From NCBI GenBank assembly GCA_025656675.1, contig JAHXHN010000003.1, forward strand, positions 310,001-374,000: 64,000 bases of DNA, in the 5' to 3' direction. Below are positions 1 to 64,000 of the stretch, piece by piece (positions within the stretch are counted from its first letter, which is position 1; each line of letters opens with the position of its first letter). Both the position numbers and the translations under genes were made by a program. Below the pieces are notes generated by a model, which was not told where the DNA came from, ran no database searches, and saw only the letters and a list, made by a program, of their open reading frames with translations. Origin of the DNA: Candidatus Thiodiazotropha sp. (ex Codakia rugifera) (GTDB lineage: Bacteria > Pseudomonadota > Gammaproteobacteria > Chromatiales > Chromatiaceae).

Positions 1-383
1 TTTCGCTTTTTGTTGTCTGCCTTATGTATAACAGCCTGGGTTGCAACAAATCCATCATCTTTTTCGATAACCAGAAAATCTATGTCAAGCATTTTGCCTT
101 TTGAATTCCTGAAATCAGCGCAGCTCACGTAGTAATTACCTTTTTTTACAATTCCATCATGCAGCCTCACTAAATCCAAGTCATGAAGCTCACCTTTTAT
201 AGGATCAAAGTGGCTGTAGACATTATTGATCGTATTGCGTTCAATCATCTCACTCATAGCAGACTGTATTTTGCTGCGTGTCTCGCCTGTGATTGAGGCA
301 TCATCAGCAGCAAAGGCTGCTCCACAGATGGGCAGTGCAGCGATTAATAAGCCTGAAACCAGATATTTTACTCGTATAGTCAT
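1..383 (-). CDS. exported protein of unknown function, 3' end cut off by the window
   Basis: An open frame on the minus strand begins at an ATG (381-383) and runs off the left edge, giving 127 visible residues. A GAGGAT-type ribosome binding site lies about 8 bases before the ATG. The N-terminus is a clear Sec signal peptide (MTIRVKYLVSG, then a hydrophobic run, with likely cleavage after AAFA near residue 23). The mature part is hydrophilic, with the stretch YYVSCADFRNSKGK holding the one mature cysteine seen and a following beta-rich segment. I do not recognise the family. It is transcribed away from the SYLF gene, so the space between them is a divergent promoter region. The reading frame and signal peptide are seen directly; periplasmic location is inferred. 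Confidence 0.75.
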   Translation of the reverse strand, partial: MTIRVKYLVSGLLIAALPICGAAFAADDASITGETRSKIQSAMSEMIERNTINNVYSHFDPIKGELHDLDLVRLHDGIVKKGNYYVSCADFRNSKGKMLDIDFLVIEKDDGFVATQAVIHKADNKKR

Positions 384-827
384 TCTTCAATCCTCAGCAA
401 AATGTTAAAACATGGATAATTGACCGAACTTTATTAATCCGACATTGATATATTCCTGTATGTGTCAATTTGATCGTAATGATCATTATTTATTGCCGTG
501 TAAATGTTAAGCTCGGTGTGTTTATTACGGTTGGGATTTCATCTTGGTTTCATAAATAGCGCTGCCCTGATAAGGGTTTTTATCTACTGAGAAAATAATA
601 GATATCATGGTATATCTTTATGGGAGAGAAAGTGTTTTGTCACAAAATGACACTAAAATCATAAGCGATTGATTTAGGCGGACATTGTCTATCCTGCAAC
701 CCCAACATATCAATCCATACCCGATTGAACAGGGATATTATTTACTTCTTACTGTCTACAATTGATATTAATAATATGTAACGTATGAATAATCGGGTAT
801 CTAACATTAATGAAAGGAAAACCTTCA
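384..827. other. divergent intergenic region with a small palindrome
   Basis: This AT-rich 444-bp gap separates two divergent exported-protein genes. At 471-485 it holds an inverted repeat TGATC-GTAAT-GATCA, of the size of a regulator half-site pair. No coding frame with a plausible start was found. Promoters for both genes must lie here, but no single -35/-10 pair stands out. Confidence 0.35.
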
Positions 828-1394
828 ATGAAGACTAAATTATCCATCTTTCTACTTTCTCTTTTATTGCTACTCCCGATAGATAATGTGTTGGCAGATG
901 AATACCAGGAGACACTGGAAGTCTTTAAAGCTGCAAGTGAAAGCGGCAAATTCTTTGAAGACAATTACGGTTATGCGGTTTTTCCGACTATTGGCAAAGC
1001 GGGAATAGGTATCGGGGGTGCTTTCGGCAAAGGACGTGTCTATACAAAGGGCGCCCATATTGGCGACACAAAAGTCACCCAAGTGACAATTGGATTACAA
1101 TTGGGCGGACAAGCCTACAGCCAGATAATATTTTTCAAGGATAAGCGTGCCTTGGATGAGTTCACAGGCGGTAACTTTGAATTTGGTGCTCAGGCTACTG
1201 CGGTAGCAATCACCGCTGGCGCATCAGCAGCTGCTACAACTACCGGTAGTTCTGTCGGCGCTAGTGGGGGTCAACATGATGCCATTACGTCCGGAAAGTA
1301 TCATAAGGGCATGGCTACCTTCACTGTAGCCAAAGGTGGATTAATGTATGAAGCAAGTATCGGCGGTCAGAAATTCAGCTACACAGCAAAATAG
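828..1394 (+). CDS. exported SYLF (Ysc84-like) lipid-binding domain protein
   Basis: The protein has 188 residues. The ATG at 828 is preferred over the in-frame ATG at 810 because GAAAGGA lies 7-8 bases before it and the protein then opens directly with a signal peptide (MKTKLSIFLLS..., cleavage after VLA near residue 23). The mature part shows the SYLF pattern: YGYAVFPTIGKAGIGIGGAFGKG, then the repeated glycine- and serine-rich beta segments, and a terminal FTVAKGGLMYEASIGGQKF. SYLF domains bind phosphoinositides or membranes in eukaryotes; the role of the bacterial exported forms is poorly defined. A factor-independent terminator follows, so it is probably monocistronic. Family assignment is firm; function is open. 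Confidence 0.88.
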   Translation: MKTKLSIFLLSLLLLLPIDNVLADEYQETLEVFKAASESGKFFEDNYGYAVFPTIGKAGIGIGGAFGKGRVYTKGAHIGDTKVTQVTIGLQLGGQAYSQIIFFKDKRALDEFTGGNFEFGAQATAVAITAGASAAATTTGSSVGASGGQHDAITSGKYHKGMATFTVAKGGLMYEASIGGQKFSYTAK

Positions 1395-1448
1395 ATAGAC
1401 AGGTACAATAACAAGTCGTGTAATATTTATGCCAGCCAAGCAATAGAC

Positions 1449-1478
1449 AACCCGGACTTCTTTCCGGGTTTCTACTTT
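1449..1478 (+). terminator. rho-independent terminator after the SYLF gene
   Basis: AACCCGG (1449-1455) pairs with CCGGGTT (1464-1470) around an 8-base loop, and the stem is followed by TCTACTTT. It lies 54 bp past the SYLF stop codon, where a terminator is expected. Confidence 0.75.
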
Positions 1479-1587
1479 GAGTCTCATCTCCGGTCCCCCA
1501 CACTGTCTCATCTGAAGCAGATGTTGAATATGTCTGCTCTCTTAGACCCCCTCCCCTATCTACAATGAAATTGTGTGAAATAAAATG

Positions 1588-1617
1588 GGAACCTAATAAC
1601 GCCAGGATGCCTCTTTA
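1588..1617 (+). promoter_or_regulatory. possible ECF-sigma-type promoter (GGAACC)
   Basis: GGAACC at 1588-1593 matches the GGAAC core of the -35 element used by RpoE-like ECF sigma factors. The best -10-like sequence is TCTTTA at 1612-1617, 18 bp away. If it is used, transcription would start at about the ATG at 1623, giving an almost leaderless message. Self-activation of ECF genes is common, so the position is suggestive, but the -10 element is poor. Confidence 0.3.
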
Positions 1618-1622
1618 GGGTT

Positions 1623-2315
1623 ATGAAATGTAACAAATCTACTATAAGGGAAGATCTTCAGCTGTTTGAGACACTTAGCGATAATGAAGTGATTACTCGG
1701 ATTATTGCCGGTGATCATCCCTTGTATGAACTGATAATGAGGCGCTATAACCGCCGATTATTTCGATTAGCATATGGCATATTGGGCGATGATTCTTTAG
1801 CCCAAGATGTGGTCCAAGAAACCTATGTCAGTGCTTTCCAACATCTAAATCAGTTTCGTGGGCCCGATGGATTTAGTGCCTGGCTTACGCGTATCGCTTC
1901 CAGAATCGCATTCCGCATAGCCCGTAAAGAGTCAGGACTGCACACTGTCAGTTTACCGATTGACAGCGTGGATTTAATGGGCAATGAGAGCACAGAGCCT
2001 GAACAGATCTCTATCAATGATGAAATGGTGAGGATGCTTGAAGAAGCTGTAGATAGCCTGCCACGTGATTATCGTACCGTTTTAATGCTGCGTGAATTCG
2101 AGGGCTTGAGTACCGATGAAACAGCCAAGGCACTTGATCTGAATCCAACCACAGTTAAAACAAGACTACATCGAGCTAAAGGTATTTTACGCACTAGATA
2201 TAAACATCGATTGGATGAGATTCGACCACTTGCCTATCCATTTGCAGGTACACGATGTGATGCAATCGTTTATCGGGTGTTCTTGATTCTTAAACAATCG
2301 ATCAACCTGCCATGA
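1623..2315 (+). CDS. ECF-family RNA polymerase sigma factor
   Basis: The protein has 230 residues. Sigma-70 region 2 spans about residues 35-100 (core LFRLAYGILGDDSLAQDVVQ, with the DVVQETYV motif used in core polymerase binding). Region 4 spans about 135-190 (LPRDYRTVLMLREFEGLSTD, then the helix-turn-helix NPTTVKTRLHRAK). Region 3 is missing, as in all ECF factors. The C-terminal tail includes FAGTRCDAIV (207-216), an extension recalled from one ECF subgroup. No anti-sigma factor gene is adjacent; a dihaem cytochrome gene follows after 14 bp. AGGG precedes the ATG. It probably controls an envelope or redox regulon that includes its neighbour, which is inference. Confidence 0.9.
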   Translation: MKCNKSTIREDLQLFETLSDNEVITRIIAGDHPLYELIMRRYNRRLFRLAYGILGDDSLAQDVVQETYVSAFQHLNQFRGPDGFSAWLTRIASRIAFRIARKESGLHTVSLPIDSVDLMGNESTEPEQISINDEMVRMLEEAVDSLPRDYRTVLMLREFEGLSTDETAKALDLNPTTVKTRLHRAKGILRTRYKHRLDEIRPLAYPFAGTRCDAIVYRVFLILKQSINLP

Positions 2316-2329
2316 TAGGAGAATAGGAT

Positions 2330-3652
2330 ATGGGTTTTCAGAATCTATTGATTGTTTTACAGGCCATTGCTTTAGCTTCATTAGTTACAATGCCGTCCCC
2401 GGGCTATGCATCTGACAAACATTTCCATGACACCAGGCTGTTATTCGATGTGTTTAAATCGGTATCTAAAGGACGTCATGTTTTTAGACATGACACCTTC
2501 GGTGATGAATCATTCTGGACAGAGAGACTGAGGCTGCATGAGGCAATTTCAGGCGAATCCCTGGGTGGTGTCGGACCTGGTGTCGACCCATCAACTGCAC
2601 TTGCAGTCGGCTTGAAGGTAGATGTTAAGGCCCTGCCCAAAAAACTACTGCGTGGATTACAGAGCGGTGAGGTTGATCTAACTGATCCCGCTACAACGAT
2701 TGCCTTACTTAAGCTCGATGCGGTGGTCGGTATAAAGGGTAAGGTGAGTGAATCCGGTCAGTTAGTGTCAGTGGGCATTACCTGTGCGCTTTGCCATAGT
2801 ACGGTCAATGACTCATTTGCCAGCGGTATCGGTCATCGCCTGGACGGCTGGGCTAATCGGGACCTTGACCCCGGAGTAATCATTTCTCTTGCACCCGACC
2901 TCTCGCCGTTTACTGAATTATTGAATGTCGATGAACAGACGGTTAGAACTGTTCTCATGAGTTGGGGACCAGGTAAATTCGATGCTTCCCTGCTGCTGGA
3001 TGGGAAGGCCTTTCGACCGGACGGTAGCTCAGGTGCAGTACTGATTCCACCCGCATTTGGATTAGCTGGCGTCAATCTGCATACATGGACCGGTTGGGGA
3101 TCTGTCACTCACTGGAACGCCTTTGTGGCGACACTGGAGATGGGGGGTCAGGGGACCCTTTATGATCCCCGCCTCAATGACTTTGATAAATTTCCTGTCG
3201 CTGCTGCCAATGGATTTGGTGATGTCAGACCTGAGCGCGACCTTGTCACGCCGAAACTAGGCGTATTGCAGCAATATCAACTTGCACTGAAGGCACCCAA
3301 ACCACCGCGCAGCAGTTATGATGCGAGTGCTGCCAAACGAGGGAAGCTGGTATTTGAAGATCAGGCAGACTGTGCACGCTGCCACATACCACCGCTATAT
3401 ACTGAACCAGGCTGGAATCTACATACACCGGAGGAGATCGGCATTGATGATTTCCAGGCTCGCCGGGGCCCTGAGGATAGATACAGAACAGCACCGCTTA
3501 AAGGATTATGGACTCACAGCAAGGGTGGCTACTACCATGACGGCCGGTTCCCTACCCTGATGGATGTTGTTGAGCACTATGATATCAACTTTGGCTTATC
3601 ACTAAGCCCCAATGCCAAATCAGATCTAGTCGAATACCTTAAGTCGCTATAA
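2330..3652 (+). CDS. exported dihaem c-type cytochrome, MauG/CcpA-like C-terminal part
   Basis: The protein has 440 residues, a signal peptide (cleavage near GYAS, residue 28) and two haem c sites: CALCH at residues 152-156 and CARCH near 347-351. The C-terminal part shows the cytochrome c peroxidase/MauG-family signature KGLWTHSKGGYYHDGRFPTL followed by DVVEHYD. The region between the haems (SWGPGKFDASLLLDG, HTWTGWGSVTHWNAF) is not part of classical CcpA. Taken as a periplasmic redox enzyme or electron carrier; the substrate cannot be read. AGGAGAATAGG precedes the ATG. Co-transcription with the upstream ECF sigma gene is very likely given the 14-bp gap. Confidence 0.82.
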   Translation: MGFQNLLIVLQAIALASLVTMPSPGYASDKHFHDTRLLFDVFKSVSKGRHVFRHDTFGDESFWTERLRLHEAISGESLGGVGPGVDPSTALAVGLKVDVKALPKKLLRGLQSGEVDLTDPATTIALLKLDAVVGIKGKVSESGQLVSVGITCALCHSTVNDSFASGIGHRLDGWANRDLDPGVIISLAPDLSPFTELLNVDEQTVRTVLMSWGPGKFDASLLLDGKAFRPDGSSGAVLIPPAFGLAGVNLHTWTGWGSVTHWNAFVATLEMGGQGTLYDPRLNDFDKFPVAAANGFGDVRPERDLVTPKLGVLQQYQLALKAPKPPRSSYDASAAKRGKLVFEDQADCARCHIPPLYTEPGWNLHTPEEIGIDDFQARRGPEDRYRTAPLKGLWTHSKGGYYHDGRFPTLMDVVEHYDINFGLSLSPNAKSDLVEYLKSL

Positions 3653-3705
3653 TCAACTGTGTAGCGAATGTGGATTAAGCAGAAAGTGGAGACGGGTGTA
3701 TGACT

Positions 3706-3725
3706 TAGGCCACTTTAGTGGCCTA
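3706..3725 (+). terminator. strong hairpin after the dihaem cytochrome gene
   Basis: TAGGCCAC (3706-3713) pairs perfectly with GTGGCCTA (3718-3725) over a TTTA loop. No U-tract follows at once, so it may act with Rho or as an mRNA stabiliser. Confidence 0.5.
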
Positions 3726-4108
3726 GCCTGTCTCTGCCGTTCAATTCTTTTGCCATGACCTGCCCAATAACAGATCCCAGTGTTAATAGCTGCTTGATTC
3801 ACGCTGAGGGAGACTTCTGGTTGACCCTGGGAGGTATTTCGACTTAAATCCTGCTATTTTTCGATTCGTTTCGAAAAGGTGACAATGATTCCGAGTTGCG
3901 GCAGCCGGATGATATGACTGGTTGTATATCCTGATTTGAAGTCATTTGATCTTGAAATGGCTGTTCTGAAAAACACCGGTGACGGGATGTATGAGATATA
4001 ATCCAACTCACTGGGCTATATATAATTACGAAAGTACCGGAAAACAGAATAGAACGTCTGCTAAGAAAAGTAACTCTCTATAAATTCAAAAGGTTAATCA
4101 GGAATTCA
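3726..4108. other. intergenic stretch without a recognised gene
   Basis: About 380 bp with no credible coding frame. TTTTCGA-TTCG-TTTCGAAAA forms a small hairpin around 3858-3877. The last 100 bp are AT-rich and probably carry the promoter of the SGNH hydrolase gene. Confidence 0.3.
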
Positions 4109-4831
4109 ATGAAGCATTTCTTACTCATTTGTTCACTATTTTTTATATTTTCAACGACAACATATGCACGTAACATAATAACGACAAAAGGAAATATGCC
4201 ATCAGGTACGCCTCATGTTGTCTTGATTGGAGCATCATATCTAAAAGGCTGGACCCTTGATAAAATCGATTGTTTACCTGTTGTAAATAAGGGTGTAAGT
4301 GGAGAAACATCGACCCAAGTCCTTGAGCGTTTTGAAGTAGATGCACTTACCACCCAACCAAAAGCAGTCATTATCTGGGGTCATATTAATGATTTTTCAA
4401 ATGCGCCAAAGGAAAAAGAGCAGCAAACACGAAAAACAGCTATTGAGAACTTGAAAAATATGATTGATGGCGCTAAACAGCAAGGCGTTATTCCTATTGT
4501 CGCAACTGAGATCACGCTAGGTGTCCCGCCAGGTATCAAGTCCCAGATCATGCATTTCCTTGGAAAAATAAGGGGCAAACGCAGTCATCAGCAGTACATT
4601 AGTTCTAATGTGTTAGCCGTCAATGAATGGGTTAGAAGTTATGCGAAAGATCAGGGAATCAGCGTTATTGAAATTGAAAAATTGATGACGAACGAAGAGG
4701 GAAATCGAAAAGCGGGCTATTTCAAAGAAGATTTATCCCATATAACCGAGCAAGCTTATCGGGATTTACAGGCTTATGCATTACCCTTATTGCACGATGA
4801 ACTCATCAATAAACATGGACTATGTAATTGA
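4109..4831 (+). CDS. exported SGNH/GDSL-family hydrolase
   Basis: The protein has 240 residues and an N-terminal signal peptide (cleavage near TYA, residue 20). SGNH blocks appear in order: block I VVLIGASYLKGW with the candidate nucleophile serine in GAS, block II NKGVSGETS with the oxyanion glycine, block III IIWGHINDF with the oxyanion asparagine, and block V DLSHIT with the catalytic Asp-His pair. These folds deacylate or deacetylate lipids, carbohydrates or peptidoglycan; the substrate cannot be told from sequence. It stands alone between intergenic regions. Lower GC and many AAA/AAT codons compared with neighbours hint at a separate origin, but that is weak evidence. Confidence 0.85.
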   Translation: MKHFLLICSLFFIFSTTTYARNIITTKGNMPSGTPHVVLIGASYLKGWTLDKIDCLPVVNKGVSGETSTQVLERFEVDALTTQPKAVIIWGHINDFSNAPKEKEQQTRKTAIENLKNMIDGAKQQGVIPIVATEITLGVPPGIKSQIMHFLGKIRGKRSHQQYISSNVLAVNEWVRSYAKDQGISVIEIEKLMTNEEGNRKAGYFKEDLSHITEQAYRDLQAYALPLLHDELINKHGLCN

Positions 4832-4897
4832 ATGGCAAAACACTAACTGAGGCTAGTGCGGTGTCTCATATTGTTTGACGATTATAGCGTGACACTA

Positions 4898-4911
4898 AGC
4901 GGCTAGCCGCT
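4898..4911. repeat. perfect 14-bp palindrome AGCGGCTAGCCGCT
   Basis: The palindrome lies between the convergent SGNH hydrolase and LRR genes. GTGTC at 4861-4865 and GACAC at 4891-4895 form a wider inverted pair just upstream. It probably acts as a bidirectional terminator or a binding site. Confidence 0.4.
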
Positions 4912-4966
4912 AGGCGCGTTCCGCAGGGAATGGAAGTGTACTCATTTTTTTTACTATTGACGCTGT

Positions 4967-5695
4967 TCAGAACTCAATATCACCCCCTACTCTGACAGTT
5001 GACGGTACCCGTTTTATCTGGGTACCAGCAAGATAGAGGTCCCCACCCACATAAAGATCCTTGGGGAGTTTTTTTACATCTGCCGCCCGAAGATCAAGCC
5101 AATCACCGACGGATAGACCTTTTGGGAGACGCTTGATGGATGTACCTACAAGATTCAACCAACTACCAACTTTCAAATCTTTCGGTAGGTTTTTAATAGG
5201 TGTTGCGGAGAGATCAAGTCCCCCACCTACTGAAAATCGATTGGGTAGTTCAGTCAATTCTGAGTTGCTGAGATAGAGGTTTCCACCGACCTTGATATTA
5301 TCTGGCAGTGAATCGATCAGCGTCCCAGAGAGTTCCAAATCACCTGGCACAACCAGACCTTTTGGCAACTGGACTATTCGGGTTGCCCGGAGATCAAGAC
5401 CCCCTCCGACAACGATACCTTTAGGCAGCTTACGTATGCGTGAGCTAAACAGGCTGAGATTTCCATCGACACGTAGCTTGTTGGGTAGTGCTTCGATCAA
5501 TGTCTCTGACAGGTCAAGATTTCCAGACACCCGCAGGCGTTTTGGAAGTATTGAAATATCAGTGCCAGAAAGATCGAGGTTACCATCAACAAACAGAGTT
5601 TTAGGTAGTTTTATCTCTTTAGATTTCCTCAGGTCCAGGTTGCCTTCGAATATCCTTCCGATCTGTATATCATTCACCGGCTTACTCACATCCAA
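4967..5695 (-). CDS. leucine-rich repeat protein of 20-residue units
   Basis: The 242 residues consist almost entirely of about ten consecutive 20-residue repeats of the form LPKxLxVxGxLDLSGTxIxx, with a worn last unit. No signal peptide, membrane helix or enzymatic domain is visible, so a cytoplasmic binding solenoid is inferred. The 60-bp period is seen in the DNA, but the units have diverged in sequence, which argues against recent array expansion. The start is uncertain: the first usable codon is TTG at 5695 with no good Shine-Dalgarno sequence, and an in-frame TAA lies nine codons upstream. Similar short-period LRR proteins occur in phages and host-associated bacteria. The partner is unknown. 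Confidence 0.75.
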   Translation of the reverse strand: MDVSKPVNDIQIGRIFEGNLDLRKSKEIKLPKTLFVDGNLDLSGTDISILPKRLRVSGNLDLSETLIEALPNKLRVDGNLSLFSSRIRKLPKGIVVGGGLDLRATRIVQLPKGLVVPGDLELSGTLIDSLPDNIKVGGNLYLSNSELTELPNRFSVGGGLDLSATPIKNLPKDLKVGSWLNLVGTSIKRLPKGLSVGDWLDLRAADVKKLPKDLYVGGDLYLAGTQIKRVPSTVRVGGDIEF

Positions 5696-6204
5696 ATGGT
5701 TTTCTGCTTTACGGATTTATTACCTAGGGATTCTCTAATGAATTGTACTAGCATCGATTCGTTCACAACTAGCCTGCTTAAACCATTTTGCTATCAACAG
5801 GTTAGGTTAATTGTAGGTCTCACTATGCTGGAAATGACAATCATTCAGAAGTCCTCTAATATCCATTGCATAGACAATACTATTGTTTCTTCGTGTAAAA
5901 CAGTATCTTAAACATGTATTGACCTGAATCAGCAAGTTCAATGTGAGCAATTTACCCCAATGTACACACTGTAATGTCAGTTGCTTTGCAATCTGGCACA
6001 CTCTGCTAGCATTGATATATCCAAGCATAGTATTCCTTTGGATAGCTTAGGGTAATTATTTTCAGATAGTGCGGGTATCACTAAAAACATCTATTGGATT
6101 TCTAGCCGCCATAAGTAAAAAACATGCATTGTAATGGACCCAACGGATTTCGCTAAATCTATCTTTTTTCTATCGTATTTTACAACCTGCTTTAGATTAA
6201 TGGG
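5696..6204. other. AT-rich intergenic stretch, no gene seen
   Basis: About 510 bp between divergent genes. A 73-codon minus-strand frame at 5807-6028 has no ribosome binding site and protein-unlike composition, and was not accepted. Nothing else is recognised. Confidence 0.4.
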
Positions 6205-6234
6205 TTCAGAAAATGGGTATTAAAGGTCTATAAT
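6205..6234 (+). promoter_or_regulatory. sigma-70 promoter for the 6260 operon
   Basis: TTCAGA (6205-6210) and a perfect TATAAT (6229-6234) are 18 bp apart. Transcription would start near 6241, leaving about 19 bases before the TTG at 6260, which supports that TTG as the start. Confidence 0.6.
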
Positions 6235-6259
6235 TTACCCTCTATATAGGGAGAGGAGA

Positions 6260-6955
6260 TTGAAAATTACTATTTTTCTGGTCGTTGTCGCAGCTATTCT
6301 TATTGGTGCCTGGTACTTTGAAAACCAACGAAGGGAGGGACTGGATAAAGTTGCTAATAGCATTGGTTTTATCCTCGAACCAGGTCAACAACAATTAGGC
6401 GAATCTCTGGATTCCGTAAATTTCTATCTTTTCAGTCAGGGTCAACCGCTGGTACAGAACCTGATGCGTGGAGATCACAATGGTGATCACATTGAGGTAT
6501 TTAACTACGCTTATACAGCCTCTGAAGGGTTTGAAGGCTCACGTGAACTACCAAATTTAAGTGATGAGGGCAGAATCACTACCTATATGCAAACCGTTGC
6601 CTGTTTTCTGGATATTAAGCCCATGCCGCATTTCGACTTGAGCCCGAATGATGGTTCCAAACGGACCCTGAACAGTGAATTCAGATCAGTCGGTTTTGAT
6701 GATGCTCATGGATTCACTCAACACTATCGTTTAGCCGCACGTGAAGAAGCGTCGGTTCGGTTGCTTTTCAATGACCGACTGTTGGCTCACTTCGCGCAGA
6801 ATCCGGGGTGGGTGGTTGAGAGTCGTGGCAGACAAGTCATATTTTATCACAAGGACGAACGACTAAAACCGGAACACATTGCTGAATTTATTGAACAAGC
6901 ACAGGATCATATTGAAAGATTCCGTTTATCACTAAACAAGAGAGAAGCGTACTGA
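6260..6955 (+). CDS. membrane-anchored protein of unknown function
   Basis: The protein has 231 residues with one N-terminal membrane helix (about residues 3-19, ITIFLVVVAAILIGAWYF) followed by a hydrophilic domain, so it is probably anchored with its bulk in the periplasm. The start is a TTG behind GGGAGAGGAGA, with a TATAAT promoter just upstream. I do not recognise the family. The stop codon overlaps the apparent CTG start of the next gene (CTGA, 6952-6955), which implies translational coupling to the NTP-transporter-like gene. Confidence 0.7.
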   Translation: MKITIFLVVVAAILIGAWYFENQRREGLDKVANSIGFILEPGQQQLGESLDSVNFYLFSQGQPLVQNLMRGDHNGDHIEVFNYAYTASEGFEGSRELPNLSDEGRITTYMQTVACFLDIKPMPHFDLSPNDGSKRTLNSEFRSVGFDDAHGFTQHYRLAAREEASVRLLFNDRLLAHFAQNPGWVVESRGRQVIFYHKDERLKPEHIAEFIEQAQDHIERFRLSLNKREAY

Positions 6956-8259
6956 CAGCTGCTTCTGAAATACAGCTTGTAATACAACGCCTGGTCAATA
7001 TCCGACAAGGTGAGGGGCGAGCAATTGTCTGGTCCTTTATCTATTTTTTTTCACTACTCAGCAGTTACTACATACTTCGTCCCATTCGAGATGAAATGGG
7101 TATCACTGCAGGGATTGAAAATCTGCATTGGCTGTTTACCGGCACGTTTATCGCCATGTTGATGGTTGTCCCTTTATTCGGATACCTTACGTCACGTTTA
7201 CAGCGCAAGCAGTTTCTTCCCTATGTCTACTATTTCTTTATTTTCAATATTCTGCTTTTCTATCTGTTTTTTAAGTCTGAATATTCGATAACCATTACTG
7301 CCCGAGCTTTTTTTATCTGGATTAGCGTATTCAATCTCTTTGTTGTTTCAGTATTCTGGAGCTTCATGACAGACCTGTATAGCAATGAACAGGCCAAACG
7401 CCTGTTTGGTTTCATCGCAGCGGGTGGGACAATAGGTGCAATTGCCGGTCCTCTTTTGACAACCATTCTGGTTCAGCAGCTTGGAACAAGCCCTATGCTG
7501 TTGATATCTGCCGGGCTGCTTGGATTGTCAGTTGTCTGCATTCGACAATTGTCAACCTGGCAGTATGCACAGCATGATCAGGAAGCTAAAACGTATCAGC
7601 ATGAAAAACCACTGGGCGGAGGACTACTTGATGGTATTCGCCTGGTAGCCTGCTCTCCCTATCTGTTAGGGATATCCCTGTTAATGCTGTTATTTACCCT
7701 GCTCTCTACATTTCTCTATTTCCAACAAGCACAGATTGTTAAAGAGGCATTTACTGATTCTGAAACACGTACCGCTGTCTTTGCCGCCATAGATTTTACA
7801 GTCAATACCCTGACCTTAATTATCCAGACACTCATTACCGCACGTCTGGTAAAAGGGTTAGGCCTTGGCTTTACCCTAGCACTTATACCCTTGTGGCTCT
7901 GTCTGGGTTTCCTCTTACTGGGACTCTTTCCCATACTACCCGTCTTGGTTACCGTTCAGGTAATGCGGCGTGCTGGAAATTACGCCATTATGCGTCCTGC
8001 ACGAGAGATGCTATATGTAGTGCTTAGTAGGGAAGAAAAATACAAGGCGAAGAACTTCATCGATACGGTGGTCTATCGTGGCGGTGATGCAGTGAGTTCC
8101 TGGATCTATGCGGGTCTTAAAGGAATCGGTTTTAGTCTGTCAACAATTGCCTGGATCGCTGTACCCATATCCCTGATATGGGCCTGGATTGCTTACAGTC
8201 TTGGTAAAAAACAGGAAGCCATAGAATGCCAGCTAACAGCTCAAAATAAAGGAGAATGA
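6952..8259 (+). CDS. NTP/NTP exchange (Npt/ADP-ATP translocase-like) transporter, non-standard start
   Basis: The frame is open from 6916, and coding similarity begins well before the first ATG (7096). The codons upstream of it read AIVWSFIYFFSLLSSYYILR and then PIRDEMG, which is the first membrane helix and conserved motif of the Npt/ATP-ADP-translocase-like family. No ATG, GTG or TTG occurs in that stretch. The best candidate is CTG at 6952, overlapping the preceding stop as CTGA after a purine-rich AAGAGAGAAG, giving 435 residues. About eleven membrane helices follow, with the family motif FGFIAAGGTIGAIAGP. Substrate (nucleotide or other) is inferred from family only. The Tat-exported reductase follows after 1 bp. 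Confidence 0.75.
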   Translation: MTAASEIQLVIQRLVNIRQGEGRAIVWSFIYFFSLLSSYYILRPIRDEMGITAGIENLHWLFTGTFIAMLMVVPLFGYLTSRLQRKQFLPYVYYFFIFNILLFYLFFKSEYSITITARAFFIWISVFNLFVVSVFWSFMTDLYSNEQAKRLFGFIAAGGTIGAIAGPLLTTILVQQLGTSPMLLISAGLLGLSVVCIRQLSTWQYAQHDQEAKTYQHEKPLGGGLLDGIRLVACSPYLLGISLLMLLFTLLSTFLYFQQAQIVKEAFTDSETRTAVFAAIDFTVNTLTLIIQTLITARLVKGLGLGFTLALIPLWLCLGFLLLGLFPILPVLVTVQVMRRAGNYAIMRPAREMLYVVLSREEKYKAKNFIDTVVYRGGDAVSSWIYAGLKGIGFSLSTIAWIAVPISLIWAWIAYSLGKKQEAIECQLTAQNKGE

Positions 8260-8260
8260 T

Positions 8261-9196
8261 ATGAGTAGAGAGGAATACCAAATAGGACGAAGGAAGCTAT
8301 TGAAACTAATTGCTGGTTTGGCAGGCAGTTACTGGATCGCTCCAACGTTTACTCATGCAGCAGACAGAACTCCCATCAGCAAGGCCATACCCGCTACGAA
8401 TGAGATGATTCCTGTCATCGGCCTGGGCACCTCCCGGACATTTGACTCAGCAGGTGATCTCGACGCGATCAATAATCTCGGAAAAGTACTGGAAACTTTT
8501 TTTCAACAAGGTGGGGCGCTGATCGATTCATCTCCCATGTACGGCTCATCTGAACAAGTAGTCGGCACCCTACTGAAAACCGTGAAAAAACCACAATCCT
8601 TGTTTGCCGCCACTAAGGTCTGGACCGACGGTAAAGCGCATGGAGTGGCGCAAATGGCACTCTCAAAAAAACTATGGGGCATTCAACATTTTGATCTGAT
8701 GCAGATACATAACCTGAGAGACTGGCGTACACACTTAGAGACACTGAAGGTGATGAAAGCAGAGGGGGATATCCGCTATATCGGCATCACGACCTCACAT
8801 GGGCGTTCTCATGATGAGTTGTTTGAAATACTCTCCAGTCACCCATTCGATTTTGTTCAATTGAGTTATAACATTGGCAACCGCGAAGTGGAAAAGAGAC
8901 TATTACCCTTAGCAATTGAGCGAGGTATCGCTGTGATAGCCAATCGTCCATATGCCCGTGGCAGCCTCTTCAGACAGACCAAAGGCAAAGCGATGCCCGA
9001 TTGGGTGGATGAATTTGGCTGCAATAGCTGGGGCCAGTTTTTCCTGAAATATGTTGTATCCCACCCGGCAATAACCTGTGCTATCCCTGCCACTTCCAAG
9101 GTACATCACATGATCGACAATATGGAGGCCGGATTTGGACAACTGCCTGATAAGAGGATACGGAGAAAAATGGAAGCCACATTTGAAGGGTTATAA
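8261..9196 (+). CDS. Tat-exported aldo/keto reductase
   Basis: The protein has 311 residues. It opens with a twin-arginine signal (GRRKLLKLIAG at about residues 9-19, cleavage near THA, residue 33), so it is exported folded. The aldo-keto reductase tetrad is visible: Asp and Tyr in IDSSPMYGSSEQ, Lys in AATKVW, His in MQIHNL. Late motifs PYARGSLFR and PATSKVHH match the nucleotide-binding end. A periplasmic NADPH-type enzyme is unusual because the cofactor is not normally free there; this subgroup of Tat-exported members is known from many genomes. AAAGGAG precedes the ATG, one base after the transporter stop, so it belongs to the same operon. Confidence 0.85.
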   Translation: MSREEYQIGRRKLLKLIAGLAGSYWIAPTFTHAADRTPISKAIPATNEMIPVIGLGTSRTFDSAGDLDAINNLGKVLETFFQQGGALIDSSPMYGSSEQVVGTLLKTVKKPQSLFAATKVWTDGKAHGVAQMALSKKLWGIQHFDLMQIHNLRDWRTHLETLKVMKAEGDIRYIGITTSHGRSHDELFEILSSHPFDFVQLSYNIGNREVEKRLLPLAIERGIAVIANRPYARGSLFRQTKGKAMPDWVDEFGCNSWGQFFLKYVVSHPAITCAIPATSKVHHMIDNMEAGFGQLPDKRIRRKMEATFEGL

Positions 9197-9214
9197 GTTG
9201 TAAATAACCGCGTA

Positions 9215-10276
9215 TCAGCCAGCTATTGTGACACGATTTCTGCCAAGTGCCTTAGATCGATATAGGGCCTTATCGCAGCGCTGGATAAAGTCTTCACTGC
9301 TTTCACCCAATCGGTAGGCAGAGACACCGACAGATACTGTGATACCGCCGATGACAGCACCTTGATTTGGGCGTTTGAGAACAATCTTTTGAATGATAAT
9401 TCTAAGACTCTCCGCTAAGTTTTTGGCATTATCAACACCTGTCTCGGGTAATAGAATGGCAAATTCATCGCCACCAAAACGGGCACACGCATCCTTACCC
9501 TTCGTGTGGTGGGTTAATAGATTAGCAACACCCTGTAGCAGTTTGTCACCTAATAGATGCCCGTGAGTATCATTAATCTCCTTGAATAGGTCAATGTCCA
9601 TCAACATCAAACTAAAAGTTGCCAGATGCTGCTCCTCTGCCTCTGCTATCATCGTTTCAAGGGATTGATCAAAGCCTCGCCGATTTAATATCCCAGTTAA
9701 CGGATCCCGCCTTGCCTCCTGCCTGGCGTAATCCAGCTCCTCCTTCAACTTCTCCATCTCTTCCGTCGACGAGATCAGTTGGGCCTCAAACTTGCTGGTA
9801 TCCATCACCAACGAGTGTGTCTCTGCCAAGATTGACGAGACAGCCTTCATGACACTCTCGACCTTTGTACTTTCAGCCAAAGTATTAATCTGTTTTTCAA
9901 TATGCTGGTTGGTAACAGAGGTCTTACCTGTCAGATCAATCATTGTACCTAGCGTGTGAGCCACAATATTGAGAAGCTCTTCCCTCAGATCCCTGAGCAT
10001 GGCCTCATCGCAATGACTGATGTATTGCCTAAAGAGTTTAAATGCCACTCGATCCGACCACTCACCCGGTATCAGCAATTCATCCATACGACCATTGAGT
10101 GCCGCGTCACTACCTGCAACATAGTGGTAGGCAAGCCCATAGTTTACCGGATGGATTGCCAGCTTATGCTTTGCGAGAAATGCGACTGCCAAGCGAAACA
10201 ACTCACCTGCCTGTTGTGGTGTTTCAGTGTACTTCACCATTGGATCGTTCAATTCGTTTTGGTTCTTATCCGTCAC
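9215..10276 (-). CDS. diguanylate cyclase with N-terminal helical sensor region
   Basis: The protein has 353 residues. The C-terminal GGDEF domain (about residues 190-352) carries the intact signature RFGGDEFAIL and the substrate-binding DIDLFKEINDTHGH, so c-di-GMP synthesis is expected. The position of the inhibitory site five residues upstream reads KGKD instead of RxxD, so feedback inhibition may be weak. The first 170 residues are a soluble helical region (NYGLAYHYVAGSD...) common among proteobacterial cyclases and without membrane helices. It lies convergent with the aldo-keto reductase gene, only 18 bp apart. Confidence 0.9.
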   Translation of the reverse strand: MTDKNQNELNDPMVKYTETPQQAGELFRLAVAFLAKHKLAIHPVNYGLAYHYVAGSDAALNGRMDELLIPGEWSDRVAFKLFRQYISHCDEAMLRDLREELLNIVAHTLGTMIDLTGKTSVTNQHIEKQINTLAESTKVESVMKAVSSILAETHSLVMDTSKFEAQLISSTEEMEKLKEELDYARQEARRDPLTGILNRRGFDQSLETMIAEAEEQHLATFSLMLMDIDLFKEINDTHGHLLGDKLLQGVANLLTHHTKGKDACARFGGDEFAILLPETGVDNAKNLAESLRIIIQKIVLKRPNQGAVIGGITVSVGVSAYRLGESSEDFIQRCDKALYRSKALGRNRVTIAG

Positions 10277-10426
10277 TGATCAAACTCATTGTGCCTGATT
10301 AACCTATTTTAAGCTTACATACTGATTTGATGATTATAAAAAGTATCGTTTGAATATCAATCGCGCTGCCTTTGTTGTCACAAAATACCCATCTTTAAAG
10401 ATAGTATATAGGGTGATTTCAAAATG

Positions 10427-10452
10427 TTGCCATGTATTCCCTACCATGGCAA
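10427..10452 (-). terminator. hairpin directly after putA
   Basis: TTGCCATG (10427-10434) and CATGGCAA (10445-10452) form an 8-bp stem over a 10-base loop immediately past the putA stop. On the minus strand it is followed by AACATTTTGAAA. Confidence 0.6.
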
Positions 10453-13359
10453 TCATTCTTCTCCGCTTGGTATAGCGTCTGGTGCAAATCCACGACGTAA
10501 AGTGTTTTCGGTCACATTACGTGCATTTAAAAACTGCAGAAGATAGTCCTGACCGCCAGCCTTACTACCCATTCCACTCAGTTTGAAGCCCCCAAAAGGT
10601 TGCCGCTTCACCATTGCCCGGGTTATTTTTCGATTGATATAGAGGTTCCCAACCATAAAATCCTGTCTTGCCTGTTCAAGATGGGATGGCAAACGGGAGT
10701 AAATACCACCGGTTAATGCATAGGAGGTGCTGTTAGCAATACGCAGTGCCTCATCAAAGTCTTTTGCACGAAAGACTGACACCACCGGACCGAATATCTC
10801 CTCCTGGGCGAGGGGTGACTCCTCCTCTACTTCGGAAAAGATGACCGGTGGCACAAAGTGACCATCTGTTGACTTCAACTCTCCGATATATACCGGTTTG
10901 GCTGTGATTCCGGCCTCCTCAATTACCTGCCAAATCCGTCTTAATGCCCCATTACTGATGACTGGCCCATACCGATTGCCCGGTATGAGTGGATCACCTA
11001 TGCGCAAGCTACGCGCCGCCTCTACCAAACGTTGCACAAAACTGTCATGAATATCGCCTACACAAATGACTCGTGAACAAGCGCTGCACTTCTGTCCTTG
11101 ATAGCCAAATGCCGATTCGATGACACCAACCACAGCATCATCGAGATCAGCATCAGTATCGATGATGATGGCATTCTTGCCACCCATTTCAGCAATCAAC
11201 CGTTTTACATGACGCTGGGTTTCTGATTGGAGCGACATGATCTCGTGCAGATGCAAACCGACCTCTCTCGAGCCTGTGAATGCAACAAAGTGAGTGCGTG
11301 GGTCACGCACCAAGGCTTCACCAATCTCTGCTCCGCTACCGGGCAGATATGTCACCACCCCGTCAGGCAGTCCAGCCTCTTTCAGCAATTTGCAGAAGTG
11401 CCAGGCAATGACTGGCGTCTGAGATGCCGGTTTGAGAATCACACAATTCCCACAAACAATTGCCGCTGATAGCATGCCGACAGGAATTGCAAGCGGAAAA
11501 TTCCAAGGCGGAAGAATCACACCGACACCCAGTGCATGGTAAGTCAGGGCATTATCTTCTCCCGGTAAGGAGAGATTGTGACGACTATCGAGCGCCCGTG
11601 CACACTCAGCATAGTAGTGGAGAAAATCTATCGCTTCCGCAACATCTGCATCAGCCTCTGTCCAACACTTACCCGCCTCTTTCACCTGCCATGCAGCAAA
11701 CTGATCACGACGCTGTGTCAGCATTCCACCTACCCGTTCAAGATAGGCTGCACGATCCGTCAATGAGAGACAACTCCACACTTTCAACGCAGCTTTTGCA
11801 TGACGAATCGCCATCTCAGCATCATCAGGGCCTGCACTCTGCACACAACCGACCAGCTCATCCGGGTTTGCAGGATTTGTGGAGTTGATTACCTGCTCTT
11901 GCAAGGCTATGTGGCCAGGCAAATTTAAAGGATAGGTTTTACCGAGTTGAGCTTCCACCTCTCGTAACGCTGTCTGAAAGCTCTCACGCTCTTTCCTGTG
12001 AACAAAACGATGCAATGGCTGGTTGATGAAGCCACTATCCATTGCAGGGCAATCATCATGAGACATCTCCGGTGGCAACAGTATTTGACCGATATCCAAA
12101 TTCGGTAAAAGCGGTAGAATCGATTGATCGGAAGAGTTCTCAAGCAAACGCCTCACCAGATAGGCAATGCCCGGCAGAAGCTCACCTAACGGCAGATAGA
12201 GCCTAAAATTCATTGCTCGATTGGTTATCAGGGGTTCAAGTGCATCAGACATGCCGTATAGCATCTGAAACTCATACTCCTTGCGACCCCTCTTGGTCGA
12301 CTCGGCCAACGCTATGGCACAGGCAAGGCTACGAAGATTATGGGTGGCCACCGCAGGACGGATCATTGGTGATGCGAACAATTTTACCAGACAACGTTCA
12401 TAACAGGCATCGGTGTCAGACTTTGATGTCCAGACCGGTACCGGCCAGCCCTGCTGTCTGGCAATTACAGTTTCCATGTCCCAATAGGCCCCACGCACCA
12501 GGCGCAGCATGACGGGTGAACCCCGTTTCTCAACCCATTCTGTCAAGTCAGCGATATCAACATCCGCATCCCGAAGATAGGCCTGTATGGCAAGTCCCAA
12601 TCCATCCCATTCGCGAAATGCCTCCTCCATGGCAAGTTGCTTGAAGAGTTGTAGAATAATCGCTTTATAGTCGTACTGTTCCATATCCAGGGTGATGCTG
12701 ATACCCGCTGTCATTGCTGCGAAACAGATGGGTCTTAGACGTTCGGCCAGCACCATGATGCTGCCATCGCTATCGACCGGAGAAATCTGCGAAAAGAGGG
12801 ATGAGACTTTTACTGAGAGGTTCAAATCGTTCAACCCTGGTGCTGCCCTGCTCACCTCTTCAATCAAGTTGAGATAGGCCTGCTGATAGCGTACAGCCTC
12901 GGCTTCACTCACAGTTGCCTCGCCCAGCAGGTCGATACTGGCATTAATACCCCTACCCTGCAGTTGCCCGGCAGCCTTGAGAACACCATCCGCATCTTCA
13001 CCGGCAATAAACCGATGCGCCACACGCCGAATCGCTGCACGAATCACCGGCGCCACAAGGGTGGGCAATGAAAGCTTGGTACTCCGCCTGATCCCCCAGG
13101 CCAAGAGTTGAGGTAACTTCTGCTCGTCGATATCTGAAAAATACTCTCTGAAATGACGAACCATCTCGACGTCATCAACAAGTACCGGTGCAGTATCGAC
13201 AAAACGCAATGCTTGAAGGCGAAACCGGCTGTCAGCCATCAATTGGACGATCAACCGGTTAATCCATCCCTGTCCTGCTGTCGTGGATTGTGATTGCATC
13301 TCAGCCCAAAGTTGATGGCCGATGACTTGAATACGTTCTTCCAGCTCTCTCTTCACCAC
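10453..13359 (-). CDS. putA: bifunctional proline dehydrogenase / glutamate-semialdehyde dehydrogenase
   Basis: The protein has 968 residues. The N-terminal proline dehydrogenase barrel shows [10 protein letters not shown], the flavin-site motif YGMSDAL and [20 protein letters not shown]. The C-terminal aldehyde dehydrogenase has [12 protein letters not shown], the Rossmann-type [21 protein letters not shown] and the nucleophile cysteine in GQKCSACSR. Together these oxidise proline to glutamate with channelling, using FAD then NAD. The ribbon-helix-helix domain that lets E. coli PutA repress its own gene is absent at the N-terminus, so this is a short, non-regulatory form. It starts at GTG with GGGAGATT before it. 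It is the last of the minus-strand run here, 97 bp after nikR. Confidence 0.95.
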
Positions 13360-13456
13360 AATCTCCCTGTCGAGACCAAATAGGGGTCCCTACCTGGAAA
13401 CAATAGAAGAAATTACCCAAACTGCGTGATGAATTACAAAGGTCTCAAAGACAATT

Positions 13457-13879
13457 TCAAAGCTCCAGCATCGATGCCCTGGTCAGCTTTGAAAAACGTA
13501 CTCCTCTCATACCACCTATCTTGGTTGCCAGTTGTTCGATCTCATTCGGTTTACCCCGAACTATGATGGTTTCCAGGCAGTGGTGGTGATCCAGATGGAC
13601 ATGAGTGGTGCAAAGGATGTTGATGTAGGTGTTATGCTGGGTATCGGTAATCTTCTCAGTCAGACCCCGTTGATGGTGGTCATAGCTAATGGTCAAAACA
13701 CCGACCACCTCCCCATTGCCATCGGACCATTGCTCCTCTACCAGCTTCTCTCTGATCATGTCACGGACCAGTTCCGAGCGGGATGCGTAGCCCTGATCAA
13801 CAAATCGTTTATCCAATTCGTGCAACAGTCCTTCAGACAAGGAGATTGTGACACGGGCAATTGCTTCCGCTTCTGTCAT
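13457..13879 (-). CDS. nikR: nickel-responsive transcriptional regulator NikR
   Basis: The protein has 140 residues. An N-terminal ribbon-helix-helix ([17 protein letters not shown], then [12 protein letters not shown]) binds DNA, and the ACT-like C-terminal domain carries the high-affinity nickel ligands in [11 protein letters not shown] plus the upstream His of DHHQRGL. It represses nickel uptake genes when nickel is plentiful. It is the last gene of the nickel operon, 7 bp after nikO, and a matching operator is seen in front of the operon, so autoregulation is expected. Confidence 0.95.
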
Positions 13880-13886
13880 TTTTTAA

Positions 13887-14663
13887 TTACTCCCAATCGT
13901 GAATATGAGGATGAGAATGGGTAACCTGACCATGTCTGTGTCGATGACGGTGCACCAGGTTGGCACTTTGCAGCAACGCCATATCAGCCAGTGCCTGCTT
14001 GACAGGACCGTCAAAACAGAGCGATCCCTGCTCATCCAGGATGAGGCAGCGTTCACCCAGTTCTGCAGCCATACTGAGGTTGTGGGTAGTGATAATCACG
14101 GTTGCCTCGGTTGTGAGCAGAAAATCGACCAACCAGCCACTACTGCGTGGATCGAGATTGGCCATTGGCTCATCCAGCAGCAGACATTGTGGATCAAGTG
14201 CCAGCAACGCAGCTAAGGCCACCTTCTGTTTCTCTCCACCAGAAAGGGTGTAGGGTGGTTTATCCAACAGCGACTGCAAATCCAGTATTTCCGCCCATTC
14301 CAGGATACGCTCTTCACTATCAGATAGGCCCAATTGACGAGGACCATAACCGATCTCATCTGCCACGGTCGGATTGAACAACATCGCCTCCGGATGTTGA
14401 AAGAGCAGTACCATCTCTCGCCTGAACATGCTTGCCCATTGGGGTGTTCGCAGTAACGGCTTGGATACCTCATCCCCTCTGTATCGATAGGTTCCCGATG
14501 TAGCGAAGAGAAGTCCGTTCAATAATTTCAATAAGGTCGATTTGCCACAGCCGTTCGCTCCCAGAAGGACCAATTTTTCTCCTGGATCAACCTGCAGGGT
14601 AATATCCTGCAGTACTGCAGGACCATCAGGCCATTTAAACCCAACATCATGCAGTTCAATCAT
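13887..14663 (-). CDS. nikO: nickel ECF transporter ATPase with histidine-rich tail
   Basis: The protein has 258 residues from the ATG at 14663 (MIELHDVGFKW), chosen because AGAGGT precedes it and it overlaps the nikQ stop by 8 bases; upstream codons add a non-family extension. Walker A is GANGCGKST, the signature LSGGEKQK, Walker B QCLLLDEP, and the H-loop ITTHN. It energises the NikM/NikQ membrane complex. The last 20 residues alternate His with Arg, Ser and Pro (HRHRHRHG, then HSHPHIHD), an extension that could hold nickel close to the importer. Metal specificity follows from the neighbouring nikR. Confidence 0.92.
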   Translation of the reverse strand: MIELHDVGFKWPDGPAVLQDITLQVDPGEKLVLLGANGCGKSTLLKLLNGLLFATSGTYRYRGDEVSKPLLRTPQWASMFRREMVLLFQHPEAMLFNPTVADEIGYGPRQLGLSDSEERILEWAEILDLQSLLDKPPYTLSGGEKQKVALAALLALDPQCLLLDEPMANLDPRSSGWLVDFLLTTEATVIITTHNLSMAAELGERCLILDEQGSLCFDGPVKQALADMALLQSANLVHRHRHRHGQVTHSHPHIHDWE

Positions 14664-15216
14664 CGAACACACCTCTTGAACGCATTGCCTGACTGATTTC
14701 TGTAGCGGCATGATGGGATTTTTCCATCATCACTTCAGTTTGTGCCACTGCAAGTTGAGCCCGCTCGCGCCATCCCGGCCGCCTTAGATTGCGGCTTTTG
14801 AAAGCAGCGCGAAAATCGCTTACCACACGACTCAACACCCTAAACTGTCCAGCTGTCAGCGTCGTCAGAAATGATAGGGAGGGTGAAAATCGCAAGGCAT
14901 TGGCAATATTGATCCTTGCGCCCAACCAGAAAGCAAGCATGACCAGCAGCAACACACGACAATTAACCAACAGCAGATACTCAGCACGAAACTGATCCTG
15001 CATCCCCGCCACTATCAGATATCCGAGTGTGACTGTAGTATTAAAATACAGAATGGAAAACAATGATTTGCGCAACAGACGCCATCGAATAGAGCCAGCG
15101 AACAAGATCACCAGAAACAGACCCATCGCCAACCATAAAGGCTGATGCAACAGGCTGACAATGACCACTGCCAGCAGATAGAGAAGCAACCAATGAAGAT
15201 CACTCAATGCAACCAC
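14656..15216 (-). CDS. nikQ: nickel ECF transporter transmembrane (T) component
   Basis: The protein has 186 residues with four to five membrane helices and the cytoplasmic coupling region RNLRRPGWRERAQLA and AMRSRGVF, where the two Ala-Arg-type coupling motifs that contact the ATPase are found in the CbiQ/NikQ family. It links NikO to the substrate subunit NikM. The gene overlaps nikM by 13 bases upstream and nikO by 8 downstream, a tightly coupled arrangement. Slightly short for CbiQ (usually about 220-260), but both coupling segments are present. Confidence 0.88.
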   Translation of the reverse strand: MVALSDLHWLLLYLLAVVIVSLLHQPLWLAMGLFLVILFAGSIRWRLLRKSLFSILYFNTTVTLGYLIVAGMQDQFRAEYLLLVNCRVLLLVMLAFWLGARINIANALRFSPSLSFLTTLTAGQFRVLSRVVSDFRAAFKSRNLRRPGWRERAQLAVAQTEVMMEKSHHAATEISQAMRSRGVFDD

Positions 15217-15845
15217 CCCCTATCACAGGCATAACGCCACACAGCCAGGGTAAGCACCGCTTCAACAATGCCGATCAGGAGATGTGGCAGCATGATAGCA
15301 GGCACTACAATCTCAGACCGAAAGGGAAAAAACAGCGGAGTACCATCATCCTGCTGGGCAATAATAGGCTGCAATCCCAGTACCAATGCAATCAGAAAGG
15401 CGGGTAGAACGACAGCAAGAAAGGCACCAACAGCTATGGCTGGCAAGGGATACCGAGAGGACCGCCAGCGAATACACAACGCCATCGATGAAGCGCCGAC
15501 TAGTCCGACAGCCAGGGCATTGACAGGTAAGGCGGTGATGCCGCCTGCACCAAGCAGCATAGCCTGCAGCAAAAGCACAAGGCTGTAGGCGAGAAAGGCG
15601 AGTCGGACACCAAACAACATGGCCAATACCCCGATCCCCAGCAGGTGTCCGGAAGTTCCACCTGGAAGTGGCAACATCACCAGACCAATGGCATACGCCA
15701 GCGCTGTAATCACAGCCAACCGGGGAATGGTCTCCTCATCGAGTGTTCGGCGTATACCACGGGCAGCCCACATCCAGGCGCCGCCCACCACTAGGTAGGC
15801 CGGTAAATAGAATTGAGGAGCAATAAAGCCGTCTGGTATATGCAT
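15204..15845 (-). CDS. nikM: nickel ECF transporter substrate-binding membrane subunit
   Basis: The protein has 213 residues and about six membrane helices. It begins MHIPDG, the hallmark of CbiM/NikM: the free N-terminus and His2 coordinate the metal inside the membrane. LPLPGGTSGHLLG is the conserved loop that also contributes. Nickel rather than cobalt is inferred from nikR in the same operon. Here the small NikN/NikL function is supplied by the separate upstream gene. Confidence 0.92.
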   Translation of the reverse strand: MHIPDGFIAPQFYLPAYLVVGGAWMWAARGIRRTLDEETIPRLAVITALAYAIGLVMLPLPGGTSGHLLGIGVLAMLFGVRLAFLAYSLVLLLQAMLLGAGGITALPVNALAVGLVGASSMALCIRWRSSRYPLPAIAVGAFLAVVLPAFLIALVLGLQPIIAQQDDGTPLFFPFRSEIVVPAIMLPHLLIGIVEAVLTLAVWRYACDRGWLH

Positions 15846-15866
15846 CGAATTAGGACCAGGCGTTAT

Positions 15867-16307
15867 TCATGGCTTACCTCGCTTTACAGTCAGCAACAAT
15901 AAGCCGAAACCGCTTAGCAGAATGCCAATGCCCAACACCAGATAGGCAGTGGTTAAAACCGATTCACCACCCGGGTTCCGAGATATCGAATCAGTATCGA
16001 CCTCCAGAGGTGTGTCGGTACCATGTCCATCTTTGCTGAAAACCCGTATTCGCCACTGCCGGATAGAACCTGGAAAAAAGACCACCCTCCCCTGAGCATC
16101 GGTACGACCCGATTGGTAGGGATGCTTCGATTCCGCTACGAAGAGCTCATAGGATACGTTGGCGAAAGGTTCATTATTGTGATAGCGCAGGGTGACGATA
16201 CTTGCTTCTGCCCGGCCAATGCTCATATCAATGCCATGAGACTGAACAATTGATGTGTAGCTCATCAGCAGTATAAAAAGATATCGAGCCTTGTTGCTCA
16301 TGATCAC
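15867..16307 (-). CDS. nikL: NikL-like accessory subunit of the nickel importer
   Basis: The protein has 146 residues: signal peptide (cleavage near VQS, residue 23), a periplasmic Ig-like domain of the carboxypeptidase-regulatory type (NVSYELFVAES... GRVVFFPG) and one C-terminal membrane helix (LVLGIGILLSGFGLLLL). This layout is that of NikL, which cooperates with NikM in ECF nickel importers. After cleavage a histidine (SHGIDM) lies close to the new N-terminus. It starts at GTG 16307 or ATG 16301; neither has a strong ribosome binding site. It is the first gene of the operon. Family placement rests on architecture and context, not on strong motifs. Confidence 0.75.
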   Translation of the reverse strand: MIMSNKARYLFILLMSYTSIVQSHGIDMSIGRAEASIVTLRYHNNEPFANVSYELFVAESKHPYQSGRTDAQGRVVFFPGSIRQWRIRVFSKDGHGTDTPLEVDTDSISRNPGGESVLTTAYLVLGIGILLSGFGLLLLTVKRGKP

Positions 16308-16326
16308 GGTAGATTTCCAGGTTCCA

Positions 16327-16353
16327 GTATGAAGAATATTATATTCCTCATAA
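16327..16353 (-). promoter_or_regulatory. candidate NikR operator
   Basis: GTATGA (16327-16332) and TCATAA (16348-16353) form an interrupted palindrome with a 15-base spacer. The E. coli NikR site is GTATGA-N16-TCATAC, so this matches 11 of 12 half-site bases with one base less spacing. It sits over the operon's -10 box, as expected for a repressor site. Confidence 0.6.
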
Positions 16354-16366
16354 AAATGTATTGCAC
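16338..16366 (-). promoter_or_regulatory. promoter of the nikLMQOR operon
   Basis: On the minus strand a perfect TATAAT occupies 16343-16338. The -35 region (GTGCAA at 16366-16361, 17 bp away) is weak. Transcription would start near 16331, leaving about 25 bases before the nikL start. The -10 lies wholly inside the NikR-like palindrome. Confidence 0.5.
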
Positions 16367-16452
16367 ATTTTTTGCTTACAAAGCTTAATTATGCGGTCTA
16401 TTTGAACTTAATCAGGTTGGTGTATCTGGCCCTGCCACACCATAGGTAGGTC

Positions 16453-16602
16453 ATGTCAGATGAACAGCAAGAGATTAAAATCGTTTGTACCATGGCGATG
16501 AAGCGTGGATATCAACTAACAGTGTTCGGTACGGCAGGGTCACACCCTTCTTGGTATTGGAATAGCGTTATCGGCAGCATGCACCACCACACCGGAGGAT
16601 GA
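16453..16602 (+). CDS. possible 49-residue small protein
   Basis: The ATG at 16453 follows TAGGTAGG, and the frame runs 49 codons to TGA (16600-16602). The product has GSHPSWYWNSVIGSMHHHTGG at its end, with aromatic and histidine residues but no recognised domain. It abuts the convergent AlkD-like gene. It could be a real small protein, a remnant, or chance; composition does not decide. Confidence 0.25.
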   Translation: MSDEQQEIKIVCTMAMKRGYQLTVFGTAGSHPSWYWNSVIGSMHHHTGG

Positions 16603-16603
16603 A

Positions 16604-17308
16604 TTAAACCTCTCCCCTCAGGTACGCTAATCTTTGGTTCTGAGGAAATTTCTCTATCGCATAACGCAACATGGTTCGGGGCATCTGTTGATAGTGCCTG
16701 TTTAGAAATTTCTGCTCAACAGATAGCGCCCGGTTTCCAACTTCCCGAAGCATCCAGCCGACTGCTTTATGGATTAAATCTTGGTCGTCATCCATTAGCT
16801 GCAGCGACAACTTCAATGTGTCGTCAAATTGTAAACTTTTGATAAAATGCAATGTTGAAATAATCGCTATTCGTCGCTCCCAGAGATTGGCAGATCCTGC
16901 CATTTCGTACAGTACATGCCTCTCTTTATATTCCAGGTAGGCGCCCACAATATGATATGCCGTACTATCAACCAAATCCCAATTATTGATATATCGCGTA
17001 TTATCCAAATAGCAGATAAAAATAGCCTCTCTATCCTCTTCACTACCACGTCTATATTTTTCCACCAACAGCAAGAGCGCACAAAGACGTTCTTCATGAT
17101 AGGGGGATTTCAATACGCTTAGGATCTCATCGAGAGCCATTTCCTTGTGTCGCCTCGCCTGTTGCCTGAGAACAGGTACCCTTATACCTAGAAACCGATC
17201 ACCTTCTCCATATTCACCTTTGCCAGTTTTAAAGAAGCGCTGGGAATGGCTCGCAATGGCAGGGTCCGCTAACCCATGCAAAATCCTACTCAGATTTTTT
17301 GCTTTCAT
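16604..17308 (-). CDS. AlkD-like DNA alkylation repair glycosylase
   Basis: The protein has 234 residues made of HEAT-like helical repeats. The AlkD active-site residues can be placed: Trp and Asp in NNWDLVD, Arg in LWERRIAIIST and the second Trp in HKAVGWMLREVG. AlkD removes bulky and positively charged N3/N7-alkylpurines without flipping the base. Length matches the family (about 225-240). No adaptive-response regulator is nearby; it appears to be a single gene convergent with the small frame at 16453. Confidence 0.9.
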   Translation of the reverse strand: MKAKNLSRILHGLADPAIASHSQRFFKTGKGEYGEGDRFLGIRVPVLRQQARRHKEMALDEILSVLKSPYHEERLCALLLLVEKYRRGSEEDREAIFICYLDNTRYINNWDLVDSTAYHIVGAYLEYKERHVLYEMAGSANLWERRIAIISTLHFIKSLQFDDTLKLSLQLMDDDQDLIHKAVGWMLREVGNRALSVEQKFLNRHYQQMPRTMLRYAIEKFPQNQRLAYLRGEV

Positions 17309-17459
17309 CTCACATTCCTATCCTTTGCCATACACCACCCATGCATCGACACCTTCATTGGGTAATATCGCCTGTTCAATAGCCATGTTATTATATCAAG
17401 CACTCAGGATGACGACTGCAGTTTGACATCTATCCATTCGCTAGCATGAGGGAAAGACC

Positions 17460-17675
17460 ATGGATTTATTGAAAAATAATGTTGGTAAGGTTGACCGTAT
17501 AATCCGAATCATTTTAGGTGTTCTGCTAATCGGCAATGTCTTTTACGCACTACAGAGTCCTATAGGCTGGATTGGTGTTATTCTTCTGGTAACAGGGATA
17601 TTCGGTATGTGTCCACTCTATTCACTACTGGGTCTCAATACAAAATCCACCGGTGAAAAAATAGGGCTAAAATAG
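17460..17675 (+). CDS. DUF2892 (YgaP-like) small membrane protein
   Basis: The protein has 71 residues with the DUF2892 layout: an N-terminal NNVGKVDRIIRIILG stretch, two short membrane helices, and the central GMCPLYSLLG turn. This module resembles the membrane part of the YgaP rhodanese but here has no rhodanese domain. GAGGGAAAG precedes the ATG. A second member lies at 22570. Function unknown; in many sulfur-metabolising bacteria such proteins sit beside sulfur-transfer or redox genes. Confidence 0.88.
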   Translation: MDLLKNNVGKVDRIIRIILGVLLIGNVFYALQSPIGWIGVILLVTGIFGMCPLYSLLGLNTKSTGEKIGLK

Positions 17676-17735
17676 TCTACTCTGTACTGTTTACAATCGA
17701 ATAGGTTGTGAGACTCTGCCATCCTCTGGAGAGCA

Positions 17736-17794
17736 GTAGGGTATGACCCTGCCCTACCAAATAGCTGGGGTGTAGGGTGGAGCTCTGCCCCACC
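17736..17794. repeat. pair of REP-like hairpins (GTAGGG type)
   Basis: Unit one: GTAGGG (17736-17741) pairs with CCCTAC (17752-17757). Unit two: GGTGG (17776-17780) pairs with CCACC (17790-17794), preceded by GTAGGG at 17772-17777. The two units share the GTAGGGT core about 36 bp apart, like dispersed palindromic repeats known in many gammaproteobacteria. They also may end transcription of the DUF2892 gene. Confidence 0.5.
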
Positions 17795-17957
17795 AATCAC
17801 GACTGAATAAGGTCGCGCATATTCGATCTTTAGCCGTTAACTAAGTGCCGTTATTCTCAGAGTTCGAATTTGAACGCCTGCTCGGAGCACTGGGCATAAT
17901 CGGTGAAAGTGAATCCACAGGAGCAGGAGTCTAATCGCTGGATCATTTTTGTGAGAA

Positions 17958-18128
17958 ATGATACCTATTACCGTTTGTATTGGGTATGCCATTCAGCCAA
18001 TGAAGGATAGCGTACTACGCCTCTATTTCTTCACCAATAAGGAGAATCAGAATACATTGTTGGCGAATCTGCTACCCTTTACGACTTCCGATCCTATTCA
18101 CTTTAAAGAGTTGGAGGTGGTGTACTAG
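17958..18128 (+). pseudogene. 56-codon coding fragment, probable gene remnant
   Basis: An ATG at 17958 opens a frame ending TAG (18126-18128). The second half reads as real protein (VLRLYFFTNKENQ, then LLPFTTSDPIHFKELEVVY), but no good ribosome binding site is present and the fragment is too short to be a domain. It lies in an 800-bp stretch otherwise empty of genes and is read as the C-terminal end of a decayed gene. Family not recognised. Confidence 0.35.
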
Positions 18129-18321
18129 CATAAGAACTACTGGATATACAGAGTAAGTGCCAGGGAAATGGGAATGGCTCGGACAAACCTGAATCCACCC
18201 GCTGTCAGTGGTTATGCTCAAGCATCCGAAGACATTAGATCAAATCCATCAGGCTGATCAAGTTATGCACTTCTCCCTCTTACGGGTAATCGCAGATTAA
18301 TATATCACCATCGCGTTCGTT

Positions 18322-18468
18322 TCAGTAAAAGTGTACCTTCACTTCGGTCACAAACTTGTCTTTGTACGCGGTTTGCACCTTCTCCTGGGCAAAACGCTGT
18401 GCTGGCTCGAGCAGCTGGCAGTGGGTTGAGCGTGCAGCTTGAATTGCCGATGGCTGACTGACACTATC
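18322..18468 (-). pseudogene. 48-codon coding fragment without a start codon
   Basis: Between two in-frame stops on the minus strand lies a protein-like frame (HCQLLEPAQRFAQEKVQT, then AYKDKFVTEVKVHFY) with no ATG or GTG. It looks like the C-terminus of a lost gene. Together with the fragment at 17958 it marks this stretch as a site of gene decay. Family not recognised. Confidence 0.35.
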
Positions 18469-18492
18469 TCACCCGGTTTTACTCATTTTTTA

Positions 18493-19824
18493 TTATTCAA
18501 TTGGGATGATGAGTCTAGCACAAGTTCCTCCACCATCATGCTCCAGGAGTTTTACTGTCCAGCCGTTTGCGTCGGCCAGCTGGCGAACAATGGCTAATCC
18601 AAGACCACTTCCTCCGGTCACGCTGCTGCGAGATTTTTCCAGTCTGAAAAACGGTTGGAATACAGCTTCGCGTTGTTCTGGAGGAATGCCTGGTCCATGA
18701 TCCACCACCTGAATTGTGAGAAAATCTTTATCACAGTTGCATTCAACGCTTACCGGCTTTCCTTCACCATAGCGTATTGCATTTTCCAGCAGGTTAGAAA
18801 CGATGCGCTGGAGTGCCAAAGGATTCAGCATAAAGCTGCAGGATTTATCAGTAGTCCATTCTATGGTCTGGTTTCCATGTCTTACAGCTACAATTATATG
18901 GTCCAGGGCCCCGGCAATCTGTGTCGGCTCCTTTTCCTGCTTATCCAGTTCCAGGCTGATCTGAAGTGCTTGTCCGATAAGTCGGTTAACAGCATTGAGA
19001 TCTCGGTAAACACCATTCATGAGTTGAGTATCTCCGCCATCGTTTGGCAGCATAGCAAGGGCCAACTGGATTTGTGTGAGAGGAGTACGCAGGTCGTGTG
19101 AAATTCCCGCTAGCAGTGTCGTTCGGTTGGTGAGTAGTTCTCTCATCTGGATGTTCATGCGATTAAATTCCCTGGCAAGAACGATCAATTCTTCCGGTCC
19201 CTCCTCCCTAACAGGGTCCGGCCACTGTCCTTTTCCTATTAGCTGCGCTGCCTGGTAAAGACGTTCTATGGTAACTGTCAGGCGTCGGGTGAGTAGGGTC
19301 GCAGTGAAAAAGGTCAGACAAAACCCGGTGATCAGGACGACAAAAAAAGCTACCGATGGTTTGACCCCTATGCGCGAGCGTGAAAATCCAAAGCGTAAAA
19401 CTGTATTTGATAGCGGGACATCAGCCCAGTACCACTTCTCGTCTTTTTGATCCCGACTGGTCTTAATGTGTATCTTGTTTCCCAACTGTTTCTGCAACGA
19501 TGCCTCAAGGAAAAACAGATACGGCAGCAGGCTGGTAGAATCCGGTAGCGATGCCTCTGCGCTGGTTAACCGGAGATTGTGTTTATGCCACATCTGTTCA
19601 ACAAATACACCACGCTCGCCAGTGGGTAAACTTTCCCACCTTTCAGAGGCATGAGAGATTATGCTGGCCAGGTCATCAGTCGCGCGTTGTCCAAGTGGAA
19701 CCACCATATAGTAGGCTATGGTTGATAGCATAATTACCAGAAATCCAATCGATACGATGCCGATGGTAAAAAGAATTTTCCAGAAGTAGCTTCGGAATTG
19801 AAAAAAAGTCTTAATAATATTCAT
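18493..19824 (-). CDS. EnvZ-like sensor histidine kinase
   Basis: The protein has 443 residues from the ATG at 19824, chosen because it overlaps the response-regulator stop as TAATG; a longer in-frame start adds twelve unlikely residues. Order: membrane helix 1 (about 12-40), a periplasmic sensor of about 110 residues, membrane helix 2 (near 155-180), HAMP, then HisKA with the phospho-accepting His in GISHDLRTPL. The ATPase domain has the N box NLLENAIRYG, DHGPGI and GGSGLGLAIV. All catalytic motifs are intact. With the OmpR-type regulator it probably controls the divergent cytochrome and barrel genes; the signal is unknown. Confidence 0.93.
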   Translation of the reverse strand: MNIIKTFFQFRSYFWKILFTIGIVSIGFLVIMLSTIAYYMVVPLGQRATDDLASIISHASERWESLPTGERGVFVEQMWHKHNLRLTSAEASLPDSTSLLPYLFFLEASLQKQLGNKIHIKTSRDQKDEKWYWADVPLSNTVLRFGFSRSRIGVKPSVAFFVVLITGFCLTFFTATLLTRRLTVTIERLYQAAQLIGKGQWPDPVREEGPEELIVLAREFNRMNIQMRELLTNRTTLLAGISHDLRTPLTQIQLALAMLPNDGGDTQLMNGVYRDLNAVNRLIGQALQISLELDKQEKEPTQIAGALDHIIVAVRHGNQTIEWTTDKSCSFMLNPLALQRIVSNLLENAIRYGEGKPVSVECNCDKDFLTIQVVDHGPGIPPEQREAVFQPFFRLEKSRSSVTGGSGLGLAIVRQLADANGWTVKLLEHDGGGTCARLIIPIE

Positions 19825-20528
19825 TACTCTTCTGATGAGAAGATATAACCTGCACCCCATATTGTACGCAAGTAAACAGGCTCCGAAGGGTTGGGTTCAA
19901 TTTTTCGACGCAAACGTCCCACGCAGACATCGATACTGCGATCTAGGGGTGACCGATCATAACCTTTAGTCATTTCCAGTAATCTATCTCGATTCAACAC
20001 ATGATTCTGGTGCTTTAGAAAAATGCGTAGAAGTGTGAATTCACCCGTGGTAAGTGAGATCTCCTGATCACTTCTGAAGAGCTTATGCCTTTGCACGTCA
20101 AGCCTAAATGGGCCAAACATAAATTTATCACCAGTGGAGGGGGTTTGCTCGGTTTGATTACACCTGCGTAACACTGAACGTATTCTGGCCAGCAGTTCCC
20201 TTGGATTAAAAGGTTTTGTTAGATAGTCATCTGCACCCATTTCAAGGCCAACAATTTTATCCAGTTCTTCGCCACGTGCAGAGAGAATTATGATTGGAAG
20301 GTTTTTCTGGTTGCGTAATCGGCGGCCAATCGAAAGGCCATCTTCACCTGGAAGCATAAGGTCGAGGATGACCAGATCAACATCGTGGCAGGAAAGATAC
20401 CGGTCCGTAGCATCAGCATCTTCAACCGCTTCAACGTCATATCCTTCTTTAGAAAGATAGCTTTTCAACAAATTCCTGAGCTCAGGTTCATCATCGACTA
20501 CCAACAGTCGCCGTTTCAGCGTATTCAA
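19824..20528 (-). CDS. OmpR-family response regulator
   Basis: The receiver domain has the acidic pair VVDDEP, the phosphorylation Asp in LVILDLMLPGEDG, and the Lys in YLTKPFNP. The C-terminal winged helix ends RLRRKIEPNP... TIWGAGYIF, typical of OmpR. The start is placed at TTG 20528 because GGGGA lies six bases before it and the protein then begins MNTLKRRLLVVDDEP; a longer TTG start at 20573 has no ribosome binding site. It overlaps the kinase gene by one base and is divergent from the cytochrome gene at 20674. Confidence 0.92.
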   Translation of the reverse strand: MNTLKRRLLVVDDEPELRNLLKSYLSKEGYDVEAVEDADATDRYLSCHDVDLVILDLMLPGEDGLSIGRRLRNQKNLPIIILSARGEELDKIVGLEMGADDYLTKPFNPRELLARIRSVLRRCNQTEQTPSTGDKFMFGPFRLDVQRHKLFRSDQEISLTTGEFTLLRIFLKHQNHVLNRDRLLEMTKGYDRSPLDRSIDVCVGRLRRKIEPNPSEPVYLRTIWGAGYIFSSEE

Positions 20529-20673
20529 TTGATATCCCCACACTTTTGTTGCAATGACGCAATTCTGAAACAAATTCGTTACATCTTGTTACTGCTACGC
20601 CATCATCCAGATAAATATTGTGTTTATTGTATGCGCTGTAGAAAACGACGCCAACCTACTGAGGACAAGCCCC

Positions 20674-21312
20674 ATGAAACACCAGCGCAATAAAGCTAAA
20701 AAATGCTTCGACCGTTTTCCAGGAATTCAGAAACTACGATATTCATCTATCGCAGCTGCGATGCTGATTGGCAGTGCCTTTCTGACATCCAATGTGAGCG
20801 CGGCTGATCCAGGTATGGAGGAATTAAAAAAAGTTTTGCAGGGACAGATTGAACTTATGACGCCAGAATTGCAGGAGAAGGTAAAGGGGCTGTCGATGGA
20901 TACCAAAATGTCCTTAATGGCGATACTGGCTATGCACAACCGTTACAGCAAAAGCGTAACCATGCGCCAGGTGATGACAGAAGTTTTGTCTGATTTCCAA
21001 AGCATACTCGCGGGAATCATGACAGACAATCCAGAGCAGACTGCGGATAGCGCACGACGCCTTGCAAATCATCGTATCCCCGTTGGCGGGCTTCTTCCCT
21101 ATTTGGGAATGGAAAATATCAGTGATGAGCGTTTGGCTGTTCTCGACGGGTTTAATACCAGCGTAGAGGGGAATGCTCTGAAACTTGCTACCGCAGCCGA
21201 GGCTGGCGACATGGCAACGGCGGCATCACTCGTAGGACCGATCAGCTCAGGTTGCGTGGCATGTCATGGTGTTTTTCGTACTCAGCCTGGCGTTTCGGAT
21301 TTGCTGCGTTAA
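20674..21312 (+). CDS. exported monohaem cytochrome, class II (cytochrome c'-like) layout
   Basis: The protein has 212 residues from the ATG at 20674 behind GAGGA. A long signal peptide ends near VSA (residue 44). The rest is helical, with one haem motif CVACH close to the C-terminus, the arrangement of class II cytochromes, in which a four-helix bundle carries haem at its end. Cytochromes c' bind NO or CO; whether this one keeps an open haem site cannot be told. It is divergent from the two-component genes and 75 bp before the outer-membrane protein. Confidence 0.75.
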   Translation: MKHQRNKAKKCFDRFPGIQKLRYSSIAAAMLIGSAFLTSNVSAADPGMEELKKVLQGQIELMTPELQEKVKGLSMDTKMSLMAILAMHNRYSKSVTMRQVMTEVLSDFQSILAGIMTDNPEQTADSARRLANHRIPVGGLLPYLGMENISDERLAVLDGFNTSVEGNALKLATAAEAGDMATAASLVGPISSGCVACHGVFRTQPGVSDLLR

Positions 21313-21387
21313 TCTGATTTATCTGGCCTCAATCACGATAACTATAAAGACCTGATTGAGAATAGCCTGTCATCTAGGAGGAATGTT

Positions 21388-22542
21388 ATGAAATGCAGGG
21401 TAACTTTGCTTTCCGCCAGTCTCGCGCTAGCTTGTATCATACCAACATATGCTCTTGCGGTTGGTGATGATCAAGATAGTAGCTCCACGCTGGAGCAGCG
21501 CCGCGCACTGTCAAATCGGATTAAACAGTTGCGGGCATTGAGAAAAAAACTACCCATTCCGGTACCCTCTGGGCTTTTTGGTATTTATGCTTTCCCTGAA
21601 AAAGGTCAGGGAGTTGCCGGTATAAACTACCAGCACCATGAGTTCGATGGGTTGATACAGGGCAGCAAATCTATTTCGGCTGAAACAGTAGTGACTTCGG
21701 CACCCAATCGCTTTTTTGGCAATCCCATGCAGCCGCCAACTCTGCGGGTCGTGCCGAAAAGTGCCCGAGCCGATGTGATATTCCCCTTTGCAAATTTTGC
21801 CTTCAACGACCATTTCGCACTGGTCGCTCTGGCACCCCTGATCCGTAAGGAGACTGTATTGGAGACCTTCTCAGGTGGCGGAGGTATAAACAGTCTGGGA
21901 ACCAATACGGTTACCACAAAAGGATTGGGTGATATTAAATTCGGCACCATATTTAAAGCCTACAATAGCGATGATTATGGCCACAATATGTTATTTGACG
22001 CAGTATTGAGTGCTCCGACCGGAAGCATTACGGAAGAGGATTATAATCTGACGCCGATGAACACCAAGGTGAAAACCCGGTTAGCCTACGGAATGCAATT
22101 GGGTTCCGGTACCTGGGATGCTGTTGTCGGAGTAGTTTACTGGGGCAAGCAGAAACAATGGGGTTGGGGAGCACAATATCTGGCCACAATTCCCCTTGAG
22201 AGTGAGAACAGCGAGGGTTGGAGATTCGGAGATAAACATGAGGGTACCGCGTGGGTATCCTATGAGTGGCAACCGGATTTAGTCACTTCCGTTCGATTGC
22301 GTGGTGAAACTCAGGACGAGATACATGGAATTGATTCGAAGATCTATGGGCCTGGTTTGGGTGCAAATCCAGATAATTACGGTGGAGAAAGGGCTGAGAT
22401 CGGTATCGGAATTAACTGGATGCCAGCGCTGGCAAATAATCTCAGTCTGGAACTGTTATTGCCAATTCACCAGGATCGCAATGGCGTTCAGGCGGAACAC
22501 GAATTCAGCCTGGCATTAAGTTGGCGTACAGGATTTTTCTAG
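21388..22542 (+). CDS. outer-membrane beta-barrel (MetA-phenol/transporter-like) protein
   Basis: The protein has 384 residues with a signal peptide (cleavage near ALA, residue 24). The body is a run of alternating strands with aromatic girdle residues and ends in Phe-Phe, the outer-membrane insertion signal. The fold resembles the family often annotated as the MetA pathway phenol-degradation porin or simply 'transporter'. AGGAGG lies before the ATG. The region after the signal peptide (about 30-55) is a charged helix rich in Arg and Lys, which may plug or extend from the barrel. Substrate unknown. It lies between the cytochrome gene and the DUF2892 gene in one probable operon. Confidence 0.75.
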   Translation: MKCRVTLLSASLALACIIPTYALAVGDDQDSSSTLEQRRALSNRIKQLRALRKKLPIPVPSGLFGIYAFPEKGQGVAGINYQHHEFDGLIQGSKSISAETVVTSAPNRFFGNPMQPPTLRVVPKSARADVIFPFANFAFNDHFALVALAPLIRKETVLETFSGGGGINSLGTNTVTTKGLGDIKFGTIFKAYNSDDYGHNMLFDAVLSAPTGSITEEDYNLTPMNTKVKTRLAYGMQLGSGTWDAVVGVVYWGKQKQWGWGAQYLATIPLESENSEGWRFGDKHEGTAWVSYEWQPDLVTSVRLRGETQDEIHGIDSKIYGPGLGANPDNYGGERAEIGIGINWMPALANNLSLELLLPIHQDRNGVQAEHEFSLALSWRTGFF

Positions 22543-22569
22543 TCGATTTCTTTTTTCTGGAGGATAAAC

Positions 22570-22758
22570 ATGAAGCACAATGTTGGTGGAATCGATCGTA
22601 CCCTGCGCATCATCATCGGTCTTGTGGTAATCGGTGGGGGCGTCTACGCCCAGAATTGGTGGGGTGCCATTGGTCTCATCCCCCTGCTCACCGGTGTAAT
22701 AGGCTGGTGTCCGGCTTACCTGCCCTTTGGCCTGAGCAGCTGCAAGATCAATTCCTGA
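22570..22758 (+). CDS. second DUF2892 small membrane protein
   Basis: The protein has 62 residues: KHNVGGIDRTLRIIIGLVV, a second hydrophobic segment, and the turn GWCPAYLPFGLSSCK. It is a paralogue of the protein at 17460 and keeps the Cys-Pro turn, with a second cysteine eight residues later. It lies 27 bp after the barrel gene with GGAGG before its ATG, so it is probably co-expressed. The partner is unknown. Confidence 0.88.
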   Translation: MKHNVGGIDRTLRIIIGLVVIGGGVYAQNWWGAIGLIPLLTGVIGWCPAYLPFGLSSCKINS

Positions 22759-22914
22759 TGGACCCAGGAAGAGCGGCCTGAAATCGTTTCGGTAGGCGAT
22801 GTTAGGCCAAGCCCCCATTTATTCAGTTTCATTTCAGAAACCCTCCCTACAATCAAATTCACAGAGACAATTTTGCTTTGATTTATTCGACCAAGGTAGT
22901 GAGCGTTTGGAATC

Positions 22915-24192
22915 ATGACAACAAGCACGTTAGCAATGATCATCTTTGCTGCAATCCTGATACAAACCACCATCCTTGTACTGATCGGTTTACATCATCG
23001 TAAAAAACTTCAGCAAAGCCAGCAGAATCAAGTCGCAAAGGTGGTACAGCGTTCATCCTCTCAAGAGGATGTATTATCGAGTGATCAATCATTCAACTCG
23101 GTATTTTTATGGAGCGGATACCGGGAGTTCCGTGTCTTACGGCGGAAGATGGAAGATAAAAACAATTCGATCTGTTCTTTTTATCTAACACCAACCGATG
23201 GTAAATCCTTACCCTCATTTGAACCAGGGCAGTTTCTCACCTTCAAGCTGCCGATCGACAACCCTTCATCAGGCCAACCGAAAACAGTGACACGCTGTTA
23301 TTCCTTATCGGATAGACCAAGGCCTGACTACTACCGTATATCGATAAAGCGAGTCCCTGCCCCAGTTGGTCGGCCGGATCTGCCAGCAGGCATCGCTTCA
23401 AATTTCTTTCATGAACAAGTACATGAAGGCAGTAAACTACTAGCCAAGGCCCCTTCTGGGCATTTCCATCTCATGAATGATGAGAATTTACCCATCGTGC
23501 TTGTTGCTGGTGGGATCGGCATTACTCCGATGTTGAGCATCCTAAACACCCTCATAGAGGGTGGTTTGCGTCGGGAAGTATGGTTCTATTTCGGGGTGCG
23601 CAATGGTGATGAAGATATGATGAAAAACCATCTCCGTATACTTGCCGAGACCCACTCAAATTTCCATTTGCATGTCTGTTACAGTGCACCAAATGAAGAT
23701 GATGAGGAGGAGATCGACTACCACCATAGTGAACGGATCAGCATCCCATTATTACGCTCCACGCTGAGCCTGAAGCGTTACCAATTTTATGTCTGCGGTC
23801 CCCAAGCATTGATGGAGTCTCTTGTGCCAGGATTGGAGGCTTGGGGTGTAGATACCAATGATATCTATTACGAATCATTCGGCCCAGCCACACTCATTAA
23901 ACAGGATCGCTCTGAACAGAAGCGACTTGAAAGTGAACCCATGACGATTACCTTTAGCAGCTCCGATCAAAGCTTTCCCTGGGATGCAACAGCCGATTCC
24001 CTATTGGAATTTGCAGAAACCAATGATATTAACGTGCCCTCAGGCTGCCGGGCTGGTAGCTGTGGTTCCTGTCAAACATCTTTGATAAAAGGCGAGGTCA
24101 AATACAATCAGCAGCCGGATGCTGATACAGAACCAGGACACTGTCTGCTATGCATTGCAAGACCTAAGAGCGATCTCGTATTGGAGGCTTAG
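22915..24192 (+). CDS. membrane-anchored FAD / 2Fe-2S NAD(P)H reductase
   Basis: The protein has 425 residues. One N-terminal membrane helix (about 5-26) is followed by HHRKK, which by the positive-inside rule puts the rest in the cytoplasm. Then comes a ferredoxin-reductase module: FAD motif TRCYSLSDRP, nucleotide motif VAGGIGITPML, and YVCGPQALMES. The C-terminal plant-type ferredoxin has CRAGSCGSC with the fourth ligand in HCLLC. This layout (reductase then ferredoxin) is that of Hcr and VanB-type reductases. With the next two genes it likely passes NAD(P)H electrons to membrane b haems. The stop overlaps the following gene. Confidence 0.88.
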   Translation: MTTSTLAMIIFAAILIQTTILVLIGLHHRKKLQQSQQNQVAKVVQRSSSQEDVLSSDQSFNSVFLWSGYREFRVLRRKMEDKNNSICSFYLTPTDGKSLPSFEPGQFLTFKLPIDNPSSGQPKTVTRCYSLSDRPRPDYYRISIKRVPAPVGRPDLPAGIASNFFHEQVHEGSKLLAKAPSGHFHLMNDENLPIVLVAGGIGITPMLSILNTLIEGGLRREVWFYFGVRNGDEDMMKNHLRILAETHSNFHLHVCYSAPNEDDEEEIDYHHSERISIPLLRSTLSLKRYQFYVCGPQALMESLVPGLEAWGVDTNDIYYESFGPATLIKQDRSEQKRLESEPMTITFSSSDQSFPWDATADSLLEFAETNDINVPSGCRAGSCGSCQTSLIKGEVKYNQQPDADTEPGHCLLCIARPKSDLVLEA

Positions 24193-24194
24193 TG

Positions 24195-24773
24195 ATGGAA
24201 CACTCACTGGTACGCAAAGAAGTGATCCCCTTTTTACTGCTATTCGGTGCACTGATTGTGGCAACCGCCATCATCGATATCCTTCTCCATCAGTTTGAAC
24301 TGGTCTGGATTGGAAGATACCTGGGAATACCAGGCACAATTCTGATTTTGCTCTCGTTTTTCTATTCCATGCGAAAACGTAAGATGATCAGTTTCGGCAA
24401 ACCAAAGTCACTCCTTACACTGCATGAAACACTCACATTACTGGGTGCCCTGATGATCCTTGTCCATGCCGGCATCCATATCTATGTGATTCTGCCCTGG
24501 CTTGCGCTGACCGCCATGTTAGTCAACATCATCAGTGGTATGACGGGTAAGTACTTGCTGGATCGATCCCGCCGTCATATCAATACAAAGAAAGCACTTT
24601 ATTTGCAACAGGGCCTGTCTGATGAGGCCATCGAAAAACAGCTCTTCTGGGATGCTACGGCCTTCGACATGATGAAGCAGTGGCGAGTGGTCCATTTGCC
24701 TATCACACTGGCTTTCGCAGTACTGAGCATCACCCATATTCTAAGCATTTTCCTGTTCTGGCAATGGCGATGA
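24195..24773 (+). CDS. four-helix membrane protein, probable dihaem b-type cytochrome
   Basis: The protein has 192 residues from the ATG at 24195 (GGAGG seven bases before); a GTG three bases earlier is also possible. Four to five membrane helices are predicted. Two helices each hold a pair of histidines exactly 14 residues apart: LHETLTLLGALMILVH and VVHLPITLAFAVLSITH. That is the spacing used for two stacked bis-histidine b haems in ferric-reductase and b561-like proteins. I do not know a named family for it. It overlaps both neighbours (TAGTG upstream, ATGA downstream), so the three proteins should be made together. Haem binding is inferred from the spacing alone. Confidence 0.7.
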   Translation: MEHSLVRKEVIPFLLLFGALIVATAIIDILLHQFELVWIGRYLGIPGTILILLSFFYSMRKRKMISFGKPKSLLTLHETLTLLGALMILVHAGIHIYVILPWLALTAMLVNIISGMTGKYLLDRSRRHINTKKALYLQQGLSDEAIEKQLFWDATAFDMMKQWRVVHLPITLAFAVLSITHILSIFLFWQWR

Positions 24774-25588
24774 AATACAACACAATAACGCTGATCGTTG
24801 CCATCAATCTGACCCTACTGGTCCTTCTGGCAATACTCATTCCTCAATTTATGATCAGCCCGGGGAAACCAATTGATGCACATGCTGATCTTGCTACGGA
24901 TTGCTTTGCCTGCCATACCCCGTTTATTGGCAGTACAGCAGACAAATGCATCGCCTGCCATAAGGTTGAGGAAATCGGTATTAAAACCACTCAAGGATTA
25001 CCCATCGCTGAAGAGAAGAAGAATGTTGCCTTTCACCAACAGTTGATCGAAGAGGATTGTGTCTCCTGCCATAGTGACCACAAAGGCGTACAAGCCTTTC
25101 GCCCAATTGGTCAGTTCTCTCATCACTTACTTGAACCTGACTTACAGCAGCAGTGTGATGGCTGCCATAGCAATCCAGGTGATGCACTACACCTTAAGAT
25201 TGAGGGCAATTGCGCAGAATGCCATGACCAGGAAGCATGGATACCGGCCACTTTTAACCATGCAGACTATTTCCGCTTCGACAGGCATCATGATACTGAT
25301 TGTGTTACTTGTCATGTTAACAGTGACTATAGCAACTACACCTGCTACGGCTGTCATGAGCACTCACGTTCGAAGATACGTGAAGAACATGTTGAGGAAG
25401 GCATCTATGATTATGAAGTCTGTGTTGAGTGTCACCGAAGTGGCGACGAGGAAGAGGCTGAGCGAATCTGGCGCTCTCAGCGTTTCAAATCCTACCAGGG
25501 AAAAGGCGCAGGTTCATTCGAGAGTAGTTATCAGAGAGGAAAAGAGAGGGGGACATATTGGGATGACGATCGCGATGACGACGACTAA
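24770..25588 (+). CDS. anchored octahaem c-type cytochrome
   Basis: The protein has 272 residues from the ATG at 24770, chosen for its ATGA overlap with the previous stop. The N-terminal hydrophobic segment (about 6-28) lacks a clear cleavage site and is read as an anchor with the rest periplasmic. Eight CxxCH motifs follow: CFACH, CIACH, CVSCH, CDGCH, CAECH, CVTCH, CYGCH and CVECH, plus many free histidines for the distal ligands, in the style of class III multihaem cytochromes. The last 40 residues are charged and end in DDDRDDDD. It probably accepts electrons from the membrane b haems and hands them to a periplasmic or outer-membrane acceptor. Confidence 0.88.
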   Translation: MKYNTITLIVAINLTLLVLLAILIPQFMISPGKPIDAHADLATDCFACHTPFIGSTADKCIACHKVEEIGIKTTQGLPIAEEKKNVAFHQQLIEEDCVSCHSDHKGVQAFRPIGQFSHHLLEPDLQQQCDGCHSNPGDALHLKIEGNCAECHDQEAWIPATFNHADYFRFDRHHDTDCVTCHVNSDYSNYTCYGCHEHSRSKIREEHVEEGIYDYEVCVECHRSGDEEEAERIWRSQRFKSYQGKGAGSFESSYQRGKERGTYWDDDRDDDD

Positions 25589-25621
25589 TCACCCCTGTCT
25601 ACTGACGTTGAATCATCTAGA

Positions 25622-25639
25622 TCCCGGCCTTCGCTGGGA
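25622..25639. repeat. REP-like hairpin (TCCCGGC-CTTC-GCTGGGA)
   Basis: A 7-bp stem with one G-T pair over a CTTC loop lies between the convergent octahaem cytochrome and YaiI genes. It resembles the common CCCGCCTTCGCGGG-type dispersed repeat and may also terminate transcription. Confidence 0.45.
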
Positions 25640-25692
25640 CCCCAAGGTTCACACAAAAAATAAGTTTCTGGTCAGACGCTAACAACCATTTT

Positions 25693-26148
25693 CTATACAT
25701 CCTTAGCCAGCAACCGATCCAATTGATTGGCGAAGGCCTGTCGGTCGGATTGACTGAGTGTTGGCGGTCCCCCGGTATTGATGCCACTACCTCGTAACGT
25801 ATCCATGAAATCCCGCATATTCAGGCGCTGACGAATATTCTCTTCCGTGTAGAGCTCACCTCGAGGATTCAAGGCCAGACAACCTTTTGGAATCACTTCT
25901 GCCGCCAATGGAATATCGGCCGTTATCACCAGATCACCTGTTTTTACCTGTTGCACAATGTAGTTATCCGCCACATCAAAACCAGCACTCACCTGGACTG
26001 AGCGAATATATCGGGATCCCGGGACCTGAAGGGGCTGGTTGGCAACCAGTACTACCGGCACCTTCACTCTCTCCGCTGCACGGTAGAGAATCTCTTTAAT
26101 CACTTTCGGGCAGGCATCGGCATCGACCCAAATCTGCTTTGAATTCAT
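25693..26148 (-). CDS. YaiI/YqxD-family (DUF188) protein
   Basis: The protein has 151 residues from ATG 26148 ([14 protein letters not shown]). The family motifs are [14 protein letters not shown] near the start, [29 protein letters not shown] and [13 protein letters not shown]188 proteins have a PIN-like nuclease fold with clustered aspartates; activity in bacteria is not settled. Usual length is about 150, which supports this start over an upstream GTG. It is divergent from the DEAD-box helicase gene. Confidence 0.9.
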
Positions 26149-26246
26149 ATATTGCACTAAGCTATTGTAATCATTAGACGAGGCATTATACTGCACCGCC
26201 CGGCTTTGCCTATGACTGCTTGTCTACCCTTCACCAGGAATCTCTG

Positions 26247-27956
26247 ATGTCCGATGCCACCCCTGTTACCAGTTTTCGTGATTTAAACCTGCCGAAACCA
26301 CTTTTGACGGCATTGGATGAGGTTGGCTACGAAACCCCCTCCCCAATCCAAGCGCAGACCATACCCTATCTTTTGCAGGGTCACGATCTGTTGGGGCATG
26401 CTCCCACCGGTACAGGTAAGACGGCAGCTTTCGCCCTACCCCTACTGTCGCGACTCGACACCAAAAAGCAGCATGTACAGGTTATGGTCCTGACTCCAAC
26501 CCGGGAACTGGCAATTCAGGTTGCCGAGGCCTTTCAACGGTATGCCGGTCATATAAAGGGATTTCATGTGCTCCCCATCTATGGTGGGCAGGACTATTCC
26601 GGTCAGATTCGACAACTTAAACGGGGTGTACATGTGGTTGTCGGCACCCCGGGACGGGTGATGGATCACATGCGCAAAGGTACACTCAAACTGGACACGA
26701 TTCAGGCGCTGGTGCTGGATGAAGCGGATGAAATGCTGCGTATGGGTTTTATTGACGATGTCGAGTGGATTCTGGGCCAAACTCCGGAACAGCGTCAAAT
26801 TGCCCTCTTCTCCGCGACCATGCCAAAAGAGATCCAGCGCATTGCTCGACACCATCTCAACAAACCGCAAGAGATTGCAATCAAGACACGCACAGCCACC
26901 GCTGACACCATCCGTCAGCGCTATTGGTTAGTCAGCGGTCTACATAAACTGGATGCACTGACGCGGATTCTTGAGGTAGAACCATTCGATGCAATCCTCA
27001 TGTTTGTGCGCACCAAGACCGCTACCACCGAATTAGCGACGCGTCTGGAAGCCAGAGGCTATTCGGCGGCGGCTTTGAATGGCGACATGGTACAAAAACA
27101 GCGGGAGCAGATGGTCGAACGACTGAAAAAGGGTTCGCTGGACATCCTTGTGGCAACCGATGTTGCCGCACGAGGGCTGGACGTGGAACGGGTCAGTCAT
27201 GTCATCAATTTTGATATCCCCTATGATACCGAAGCCTATATTCACCGTATCGGCCGAACTGGTCGGGCCGGCCGCAAGGGTGATGCAATCCTGTTTGTTG
27301 CCCCCCGTGAGCGGCGCATGCTCAGTGCCATCGAAAAAGCGACCCGACAGAAGATTGAGCCACTTGAGTTACCCACCAACGAGATGGTCAACAACAAACG
27401 TATTGCCGATTTCAAACAGAGCATCAGTGATACCTTGGCCACCGGTGAATTGGATTTCATGCAGAGTCTTCTGGAGCAATACCAACAGGAGCACGATATA
27501 CCCGCACTGGAGATAGCTGCCGCACTGGCCAAGCTCTCGATCGGAGATCGCCCCTTGCTGCTGAAACCTGAAAAAGAAAAACCTGTACGCCGTAAAACGG
27601 AAACAAGACAGCACAAGGAGAGAGGGGAAAGAACACAACGAAAACCGCAAACCCGTCCTGTGAAAGGTATGGAGCGATTTCGAATCGAAGTGGGACATGA
27701 ACACGAGGTCAAACCCGGAAATATCGTCGGTGCCATTGCCAATGAGGCAGGACTGGATGCACAGCACATCGGTCATATTGATATCCGCACTGATTTCAGT
27801 CTCGTGGATCTGCCAGCGGGTATGCCAAATGATGTCTTTCAGGATCTGAAACGTGCCTGGGTGTGTGGCCAGCGACTGAATATATCCAAATTGGAGACAG
27901 CTCGAAAACCTAAAAAATCGCGAAACAAGGCAAAAAAGCGAAAGAAATCTGATTGA
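26247..27956 (+). CDS. deaD: DEAD-box RNA helicase with DbpA-type RNA-binding domain (DeaD/CsdA-like)
   Basis: The protein has 569 residues from ATG 26247 (AGGA seven bases before). Helicase motifs in order: Q motif PSPIQAQTIP, I APTGTGKT, Ia PTRELAIQ, II VLDEADEML, III FSATMP, V ARGLDV and [14 protein letters not shown] basic linker (about 445-480) leads to a DbpA-type domain (RFRIEVGHEHEVKPGNIVGA). These enzymes unwind structured rRNA and mRNA, often in the cold; E. coli DeaD is about 630 residues. The symbol is given by architecture. It is followed by a hairpin and then by a second DEAD-box gene. Confidence 0.85.
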   Translation: MSDATPVTSFRDLNLPKPLLTALDEVGYETPSPIQAQTIPYLLQGHDLLGHAPTGTGKTAAFALPLLSRLDTKKQHVQVMVLTPTRELAIQVAEAFQRYAGHIKGFHVLPIYGGQDYSGQIRQLKRGVHVVVGTPGRVMDHMRKGTLKLDTIQALVLDEADEMLRMGFIDDVEWILGQTPEQRQIALFSATMPKEIQRIARHHLNKPQEIAIKTRTATADTIRQRYWLVSGLHKLDALTRILEVEPFDAILMFVRTKTATTELATRLEARGYSAAALNGDMVQKQREQMVERLKKGSLDILVATDVAARGLDVERVSHVINFDIPYDTEAYIHRIGRTGRAGRKGDAILFVAPRERRMLSAIEKATRQKIEPLELPTNEMVNNKRIADFKQSISDTLATGELDFMQSLLEQYQQEHDIPALEIAAALAKLSIGDRPLLLKPEKEKPVRRKTETRQHKERGERTQRKPQTRPVKGMERFRIEVGHEHEVKPGNIVGAIANEAGLDAQHIGHIDIRTDFSLVDLPAGMPNDVFQDLKRAWVCGQRLNISKLETARKPKKSRNKAKKRKKSD

Positions 27957-27979
27957 TGGAAAAGTTTCTGGTATAGTGC

Positions 27980-27992
27980 CCCGCTTCGGGGT
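27980..27992 (+). terminator. short GC hairpin after the first DEAD-box gene
   Basis: CCCCG-CTT-CGGGG forms 24 bp past the stop codon, without a U-tract. The following 175 bp have no gene and would make a long, GC-rich structured leader for the second helicase. Confidence 0.4.
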
Positions 27993-28169
27993 GCTTGACC
28001 GGTTAGCGCCCATTACGGTCTCATGATCGTCGGAACAGTTTGAGCCGTTCGCCTCTCCCTCGTCAGGGACAGTGCTTCCCGCTTAGTAACAGAATCCCTT
28101 TATCCAGCCCGGACCGGCTCCCGCTAGCATAGCCTGCTGCAGGGAGGGCAAGACTGGAGTATTATCCCA

Positions 28170-29606
28170 ATGTCATTCGATAACCTCGGCCTTTCGGCTG
28201 AACTCCTGCGCGCCATAAGCGAGCAGGGTTACACTGAACCTACCCCTATTCAACGTAAGGCGATCCCTCTCATCCTTGACGGCAAAGATGTCATGGCTGG
28301 GGCCCAGACCGGTACAGGTAAGACAGCCGGTTTCACCTTGCCGCTACTGCAGCGGCTGAGTAACACTCCGATGAAAGGTGGTCGACGCCCTGTTCGAGCA
28401 CTGGTTCTCACACCGACCCGGGAATTGGCCGCACAGGTAGGTGACAGTGTGGACACCTATGGCCGCCACATGGCGTTACGCTCGACTGTGATCTTTGGTG
28501 GCGTCAAAATCAATCCTCAGATCGAAAAACTGCGTCGAGGTGTCGATATCCTGGTAGCTACCCCAGGCAGGCTGCTTGACCATGCCGGCCAGAAGACAGT
28601 GGACCTGTCACAGATTGAGATTTTGGTGCTGGATGAAGCTGATCGTATGTTGGATATGGGCTTTATCCACGACATCCGCAAGATATTGGCACTACTGCCT
28701 GCAAATGGTGCACGCCAGAACCTGCTTTTCTCCGCCACTTTCTCGAGGGACATTAAAGCGCTCGCAGACCGTTTGCTGAATCGTCCGGAACTGATTGAGG
28801 TGGCCCGTCGCAATACAACCGCAGAGCGGATTAAACAAGTGGTTCATCCTGTGGATAAGAGCCGCAAACGAGAGATGTTGAGCCATATGATCGGTTCAAA
28901 CAATTGGCAACAGGTATTGGTCTTCACACGCACCAAGCATGGTGCAAATCGATTGGCCCAGCAACTTGAGAAAGACGGCCTGACCGCGTCGGCTATCCAT
29001 GGCAATAAAAGCCAGGGTGCTCGTACCCGGGCACTTGCCGACTTCAAGAGTGGTGAAGTACGTGTACTCGTCGCTACCGATATCGCAGCCCGTGGTCTGG
29101 ATATCGACCAGCTGCCCCATGTGGTTAATTACGAATTACCCAATATCCCTGAGGATTACGTACATCGTATCGGGCGAACAGGACGAGCAGGTAATGAGGG
29201 AGAAGCCCTATCACTTGTCTGTGTGGATGAACACAAACTGTTAAGTGATATCGAACGACTTTTGAAACTGAAGATTCCCGAGGTGTTACTCGCGGGTTAT
29301 GAGCCGGATCCAAGTATTAAAGCAGAGCCGATTCAGAAACGAAGAAACAACAATGATCGCACTCAAAGTAGGAAACCTGGCAATAGAAGAAACGGTATAA
29401 AAACAACGGCCAATAAAGCAGGAAGTGCTAGACCGCACTCGAATTCAAAGGCTAAAGATGAAAAATCGTCACAAGCAAGGCCCCCTCACAAACATAGCCG
29501 TCGAAAACAAAGTGAGGATAAAGCCCAATCAACTCATCGGCATGCACGCCCGGGACGTAGAAAAGAAACTGCTGCACTATTGGGCGGTGGTTTCAATGAT
29601 GACTAA
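28170..29606 (+). CDS. rhlE: DEAD-box RNA helicase, RhlE type
   Basis: The protein has 478 residues. Motifs: [66 protein letters not shown] and [10 protein letters not shown]. The C-terminal 100 residues are disordered and rich in Arg, Lys, Ser and Asn, ending near ALLGGG as RhlE proteins do. RhlE remodels ribosome-assembly intermediates and participates in mRNA turnover. The start ATG has a weak AGTATTATCCC upstream. It shares the helicase core but not the C-terminal domain with its neighbour, so the pair is not a recent duplication. Confidence 0.88.
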
Positions 29607-29654
29607 CAGAGAGGGTAAAAACTTTGTCTTAATATAAAGATCTTCTAGCATTTT

Positions 29655-32600
29655 TCAGTCCGCTAGAAACGCTTTCTCAAATTGTTCAGCCGGTATGGGT
29701 CTACTGAAATGGTATCCTTGGAATACAGTACACCCATACCGTATGAGCATATCTCTTATCTCTCTTGATTCTACCCCTTCTGCTACAACCTCAAGTTGCA
29801 GCTGCTTGGCCAGGTTGAGAATGGTATTTACCAATGCAGCATCATTGGGGTCGGTGAGTATATCCTGGACAAATGAACGATCAATTTTGATTTCACTGAT
29901 GGGCAGGCGTTTTAGATAAGCCAGAGATGAATAGCCTGTTCCAAAGTCATCAATGGAAAATCTTACACCTAGCTCTTTAAGCTGTTGCATCTTCTCTACT
30001 GTCTCACTCATGTTACCAATCAGCATGCTCTCGGTGAGTTCAAGAGTAAGCACTTTAGGGTCATTACCTATCTCTTTCACAGCCTGAATTATCGTTTCAA
30101 CAAAATTCTTTTGTCGAAACTGTATAGCACTGACATTGACCGATATCCGTGCCACCCTATTCTCAGGGTAATTTTCTGTCCATCTCAATTGAGCTTCTAA
30201 TGTTTGACGTAGCACATATTCGCTAATAGGATCAATCAGACCACTCTCTTCGGCCAATGGAATGAATTTGTCCGGTAGTACTATCGTATTGTCCTGTTGT
30301 TGCCAGCGTACCAGTGACTCAACACCAATCAACTGACCATCTCTGTCCACCTGTGGTTGAAAGTAAACCAGAAACTCTCCCTTCTCTACCGCTTGATGCA
30401 ACTGATCCAGCATCCGTATACGTGCTTCCACTTTTTGCTGCATCTCGGGTGAGAAAAACTTAATCGTATTGCGGCCCGCATCCTTTGCCTGATACATCGC
30501 TGTATCCGCCTGTCGCAGGACATCGTCAGCAGATTCGTTTTTTGTTGGAAAAATAGTGATTCCAATACTGGCACTGATACGAATTTCATGTTTTTCAATG
30601 ACAAAGGGTTCAGCAATGGTATGAAGCAGTTTATCTGCAATCGACTGTGCATCATTGATTGCCGATCCCAGCTCATCTCGGATTTCTGATAGCAGGATAA
30701 CGAATTCGTCACCGCCTAAGCGTGCTACTGTATCTTCACTACGCACCGATTTTTGCATGCGAGTAGCTACCTGTTGCAACAAAGCGTCACCGATTGTATG
30801 CCCTAATGTATCGTTAGTATGCTTAAAGTGATCCAGATCGATAAAGATAACAGTTCCCAGCTGTTTATGGCGAAAACAACGGGAGATAGTCTGAGACAAT
30901 CGATCCACCATTGTACGGCGATTGGGAAGACTGGTCAGGATATCGTTCGTCGCTTGAAACCTGATCAACTCCTCATCAGCGTGCTGTTTGGTTACATCCT
31001 CCGCCATTAGCATATAGCCTTTCAGCGCTTGTACATCATCCCAGATGGGTGAAATTCTGGCATCGATATACTGTTTTTCGTCATCTTTACCGCGCTTCAA
31101 AGAGAATCGAAATTCTCCTTCCTCCTCAGCAAGCTGTAGCGCTTTGATGAGACGACTATCGGCAATACTCCCTTCACCGCCATGAAAAAAGTGGATATCC
31201 TTTCCTCGTAGCTCGCCTGACTTCACTCCAAATATCTGTGTGGCTGTCTGATTGTAGTATGTAATATTGAGATCCGTGTCAGTGGCAATAATACCAACAT
31301 TAATCGATGCGCTTAAGACACTATTGAGATATGCGGTTTTTTCACGCAGTCCCTGCTCTGCATGACGCCATTCGGTGATGTCGTGCCATACGCAAAACAG
31401 TGCATTCTTACCTTCATAGGGTATTCGCGTTAATGAAACTTCAATAAGTAGTGGCTCTCCGTCTTTTTTAAGGTGTTCCCATTCAAACCGGCGGTACCCA
31501 TCCGTATTGGCTGCACTCATCACTTGATTTGCTTTCTCGAATGAATCCTGACCATCCGGCTGTCTGTCAGGTGACAAGTCAGATGGATGTATTTGCAGCA
31601 GTCTATCCATGGTGTCATAACCCAGTGTGCGAACCACTGCATCATTCGCAAGCACAAACATATTCTCCTGAATTACCAGCATGGGGTCTTCGGAAAATTC
31701 AAATAGCAATCGATACTTCTCTTCACTCTCTTGGAGTTTTTTTCCTTGCTGTCGCAGAAGAACCGATTGCTGTCGTAGTTTTCGGTTCTTATCTGAAGTT
31801 GCTACGCTATACAGAATCAGTGTTGCCACTAAGGCCAATGCAAGAAAGACAAGAATCGTTAATATTGCATTCCGGTGTTCCTGATAAAAGCTTTCACGCG
31901 GATGAAGGATTTTTACCTTATCACTGATACCAGCTGGTAGATTTAGATTTAGGGATTCAAGTACCTCTCCATCAATTACATATTCGTTTGGGCTTTTTGT
32001 AACAGGTGCTATCGACGAAACAGGTTGCCCGTCCAGATAAGAAAGTAACAGTGAAGCTGCAGCTAATCCCTGGGCAGGACCACTTGTAACAAAGCCACCT
32101 AAAACACCATCAAACAGGTAAGCATCTTCCATACTGATGACAATTTCAGTATTGGTTGAGGCTATCCTCGTAATTGTCTGACTAAGATTCAGTATCTCTC
32201 CCGTGTCATTCTGTACCGCACCCAAAGTAGTCAAAAGGACAATTGGCTGCTGTTCCTGTCGCAGGCGATCCAGTATGGCATCCAGTCGATTATCCGCCAG
32301 GTAAGTGATCTGCATATCCGCTCGTGACATCATTTCCTGTTGGATTTCACTCGCGATCGCCTGATAGGTATTGGAATCATCCCCTACGACAATGATATGA
32401 CCTACTTCACCCAATAAATCATGCAGTAAATCGAGATTAGGGCCTATTTCCTTTTTTTCAAACACACCTGTCTGTCTGGTTTTATCCAGTTTTGAAATCA
32501 TTGAGTAATCGTTCACCCCAGAGAAAAACAGCGGCGTGTCAGGAAATAACTCAGCTAAGTTCTGTACCCCGAATTTCAAGCCATTGTCATCGGTGACATA

Positions 32601-32912
32601 GATAGCCTCGGGCTGGAAGTCTTGATATTTATACCAGAGAAAGGTGGCAAACCGTTCAGCATAGTCCTGATCAAAATTGATCCGTTTTGTATCCAGGTAT
32701 TCGGTTTTTATCGTAGGGGGAGTTTCTAAAGTGTGGTTAAGTCTGTCGGCAAAACCCTGATGCTGACCTTTAGTCCAGGGATATTCCTGACTGTATGCAT
32801 GTACAACCAGAATTCTTACTGAATCTGACGCTGCGAGCATAGACGCCCACAACAAAAGGATGCAGGTAGAAAGCACCCGGAGAAGTAACCCATTGATTCG
32901 GAGTGGAAACAT
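29655..32912 (-). CDS. periplasmic-binding / PAS / GGDEF / EAL sensor
   Basis: The protein has 1085 residues. After a signal peptide comes an ABC-type periplasmic-binding-like sensor (about 30-340, ILVVHAYSQEYPWTKG...), a membrane helix (near 353-373), two PAS domains (about 395-640), a GGDEF domain with intact RLGGDEFVIL and an RSED inhibitory site five residues before it, and an EAL domain. The EAL signature is ESL, with ELTES, DDFGTGYSSLAYLKRL and AEGVE intact, so hydrolysis of c-di-GMP is plausible. Both activities may be present. The sensor domain suggests that a small periplasmic ligand sets c-di-GMP levels. It is convergent with rhlE. Confidence 0.92.
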   Translation of the reverse strand: MFPLRINGLLLRVLSTCILLLWASMLAASDSVRILVVHAYSQEYPWTKGQHQGFADRLNHTLETPPTIKTEYLDTKRINFDQDYAERFATFLWYKYQDFQPEAIYVTDDNGLKFGVQNLAELFPDTPLFFSGVNDYSMISKLDKTRQTGVFEKKEIGPNLDLLHDLLGEVGHIIVVGDDSNTYQAIASEIQQEMMSRADMQITYLADNRLDAILDRLRQEQQPIVLLTTLGAVQNDTGEILNLSQTITRIASTNTEIVISMEDAYLFDGVLGGFVTSGPAQGLAAASLLLSYLDGQPVSSIAPVTKSPNEYVIDGEVLESLNLNLPAGISDKVKILHPRESFYQEHRNAILTILVFLALALVATLILYSVATSDKNRKLRQQSVLLRQQGKKLQESEEKYRLLFEFSEDPMLVIQENMFVLANDAVVRTLGYDTMDRLLQIHPSDLSPDRQPDGQDSFEKANQVMSAANTDGYRRFEWEHLKKDGEPLLIEVSLTRIPYEGKNALFCVWHDITEWRHAEQGLREKTAYLNSVLSASINVGIIATDTDLNITYYNQTATQIFGVKSGELRGKDIHFFHGGEGSIADSRLIKALQLAEEEGEFRFSLKRGKDDEKQYIDARISPIWDDVQALKGYMLMAEDVTKQHADEELIRFQATNDILTSLPNRRTMVDRLSQTISRCFRHKQLGTVIFIDLDHFKHTNDTLGHTIGDALLQQVATRMQKSVRSEDTVARLGGDEFVILLSEIRDELGSAINDAQSIADKLLHTIAEPFVIEKHEIRISASIGITIFPTKNESADDVLRQADTAMYQAKDAGRNTIKFFSPEMQQKVEARIRMLDQLHQAVEKGEFLVYFQPQVDRDGQLIGVESLVRWQQQDNTIVLPDKFIPLAEESGLIDPISEYVLRQTLEAQLRWTENYPENRVARISVNVSAIQFRQKNFVETIIQAVKEIGNDPKVLTLELTESMLIGNMSETVEKMQQLKELGVRFSIDDFGTGYSSLAYLKRLPISEIKIDRSFVQDILTDPNDAALVNTILNLAKQLQLEVVAEGVESREIRDMLIRYGCTVFQGYHFSRPIPAEQFEKAFLAD

Positions 32913-33142
32913 CCTGAACCTGTACTGCCTGCTTAGCCTTTTGTTAGTCCCAAATCAATAATCTCATATTGTCCTGTGAATCACTATTCCTGCCCTTCCC
33001 GAAGTCCATATTTATCATTAACCTAATAATAACCCACTGAAATTAAATGACACTGCACATCCCCTTCTTCTGACTTCAATCGTACAGAAATCAGGGGGAG
33101 CATCCCGGTATACTCCTCATCGCTCAATCACCGGTCCAATGA

Positions 33143-33334
33143 GATTCGAGGCTGCCAGGGATTTTACCCGCTATCTGGCTACCTCGATGGTTCGATCGGG
33201 CCGGCCTTTTGTCGCTGGGCCCTCCAAAATATGATTTCATCTCGACCCACATCCACATCGGAGCCGGTGTAAAGTATTTCGGTATTTGCCGTGAAGCCTG
33301 TCTGGATGACTGGATGAAACAGGCTGCTGAATGA
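33143..33334 (+). pseudogene. coding fragment lacking a start, probable remnant
   Basis: Between an in-frame TGA (33140) and the TGA at 33332 lies a 63-codon frame that reads as real protein (LPRWFDRAGLLSLGPPKYDF, ISTHIHIGAGVKYFGICREA, CLDDWMKQ) but has no ATG or GTG. A shorter frame from ATG 33137 overlaps it in another phase and ends early, which fits a frameshifted gene. No family was recognised. Confidence 0.4.
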
Positions 33335-33358
33335 CTTGGGGATAAAAAAACGGCGAAT

Positions 33359-33431
33359 AATTACCAAGCTGCAAGGTTGGTAATTACCTGAAATAGCCCC
33401 TTGAAATTGGTGTTTTGGTAGTTTCAAGGGG
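33359..33431. repeat. two consecutive hairpins
   Basis: Hairpin one: AATTACCAA (33359-33367) with TTGGTAATT (33377-33385), 9-base loop. Hairpin two: CCCCTTGAAA (33397-33406) with TTTCAAGGGG (33422-33431), 15-base loop. Both stems are perfect. They follow the gene remnant and precede the cold-shock promoter, and could be terminators or a small structured RNA. Confidence 0.5.
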
Positions 33432-33538
33432 TCAAATGGCTATTAAAGAGCCCCCTGACAGCAGCTTTTTCCAGGTAGTCACAACGACTTGGGTGAGTCA
33501 TGCAGTTTGCATTTCAATACTGGTCGATATATCGTGGG

Positions 33539-33569
33539 TTGTCTGCATGATCTTAGTCCTGCCTATAAT
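33539..33569 (+). promoter_or_regulatory. promoter of the cold-shock gene
   Basis: TTGTCT (33539-33544) and a perfect TATAAT (33564-33569) are separated by 19 bp. The predicted leader is about 119 bases, the length class of cspA-type leaders. Confidence 0.45.
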
Positions 33570-33695
33570 GCCTGAAATTCGCTGTCTCCTTAACAGAAAC
33601 ATCCGAAATCGAGCTGCATAGCGCTTGTTGAGATTCGTGGGAATGGTTCGCCCATTGAGACGTACATATTTGCAATTCATTGAGGTATTTTACAG

Positions 33696-33905
33696 ATGTC
33701 AGAAAGACAGACCGGAACCGTCAAATGGTTCGACAGCGGAAAGGGTTTTGGTTTCATCGAACGCGAGGGTGGTAAAGACTTATTTGTCCATTTTCGTGCC
33801 ATTGTCGGTGAAGGGCACCGCTCTCTTGAAGATGGTCAAAAAGTTGAGTTCACTGAAGTCGAGGGTAAGAAAGGCCCACAGGCTGAAAATGTAGTTCCTC
33901 TGTAA
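33696..33905 (+). CDS. cold-shock-domain protein (CspA family)
   Basis: The protein has 69 residues: a single five-stranded cold-shock domain with RNP1-like GKGFGFIER and RNP2-like DLFVHFRAI. It binds single-stranded nucleic acid, typically melting mRNA structure. AGGTATTTTACAG precedes the ATG. The gene lies 129 bp before a small RRM protein gene. Close relatives are numbered arbitrarily, so no symbol is given. Confidence 0.95.
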
Positions 33906-34034
33906 CTCTTTTTTTGTCCGCTGTTACTTCTCTCACGGGGCGTTCCATCGCCCCAATGTTTCAGCGGGTTGATATCCGTGCAGGGATGCACGGATCGATC
34001 TCCCTCCAGCCACACTTTTACAAGGAAAACATCA

Positions 34035-34301
34035 TTGATTACCCTTTCAGTCCGTGGTCTCCCAAGATCGACCACAGAAGAGAGCTTGACCGCCCTCTTT
34101 ACAGAATATGGCGTGGTCCGTTCTCTCAAAATGGCAAAAGACCTCTTCTCTGGTGATTGCAAGGGCTTTGCCACAATCGATATGGAAGGCCACGAAGCCC
34201 GTGCAGCTATCGCGGCACTTGATGGCAGCGAACTCAGCGGCAGTATGATTCGTGTCGGCCCCGACAGACCAAGAAAAGGACGCGGTGGCAAACGTCGCTG
34301 A
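34035..34301 (+). CDS. small single-RRM RNA-binding protein
   Basis: The protein has 88 residues from TTG 34035, chosen because AAGGA lies nine bases before it and the protein then begins MITLSVRGLP, exactly the RNP2 strand; the earlier ATG at 33969 adds a non-conserved leader. RNP1 is CKGFATIDM. The C-terminal tail is basic and Gly-rich (PRKGRGGKRR). Such short RRM proteins are known in cyanobacteria and scattered proteobacteria, often linked with cold response. It lies directly after the cold-shock gene. Confidence 0.88.
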   Translation: MITLSVRGLPRSTTEESLTALFTEYGVVRSLKMAKDLFSGDCKGFATIDMEGHEARAAIAALDGSELSGSMIRVGPDRPRKGRGGKRR

Positions 34302-34315
34302 AGAGTTTGGACCCT

Positions 34316-34339
34316 GGCCATTTGTACTTAGAAATGGCC
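34316..34339. terminator. convergent terminator hairpin
   Basis: GGCCATTT (34316-34323) pairs with AAATGGCC (34332-34339), and outer ACCCTG/CAGGGT bases extend the stem. It lies between the RRM gene and the convergent peroxidase gene and overlaps the latter's last codons. Confidence 0.55.
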
Positions 34340-35476
34340 ATCAGTCAGGGTTTTCATGAAATTGACAAGATCAGCACGATCCTGGTCCGACAAGCCCAAT
34401 CCAACGAATGTACCCGCATTTAGTTCAGCTGCAATATTTGAGTTATTGACTTCTGGTGTGATAAACAGATTTGCGACCTGGATATCATAGTGGAGTACAG
34501 TCTCCTCCAGCGTGGCATAGACGCCATTGTGCATATAGGGTGCTGTCAACTCCACATTGCGCAGTGTAGGCACTTTGAATTTTCCTAATTCGGCTGCCTG
34601 ATCCGCAACAGCAATTTCACTACTGGCACCCAGTCCATTATCAACAAAATTGTTATCAGCGATATAAGCTGGATTCTGGAGATTTTTAGGCGTGCCGATA
34701 TTGTAATATCGAAAATTGGTGAACAGCGATTCTTGTGATGTACTGCCGACTGTGTGGCAATTAGCACATTTTGTGATTTCGGCATCATTAAACAGGTCAA
34801 AGCCACGCTGCTCAGACGGAGTCATTGTATACTGACCCATCAGAAAGGCATCAAATTTTGAGGTGAACGGGTTAACTTCCGACGAAGCTTCAAAGGCTGC
34901 AATCGCAGTAGCGATATTATGATATGCCGTGGCAATATCATTAAATGCAGCAGCACCAAAAACAGCTACAAAATCGCCAGAATAGTTTGAATTCTGCACT
35001 TTGGCGACCACGTCAGCTTCAGTAGCATTATTCATTTCAACCGGATTGAGAAACGGACCTTTGGCCTGTTCTATCAAGTCAACGGCACGGCCATCCAGAA
35101 ATTGGCCACCTTGATAATTTGAATCAGTTTCAGGTGTCTGATCCTGGTTCGCAACCTCGCCAAACTGGGGTGAAAATGATGCATAGGCTGCAGTCGGTGC
35201 GTTACGATCACCAAACCTGCCTCCAACAGAACCCTCAGATACAGGTGCTGTAACACTTACCCTAGGATCAGCAAAACCATTTGAGGGATCGTGACAGGTT
35301 CCACAAGATTGATTGCTCCCACTCGACAGATTGGTATCGAAAAACAGCTTTTTTCCCAACTCAACCATTGAGATGGTTGTGGTTGGGGTATTACTGTCAT
35401 CTCCACCACCTCCCCCACCACAAGAGACTGCCACCACTGCTGCCACGATTGCAACGCCTACTCTTTTTAATCCCAT
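34328..35476 (-). CDS. lipoprotein dihaem cytochrome c peroxidase / MauG family
   Basis: The protein has 382 residues from ATG 35476 (AGGA nine bases before); a longer frame upstream adds residues that do not look like protein leader. The signal ends in a lipobox AVSC, followed by six glycines and a flexible Asp/Thr-rich linker, so it is anchored to a membrane. Haem sites are CGTCH and CANCH. ELTAPYMHNGVYATLEETVLHYD is the CcpA/MauG motif region. It reduces hydrogen peroxide with cytochrome electrons or oxidises a partner protein. It is distinct from the dihaem protein at 2330 in length and in the region between the haems. Confidence 0.9.
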   Translation of the reverse strand: MGLKRVGVAIVAAVVAVSCGGGGGGDDSNTPTTTISMVELGKKLFFDTNLSSGSNQSCGTCHDPSNGFADPRVSVTAPVSEGSVGGRFGDRNAPTAAYASFSPQFGEVANQDQTPETDSNYQGGQFLDGRAVDLIEQAKGPFLNPVEMNNATEADVVAKVQNSNYSGDFVAVFGAAAFNDIATAYHNIATAIAAFEASSEVNPFTSKFDAFLMGQYTMTPSEQRGFDLFNDAEITKCANCHTVGSTSQESLFTNFRYYNIGTPKNLQNPAYIADNNFVDNGLGASSEIAVADQAAELGKFKVPTLRNVELTAPYMHNGVYATLEETVLHYDIQVANLFITPEVNNSNIAAELNAGTFVGLGLSDQDRADLVNFMKTLTDGHF

Positions 35477-35702
35477 GACTACTTTCCTCAACAGACGACA
35501 TTGATTCTGAATATGTTTCGTAAGAATCAAACATCCTTGAATGGATAATTTGATATCGGTCAATGATTGGTGAATGGATGCTAAATTACTGATAAGAATT
35601 GGGTGCTGTGTCACACCTCTATCAGGGAGTGGGAATAAAAAGATTCCCTGCCTATTAAGATTGAAGAGCAGCGTCGGTAAGTTCTAACTGACTTTCGATT
35701 GC

Positions 35703-36428
35703 TTATAAAAATTCCACACGAAGATTAACCCTACGATTTTCAGCGCGACCATCCGGATCTGAATTATCAGCAACTGGATGGGCATCTGCATAGCTTATGG
35801 AACGTAAATGCTTTGCCGGTAAGCCATGATTCAGTAGGAATTGAGTCACCGCATTGGCACGTGCAGCAGCCAACTCCCAGTTGGATTGATAACGACCACC
35901 CTTGATCGGCCTGTCATCTGTGTGACCTTCCACTGCGATATCGGCATCACCGATCTCCAGGAGCGTCGATGCAAGCCGGCTAAGTACAGGCTGTGCTTCA
36001 GGAAGAAGCTCCGCCTTACCTGAATTGAACAGAATGGTATCGGCGATTTCGAGTGTTATGCCCTGCTCTCGCTGCAAGACCTTGACTTCATCTTGAAAGC
36101 TGTTCTCAATAGCCGCTACCAATCGCGCCTCTGCTGTAGGTACGGCTACGGATTTCGCCTCGGTTTCACTCTGCGTTGCAAGTAGTTGTTCCTCTATTGG
36201 CTCCACTACTACAGGAATTGCTTCACTGCTGGTTGGCATCCGGCTCTCTTCTTCCGGCGTTTTCAAATGCTGAACCGCCATTTGCCCCAATAGCACAACC
36301 AGCATAGCCAGTATGACACTCAACACGTCCACATAGGTTAGTAACCAACCGCTATCAACCTCATCTGTATCCCATGCATACCATGAGATGCTATCCAAGG
36401 GACCCTCTCTACCTGATGTTGATATCAT
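35703..36428 (-). CDS. MotB/OmpA-family stator-like protein
   Basis: The protein has 241 residues. One N-terminal membrane helix (LLTYVDVLSVILAMLVVLLG) holds the proton-path Asp after TY, a hydrophilic linker follows, and the C-terminal OmpA domain has VEGHTDDRPI and the peptidoglycan-contact segment SNWELAAARANAV. It pairs with the MotA-like protein 42 bp upstream. No flagellar genes are in the window, so the pair may drive another machine or gliding rather than the flagellum. GGGATAG precedes the ATG. Confidence 0.85.
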   Translation of the reverse strand: MISTSGREGPLDSISWYAWDTDEVDSGWLLTYVDVLSVILAMLVVLLGQMAVQHLKTPEEESRMPTSSEAIPVVVEPIEEQLLATQSETEAKSVAVPTAEARLVAAIENSFQDEVKVLQREQGITLEIADTILFNSGKAELLPEAQPVLSRLASTLLEIGDADIAVEGHTDDRPIKGGRYQSNWELAAARANAVTQFLLNHGLPAKHLRSISYADAHPVADNSDPDGRAENRRVNLRVEFL

Positions 36429-36470
36429 GCCGCTATCCCATATATTTAGAAAAGCTAAAGAGTGCTTTGA

Positions 36471-37289
36471 TCAGGCCGCATGCTGGCTCGGCGATGACAC
36501 TAATTGCAAGGCTACCGCTGCCTGTTGCATATCCTGTTTCGAGTTGATCTCTTCCATCATCTCGCGGATCAGTTCTGCATGCTGTCTGTCGCATAACATC
36601 ATGACTGCCTGTAGGTGTGCTACACGACGATTGATCAATTGCCTGCCACGCTGTTCCAACTTACTGGCTATAGGCTTGAGCAACAGATTCGCAATGACCA
36701 GGCCATACACAGTAGTCAACATGGCAAATCCCATCGCAGCTCCAATGGAAGCCAAATTGCCTGAACCCAACCCAAACAACATTTGCACCAGACCGAGCAG
36801 TGTTCCCAACATGCCGAATGCCGGGGCATACCCACTCATAGCGCGCAGCATTTCGGCAGGACGTCGTAGATGGTCCCGGTCCTCAGCAATCTGACGCTGC
36901 AGAGCGAGCGTCACCTGATCACGGGGAAAGCCATCCAGCACCAGTTGGGTTCCTCTACGTAACAATGGCTCAGCAATCCGTTGAGTGACCGCCTCGGCCG
37001 GCCGAATCTCGCCGCGGCGGAAGAAATTTGCCGCTTGCAGAAATAGCCTGAAACCCTCCTCATCATCGTCGACATCCCCCTGCGGTTGGCGAAAATCGGT
37101 CACCAATCCCCATAAAGCCATCACAGCATTCAGTGAATGACTCATGATAGCAGTGAGTAAAGTACCGCCAACAACAAGAAAAAGGCCTGAAATAATAGCG
37201 ATAAGCCCAGAACCTGGCGCAAATAGTTGAATACTCACTGAGAGCAGTACGGAGAGTGACAGCAATCCGATCCAAAGATGTATGGCCAA
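36471..37289 (-). CDS. MotA/TolQ-type proton channel subunit
   Basis: The protein has 272 residues with four membrane helices: two near the N-terminus (about 5-45), then a cytoplasmic loop of about 110 residues containing DGFPRDQVTLALQRQ, and helices 3 and 4 with the proline of SGYAPAFGMLGTLLGLVQML and GFAMLTTVYGLVIANLLLKP. This is the MotA layout. It starts at TTG 37289 with AGGAG eight bases before. It forms the ion channel with the MotB-like neighbour. An orphan stator pair away from flagellar genes; role inferred only. Confidence 0.85.
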   Translation of the reverse strand: MAIHLWIGLLSLSVLLSVSIQLFAPGSGLIAIISGLFLVVGGTLLTAIMSHSLNAVMALWGLVTDFRQPQGDVDDDEEGFRLFLQAANFFRRGEIRPAEAVTQRIAEPLLRRGTQLVLDGFPRDQVTLALQRQIAEDRDHLRRPAEMLRAMSGYAPAFGMLGTLLGLVQMLFGLGSGNLASIGAAMGFAMLTTVYGLVIANLLLKPIASKLEQRGRQLINRRVAHLQAVMMLCDRQHAELIREMMEEINSKQDMQQAAVALQLVSSPSQHAA

Positions 37290-37561
37290 TGCAGTTCTCC
37301 TGATAAATGTATCTTTGATTTATCAAGAGCAAATTACAGGCCAGATTCAGTTGCTCTGAGTACCGCCAGGTTCCCGGCCTTCCCTGAGGCGATGCGGTAA
37401 GCATGAAATATGAGGTTCTGAACTATGACAAACTCACTGCGACCAGATCACTGATAACTTGGCAGCGTGTTATTCATATTGGAAATTCTGTATATTGATG
37501 AACCGGTAATTTGACACTGTCTGGCCAGTCCAATCAGCTTGTCTTTCAAGGGAGAAGGTTT

Positions 37562-37975
37562 ATGAAAACACAATCCGCAGTTGCGTCACTTGCTCTACTC
37601 GTACTGCTCTCCAGTATCAGCGTCGCATCGGAAGTCAATATGAATCCAGGTTTATGGAAATGGACGGCTGTAATGGATATGCCGGGTATGCCAATGCAAC
37701 TTCCCCCAACCTCCTATACGACCTGTATTTCCGAAGCCGATTTCGTTCCAAAAGACAGTCAACTGGGGCAGACCTGCGAAACTATTGACCTAAAGACCGA
37801 GGGGGATAGCGTCTCATGGAGTATCACCTGCACCCAACAGGCGGGAGTAACCAAAAGTCAGGGTAATATCACTTATCATGGCGATACAGCTGAAGGGATG
37901 ATTCAAGTCAGCGTTGAAGGCATGCAGATGAGTTCCAAAACCACCGGGATGCGCTTAGGACCCTGTAAAGAATAA
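37562..37975 (+). CDS. exported DUF3617 protein
   Basis: The protein has 137 residues from ATG 37562 (GGGAGAAGG before it). Signal peptide cleavage is near VAS (residue 23). The body shows DUF3617 features: NPGLWKWTAVMDMPGMPMQL, a TTCIS cysteine, QTCETID, CTQQ and the closing GPCK, four cysteines likely forming two disulfides. Function unknown; this family is common in the periplasm of proteobacteria. It is divergent from the stator genes. Confidence 0.88.
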   Translation: MKTQSAVASLALLVLLSSISVASEVNMNPGLWKWTAVMDMPGMPMQLPPTSYTTCISEADFVPKDSQLGQTCETIDLKTEGDSVSWSITCTQQAGVTKSQGNITYHGDTAEGMIQVSVEGMQMSSKTTGMRLGPCKE

Positions 37976-38139
37976 CAACCCAGTAAACCACCCAGCGCAA
38001 AAAACTGAACCTTATTCCCAAAACCCTGATTATTGTGGTAAATTCTCTCGTCTTGAGAGATGACAGCTATTCCTTATGACAAGCATCACGCCGAGCAATC
38101 CCCATGGAACACCTTTGCCAGTGAAGACACCCTATCACA

Positions 38140-38982
38140 TTGAATAGCATACATTATTTTTATCATGTGCTGCACAATCAGCTGACCAAACCAGGCTTAC
38201 TTTTCACACCCCTTATACTTGCCTTATGTCTGCTAAGTTTTGACTCTTTTTCTGCAGGACCACCGACTATCGAAACCCTGCTTGAACGGAGTTATCTTGA
38301 CGATTATCACAGTAATGTTGTGTTTGGATATCGAATCGTCACAGAGACTGAAACCTACGGTGCTCGTTATTCAGGGAATCATTTACGTTGCACCAATTGC
38401 CATCTCAATGCTGGAAGAAAACCCGATGCCATTCCCCTCAATGTGGCTGGTATGTACCCAAAATGGCGGAGTAAAAACGGCCGCCGGAATGGTATTGGTC
38501 TACGTATACGTGAATGCTTCGTGTATAGCCTTGACGGCATCATGCCCCCAGAGGATTCACCAGAAGTTCTAGCCGTAGCAGCCTATATCTCTTACATCTC
38601 TCATGGCGAGACGATTGGTGAAGCCCCTGCAGGCCGTGGGGTACCTACCCTGCCTGACACGGGTTACGATCCTAACCCAGCCAATGGCAAGGCGATCTAT
38701 GACAAAAATTGTACCCACTGCCATGGTAATAACGGCCAAGGAATACCTGGTGTCCCCTCACTATGGGGAATGGATGCATACAATAAGGGAGCAGGAATGG
38801 CCAACACCAGTAAAGCTGCCGGTTTTATTTGGGCAAATATGCCGCTAGGACAGGAGCGCTCCCTCACCCACCAGGATGCCTTTGATGTAGCTGCCTATAT
38901 CAATATGCAAATCCGCCCTGGAGATCCGAGGAAAAGCAAATTACTGAAACTTTTCGAAGCGATTACCGGACTGGCAGATTAG
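38140..38982 (+). CDS. tsdA: thiosulfate dehydrogenase TsdA-like dihaem cytochrome
   Basis: The protein has 280 residues with a signal peptide (cleavage near FSA, residue 38). The first haem CTNCH lies in LRCTNCHLNAGRKPDAIPLN, followed by RIRECFVYSLDGIMPP, where the Cys is the unusual axial ligand known from TsdA. The second haem is CTHCH. TsdA oxidises two thiosulfates to tetrathionate in the periplasm, or runs in reverse. The start is TTG 38140 with weak upstream purines; an in-frame stop lies seven codons earlier, so no much longer form exists. A SulP transporter gene follows 71 bp downstream. Confidence 0.85.
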   Translation: MNSIHYFYHVLHNQLTKPGLLFTPLILALCLLSFDSFSAGPPTIETLLERSYLDDYHSNVVFGYRIVTETETYGARYSGNHLRCTNCHLNAGRKPDAIPLNVAGMYPKWRSKNGRRNGIGLRIRECFVYSLDGIMPPEDSPEVLAVAAYISYISHGETIGEAPAGRGVPTLPDTGYDPNPANGKAIYDKNCTHCHGNNGQGIPGVPSLWGMDAYNKGAGMANTSKAAGFIWANMPLGQERSLTHQDAFDVAAYINMQIRPGDPRKSKLLKLFEAITGLAD

Positions 38983-39053
38983 TTGAATGATGCCGCCATT
39001 CAACATCGAACTTCTGATTAGAAAAAGGTAAGCACACACCATGATCAAGTGAT

Positions 39054-40643
39054 ATGCGAAACCTTCGAATATTGTCAGAAATCATGCCATGGAGGCCACT
39101 ATTTACAGGGAAACTGAACCTACCAACTGAGACGTTTGCAGCACTTATTGCAGCAATACTCGTGATCCCTCAGGGTATAACCTTTGCCTATCTGGCCGGC
39201 CTTCCTCCCGAGTATGGTATCTATTCATCGATATTTGTCACCCTGTTTGCCAGTCTGTTCGGTTCAAGTTCCATGCTGGGGGGACCCAACACCGCCGTCG
39301 CTGTACTGATCGGTGTTACCGTGGTTCCTTTCTCCGGCCGTGGAAGTCCGCTCTATATCGACTATGTCATACTGCTCAGCCTGATGGTGGGACTGATTCA
39401 GTTGTTTATCTGGCTGGCCAGGGGGGGGAAGTACTTTCAATACCTCAGTCCTGCCGCCATTACCGGCATCACTGTCGGTGTTGGCATTATCCTTATTCTC
39501 TCTTCACTGGACGGCATACTCGGGTTATCCCCCTCCGGCACCCTGTTCTTCTTTGAAAAGATCTATGTCATGGCAGGTGATTGGCATACTTTAATCAATC
39601 CCTACAGTTTTACGATTGGGATAACGACTGTAATCACAGGTATCGTTGCAAAAACAAGATATCCACGTTACTCAATATTGATTGCCATGGCAGTTGGCTA
39701 CATTGTCGGCCTAGTACTGATGGGTATATTCACTCAAGTCAACACAGAAATCGAATTGCTTGGACACGTTCCTTTCCAGATCCTTCCCTTATCCTATCCT
39801 AAGATGGATTTGGAATATCTGTTGGTCGGTATTTCAATGCTGCCCAATGCGTTAACTATTGCCCTAATTGGACTGGCACAATCGATGGTGATCGTAAAGA
39901 ATCTGCGAAGCGATACCGATCAACCTGTCAATGCCGACAAGGAGGTATTTGCCCAGGGTATCGCCAATACGCTTGCTGCTTTCTTCTCAAGCTTCGCAGG
40001 TTCTGGCAGTTTTAACCGGACAGCTGTCAATCAGTCATTGGGTTCTAAAACCCCGTTGGCCGGTATCCTTTCCGCAGTGATGGTCTTCTTACTGATTCTG
40101 TTTTTTGCGCCTCTACTCTCCTATGTACCGATGGCTGTTATTGCAGGGACACTGATGCTGGTTGGGATAGGCATGATCAAGCCCCAGGAGATTGCCCGTC
40201 TTTTTTCCTGGACCGGGGAACTGTCAGTATTTTTCGTGACCCTGTTCAGCATTGTTTTTCTAGGGCTTCAATCCGGGCTGATCGTTGCATTCATCTTATC
40301 AGTCATCATGTTCGTTCTCTCTGCATCAAAACTTGAAATCACGATCAAACATGTGAATGAATCAGTTCAAATCCGAGTCGAAGGGCATCTTTTTTATGCC
40401 TCGATCGATCAATTGAGCAGCCTGCTTAAACGTCATCGCCATGAAAATGTGCTTCTCGACCTGAGTGTGGTTTCCTATATGGACCTATCAGCCACGGAAG
40501 CGATTGCAAAGGACCTACAAAAGCGAAAACCTAAGGAAACCACGTTTGTTATTGTTCTAACCTCCCAAAAATTACTCGAACATTTTGAGCAACGTTTAGA
40601 GGGTATGCCGGTGCAATTCATTCAGCATCTTCGTACCCAGTGA
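39054..40643 (+). CDS. SulP-family anion transporter with STAS domain
   Basis: The protein has 529 residues. The N-terminal SulP membrane domain has AALIAAILVIPQGITFAYLAGLPPEYGIYSS and FAGSGSFNRTAVNQSLGSKTPL; a C-terminal STAS domain (about 430-529) has LLDLSVVSYMDLSATEAI. SulP proteins carry sulfate, bicarbonate or other anions; STAS has a regulatory role. Next to tsdA, sulfur oxyanion transport is tempting, but SulP bicarbonate uptake is equally possible in an autotroph. AAGTGAT precedes the ATG. It may share the tsdA transcript. Confidence 0.88.
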   Translation: MRNLRILSEIMPWRPLFTGKLNLPTETFAALIAAILVIPQGITFAYLAGLPPEYGIYSSIFVTLFASLFGSSSMLGGPNTAVAVLIGVTVVPFSGRGSPLYIDYVILLSLMVGLIQLFIWLARGGKYFQYLSPAAITGITVGVGIILILSSLDGILGLSPSGTLFFFEKIYVMAGDWHTLINPYSFTIGITTVITGIVAKTRYPRYSILIAMAVGYIVGLVLMGIFTQVNTEIELLGHVPFQILPLSYPKMDLEYLLVGISMLPNALTIALIGLAQSMVIVKNLRSDTDQPVNADKEVFAQGIANTLAAFFSSFAGSGSFNRTAVNQSLGSKTPLAGILSAVMVFLLILFFAPLLSYVPMAVIAGTLMLVGIGMIKPQEIARLFSWTGELSVFFVTLFSIVFLGLQSGLIVAFILSVIMFVLSASKLEITIKHVNESVQIRVEGHLFYASIDQLSSLLKRHRHENVLLDLSVVSYMDLSATEAIAKDLQKRKPKETTFVIVLTSQKLLEHFEQRLEGMPVQFIQHLRTQ

Positions 40644-40749
40644 CACTTGTTATAGGGCGGAACTGCAGAGAGACGATTCAATCCATGGGTAATCCGCTGA
40701 TACGCCCTAAAGGTCATATTTTATGAGTACCTATCTGTAACATTGCAAC

Positions 40750-41484
40750 TTACCAACCCGTAACAGGTACCAACCAAACATATCCCAGCTGTTCCATCTG
40801 TTGCTCGATCCATTCAGCCCGCTCTGTAACATAGGGACTTGGAGGTTGTGCTTGATACCGCCATGGATTTGGAAGGATTGCAGCCAGACGTGCAGCTTGA
40901 TTGACCGTCAACCGATCTGCAGAGACCTGAAACCAGTATTCGCTGGCAGCACCGACGCCATAGATACCCGGCCCGAACTCAACAATGTTTAAATAGACTT
41001 CAAGAATTCTCTGCTTATCCCATAACAATTCAAGCAACAGCGCCAACCCCCCTTCCAATAACTTTCGGCTCCAGTCTCTGTTTTGCCATAGGAAAAGGTT
41101 CTTTACCGTCTGCTGAGTTAGTGTGCTGGCACCACGCATCAATTTGCCATTTTCGGCTGCTTTCAGGGCATCTTGAATTGCCTCGAAATCAATACCATGG
41201 TGATCCGGGAATTTTTGATCTTCAGCCGCTACAACAGCAAGTTGCATGGCTGGTGCGATGTGAGCTATATCATGCCATCGATGGTGAGATTCTATCGGGT
41301 AGCTGGCTGGAGGAGATAATTCTCTTTGTATTTTCCAAGACCAGGTTGGGGGGTCAATATAACGTAAAATCAGAATCAGGCTAACCAATAGAAGTACACT
41401 GGTTGTGAGCAGTAAAAGAAACCATTTTATGAGCGTCCCGTATATTCGACTATACCCGTGTTTATGAGATGCTTTACGAGGCAT
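40750..41484 (-). CDS. mtgA: monofunctional peptidoglycan glycosyltransferase
   Basis: The protein has 244 residues with one N-terminal membrane helix (about 18-42) and a GT51 domain: catalytic Glu in VAAEDQKFPDHHGID, then GASTLTQQTVKNLF, KLLEGGLALLLE and the second Glu region LNIVEFGPGIYGVGAAS. It polymerises lipid II glycan strands without a transpeptidase domain. Length matches MtgA (about 240). It lies 37 bp upstream of the GFA-family gene's stop on the same strand, but the two are not obviously related. Confidence 0.93.
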   Translation of the reverse strand: MPRKASHKHGYSRIYGTLIKWFLLLLTTSVLLLVSLILILRYIDPPTWSWKIQRELSPPASYPIESHHRWHDIAHIAPAMQLAVVAAEDQKFPDHHGIDFEAIQDALKAAENGKLMRGASTLTQQTVKNLFLWQNRDWSRKLLEGGLALLLELLWDKQRILEVYLNIVEFGPGIYGVGAASEYWFQVSADRLTVNQAARLAAILPNPWRYQAQPPSPYVTERAEWIEQQMEQLGYVWLVPVTGW

Positions 41485-41521
41485 ACTGGGGCCTAAAATT
41501 CCCTCTCAAAAAAAATCGGAT

Positions 41522-41881
41522 TTACAGCAAGTGTTTCCCATCAAACAGATCAAATTCCAATGAGAATGGGTCTATTCCTTCGATACAGCCTATGTTGGCC
41601 CTGAAATGCCCAGGTATTCTGGCTGTCTCATGAAAAACATAGATACCGCAATGCTTGCAAAAATAGTGCTTAGCCGTCTTCTCACCAAACTGGTAGAGTC
41701 CCACTGAACCCTTTTGCGCCTCAATCTCAAACTGCTGGGGCGGTATGGCCTGTGGCGTCATCATTGCCCCCTTACGCGAGCAGATTGAACAGTTACAACG
41801 CACGCCTCTCTCTATCCTGTCACATTCGAATGAGAAGTGAACGGCACCACAGTGGCAGCTACCCTGATAGTGTTCTGTCAT
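41522..41881 (-). CDS. GFA (CENP-V/GFA) family zinc protein
   Basis: The protein has 119 residues. Zinc ligands are visible: CHCGAV near residue 9, CNCSICSRKG near 29, and FCKHCGIYVFH near 74. The family was named for glutathione-dependent formaldehyde-activating enzyme, but most members have no proved activity. It opens the minus-strand pair with mtgA. Family firm, role open. Confidence 0.9.
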   Translation of the reverse strand: MTEHYQGSCHCGAVHFSFECDRIERGVRCNCSICSRKGAMMTPQAIPPQQFEIEAQKGSVGLYQFGEKTAKHYFCKHCGIYVFHETARIPGHFRANIGCIEGIDPFSLEFDLFDGKHLL

Positions 41882-42074
41882 ATTCAGCTCCAGTTGATTG
41901 TTTTTAGTTTAATCCGGTAACTGAACAGGCTGCCGGATTCATAGCACCTTGCTAGACCACATGCGACAATGCCACACACTATAGTTGGATAAATATCACT
42001 TTTTTATCACAGTGGGAACTGCCGGCATGTTGTTAGGCTCTATTGAACAGATAAATTGATCGAGGATGCCGCCC

Positions 42075-42734
42075 GTGAAAAAGATCACCATTCTACTACC
42101 AGTAGTTTTAACATTCATTGGCGCCATTACCTTGTTTGCCCAGGCAGAGATCAAAACTGACAATAAACGTCCCATGATAACCGACAACCTGGCGGTCGCC
42201 ACTTTTGCAGGTGGGTGCTTTTGGTGTACTGAGTCCAGTTTTGAAGAACTGAGGGGCGTCACCATGGTGATCTCAGGCTATACAGGTGGTCAGGAGAAGG
42301 AGCCTAGTTATCGACAGGTGGCCAGCGGCGCAACCGGTCACCTTGAGAGTGTAAAAGTCTACTATGATCCCATGTCGATTACTTACCAGGATCTGCTCCA
42401 GGCATTTTGGCGTATGATCAATCCGACCGACCCCGGAGGTCAGTTTTATGACCGCGGACACCAATATTCATCCGCCATCTTTTACCACACCGAGAAGCAG
42501 CGAAAGTTAGCTGAAGCATCGATCGCAGAGTTAGACAGCAGTAATCGGTATGATAAAGCTGTCGTCACGCCAATTCTTAAAGCAGGTCCCTTCTACCCAG
42601 CAGAGGATTACCATCAAGACTACTACAAAAACAATCCTTTTAGATACAACCTCTATAGATGGAATTCTGGTCGTGATCGATACCTGAAGAAGGTATGGGG
42701 TGAAGATCTGATCATAAGCCATAACATGAAATAG
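42075..42734 (+). CDS. msrA: exported peptide methionine sulfoxide reductase A
   Basis: The protein has 219 residues from GTG 42075; GAGGA lies eight bases before it, whereas the ATG at 42066 sits against its own ribosome site. A signal peptide (about 1-25, ending AQA) puts it in the periplasm. The catalytic motif GGCFWCTE, then GYTGG, HLESVKVYYDP and YHQDYY are typical MsrA. The only cysteines are the two of CFWC, so recycling must use the second of these or an outside thiol. It reduces methionine S-sulfoxides. No msrB is nearby. Confidence 0.92.
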   Translation: MKKITILLPVVLTFIGAITLFAQAEIKTDNKRPMITDNLAVATFAGGCFWCTESSFEELRGVTMVISGYTGGQEKEPSYRQVASGATGHLESVKVYYDPMSITYQDLLQAFWRMINPTDPGGQFYDRGHQYSSAIFYHTEKQRKLAEASIAELDSSNRYDKAVVTPILKAGPFYPAEDYHQDYYKNNPFRYNLYRWNSGRDRYLKKVWGEDLIISHNMK

Positions 42735-42834
42735 GGACATTACCGCCAGCCATTTCCACACATCCACCCAGTTAAAGTTGTGGCATTGCCCTGCTATAAA
42801 TCTATTGTAGTCTCTTGAATCCTGGGGAGGAAAG

Positions 42835-44487
42835 ATGGTCCCACTACCCAGTGGAAAACTGGCTGGTATAAGCAATATCAGAGCACGATATCACGCATTA
42901 CGTCTAAACCGCTCAGTAAAATCAGATACATCTCATCACGATTTGTATGGATTAGTGGATATCATCGTTAGCCCTGACAGACACAAGCTGCCGCCCTTTA
43001 AACCGCGTTTTCTATTCACAGGACATACACTTGCTGACTTACACTCAATCACGCACTGGTCACCGGATGACCATAGGGTGTTCAAAGACTGGATAGGAAA
43101 AGAGCCCCAAATCAGAGAAATTGATCAAGCACGAAGACGCATTGTCAGTGATGAATTACCACTGATAGAAGAGGAGTATTCTTATCCACAGAGACTTTAT
43201 AGCGTACTGCAAAAACGGATTGCATCTTTACCCTTGCAGCAAGCATCGCCACAACAATGGATAAAGACGCTCCTGAATATGAGGCGTTATGGTATCCGTG
43301 ATGAGGAGATCACCTGGTCGGGTCTGTTGACGTTTCTAAACAGGAGGGAGGATGAGGATTCATCACCGATATCCCGAGAAGAATTACTCTCACATCTTGA
43401 CTTCTCGATCATTCGATTGAGTCTGACCAATGAACTCGCCTCGGATAATACATGCAAGCTTGAATTTACAGAGATCCCTGCAACCAAATCACTCAACCGT
43501 TTAGGTACATTTCAGCAAATCACCAAGCCAAATAGTTTTTGTGTTCTGCGTTACGTTGATCCGATTCACTATTATAAAGTCGGTTATCTCAAGCATTCGA
43601 AAAGCAGAAATTATCACGCCTCAGCCCAGCAGTGGTTTGTACTTGATACAATCGGTAATCCGGTCGGCAACTCACACATCAGTCAGTGCCATTTTCCCAC
43701 AAAAGAGCAAGCTTTCAATGCAGCTAGCCAACATGCGCTACAGCAGGTCGGCTTGCCCATCGATTACACACAATGCAGTCGCTATGAACACAAGACGCTA
43801 TGTGGCGGGAGTGACTATCGAGAGTGGTTACTGACCCTTCCTGACTATCCTCTCTCTCACTTTACAAGTCACTATTATGCACGCAATTTGCTACTCCATT
43901 TTCGAACTAAAAAACGCCTTGATCGTCAGGGCAGGCAATTGTTGTTTATCGAAGAGATACAAAGTGACTGGCACCAATCAGGGGCCATACATGGCTATCA
44001 AAATCGTTGGCCAGGACGGATACCTCCTGCCCCTTTTCGTAAAGAGTGGGTTGGATTGGCGCTAAAACTCATACTCCTGCACGCTGCCCATCAAGACTTT
44101 GATGGTATTGCGTGGACGCATGGCAAGGTGCAGGAATTGCACTATTTCAAACAACTGAATTCTGTTAAGCGTCTGTATGACAAAGAGATACCTCGGGCTT
44201 TACAACGACTCTGTCATCAGTGGAGTATGGCTGTCAGCAGCACCACGATCTCCACAAAAGAGCCTCGTTTGCATATTCGTCGAAAAATGGATAAATGGTT
44301 GATAACCGATAAAACAGGAGACTTTTTTACACGGCCACGTTACACACAGCAAGAGGCCATGAAGGTCATGGCTCGTCACTGTAAACAGATTGATTTAGAA
44401 GTGCCTGCGTTGTTCCTTACTCATACAGTCAAAGCGCAGATACTGAGGGATGGGTTTCCACTGTTTGGTGAGAAGAGTGTGGCATAA
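42835..44487 (+). CDS. stand-alone homologue of a phage large-polyvalent-protein module
   Basis: The protein has 550 residues. Three linked segments match, from memory, modules in very large phage polyvalent proteins: QQWIKTLLNMRRYGIRDEEI followed by TWSGLLTFL (about 141-168), the YREWLLTLPDY...HYYARNLLLHFRTK stretch (328-360), and LLFIEEIQSDWHQSG (369-383) leading into PPAPFRKEWVGLALKLILLH and GIAWTHGKVQE. It ends RDGFPLFGEK, like the phage versions. Residues 1-100 differ. In phages the module is one part of proteins of several thousand residues; here it is a single cytoplasmic gene with no signal, membrane helix or phage neighbours. Biochemical function is unknown. Confidence 0.7.
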   Translation: MVPLPSGKLAGISNIRARYHALRLNRSVKSDTSHHDLYGLVDIIVSPDRHKLPPFKPRFLFTGHTLADLHSITHWSPDDHRVFKDWIGKEPQIREIDQARRRIVSDELPLIEEEYSYPQRLYSVLQKRIASLPLQQASPQQWIKTLLNMRRYGIRDEEITWSGLLTFLNRREDEDSSPISREELLSHLDFSIIRLSLTNELASDNTCKLEFTEIPATKSLNRLGTFQQITKPNSFCVLRYVDPIHYYKVGYLKHSKSRNYHASAQQWFVLDTIGNPVGNSHISQCHFPTKEQAFNAASQHALQQVGLPIDYTQCSRYEHKTLCGGSDYREWLLTLPDYPLSHFTSHYYARNLLLHFRTKKRLDRQGRQLLFIEEIQSDWHQSGAIHGYQNRWPGRIPPAPFRKEWVGLALKLILLHAAHQDFDGIAWTHGKVQELHYFKQLNSVKRLYDKEIPRALQRLCHQWSMAVSSTTISTKEPRLHIRRKMDKWLITDKTGDFFTRPRYTQQEAMKVMARHCKQIDLEVPALFLTHTVKAQILRDGFPLFGEKSVA

Positions 44488-44738
44488 AGCATAATAGAAT
44501 ACACTCTTGCCCTGATGAATTGACAGGACCATCAAGATACCTGAATTTCACTGATCACATGGGTCGTTATTCAGCAGAAATAAAAGCTAATCACTGCTAA
44601 TAGCTTTACGACGCATGGTGTGCATCCCTAGTTTGTTTATATATGAGAAAGTGAATTGTTCGACATTTTCAATCCATGAAGTAATCCGGGGATATTTATA
44701 CTGTGTTCTAAAGCAGGCCTTGCCAACCCGAACATAGG

Positions 44739-47700
44739 TTAATCAAATGGTGTGAGAATACCTTCTTCAGGCACTGACCGAATCCAGGGCTGATTACCCT
44801 TCAATTCTTCAGGCAACGAGTCCAGTGCTATAGTGGCTTCGCTGAAAGCGCTATAAATACCATACATCAGTATGTACCATTCCTTGCCATTCAACTCTGT
44901 CTCGATGTAAGCAAGCTCGCCTTCCAGATTGTGCTTTTTCGCAAAGGAGGCAATCGCATGTTTATTTGAAACACCTAACAGTTGAATGGTGTAGCCACCA
45001 CCGCCTCTCAAAGCCTGCCACCCTTGTTCAGATTTCGGTTGTTGTTTAATTTGCTGATACTGCCCCTTCAGGCTAGCCAGTGAGGCAGACATTGTATCAA
45101 TATTGTCAACTAACGCATTCTGACGGCTGAGATAGCTATCCCCCTGATCTTCAAGTGCATTGATACGCTGCTCCAAATCAACCCTGAGGGCGTTTAATGT
45201 TGACTCCATGCGTTCAAACCGTTCTTCAATCAATTGAATGTCTACACTTGCCTGTTCTGTAGACTCAGTCGAGCTTGCCGGTTGCATCTGCGCTTGTGTC
45301 ATTCTCTGCTGGGCAGAGGGTGCAGATCTATCCCCAACTTCGTCAAACGATGCGGCGAACTGCTCCTCAATCTCAACCAATTGTTGTTCGAATCCCTCCT
45401 GTTTTCGTATTATCGCAGCGATGACCTCTGCATCGAAACCATCTGTTGACTGCTGCCCCGATATGGCACCTGCTCTTGCCATTGGCAGGCGTTCTATCTC
45501 ATCTCGCGTCATATAGTTTTCACTATAACGTTCCAGTTCAAGATAGATTTCACGCTCAACCTCATCGATCCCATCAGATATAAACCAATATCCAAGCAGA
45601 CCGAGTAACAGAAGTAAAACAGATATACCGACAATAGCCTTTGTGTGATATGTCCCGGTGGATTGTACAGATTCAAGCTGATTGTCCATCTGTCCAAGCT
45701 GCTGAGTCATTTTTTCAGACGCTTGCTGTCGCTTACCGTATTCGGCAGTCATTGCCTCCAGAAAAGTTGTCTGCTGTTCACTCTTTCCAAGCAATCCCTG
45801 ATGGTCTGTCTGAAGCTCAGAGAGGGCCTCAGTGATGGAGTGACTGTTGCTCTCTTGAAGTGCCAATCGTTCTAGGTAATCTGATTCACTCTCCACCAAT
45901 CGTTGATGTTTTGAGTCCAGAATACGAAATTGCTCTTCCAATGAGGATGCAAGATCATCCAGTCGTGTCGATAATCCATCGCTCAATCCAGATTGTTCCA
46001 CCAGTTGTGCCGACAGTGTTTTCAACCGCTCTTCCAGGGAGTCTATCCCCAGATCACTCTGTTCACGTAGTGCTGTCTGTCCGTGTTCCACTGCCGCTAG
46101 TTGTTGAAAAACCTGATCCTTGCTCTGATTTTCCGCCTTGAGGATCTGTTCCACCTCATCCAGACGTTGATGCAGCTTGCTGCTACCCTCCTTTAAGCCG
46201 CCTGTGTCCTCCTGCAAGGCTGCAGTCAGATGTTTGAATACCTCAGCATTCCTGTGTTGATCACCTACCTCTTCGGCCAGCTTCATCAACTGCTGTGTCT
46301 GTTCCTGGGTTGCATTTCGCTGTTGTGAGAGAAGGCTCTCTGCACCCGTCAGACGCACTTTGAGTTCAGCAATGGTACGACTGATTTCATCTCTTGTAGA
46401 TGTCAGCGCTTGCTGAATCTCATCCCTTTGACCAGCCTGCTGATCGACGCTGCCGGCAAGGAGATGAATACGATCAGAAACCTCATGTTCATCCGTATCG
46501 AGTGACTCTAGTTTCGATTGAAGAGCATCGATCTCCGCTTTTAGGCTATCTATTGCGGCATTGAATTGCTCCCTCTCCCTTTCAACCTCCTGGGATATCA
46601 ATGCAATGGGATCAGGTTGTTCGGATTCACGCCCGATGTAGTCAGACAAACGTTGGTCAACAGCCGCAAGGCGTTCATCAACACCTTGTCTGTCACTATC
46701 CAGATTATTAGAAAGCGCGTTGAGGACATCCTGAGTGGATTGACTCAACTCAGATTGAGTCTGGATTGCACTATCAAAAGCATCCATGCGTGCAGCAATG
46801 TCATTGTCCCGATCAACCAGTAGACGATAGTTATCCTGTAATGCAACAACCTCTTGTATAACTCGATCTGTTTCAAGTCCAACTTGTTTGAGTCTCTCTG
46901 CCAGTGCTTCAGGTTGACTCTTGTCATCTTCAGCAACAGGTTTGAATTCTTCGATAATCGCTTCTAACCCTGAAAGCCGGTGCTCCAGGCTTTCATCGAA
47001 CCGCTCTTTATCCTGTTGCAGATGGTCAATTCTGGCGCCCGTTTCTCCGATACGATTGGCGAGCTCTGAGAGACGTCGCTCAATATCCTTACTCTGACCA
47101 CTATTCTCGGATATCAGATGACTAAGCTGATCCAGCTTATTACGCAGAGGTTCCGTGGTTTCCTGTAATAGTTGGGATTTGTCACTCGTTTGAGTCTCCC
47201 TCTCGCTGAGAGACTGCTCTAACTTACGTGATAGCTCGGCAATATCGCTCTGTAATCCATGAATCTGCGACTCATGATGGGAATCACTGACCGAGAGCTC
47301 ACTACCGCTCTCTTCCAGTTGACGAATATGGGCTAACAGTTCATCAGTATCACGCCTGAGATCGTCTGATTTATTTGCAATATGATCTGAAGATTGACGA
47401 TCATGCTCTATACTCTGCCTGGTCTCTTGCAACTGTTCCTGTAATGTCTGGAACTGCGACGTCAGTTGGTTGAGTGCCTCTTGGAATGGTTGTTGATCGG
47501 ATGTCGAATCATCATCGGGAGCAAGACTGGAAATTTGCTCCTGCAGTACCTGACACTGTCCACTCAGATCTGAATCTGTCGAAGCCAGATGATCAATCTG
47601 CGCCTCTATGCCACTTAACCGCTGCTGCAGGATCGTACTATCCTCACTCAACTGACCCAGTTGAATGCCTTGTTTGACTTTATCGTAGGAAACTCGATTG

Positions 47701-47786
47701 AGTCGGCTGCTCAGATCAGAAAACTGATTAATCAGTTTTTCCACTCTGACCACGAGTTCTTTTTTCTTCAGCTTGCTCTCTTTCAC
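44739..47786 (-). CDS. giant coiled-coil membrane protein with C-terminal SPOR domain
   Basis: The protein has 1015 residues. Residues 1 to about 710 are an almost unbroken, Gln/Glu/Ser/Leu-rich coiled coil with no hydrophobic segment, so probably cytoplasmic. A single membrane helix follows (about 718-738, IVGISVLLLLLGLLGYWFI), then a second shorter coiled coil (about 740-920) and a SPOR domain (YTIQLLGVSNKHAIASF..., about 930-1005) that should bind denuded septal glycan. Cytoplasmic coil plus periplasmic SPOR suggests a division- or pole-linked scaffold spanning the inner membrane. It starts at GTG 47786; AAGGA is unusually far (19 bases). No neighbour shares its strand. I do not recognise a named family. 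Confidence 0.8.
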   Translation of the reverse strand: MKESKLKKKELVVRVEKLINQFSDLSSRLNRVSYDKVKQGIQLGQLSEDSTILQQRLSGIEAQIDHLASTDSDLSGQCQVLQEQISSLAPDDDSTSDQQPFQEALNQLTSQFQTLQEQLQETRQSIEHDRQSSDHIANKSDDLRRDTDELLAHIRQLEESGSELSVSDSHHESQIHGLQSDIAELSRKLEQSLSERETQTSDKSQLLQETTEPLRNKLDQLSHLISENSGQSKDIERRLSELANRIGETGARIDHLQQDKERFDESLEHRLSGLEAIIEEFKPVAEDDKSQPEALAERLKQVGLETDRVIQEVVALQDNYRLLVDRDNDIAARMDAFDSAIQTQSELSQSTQDVLNALSNNLDSDRQGVDERLAAVDQRLSDYIGRESEQPDPIALISQEVEREREQFNAAIDSLKAEIDALQSKLESLDTDEHEVSDRIHLLAGSVDQQAGQRDEIQQALTSTRDEISRTIAELKVRLTGAESLLSQQRNATQEQTQQLMKLAEEVGDQHRNAEVFKHLTAALQEDTGGLKEGSSKLHQRLDEVEQILKAENQSKDQVFQQLAAVEHGQTALREQSDLGIDSLEERLKTLSAQLVEQSGLSDGLSTRLDDLASSLEEQFRILDSKHQRLVESESDYLERLALQESNSHSITEALSELQTDHQGLLGKSEQQTTFLEAMTAEYGKRQQASEKMTQQLGQMDNQLESVQSTGTYHTKAIVGISVLLLLLGLLGYWFISDGIDEVEREIYLELERYSENYMTRDEIERLPMARAGAISGQQSTDGFDAEVIAAIIRKQEGFEQQLVEIEEQFAASFDEVGDRSAPSAQQRMTQAQMQPASSTESTEQASVDIQLIEERFERMESTLNALRVDLEQRINALEDQGDSYLSRQNALVDNIDTMSASLASLKGQYQQIKQQPKSEQGWQALRGGGGYTIQLLGVSNKHAIASFAKKHNLEGELAYIETELNGKEWYILMYGIYSAFSEATIALDSLPEELKGNQPWIRSVPEEGILTPFD

Positions 47787-48092
47787 CGGCTTTTTTGAGA
47801 TATTTCCTTAAACAATCTCTCTATCTTAATAAAAAACAAGGATTATCTCACTATTTCTAGCACACATTCATGCACTTTAATAGAGCCACCGCCTCAAATA
47901 GAGGCAAGCAAGTCGTTTAATACTTATCTGAAAAATGGGTATTCACTCTCTTTTCCTATCCAAAGCAACTATCTACCCGGTTCGATTTCAGCTGTGACTT
48001 ATTCACCTTTGTCTTTTATTGATCTCTGTAATACTCAGTTTAATTGATTGAAAACCGAAACGGACTGGGTAGTGGATAGGTGTATGGACACG
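47787..48092. other. divergent intergenic stretch
   Basis: About 300 bp of AT-rich sequence between the divergent SPOR-protein and cupin genes. No coding frame was found. It must carry both promoters. Confidence 0.3.
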
Positions 48093-48122
48093 ATTTCACT
48101 AACAAATTGAGGTTAGTGAAAT
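48093..48122. promoter_or_regulatory. 30-bp perfect inverted repeat before the cupin gene
   Basis: ATTTCACTAAC (48093-48103) and GTTAGTGAAAT (48112-48122) are perfect 11-bp arms around 8 bases, ending 61 bp before the start codon. The size and place suit either a dimeric regulator's operator or an attenuator hairpin. Confidence 0.5.
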
Positions 48123-48183
48123 AGCACCTAATAGGATGGAGATTCCCAATCCAATCTGAATAGTTTTTTTACGGATTCTGAAA

Positions 48184-48804
48184 ATGGAAAATCAAAGCAG
48201 GCCGTTATTCAAGCAAGCAATTACAGCATTAAATGGTCTCTCCTGTAATCAGGGACTGGAAAATGAACAGTTATTGGAGCAAACAGTCCGATATTTCTAT
48301 TCACAACTCGCAGATCAGCACTTGTTTAAACAGCTGGTGAATGGGTCTGTAAAAGCTCAACCATCGCTGAGTTCGCCTTGTCACTGGCAGACAGTGGCAA
48401 AAACACCGGAGATGATGTTAGGGCTGCTTACCGTATTCCACATTGCACCCATTCCGCTTCATGACCACCCTGGCAGTAGCGGAGCTCAGCTTGTTCTGTC
48501 AGGACAGATCAATATTCGGCAGTTTGAAAAAAATGCAGCAATTGACAAAAACAACACCATTGTAACGCTCATCGGTGTAGCCGACCATGATTTGGGACGT
48601 GATGATTGTGCGACCTACACGCCAATGACCCGCAACATCCATGGTATGTCCGCCATAACAACACGATGTGTATTGCTGAGCTTGCAGATAAATCCCTTTG
48701 ATGAATTTATACGTTCTCTCTTTTTTCCATTAAACATATTCAAGCAGGACAGAATCGCTTACTACAGGCGTCTTAGAAAGGATGGTTTGTTATGCCGTCA
48801 GTGA
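48184..48804 (+). CDS. thiol-dioxygenase-like cupin protein
   Basis: The protein has 206 residues without a signal peptide. A cupin core shows IPLHDHPGSSGAQLVLSGQI, with His93 and His95, and a later NIHGMSA with His153; these three would be the iron-binding triad of cysteine or cysteamine dioxygenases (PCO/ADO style). Oxidation of a small thiol to a sulfinic acid is therefore plausible in this sulfur-oxidising setting. Flanking regions do not match classic CDO closely. A perfect inverted repeat lies upstream, and a Sel1-repeat gene overlaps or follows directly. No strong Shine-Dalgarno sequence is visible. Confidence 0.7.
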   Translation: MENQSRPLFKQAITALNGLSCNQGLENEQLLEQTVRYFYSQLADQHLFKQLVNGSVKAQPSLSSPCHWQTVAKTPEMMLGLLTVFHIAPIPLHDHPGSSGAQLVLSGQINIRQFEKNAAIDKNNTIVTLIGVADHDLGRDDCATYTPMTRNIHGMSAITTRCVLLSLQINPFDEFIRSLFFPLNIFKQDRIAYYRRLRKDGLLCRQ

Positions 48805-48841
48805 ATCACTGACCTATTTTCCATGGAAAAGGATCTCTCTG

Positions 48842-49300
48842 ATGAATAATGTAATTGGTGTAAAAAAGAGTCTTACCTTATCAGTGCTTTTAAGTACTGC
48901 TCTCACTATTTCATCCTCTATTGATCTGGCTGATGAACGACAATGCAGGTTATTCTCAGGTCACCGGCCAGAAGAACAAGAAAAAGCTTTTCAATGTCTC
49001 GAGGAGCACGCTAAACAGGGAGATATTCGGGCCCAATACTTAGTGAGCACAATGTATAATTCCGGTCATGGCGTGGAAAAAGATGAATACAACGCATACA
49101 AATGGTGTAGACAAGCGGCAGAAGAGGGCCTTTTAGAAGCACAATTCCAGCTTGGTTTAATGTACCTGAATGGTGAAGGCATAACGCCGGATGACGATGA
49201 GGCAATAAAGTGGTTATGGGCAGCTGCCGATCGCGGTTACCCGCAGGCCAGTGAGGTTCTCCAATTTATCTTCAGTGATGACTTCGGACTAGGTTGTTAA
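48842..49300 (+). CDS. exported Sel1-repeat protein
   Basis: The protein has 152 residues from ATG 48842 (AAGGA eight bases before). Signal peptide cleavage is near LADE (residue 31). Two to three Sel1-type repeats follow: AQYLVSTMYNSGHGVEKDEY, NAYKWCRQAAEEGLLEAQFQ, LGLMYLNGEGITPDDDEA and IKWLWAAADRGYPQA. Sel1 solenoids bind other proteins. It lies 37 bp after the cupin gene, so it is likely co-transcribed, though a periplasmic protein cannot meet the cytoplasmic cupin directly. Confidence 0.88.
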   Translation: MNNVIGVKKSLTLSVLLSTALTISSSIDLADERQCRLFSGHRPEEQEKAFQCLEEHAKQGDIRAQYLVSTMYNSGHGVEKDEYNAYKWCRQAAEEGLLEAQFQLGLMYLNGEGITPDDDEAIKWLWAAADRGYPQASEVLQFIFSDDFGLGC

Positions 49301-49453
49301 GACCTTCACCATTGGATCTGAAGCTCAAGGATTGTCCGTGCGGTACTGCGGTATACTGCCAGTGAGAGTCCCCGCTCTTTGATAGTGGCTAGTATTGGCG
49401 TAAAAAAGCCACCTAAATGTTGTATTTATTGCCCATTACTGCGCCAGAAAATA

Positions 49454-49482
49454 TAAAAAGCCTAGCAACAATTTGCTAAGCC
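49454..49482 (-). terminator. terminator of the tRNA-Lys transcript
   Basis: On the minus strand GGCTTAGCAA pairs with TTGCTAGGCT (two G-U pairs) over a 4-base loop, followed by five U residues (49459-49455). It lies 12 bases past the tRNA CCA end. Confidence 0.75.
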
Positions 49483-49493
49483 TTGTTTTATAT

Positions 49494-49569
49494 TGGTGGG
49501 TCGTGCAGGGATCGAACCTGCGACCACCTGATTAAAAGTCAGATGCTCTACCAACTGAGCTAACGACCC
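49494..49569 (-). tRNA. tRNA-Lys (anticodon UUU)
   Basis: A 76-nt cloverleaf read on the minus strand: acceptor GGGTCGT with ACGACCC, D-arm AGCTCAGTTGGTAGAGC, anticodon arm with the loop CTTTTAA (anticodon TTT, Lys), T-arm with GGTTCGATCC, and an encoded CCA end. It is a single tRNA with its own terminator. Confidence 0.97.
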
Positions 49570-49655
49570 GAAAATTCGAACGCGCAATACTACCCTAGAA
49601 TTCCCCCTGAGTGAACCCCAATCATGCATCTATTTGCTACTGTCCATATAGGCCG

Positions 49656-50696
49656 TTATTTCATTAAATCAACCACCTCCCCCCTATCACGCATCTGCTC
49701 AGCCTTGATCTGTACAAATCGTTGGAAATTTGGTTGCTCACGGTAGCTACCGGAAAGTACATACTCCATGGCAGCTTGGGTGTGGAAGGTCCTCAAATAG
49801 GCTTCTGAGCGAAACACCTCCCGTCCCTGTGAATCAAAGAACAACATACTGGGTGCATAGTGAATACCCAACATTTCAGCCCAATCAGTGGCTTTGATTC
49901 GCATTCCGTCTGGACTGATCATCTCTTCAGCAGACCAGATATCGACCAGTGCCACATCAAATCCCTGCAAGGTCTTCTGCAGATCCGGGTTACTCAGAAT
50001 CTCCTGATGCAGTTCATCACATGGAGGACACTGCTTCATCTCCATTAAAACCAGCAGAGGCTTCTCTCCTTGCGCTGCTGTACGGTGCAGATTCAAAGGT
50101 GGCTGCAGATATCCAGGTTCCCGATGCAACTTACCGCTGGCCGCAACAGGCTGCACCTTGGCCAGATAGTCACGGAATGTTTGTTTCTGCTCCTCCTTCC
50201 CAGCAACATAGTCGAGTGCCGTCATGAATCGGTGGGGCGCATAGTAACCATTGGCTCGCAGCACACTACGGCCCTGTTCATCAAGAAACAGCAGTGTCGG
50301 TGTGTACATGACCTTCAAGGCGGCAGCAAAACCCTTTTCTGTCATCGGTTCACCGGACAGTCCGCTGATTTCACGATCTCCCCAGATATTGATCGCAATA
50401 ACCTGAAAATTTTGCTGGGTCTTCTCAACAACCGCCTTGATGGCAAAGTTCTCGTTCAATAGCTTGGCACAATAGGGACAGCCATCCTGGTGAAAAAAGA
50501 GGATGATACGTTTTCCCTCCTCACTCGCCTCCTGTAGATCTTCCTGTAGGTCAAGGAAGGAGTTTTTAAACCATTCCGGTTTTTCATGAAATCCTGGATT
50601 GACCAAACCATGAGCGAGTCCACCCTCAACCTCAGCCGCCAGTGAGGATGATGCGCCAGACACCAGAAATATTAATAGCGTGGTAAATTTCAGCAT
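49656..50696 (-). CDS. periplasmic protein with two thioredoxin-like domains
   Basis: The protein has 346 residues with a signal peptide (cleavage near LAA, residue 21). Two thioredoxin folds in tandem carry different active sites: DGCPYCAKLL near residue 72 and KQCPPCDELH near 223. Each has the cis-proline region (MYTPTLLFLDEQGR and HYAPSMLFFDSQGR). SoxW- and DsbD-gamma-like proteins use such domains to reduce periplasmic disulfides in sulfur oxidation or cytochrome maturation. CPYC suggests a more oxidising, CPPC a more reducing site. It is single and follows the tRNA gene on the same strand, with its own promoter presumably upstream at 50697-50900. Confidence 0.85.
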   Translation of the reverse strand: MLKFTTLLIFLVSGASSSLAAEVEGGLAHGLVNPGFHEKPEWFKNSFLDLQEDLQEASEEGKRIILFFHQDGCPYCAKLLNENFAIKAVVEKTQQNFQVIAINIWGDREISGLSGEPMTEKGFAAALKVMYTPTLLFLDEQGRSVLRANGYYAPHRFMTALDYVAGKEEQKQTFRDYLAKVQPVAASGKLHREPGYLQPPLNLHRTAAQGEKPLLVLMEMKQCPPCDELHQEILSNPDLQKTLQGFDVALVDIWSAEEMISPDGMRIKATDWAEMLGIHYAPSMLFFDSQGREVFRSEAYLRTFHTQAAMEYVLSGSYREQPNFQRFVQIKAEQMRDRGEVVDLMK

Positions 50697-50904
50697 GTCT
50701 TTGTTCTCGTTTAGCTTTTTAACAACCGTGTATCAATAGAGGCGTCTCTATCAGAATAGGTTCAGTCAACTTATCCATTGGCGACATATTTTTGTCATCT
50801 ATATTGCCAGCAATAGGAAATATACGCTTTCAATTCCGCTGTATTTTTGACGCTGGCTTGCCTTAGACATGCTATCTATTTGTTTTTAAATGTTATTTAA
50901 ACAA

Positions 50905-50933
50905 TTGGCACACAATTAGCATATTGCTAGATA
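50905..50933 (+). promoter_or_regulatory. candidate promoter of the 50961 cyclase
   Basis: TTGGCA (50905-50910) and TAGATA (50928-50933) are 17 bp apart. A start near 50940 would leave about 20 leader bases. Confidence 0.4.
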
Positions 50934-50960
50934 AGATTCAGATTTTAGTGAGCCAGAACC

Positions 50961-51875
50961 ATGACCGGAATCCACAGCGTCAATCAGGACCCTTCCAACC
51001 CTGCATCCAGGCTGACACCCCGTTATACAGCAACCTCTACAAATAATAGTGGTACGCTGGGACTGATCATGGAACTGAGTGGAAAACTGCAGACCACCCT
51101 CGAGGTGGATGCACTGATAGAGCTTTTTGCTCAGGTGATCGCATCCCACTTTCAGTACGACACACTCAGCTATTGTTCAATAGACAAAGCCATCGACATT
51201 AAACATGGAAAGAGAAAGGGTAGAAACAAGCTCCAATATGATATGAAGGTATTGGATACCGAGCTTGGCCAGATTACGATCAGCCGTGGCAGACGTTACG
51301 CTAAAGACGAGGTCAGTCAGATCGAAAGTCTGTTGACAGCACTGTTCTATCCTCTGCGTAACGCACTACTCTACAGGGCTGCTATTCAAAGTGCCTTCAT
51401 CGATTCATTGACTGGGGTGAAAAACCGCACCGCCTTTGACTCCAATTTCAGTCGAGATATCGAGTTTAACAGACGTAAACAAACCGATCTGTCGCTCCTC
51501 GTTCTGGATATCGATTTCTTTAAACGAATCAATGACCAATATGGCCATGTAGTAGGCGATATGGTACTGAAAGAAGTGGCCTCAACAGTGGAACAGACCA
51601 TTCGCAGCAGTGATGCATTCTACCGGTACGGCGGTGAGGAGTTTGTTGTCGTCCTCAACGATACGAATATGACAGGAGCCCATCTACTGGCCAAACGTAT
51701 CCGAAAGAATATTGAAAATTTACGCATAAAATCTTTAAAAGACGTCCGTATCACCTTGAGCGTGGGAGTCACAACCATGGACCAGTATGACTCTCAGCAG
51801 AGCTTTTTCGAGCGGGCTGATGGGGCGCTCTATCAAGCGAAGGAGAATGGTCGAAATCAGGTGGTTACGGCGTAG
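50961..51875 (+). CDS. diguanylate cyclase with GAF-like sensor domain
   Basis: The protein has 304 residues. The N-terminal half (about 30-140) is GAF-like (LQTTLEVDALIELFAQVIAS then HFQYDTLSYCSI). The C-terminal GGDEF domain has RYGGEEFVVV, an active variant, an RSSD inhibitory site five residues before, and DIDFFKRINDQYGH. It should make c-di-GMP under product feedback. No signal peptide or membrane segment, so it senses a cytoplasmic cue. Its 3' end overlaps the convergent endonuclease-III-like gene by 19 bases. Confidence 0.92.
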   Translation: MTGIHSVNQDPSNPASRLTPRYTATSTNNSGTLGLIMELSGKLQTTLEVDALIELFAQVIASHFQYDTLSYCSIDKAIDIKHGKRKGRNKLQYDMKVLDTELGQITISRGRRYAKDEVSQIESLLTALFYPLRNALLYRAAIQSAFIDSLTGVKNRTAFDSNFSRDIEFNRRKQTDLSLLVLDIDFFKRINDQYGHVVGDMVLKEVASTVEQTIRSSDAFYRYGGEEFVVVLNDTNMTGAHLLAKRIRKNIENLRIKSLKDVRITLSVGVTTMDQYDSQQSFFERADGALYQAKENGRNQVVTA

Positions 51876-52510
51876 TTGCAGATCTGGACAAGTGGACAGG
51901 CCCCACATACTGGGCGAGGTCTGCAAATCTCTTTAGCATGGATGACAATTAATGCGTGATATTCGTTATATAATTGGGCATCGGAATCCAGTACCCGTTC
52001 AAACCTCTCTTGCATCGACTCATACCCGATATCCGCTTCGACTAATCCCAATCTGTTGAACAGTCGTCTCGTATAGGCATCAATCACAAACACCGGACGA
52101 TTGAATGCATACAACAGAATGTCATCTGCTGTCTCCGGCCCAATCCCATGAACTGACAACAGTTGTTGGCGCAATTGATCACTATCCAGCTGATCAAGCT
52201 CTGGATGCTGTTGCAGAAAATGGCAGAGATGCAGTAACCGCTTTGCCTTTATGTTGAAATAACCCGCAGGACGAATAGCCTGTGCCAACGCTTCGATAGG
52301 CATGGCCAGCATCGATTCCAGCTCTAACCCACCGGCTGCCTTGAGATTAGCAATCGCTATTTCGACATTGCGCCAAGCGGTATTTTGAGTCAGCACGGCA
52401 CCGACCATGACTTCAAAAGGTGTCTCAGCAGGCCACCAGTGTTGCGGCCCGTGTCGATCATACAGTCGCTGGAATATTGCCAACAGCTGCATACCGGACC
52501 CTGTTGTCAC
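51857..52510 (-). CDS. endonuclease III-like DNA glycosylase
   Basis: The protein has 217 residues: a helix-hairpin-helix ([18 protein letters not shown]), the catalytic Asp in [10 protein letters not shown] and a four-cysteine iron-sulfur cluster motif [16 protein letters not shown]. The lysine of bifunctional Nth (GRKTA) is replaced by Glu (GPETA), so this is probably a monofunctional glycosylase of the MagIII/MIG type, not Nth itself. It starts at GTG, overlapping the rluB stop as GTGA. Confidence 0.88.
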
Positions 52511-53463
52511 CGGCTACGCTTACCCCCCGGTCGTCTGCCCTTCCATGGACTCGAAGGATTATGGGTAGAAGGTTTTTGACTGCGTTCAGGTCGTGCACGC
52601 CTTTTTTGACCATCGGAAGTTCGCCTATCCTTAGATTTTGCCGCCCCCCCTTTTTTATGGCTATTGGTCTGACGCTCATGCCTGCCAGATTGTGACTTCC
52701 TGGCCGATTTCAAACCCATGGTTACCTGCAGCTCACGAATCTCATCATCGCTAAGATAGCGCCAACGACCCACTTTCAACGCACTGTCCAGGATCACACT
52801 GCCATAACGCACCCGCTTAAGTCGGCTGACCCTGGCACCGACTGCTTCCCACATCCGCCGTACCTCTCGTTGACGACCTTCCATGATCACCACGTGATAC
52901 CAACGATTGATGCCTTCACCACCCGATTCAACAATCTCCTCGAAACGGGCAGGACCATCATCCAGTTCAACACCATGGGTAAGTTGTATTAACTGTTCTT
53001 CGTTCACTTCCCCCATCACTCGCACCGCATATTCACGCTCCACCTGACGGCTTGGGTGCATTAACTGGTTTGCCAGTTCACCATCAGTGGTCAATAACAA
53101 CAGTCCCGAAGAGTTTATATCCAGACGGCCAACCGGAATCCATCGTCCATGCTTCAGTTTTGGCATACGTTCAAAGACAGTACGACGTCCCTCTGGATCC
53201 TTACGCGTCACCAACTCCCCTTCAGGTTTGTTGTAAACAATGACCTCCCGGTCCGGTGCCTCAAGCATTCGCTTTGCAACCTGTTTGCCATCCACGCGGA
53301 TGGCGTCACTGGGCAAAACCCTCAATCCCAATTTGGCCACTTCACCATTGACCTCCACCCGACCTTCACTAATCCAGCCCTCTATCTGTCGGCGGGAACC
53401 CATTCCGGCATTGGCCAATACTTTCTGCAGGCGTTCACCTGCCAATGGTTTATTCTGATTCAT
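52507..53463 (-). CDS. rluB: 23S rRNA pseudouridine synthase RluB-like
   Basis: The protein has 318 residues from ATG 53463 ([16 protein letters not shown]). An S4 domain ([20 protein letters not shown]) precedes the RsuA/RluB-type catalytic domain with [18 protein letters not shown], which contains the catalytic Asp. The C-terminal 65 residues are basic and disordered ([19 protein letters not shown]), longer than in minimal relatives. RluB modifies the peptidyl-transferase region of 23S rRNA (U2605 in E. coli). It overlaps scpB by 14 bases; scpA-scpB-rluB is a widespread order. Confidence 0.92.
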
Positions 53464-54259
53464 GTGCAGTGGACTTGGGCATCGTTTCACTATTCGAATC
53501 GGCACCACTCATCTGTTCATCCTCTATCTGTTCATCGTCTTCCATTACAGTACTGGATTGTTGGTTATCGATTGGAAGCGTGTCTTCATCTAGGTCAGAT
53601 TGAGTCCTATCAGCAGACTCACCAACCTCGTTAGCACTTGCTTGATTATCTACGTTTTCATCTACATCGCTGGCCTCATCTTCAACCACCTTGTCTGGAT
53701 CGAGCAGTTCCAACTCCCGGTTGATTGAATCGAGATCACGGATCTCCGCCAGTGTAGGCAGCTCATTCAATGTCTTTAAATTGAAGTAGTCTAGAAACTC
53801 TTTGGTAGAGGCGTAGAGTGCCGGTTTCCCAGGTACGTCACGATGACCTACAACCCTGACCCACTCCCTTTCAGTCAATGTCTTGATGATGTTGGTACTG
53901 ACGGAGACACCCCTGATATCCTCTATCTCGCCTCGGGTAATCGGTTGCCGATAGGCAATCAATGCCAACGTCTCCAGCAGAGCACGGGAGTATTTTGGGG
54001 GTCTCTCCGTCCAAAGTTTCGAGACCCAGGGAGCGAACTCGGCACGCACCTGAATGCGAAAACCATTCCCAACTTCGATAACCTCAATGCCACGCCCATG
54101 AAAGTCATCAGCGAGTGATGCCAAAATCTCCCTTAGAAGTTTCTTTTCAGGCGCTTCATGCTCGGGAAACAGGGACTGCAATTGATCCAGATTAAGCGGT
54201 CTGCCAGCCGCTAAAAGGGCCGCCTCTACAATCTGTTTTAGTTTATCTTCATCTGTCAT
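53450..54259 (-). CDS. scpB: segregation and condensation protein B
   Basis: The protein has 269 residues: two winged-helix domains ([18 protein letters not shown] and [20 protein letters not shown], ending [18 protein letters not shown]). ScpB dimers bridge ScpA and help SMC compact and separate chromosomes. Residues about 185-269 are an acidic Asp/Glu/Ser tail that is not part of the core; long acidic tails are usual in gammaproteobacterial ScpB. Lies between scpA and rluB. Confidence 0.95.
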
Positions 54260-54299
54260 TTTTTAGGCCTGTTAACACAATCCGTATACCCAACGTCTA

Positions 54300-55118
54300 C
54301 TAGGCGGTTTTGGCTTTGACATGAATGGGTGCAAAATCATCCGCCTGAACCATCTCCAGGAGCGTTGCTTTAATCAACTCCAATACGGCCAGAAAGGTCA
54401 CCACTACCCCCAGGCGGCCTTGGGTGATATCAAACAGGTCGGTAAAAGCAGTAAAATCGTCGCCATTGACCTGCTGCATGACATACGACATCTTTTCACG
54501 TACCGAAAGAGTCTCTCTCTCAATCCGATGGCTGGTAAACATATCAGCACGGTGTAATACATCCTGAAGCGCCAACAGAACCTCGCGCAATGCCACATCG
54601 GGTTCCCGTTTCTCTACATGTCGATCGACCAGTTCAGCATGCCCTTGGAAGGTATTGCGGGTCATGTGATTCAGCCCATCCAGATCCTCTGCAGCCTGTT
54701 TATAACGTTCATACTCCTGCAGTCGCCGAATAAGCTCCGCACGGGGGTCCTCACCCTCCTCCTCATCGCTGACGGGCCTGGGCAACAACATCCGTGACTT
54801 GATCTCAGCCAGCATCGCCGCCATCACCAGATATTCTGCTGCCAATTCGAGGCGCAACTCATTCATCATCTCGATGTAATTGACATACTGTTCGGTGATT
54901 TCAGCAATCGGGATATCGAGAATATCCAGATTCTGCCGTCTGATAAGATAGAGCAACAGGTCAAGGGGCCCCTCAAAGGCATCGAGAAAGACTTCCAGGG
55001 CATCTGGGGGAATATAGAGGTCGGTGGGTGGTGTTGCCAAAGGCTCACCCAGCACCACTGCGAAGGGCATCTCCTCCTGCTCAGGATGGTAGTGAGGATG
55101 ACTCTCAGTTTGTTCCAT
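54300..55118 (-). CDS. scpA: segregation and condensation protein A
   Basis: The protein has 272 residues from ATG 55118 (MEQTESHPHYHPEQEE), with AAGGG before it. The N-terminal kleisin region contains FEGPLDLLLYLIRRQNLDIL and AAEYLVMAAMLAEIKSRMLLP, and the C-terminal winged helix has GVVVTFLAVLELIKATLL. ScpA closes the SMC ring. A longer upstream start is unlikely. It precedes scpB by 40 bp. Confidence 0.95.
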   Translation of the reverse strand: MEQTESHPHYHPEQEEMPFAVVLGEPLATPPTDLYIPPDALEVFLDAFEGPLDLLLYLIRRQNLDILDIPIAEITEQYVNYIEMMNELRLELAAEYLVMAAMLAEIKSRMLLPRPVSDEEEGEDPRAELIRRLQEYERYKQAAEDLDGLNHMTRNTFQGHAELVDRHVEKREPDVALREVLLALQDVLHRADMFTSHRIERETLSVREKMSYVMQQVNGDDFTAFTDLFDITQGRLGVVVTFLAVLELIKATLLEMVQADDFAPIHVKAKTA

Positions 55119-55194
55119 GGCTGGCCCTTGATTGGCTGGCAAACGGTAACAGGACAAAAACCGGTTCGACGACTATTGATTCAAAAGCCATCAC

Positions 55195-56409
55195 TTAAAA
55201 GCTCTTCAGTGACATGGCCTGGCGAACCTCTTGCATGGTTTCCTGCGCAACAAACCTGGCCTTTTCCGAACCCTCCTTGACAATTCGCTTCACCAGCTCG
55301 GGCTCGGCCTCGAATTCTGCCGCACGTTGTTGCATAGGTTTCAGTTCATTCAGCACCGATTCAATGACCGGCGCTTTACAATCCAGACAACCGATGCCGG
55401 CAGTGCGACACCCTTCCTCAACCCATGCTCTCGTACCCTCATCGGAATAGACCAGATGGAATTGCCAGACCGGGCACTTGTCCGGGTCGCCGGGATCAGT
55501 TCGCCTGACCCGATTGGTATCGGTGGGCATACGTTTGAGCCGATTCTCAACATCTGCCGGTGTATCCCTCAGGGCGATGGTGTTCTCGTAGGATTTGGAC
55601 ATCTTCTGACCATCTAGACCGGGCATTTTTGATGCCTTGGTTAACAACGGTTGCGGTTCAGTCAGAATCATACGCCCACTTCCCTCCAGGTAACCGAGTA
55701 GACGCTCACGCTCTTCAACACTGATATTTTGCTGGGCCTCCAGCAACTCATGTCCTGTCTCAAGGGCCTGCAGATCGCCTTGCTCCTGATAGGCACGACG
55801 TAACTGGCTATATTGCTTAGCCGCCTTTTTGCCCATCTTCTTGCGTGCACTTTCTGCCTGCGCTTCAAAGTTCGGTTCCCGTCCGTAGATATGATTGAAT
55901 CGGCGTGCCACCTCACGGGTCAGTTCCACATGGGCCACCTGATCCTCGCCCACCGGTACCTGGGAAGCACGGTAGATCAGGATATCCGCCGATTGCAGCA
56001 ACGGATACCCCAGGAACCCGTAGGTGGCAAGATCTTTCTCCTTGAGCTTCTCCTGTTGATCCTTGTAGCTCGGCACCCGCTCCAACCAGCCTAAAGGGGT
56101 AATCATCGAGAGCAGCAGATGCAGTTCAGCATGTTCAGGAACAAGGGACTGTATGAACAAGGTTGCGGACTCACTGTCTACGCCTGCGGCAAGCCAGTCG
56201 ATGACCATATCCCAGATACTTGCGGGAATAACACTCGGATCGTCGTAGTGGGTGGTCAGCGCATGCCAATCCGCGACAAAGAAGAAACACTCATGTTGAT
56301 GCTGCAACTCCACCCAATTCTTCAGCACACCATGATAGTGACCAAGATGCAGGCGACCTGTCGGACGCATACCGGAGAGCACACGAGATGAGCTAAGCGT
56401 CTGATTCAA
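55195..56409 (-). CDS. trpS: tryptophanyl-tRNA synthetase
   Basis: The protein has 404 residues. Class I signatures are GRLHLGHYHG (HIGH) and GLDGQKMSKSYEN (KMSKS). An insert of about 60 charged residues (near 185-250, with SARKKMGKKAAKQYSQL) lies before the KMSKS loop, so it is longer than the usual 330-340. It charges tRNA-Trp. It starts at TTG with AAGGAG inside the preceding protease gene, two bases after that gene's stop. Confidence 0.95.
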   Translation of the reverse strand: MNQTLSSSRVLSGMRPTGRLHLGHYHGVLKNWVELQHQHECFFFVADWHALTTHYDDPSVIPASIWDMVIDWLAAGVDSESATLFIQSLVPEHAELHLLLSMITPLGWLERVPSYKDQQEKLKEKDLATYGFLGYPLLQSADILIYRASQVPVGEDQVAHVELTREVARRFNHIYGREPNFEAQAESARKKMGKKAAKQYSQLRRAYQEQGDLQALETGHELLEAQQNISVEERERLLGYLEGSGRMILTEPQPLLTKASKMPGLDGQKMSKSYENTIALRDTPADVENRLKRMPTDTNRVRRTDPGDPDKCPVWQFHLVYSDEGTRAWVEEGCRTAGIGCLDCKAPVIESVLNELKPMQQRAAEFEAEPELVKRIVKEGSEKARFVAQETMQEVRQAMSLKSF

Positions 56410-56411
56410 AA

Positions 56412-57104
56412 CTAACTCCTTGAGGGACTGAGAATCACGGGAATAAGTTGGGTAACAATATCACTGGCTGGCAGGAGCTTGATCGTCAGTCCTACAACAG
56501 GCCAGAGGATAACACCCAATAAGCCGGTAGCGAGCAAAATAACCACGATAAAGAGACCGTAGGCCTCCAATCGCGAATAGGCCTGGGCCTGCTTGGGCGG
56601 CAACAGGGAATAGACCACACGTCCTCCATCCAGAGGTGGTATCGGCATCAGGTTCAGGGCCATCAAGACGGTATTGATAAGCACTCCGGCTACCCCCATC
56701 AATAAAAGCGGCAGGCCAAGCCAATCAAAATTATCCATAAAGATGGCCCCCACATAGATCAGGATCGCCCAGATCAGAGCCATCATCAGGTTTGCGCCCG
56801 GTCCGGCCAATGCCACCAATCCCATGTCTCGTTTGGGATGATTCAGATTATTCCAGTTAACCGGAACCGGCTTGGCCCAACCAAACATAAAACCGGTCAT
56901 CAAGTAGACACCGATCGGTACTAAAATGGTTCCAACCAGGTCGATATGCTTGATCGGGTTGAGCGTCACCCGCCCTAACATCTCCGCGGTACTGTCTCCC
57001 AAACGCTTGGCCATCCAGCCATGCGCTGCTTCGTGTACGGTGATAGCAAAGACCATCGGCAGGATAAAAATCGACAACTTTTGTATAAGATCAAGTCCTT
57101 GCAT
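56412..57104 (-). CDS. site-2-protease-like membrane metalloprotease (M50)
   Basis: The protein has 230 residues with about five to six membrane helices. The zinc motif is ITVHEAAHGW; the second zinc ligand lies in LMPIPPLDGGRVVY. This short form lacks PDZ domains and belongs to the minimal M50 group found beside trpS and scpAB in many gammaproteobacteria. It cuts within the membrane; its substrate is unknown. It is two bases upstream of trpS, so translation is coupled. Confidence 0.92.
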   Translation of the reverse strand: MQGLDLIQKLSIFILPMVFAITVHEAAHGWMAKRLGDSTAEMLGRVTLNPIKHIDLVGTILVPIGVYLMTGFMFGWAKPVPVNWNNLNHPKRDMGLVALAGPGANLMMALIWAILIYVGAIFMDNFDWLGLPLLLMGVAGVLINTVLMALNLMPIPPLDGGRVVYSLLPPKQAQAYSRLEAYGLFIVVILLATGLLGVILWPVVGLTIKLLPASDIVTQLIPVILSPSRS

Positions 57105-57190
57105 TGGGGGGTTTTCCTGAAATGCGAAAATTCATCATACTTTCTAATGGCTTAGCTAATGGCAAAACGAGCACAGATAAAATCCGGGGA

Positions 57191-57814
57191 TTATACCTCG
57201 AACAGAGAGGTATCGCCCTTACCGGCCCTCACCACCTTCGGTACCGCATCGGTCATCACCACCACAGTGGTTGGCTCAAAACCGCAATATCCGCCATCGA
57301 TGATCAAGTCGACAGAGTGATCCAACAGATCGCGCATCTCATACGGATCAGTCAAGGGCATCTCCTCCCCAGGCATGATCAGTGTGGTACTCATGATCGG
57401 TTCCCCCAACTCCTCCAATAGCGCACTGGCGATGGCGTTGTCCGGGACACGTATACCGATGGTCTTTCGCTTCGGGTGCATCAGCCGTCTCGGTACCTGT
57501 TTGGTCGCATTGTGGATAAAGGTATAGGGACCAGGTGTGAGCGCTTTCAGAAGTCGATAGTCACGATTATCGATCTTGGCGTAATTGGAGATTTCGGTCA
57601 GGTCACGGCATACCAGGGTGAAGTTGTGTGATTCATCCACCTTACGGATACGTCTGACCCGTTCCATCGCACCCTTGTCACCAATATGACAACCCAGTGC
57701 ATAGCTCGAGTCAGTAGGATAGATGACCAGTCCGCCATCCCGGATAATACTTACCGCCTGCTTGATAAGACGTATCTGGGGGTTGTCAGGGTGAATCTGA
57801 AAAAACTGGGCCAT
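57191..57814 (-). CDS. yciO: YciO/Sua5/YrdC-family protein
   Basis: The protein has 207 residues: GGLVIYPTDSSYALGCHIGD, GPYTFIHNATKQVPRRL, PKRKTIGIRVPD and EPIMSTTLIMPGEE are YrdC-fold motifs. The variant PKRKTIGIRVP is typical of YciO rather than TsaC. TsaC makes threonylcarbamoyl-AMP for tRNA t6A; YciO has weaker activity of that kind. It follows rnm by 11 bp, an arrangement conserved in gammaproteobacteria. Confidence 0.9.
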   Translation of the reverse strand: MAQFFQIHPDNPQIRLIKQAVSIIRDGGLVIYPTDSSYALGCHIGDKGAMERVRRIRKVDESHNFTLVCRDLTEISNYAKIDNRDYRLLKALTPGPYTFIHNATKQVPRRLMHPKRKTIGIRVPDNAIASALLEELGEPIMSTTLIMPGEEMPLTDPYEMRDLLDHSVDLIIDGGYCGFEPTTVVVMTDAVPKVVRAGKGDTSLFEV

Positions 57815-57825
57815 ATGATCAAAAT

Positions 57826-58695
57826 CTAGCCCGCTCGGCGGGTCGATAGGTTTTCAAAAGAGATTTCCCAGTCCGCCCAGAGTGGTTTGCAGTTGTCAGG
57901 CAGCATCGGCAGCCGACCCAGTTCGACCCAGGGGTTTTCAGGCGAATGGAAGTCAGAACCGGCCGATGCCTTCAACCCAAGATCCTGAGCATGCTTGGCC
58001 ATAGAAAAACAGTCATCACGACTATGACTACCGGAAATGACTTCGATTGCATCGCCACCCTGTTCAATAAAATCCCGAAATAACCGGCGCAGCTTGGAGC
58101 GGGTCATCTTGTAACGCGCAGGATGTGCCACCACGGCCTGCCCTCCTGCCCCATGAATCCAATCCACTGCTTGTTCCAGACTGGCCCATTTACCGGCAAC
58201 ATGGCCCGGTTTGCCATTCACCAGATAGTGTTTGAAGACCTTTCGTTCATCACTCACTACACCCTGTTCAACAAGGAAGCGGGCGAAATGTGTGCGGCTT
58301 ATCAGCACCCCATTGGAGTGAGCAAGTGCACCTTGATAGGCACCGACTATACCCACCTTTTCGAGCCGATCAGCCATCTCCCTGGCCCGCCAATCACGGA
58401 ACTCCCGTAGTTTGCACAAACCCTGCTGCAGGGTCTGGTTGTAAGGATCCACATTCAGACCAACGATATGAACCGTTTGCTTGTTCCAGGTAACCGAAAT
58501 TTCTACACCCGGTATTAATTTAAGACCACATGGCTTAGCGGCTGATAGCCCCTCTTCAATCCCGGCGGTGGTGTCGTGATCGGTTAGGGCCAACACCCGA
58601 ACCCCCGCATTGGCAGCACGCAGCACCAGCGCCTGTGGCGAGAGTGTGCCATCTGAGGCGGTGGAGTGGCTGTGTAGATCGTATACGCAAAACAT
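57826..58695 (-). CDS. rnm: PHP-domain 5'-3' exoribonuclease RNase AM
   Basis: The protein has 289 residues with PHP-family metal motifs: DLHSHSTASDGTLSP, LALTDHDTTAGI, IPGVEIS, VVAHPARYKM and GSDFHSPENPW. In E. coli this protein (YciV/RnmA) trims rRNA 5' ends and degrades pAp-type substrates. The whole length fits. It is first in the minus-strand run and divergent from the hypothetical gene at 58790. Confidence 0.92.
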   Translation of the reverse strand: MFCVYDLHSHSTASDGTLSPQALVLRAANAGVRVLALTDHDTTAGIEEGLSAAKPCGLKLIPGVEISVTWNKQTVHIVGLNVDPYNQTLQQGLCKLREFRDWRAREMADRLEKVGIVGAYQGALAHSNGVLISRTHFARFLVEQGVVSDERKVFKHYLVNGKPGHVAGKWASLEQAVDWIHGAGGQAVVAHPARYKMTRSKLRRLFRDFIEQGGDAIEVISGSHSRDDCFSMAKHAQDLGLKASAGSDFHSPENPWVELGRLPMLPDNCKPLWADWEISFENLSTRRAG

Positions 58696-58789
58696 GGGGG
58701 CGGATTGTACCCATAGTGTCGTCTAACGGATAGGGAATTAACGTTGTTATATATTTTTGGCGCCATTATATAGGCCATCTAAAACATGA

Positions 58790-59596
58790 ATGAGGGAAAC
58801 TGCGAGTAAGCACCAGACGTCACCTAAACAGGCTGATACAATCCCCCACATGCTTTTTCCAGGCCTAGATCTCAACTATATCAGTCATCGTTTCGATGCC
58901 ATCACACCCGCTGTTGTGTCAGCCAGCAAGGTCCTCCCCGTAACTGATCCTGGCCGATCCCCTCCTGCGCTCCAGCAGGCGATGCATCGGTTGATTGAAT
59001 TGCTGGAAATAGTCGTCAGGCAAATTAACACCTCTTCTGACAGCACAAAGGTCTCCCGGGAGGAGCTGAATGAATTGGGGGATTATGGGATCCAACTTCT
59101 GGCAGATTTCTCTTCCATTGCCAGTGCACTTAACATGCCGCAGCAGAGCCAGGAGCTGGAAGATCTCACCTTACCCATGGCACTCTGGATCCTGCGCCAG
59201 CAAGGGGAATTACTTACCCTGGAGCCAATTGTCAACTCACTAGCCCGATTGGCAAATAGATTGCGGGAACCTTCTCAGCTGCAGCAGCTCTATGATGTGG
59301 CCGTTGAATTGTTACAAGCTGTTGAACACGCGATGCAAAACGACCAGGAAATACCCTTGAATGCGCACACCAGGCGCATCCTGTTGATGAATCAAGCTAT
59401 CATTGCCACTCGCAGCCATCAACCAGCTTTGATAGACGAAGCCTATCAAACCCTCTGTCGCCTGCTCCCGGATGAGGCAGCGCAGTTTTTCCGTGAAGGA
59501 ATGGAACAGATGGATGCCCTCGATTATCCACAATCTGTTCGGGAAGTGGTTGAAAAGTATTACAATCTATGGTGTTTACCCAGAACACTCCACTAG
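58790..59596 (+). CDS. hypothetical all-helical cytoplasmic protein
   Basis: The protein has at most 268 residues, predicted helical, with no signal peptide, membrane helix or recognised motif. The start is uncertain: ATG 58790 lacks a clear ribosome binding site, and ATG 58850 (MLFPGLDLNYISHRF) is a plausible alternative. Segments such as LPDEAAQFFREGMEQMDALD are well formed, so it is coding. It lies between rnm and yciB, next to conserved genes, which suggests lineage-wide conservation but gives no function. Confidence 0.7.
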   Translation: MRETASKHQTSPKQADTIPHMLFPGLDLNYISHRFDAITPAVVSASKVLPVTDPGRSPPALQQAMHRLIELLEIVVRQINTSSDSTKVSREELNELGDYGIQLLADFSSIASALNMPQQSQELEDLTLPMALWILRQQGELLTLEPIVNSLARLANRLREPSQLQQLYDVAVELLQAVEHAMQNDQEIPLNAHTRRILLMNQAIIATRSHQPALIDEAYQTLCRLLPDEAAQFFREGMEQMDALDYPQSVREVVEKYYNLWCLPRTLH

Positions 59597-59677
59597 GATT
59601 TATAAAGACGCTATTGCTGCTATGCTGACAGCCACCTATAACGGCCACTTTTATTTATCAGAACAATCGAATTTGGT

Positions 59678-60343
59678 ATGAAATTTCTTGCAGACTTTTT
59701 TCCGGTTATTCTCTTTTTCGTAGCTTACAAGTTCTATGGCATCTATATCGCCACCGGTGTAGCCATCGCCTCTTCTATCGTCCAGGTGGCTTACGGTTGG
59801 TTGCGCAAGGGACATGTTGAGAAGATGCACCTGATAACCCTAGCCATCCTGGTTGTGTTCGGTGGACTCACAATTCTGCTGCAAGACCGTACCTTTATCA
59901 TGTGGAAACCCTCTGTGATCAACTGGCTGTTTGGTGCCGCTTTCCTTGCCAGCCAGTTTGTGGGTAAAAAACCACTGGTTCAGCGCATGATGGAGAGTAG
60001 CATCGATGTACCCGATCCTATTTGGATACGCCTCAATCTTACCTGGAGCCTGTTTTTCATCATTTTGGGGTTTCTCAACCTCTATGTGGCCAACGATTTT
60101 TTCGTGGCGGAACAGCAACTGACAGCACTCACCGGATTACAGCAGATAGACTTTGATAACTGTGGCCAGCATTTTCAGGGGAATGAACTGGAGATGTGTA
60201 ATACTGCACACTCCCTGGAAGAGAGCTGGGTCAATTTCAAGTTGTTTGGCATGATGGGTCTGACTATGGGTTTTATCATATTGCAGGCATTCTACCTGGC
60301 ACGCCATCTGCGTGAGAACGAACTGGAACATGAGGGGAGTTGA
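59678..60343 (+). CDS. yciB: inner-membrane septation protein YciB
   Basis: The protein has 221 residues with five membrane helices: MKFLADFFPVILFFVAYKFY, ATGVAIASSIVQVAYGW, then TLLLQ-like and KPSVINWLFGAAFLASQF segments. YciB (IspZ) is needed for proper septation in Shigella and cell-envelope integrity. It is about 40 residues longer than E. coli YciB because of an insert near residues 145-175 (DFDNCGQHFQGNELEMCNTA). It is followed at once by yciI. Confidence 0.92.
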   Translation: MKFLADFFPVILFFVAYKFYGIYIATGVAIASSIVQVAYGWLRKGHVEKMHLITLAILVVFGGLTILLQDRTFIMWKPSVINWLFGAAFLASQFVGKKPLVQRMMESSIDVPDPIWIRLNLTWSLFFIILGFLNLYVANDFFVAEQQLTALTGLQQIDFDNCGQHFQGNELEMCNTAHSLEESWVNFKLFGMMGLTMGFIILQAFYLARHLRENELEHEGS

Positions 60344-60646
60344 GTGTACTACGCGATTATTGCTGAAGATCGAGAAGACAGTCTGGAGCAGCGTATAAAA
60401 GTACGTCAGGATCACCTGACACGACTGCAAGCACTGCAGAGCAGCGGGCGTCTCTTACTGGCCGGGCCTCACCCCACGATCGATGCTGAAGATCCTGGCC
60501 CTGCTGGATTCTCCGGTAGTCTGATAGTAGCTGAATTCGACAGCCTGGAAAGCGCCAAACAGTGGGCTGACGATGATCCTTATATCAAGGCTGGCGTCTA
60601 TGCCCGAGTTATTGTAAAACCCTTTAAAAAAGTGCTGCCAGCTTGA
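60344..60646 (+). CDS. yciI: YciI-family protein
   Basis: The protein has 100 residues of ferredoxin-like alpha/beta fold with the YciI motifs: [19 protein letters not shown] with the conserved His, [17 protein letters not shown] and [11 protein letters not shown]. The GTG start comes directly after the yciB stop, with GAGGGGAG before it. Members are dimeric and some have dehydrochlorinase or other small-molecule activity; this one's role is unknown. The yciB-yciI order matches E. coli. Confidence 0.93.
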
Positions 60647-60701
60647 TGACTGCAGCGAATTCACCAAAAAATCCTTCAAACACAATAAGGTAAGTTCAAC
60701 G

Positions 60702-61769
60702 ATGAAAATGAAGATCATTCTAGCTGCATTATGCAGCGCCGGGCTGCTGACGGCCTGTAATCAGACCTCAGAACAGACTGCCACAGAGGCTGCCTCAGAG
60801 TCCGGGCGTCCAGCCACGTTACCGGCAAAAAGTGAACAAGCCTCTTCTGATGAAATGGATATCGAGACCCTGTTAACTGTCAATGGAAAACCGGTCACTC
60901 GAACCATGTACAGCCTCTATTTCCAGGATCGCATGCGCAACGTCGCTGATGCAAAAAACTCCCCTGAAATGCAGATGAGTGTACTCAATGAGCTGTCCAA
61001 TATTCTCATTGTGGCCCAGGACGCGGAAAAAAGCGGTCTCCACGAACGTGCCGATATTGCAGCCTCATTGGAACTCTTGAAGGCAAAACTCCTGACCCAG
61101 GTGGCTATACAGGAACACGCTACCTCTCACAAACCTACCGATGAGCAGGTCCAACAAGCCTATGAGGCCGAGTATGCAGGACAATCCAATACTGAATTCA
61201 AGGCCAGACACATCCTGGTAAAAGAGGAAGATGAAGCCAAATCACTGATCGAAAAACTTGCAGGTGGAGCTGATTTTGCCGAGCTGGCTATAGAACATTC
61301 AACAGGTCCTACGGGCAAAAACGGGGGTGATCTAGGCTGGTTTGATCCTGCACAGATGGTAAAACCTTTTGCTGATGCCCTGAAGGGTATGGAAAAAGAC
61401 AAGTACACAACAACTCCGGTAAAGACCCAGTTCGGCTGGCATGTCATTCTCTTAGAGGATAGCCGTGAAACAGAGGCGCCTACGCTGGAAAGTGTGAAGG
61501 GTAAAATCCTAACCAAGTTACAACAGGGCTCCCTCTCAGAATACATGCAGGGGCTACGTGATAACAGCACCCTTGTTTTTAATGAGAAAAATGCAAAACC
61601 TGCAGCCGCTGAGGAACAGACATCAGAGAATCCAGCGGCTGAAGCCCCCACCGAGGAAGCGATGGAAGCGACAACAGATAAAGAGATGGCATCCGACCAG
61701 CAAACCGCTACCGATGCCCCCACCAGTATGGAAAACCAAGCAGAAGAGATGAAAGAAGCTAAAGAGTAG
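60702..61769 (+). CDS. parvulin-type peptidylprolyl isomerase lipoprotein
   Basis: The protein has 355 residues. The lipoprotein signal ends LLTAC. A low-complexity linker leads to a SurA/PrsA-like N-terminal helical region (TVNGKPVTRTMYSLYFQDRM...), then a parvulin domain (about 160-260) with ARHILVKEED, ADFAELAIEHSTGPTGKNGG and GWHVILLED. The last 55 residues are Glu/Ala/Thr-rich and disordered. It probably helps fold exported proteins at the membrane. It belongs to the yciB-yciI run, 55 bp after yciI. Confidence 0.9.
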   Translation: MKMKIILAALCSAGLLTACNQTSEQTATEAASESGRPATLPAKSEQASSDEMDIETLLTVNGKPVTRTMYSLYFQDRMRNVADAKNSPEMQMSVLNELSNILIVAQDAEKSGLHERADIAASLELLKAKLLTQVAIQEHATSHKPTDEQVQQAYEAEYAGQSNTEFKARHILVKEEDEAKSLIEKLAGGADFAELAIEHSTGPTGKNGGDLGWFDPAQMVKPFADALKGMEKDKYTTTPVKTQFGWHVILLEDSRETEAPTLESVKGKILTKLQQGSLSEYMQGLRDNSTLVFNEKNAKPAAAEEQTSENPAAEAPTEEAMEATTDKEMASDQQTATDAPTSMENQAEEMKEAKE

Positions 61770-61781
61770 TCTCTACCGATT

Positions 61782-61812
61782 CAGTGTCCGCTTGCTTTAG
61801 CGGCGGACACTG
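61782..61812 (+). terminator. hairpin after the parvulin gene
   Basis: CAGTGTCCGC (61782-61791) pairs with GCGGACACTG (61803-61812) over 11 bases. TTGATTG follows. The GTGTCCGC word recurs at 61830 at the edge of the inverted-repeat element. Confidence 0.65.
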
Positions 61813-61832
61813 GTTGATTGCTAATTGAGTGT

Positions 61833-62031
61833 CCGCAAATGAACGCGGATCAACGCAAATATTTTTTAAATGCTGTAGTAGCGTTGAAACAGGCCATACT
61901 CATTTGGCCTTATCTACCTGAATGATGAACCTGACGAGAAGATAGTCCTCGTCGCTTGATTGGCCACAATCAAGATGCCACACGAGAGGAAAACCCTAAG
62001 CGTATTTGTGTTAATTCGCGTTCATTTGCGG
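61833..62031. repeat. 199-bp element bounded by 29-bp inverted repeats
   Basis: The left arm (61833-61861, beginning CCGCAAATGAACGCGG) and the right arm (62003-62031, ending CGCGTTCATTTGCGG) are inverted copies matching at 26 of 29 bases. The interior has no gene. The size and structure fit a MITE-like or other non-autonomous repeat inserted between ppiC and the next gene. No target-site duplication could be confirmed. Confidence 0.6.
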
Positions 62032-62052
62032 TCAATTTTCTAATCTATTGCG

Positions 62053-62346
62053 CTATTCTTCACTCTCTCGCTTGACCTTGCCGATTCTTGAGATAGGAAC
62101 TGTTTTCGTCTTTGGGGGTTCATCAGTGAAATAGGGGCGTTCTTGAACCTTTCTGCCACTATCATCGGCCAGCTCCTTTTCACGTGCAGTGATCAGACCT
62201 AAACAGCTACGAATATCCTGTATTGTCTGATCCGACAGGGGATGCCTCAGGCCCTTATGTTCGGGGGTTACTTCACGCACGATAGTGGTTAGCAGCTTGC
62301 GCATCACCATCATGATTTCCTGCTCTTTCTTAGATTCTTGGTTCAT
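62053..62346 (-). CDS. small hypothetical charged protein
   Basis: The protein has 97 residues, helical and very charged (KKEQEIMMVMRKLLTTIVRE at the start, SRIGKVKRESEE at the end). GGAAAATCA precedes the ATG. No domain was recognised. It lies 78 bp after ligA on the same strand and may be co-transcribed, though a separate promoter is possible. Confidence 0.7.
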   Translation of the reverse strand: MNQESKKEQEIMMVMRKLLTTIVREVTPEHKGLRHPLSDQTIQDIRSCLGLITAREKELADDSGRKVQERPYFTDEPPKTKTVPISRIGKVKRESEE

Positions 62347-62424
62347 TGATTTTCCATGGGACCCTGGTATGGGTTGGTGAAACTAGCATGATAGCTGTGT
62401 GGAATAAACGGGCAACCTGAAACG

Positions 62425-64000
<1,576 letters not shown>

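Follow-up and report, generated by a model that had tools for sequence, protein, structure and literature searches.

A three-gene locus in a Candidatus Thiodiazotropha genome encoding a putative NAD(P)H/multihaem cytochrome c electron conduit

Candidatus Thiodiazotropha is a genus of sulfur-oxidising symbionts. The window analysed here, a stretch of 64,000 nucleotides (positions 310,001-374,000 of its contig) from a 4.65 Mb genome of this genus, carries three genes on one strand that touch or overlap their neighbours (Table 1), the ATG of gene 3 overlapping the TGA of gene 2. For gene 2, the ATG at 24195 is a likelier start than the GTG, since M2 is invariant in all 13 alignment rows. The original prediction had placed at this locus, in that order, a reductase, a membrane protein in which two pairs of histidines are each 14 residues apart, and an anchored octahaem cytochrome c, and the open reading frames, profiles and motifs bear out both the parts and their order. 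The triad is also present on a contig of a same-genus relative (G001), and the idea that it is unique to the window's genome was discarded given the relatives found in related genomes and in the contig search. The two-component, c'-like and beta-barrel genes upstream were rejected as members of the unit: they are in locus L022 and missing in locus L023, with gene 2 at 96% identity in both.

Table 1. Genes of the triad (22915-25588, positions in the window).
Gene	Assignment	Coordinates	Strand	Length	Basis
Gene 1	N-terminally anchored FAD/NAD(P)/[2Fe-2S] reductase	22915..24192	+	425 aa	ORF
Gene 2	Putative di-haem membrane cytochrome b	24192..24773	+	193 aa from GTG, 192 from ATG	ORF
Gene 3	Membrane-anchored octahaem cytochrome c, acidic C-terminal tail	24770..25588	+	272 aa	ORF

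The gene 1 product matches the Pfam profiles NAD_binding_1 (1.6e-16) and Fer2 (4.8e-12), an FAD-binding profile being absent from the match list. Its best solved relatives are flavohaemoglobin reductase domains, which align with residues 64-325 (5e-44), and residues 81-423 align with phthalate dioxygenase reductase (2e-27). It contains the motifs RCYS, GGIGITP, CGP and Cx4Cx2C...C, and the FAD, NAD and 2Fe-2S modules that define an FNR-type 2Fe-2S reductase are all found in this single chain. Residues 6-24 are hydrophobic and are followed by HHRKK, so by the positive-inside rule the enzyme should face the cytoplasm; a second hydrophobic stretch (192-210) lies within the NAD-binding domain. Reductases of this family extend far beyond the triad, since gene-1-like reductases occur at E<=1e-50 in 78 of 398 sampled genomes of the phylum, against 24 of 398, own genome included, for gene 2 at E<1e-60; this was counted against a conduit.

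At E<=1, neither Pfam nor NCBIfam has a family that matches gene 2. Its eight histidines (4, 33, 78, 92, 96, 129, 168 and 182) include the pairs H78-x13-H92 and H168-x13-H182. Two such pairs arise in 512 of 20,000 shuffles of the protein; the pattern is thus weak alone and histidine conservation carries the weight, a chance origin of both pairs being ruled out by their invariance across the clades described below. An AlphaFold2 model (mean pLDDT 77.3, pTM 0.70) was built from a 51-row alignment comprising the window and 50 of 80 related loci, with L096 left out for a stop within its coordinates. The model has five long helices (2-34, 45-65, 71-95, 100-139 and 159-189), with H78 and H92 in helix 3 and H168 and H182 in helix 5. 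Loops rich in lysine and arginine come after helices 2 and 4, which would put H78 and H168 on the cytoplasmic side. Judged from these charges and the model helices, the topology is consistent with the predicted electron path from cytoplasm to periplasm. Hydropathy alone gives seven overlapping windows rather than five clean helices, and a Foldseek search with the model returned no match at E<=0.001; both results were counted against a conduit. Among the weak Foldseek matches, NOX5 came second at E 1.1 and cytochrome b6 was also near.

Gene 2 was also compared with known membrane cytochromes. At E<=1 the Pfam search gave no match to Ferric_reduct (PF01794), and it gave none to Ni_hydr_CYTB (PF01292, prokaryotic cytochrome b561). 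With hhalign, no match emerged against b561, MsrQ, DUF4405 or cytochrome b sets of one to eight sequences each: four MsrQ-type proteins, a shallow profile, aligned over 24 columns with a probability of 1.2% (E 0.044), and eight own-genome ORFs hit by PF01292, in script-picked frames, reached 0.3%. Four histidines in two membrane helices, the NOX-superfamily criterion for two b haems, are found in the sequence and predicted helices of gene 2, which we regard as a putative di-haem membrane cytochrome b.

Gene 3 encodes exactly eight CXXCH motifs, which contain all 16 cysteines of the protein, and a hydrophobic stretch at residues 6-24. Above the cut-off it matches Cytochrom_c3_2, Cytochrom_CIII and Cytochrome_C7. 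These c3/c7 profiles were the only family matches, and no octahaem enzyme was found among solved structures at E<=1; the idea that gene 3 is a known octahaem enzyme, of the HAO/OTR kind, was rejected on these searches. The eight motifs and nine other histidines are invariant in all 47 rows of an alignment of the window with 46 of 77 gene 3 sequences. The nine additional histidines would be enough for bis-His ligation at every haem, and such ligation throughout would suit the role of a carrier. The predicted model of the protein is poor (pLDDT 55.9), which was likewise weighed against the conduit. Its C terminus is acidic, ending in DD in 66 of 77 relatives and in DDD in 54 of them, and the stretch preceding this tail is not conserved. 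Among the ORFs of the same loci, DDD ends are found in 47 of 69 gene 3 proteins versus 4 of 1,018 others.

Among 56 related genomes, 12 carry gene 2 at E<1e-80. A search of genome contigs gave 313 relatives, from which the best 80 loci were kept, a set that leans for this reason towards close relatives. A search for the same gene order, as the original prediction suggested, found it: genes 1, 2 and 3 follow each other on one strand in 71 of these best 80 loci, and the order recurs in a remote plasmid clade. Gene 3 follows gene 2 in 79 of the best 80. Eight of them show no gene 1; three of these start less than 300 bases from gene 2 and five have room upstream. The only reductases in those five genomes are distant ones (best E 5.5e-13 to 6.7e-24), and the absence of gene 1 there was counted against the conduit. 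The haem number of gene 3 differs in some of the best 80 of the 313 loci (10 in eight, 12 in one). No ORF in the 80 loci matches more than one of the three proteins, as a fusion would, and a scan of viral contigs found no relative. Alignment A2 excludes L024, whose gene 1 is cut by the contig end, and alignment A3 excludes L032, whose gene 3 was read separately.

Besides this close circle, two further clades came to light, so that the arrangement is wider than the original prediction knew. The plasmid clade was found through gene 3; a tblastn search of plasmids with gene 2 itself gave no match. There, a reductase of 560-691 aa is followed by a cytochrome b (242-253 aa) and then by a c3-like cytochrome that has seven CXXCH motifs, in plasmids of Salinimonas, Alteromonas, Rhizorhabdus, Methylophaga, Spirosoma (Bacteroidota) and Variovorax. 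A Methylocystis plasmid belongs to the same clade, its third gene being absent from the PLSDB table. The seven plasmids examined thus span Alpha-, Beta- and Gammaproteobacteria as well as Spirosoma, and the clade's cytochrome b occurs in 52 of 72,556 plasmid records. The reductase is 25-30% identical to its counterpart in the window and the c cytochrome 25-32%; for the cytochrome b of Salinimonas the figure is 25%. The other clade is represented by a sister module in the window's own genome (L034), composed of a 303-aa cytochrome b and two multihaem proteins, one carrying 21 haems and the other 67 CXXCH motifs in 1,654 aa; the module adjoins a divergent Fer4/FAD pyridine-nucleotide oxidoreductase. 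Against the gene 2 profile, the cytochrome b of the sister module scores a probability of 98.2% (residues 40-151) and that of the plasmids 94.8% (residues 44-135); the helix 5 pair lies outside these local matches and was aligned by MAFFT and by its fixed spacing.

Across the three clades, at some 25-30% identity, the only histidines shared by all 16 cytochromes b aligned are H78, H92, H168 and H182. This set consists of five of the 51 gene 2 rows, four paralogues and seven of the 52 plasmid records, paralogue L038 having been dropped for its wrong frame. All six histidines of the window's clade (33, 78, 92, 96, 168 and 182) are kept in 79 of the best 80 loci, the remaining one being cut, and in 24 of 24 loci of the phylum sample; the other two vary between clades, H33 being present in 13 and H96 in 8 of the 16 proteins. 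A lack of conservation of the four membrane histidines, which would have counted against the original prediction, was thus seen at none of the levels sampled. Their cross-clade invariance is the strongest evidence, at the level of sequence, for a di-haem b protein, and the module as a whole recurs in at least three clades.

On these grounds, we propose with a probability of roughly 65% that the triad is a transmembrane electron conduit between NAD(P)H and multihaem cytochrome c, comparable to a split NADPH oxidase or to CbcL. On the cytoplasmic face, gene 1 would take a hydride from NAD(P)H onto FAD and release single electrons through its [2Fe-2S] cluster. Electrons would then cross the inner membrane in gene 2 through two stacked b haems held between helices 3 and 5, with H78/H168 as ligands on the inner side and H92/H182 on the outer side. 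Anchored beside gene 2, gene 3 would pass them along eight bis-His c haems to a periplasmic acceptor. The gene content, the tight packing of the genes and the conserved membrane histidines and haem motifs are observed, whereas the topology, the pairing of the haems, the formation of a complex, the choice of NADH or NADPH and the direction of flow are inferred.

The phylum sample shows which parts of the triad stay together. The gene 2 profile is found at E<=1e-10 in 27 of the 398 sampled genomes, and outside the own genome gene 2 occurs at E<1e-60 in 23 genomes and 24 loci. The three-gene unit of the original prediction held only in part: all 24 loci pair gene 2 with gene 3, but just 13 have a match to gene 1, in some cases partial, upstream, which was counted against the conduit. 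Among the 11 genomes without an upstream gene 1 (one locus has just 161 bases upstream), five hold a relative elsewhere at E<=1e-15 and six hold none, four of these six being at least 93% complete. A tree was built from 32 linked and 19 unlinked reductases, 51 in all; some of the unlinked ones lie near contig ends, and L117 was dropped as short. In it, three of the five relatives located elsewhere (L209, L210 and L234) fall in an unlinked branch of 12 rows (98/93). The other two (L211 and L212), with a third unlinked row, sit on a long branch nested among the linked ones. As read from these sequences, the pair of genes 2 and 3 is the constant core and the reductase a frequent, dispensable and interchangeable cytoplasmic partner. 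These reductase-less loci, together with the five among the best 80 that have room upstream, are what would be expected if genes 2 and 3 formed a CbcL-like quinol:multihaem cytochrome oxidoreductase, to which gene 1 adds an NAD(P)H input unless it serves some other reaction. According to the excerpts of its description (PMC9129911), CbcL has a di-haem b domain, linked to quinone, that is joined to a domain of nine bis-His haems. Nevertheless, the reductase-first order is seen again in the remote plasmid clade, and CbcL, as compared by description, has a longer b domain, of six helices, than gene 2. We consider this quinol-linked scheme unlikely, though it keeps real weight.

The conduit from NAD(P)H could also be run the other way. 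Where an outside donor is strong enough, electrons might flow inward, as is suggested by a hydrogenase-linked relative. In Alteromonas macleodii, the remote triad lies directly upstream of [NiFe] hydrogenase maturation and structural genes, and a periplasmic donor, H2 in such relatives and some other compound in the sulfur oxidisers, could reduce NAD(P)+ by way of the c and b haems. This link is confined to a single lineage, however, and the neighbours in the other plasmids are metal-resistance or unrelated genes, several plasmids having copper or other metal genes near the triad. Moreover, 'Orf1' and 'Cyt' of the A. macleodii HynSL operon, which by gene order are probably genes 2 and 3 of the remote clade, are reported in the portion of PMC3102683 available to be unnecessary for maximal HynSL activity in E. 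coli. Inward flow as the general function of the triad is improbable in our judgement.

The neighbourhood of the triad points to one candidate acceptor. SHP (Pfam DUF1924), a diheme cytochrome c and a cytochrome b561 were identified by Pfam in loci L083 and L101. Several of the SHP-bearing loci are close relatives. Clustering places SHP no more than 6 kb from the triad in 11 of the 80 loci, nine of them with SHP within 1.7 kb; with 1.13 Mb of sequence in all 80, well under one SHP would be expected. Both oxygen and NO are ligands of SHP, for which the excerpts of PMC2909971 cite a nitric oxide dioxygenase activity. Combined with the kinship of gene 1 to flavohaemoglobin reductases, this would fit a triad that feeds the SHP system, gene 3 reducing the diheme cytochrome c and SHP as a periplasmic NO-oxidising haem protein. 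However, SHP was not seen in 69 of the 80 loci, many of which are short contigs, and it lies some 67 kb from the triad in the window's genome, which rules it out as a fixed partner. Of the 56 related genomes, 28 encode SHP. It is present in 10 of the 12 genomes that have gene 2 and missing from the other two, while its remaining 18 carriers are among the 44 genomes that lack gene 2. The SHP operon also has its own cytochrome b. The link between SHP and the triad is suggestive only, and we hold out little hope for SHP as the acceptor.

Taken more broadly, the NAD(P)H/multihaem-c conduit could belong to a widespread unnamed superfamily whose di-haem membrane cytochromes would form a family independent of NOX, b561 and bc1 and whose clades would number at least three: an octahaem clade of sulfur oxidisers, a heptahaem plasmid clade reaching into Bacteroidota, and a feeder of giant 43-67-haem proteins. 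We advance this idea tentatively, its chances being somewhat less than even. If it were true, the NAD(P)H pool would trade electrons with the periplasm or the exterior while bypassing quinones. The inner-membrane route of CbcL to a periplasmic multihaem cytochrome starts at quinol, as the excerpts of PMC9129911 have it. A route started from NAD(P)H would leave the quinone pool aside and change the driving force available to extracellular electron transfer or to the detoxification of NO or metals; in reverse, it could deliver outside electrons directly to NAD(P)+. Since the four histidines are invariant and small plasmid-borne copies exist, the conduit is directly testable.

The original prediction knew of no named complex of this composition, and we likewise found none, named or characterised, in the open-licence literature, subscription journals lying mostly outside that scope. 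We file the triad under neither NOX nor CbcL because the Ferric_reduct and Ni_hydr_CYTB profiles missed its membrane protein, because quinol use is putative and because the comparisons were shallow. Within the excerpts of PMC5676040, MsrQ with Fre is a split NADPH oxidase, and the bacterial SpNOX is able to reduce cytochrome c directly. As in NOX and MsrQ-Fre so described, a cytoplasmic FNR-type flavoprotein would feed a four-histidine di-haem membrane protein in the triad. Unlike these systems, the triad has a [2Fe-2S] domain in its reductase and a multihaem cytochrome as apparent acceptor, and gene 2 lacks a Ferric_reduct match and touches the MsrQ profile over the 24 columns mentioned above. 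The operon of SHP, diheme cytochrome c and cytochrome b, a frequent neighbour, likewise combines a membrane cytochrome b with c cytochromes, but its cytochrome b matches Ni_hydr_CYTB and gene 2 does not; in the available part of PMC2909971, the words octaheme, flavin and reductase are absent. The Alteromonas pair differs from genes 2 and 3 by its 252 aa and 7 haems, versus 193 aa and 8 haems, and by its link to a hydrogenase. Finally, CbcL of Geobacter resembles the triad in joining a di-haem b membrane part to a periplasmic bis-His multihaem c part; in the excerpts of PMC9129911 it uses quinol and combines six membrane helices and nine c haems in a single chain, whereas the triad consists of separate chains with five predicted helices and eight c haems, usually with a flavoprotein gene alongside.

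The octahaem cytochrome c (gene 3) ends in DD in 66 of its 77 relatives, and the stretch that precedes this acidic tail is unconserved. Upstream of the triad, the one-CXXCH protein gave a sub-threshold match to cytochrome c', and the set to which it belongs is found in one locus of relatives (L022) and absent from another (L023). The short frame lying between this set and the triad presumably resembles, as judged by eye, a DUF2892-like small membrane protein; the Pfam search at this spot took a distinct frame (22521-22778).

Features in and around the triad and its relatives
Feature	Location	Strand or remark
Acidic C-terminal tail of gene 3 (octahaem protein)	window 25550-25588	kept in relatives
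Short frame, candidate small membrane protein	window about 22600-22758	+
Divergent two-component system, one-CXXCH protein and beta-barrel-like protein	window 18493-22542	upstream of triad
Sister module of gene 2 relative and multihaem proteins	L034 (own genome, C3:484000-501000) 1585-9082	minus
Unlinked gene 1 relative	L209 357-1394	
Remote triad	L240 13207-16690	Alteromonas macleodii plasmid pAlt83_a

The sister module combines a 303-aa relative of gene 2 with two multihaem proteins, one with 21 haems and the other, of 1,654 aa, containing 67 CXXCH motifs; the related sets L036 and L037 have 62 and 43 haems, respectively. Its neighbours are a divergent oxidoreductase of the Fer4/FAD type and a protein of the ankyrin/Sel1 type.

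The unlinked gene-1-like reductase comes after an ORF that carries three CXXCH motifs, so members of this family may also partner with other haem proteins. In the remote triad (plasmid-type reductase, cytochrome b and seven-haem c), hydrogenase maturation and structural genes are located directly downstream; copper-resistance genes share the same stretch.
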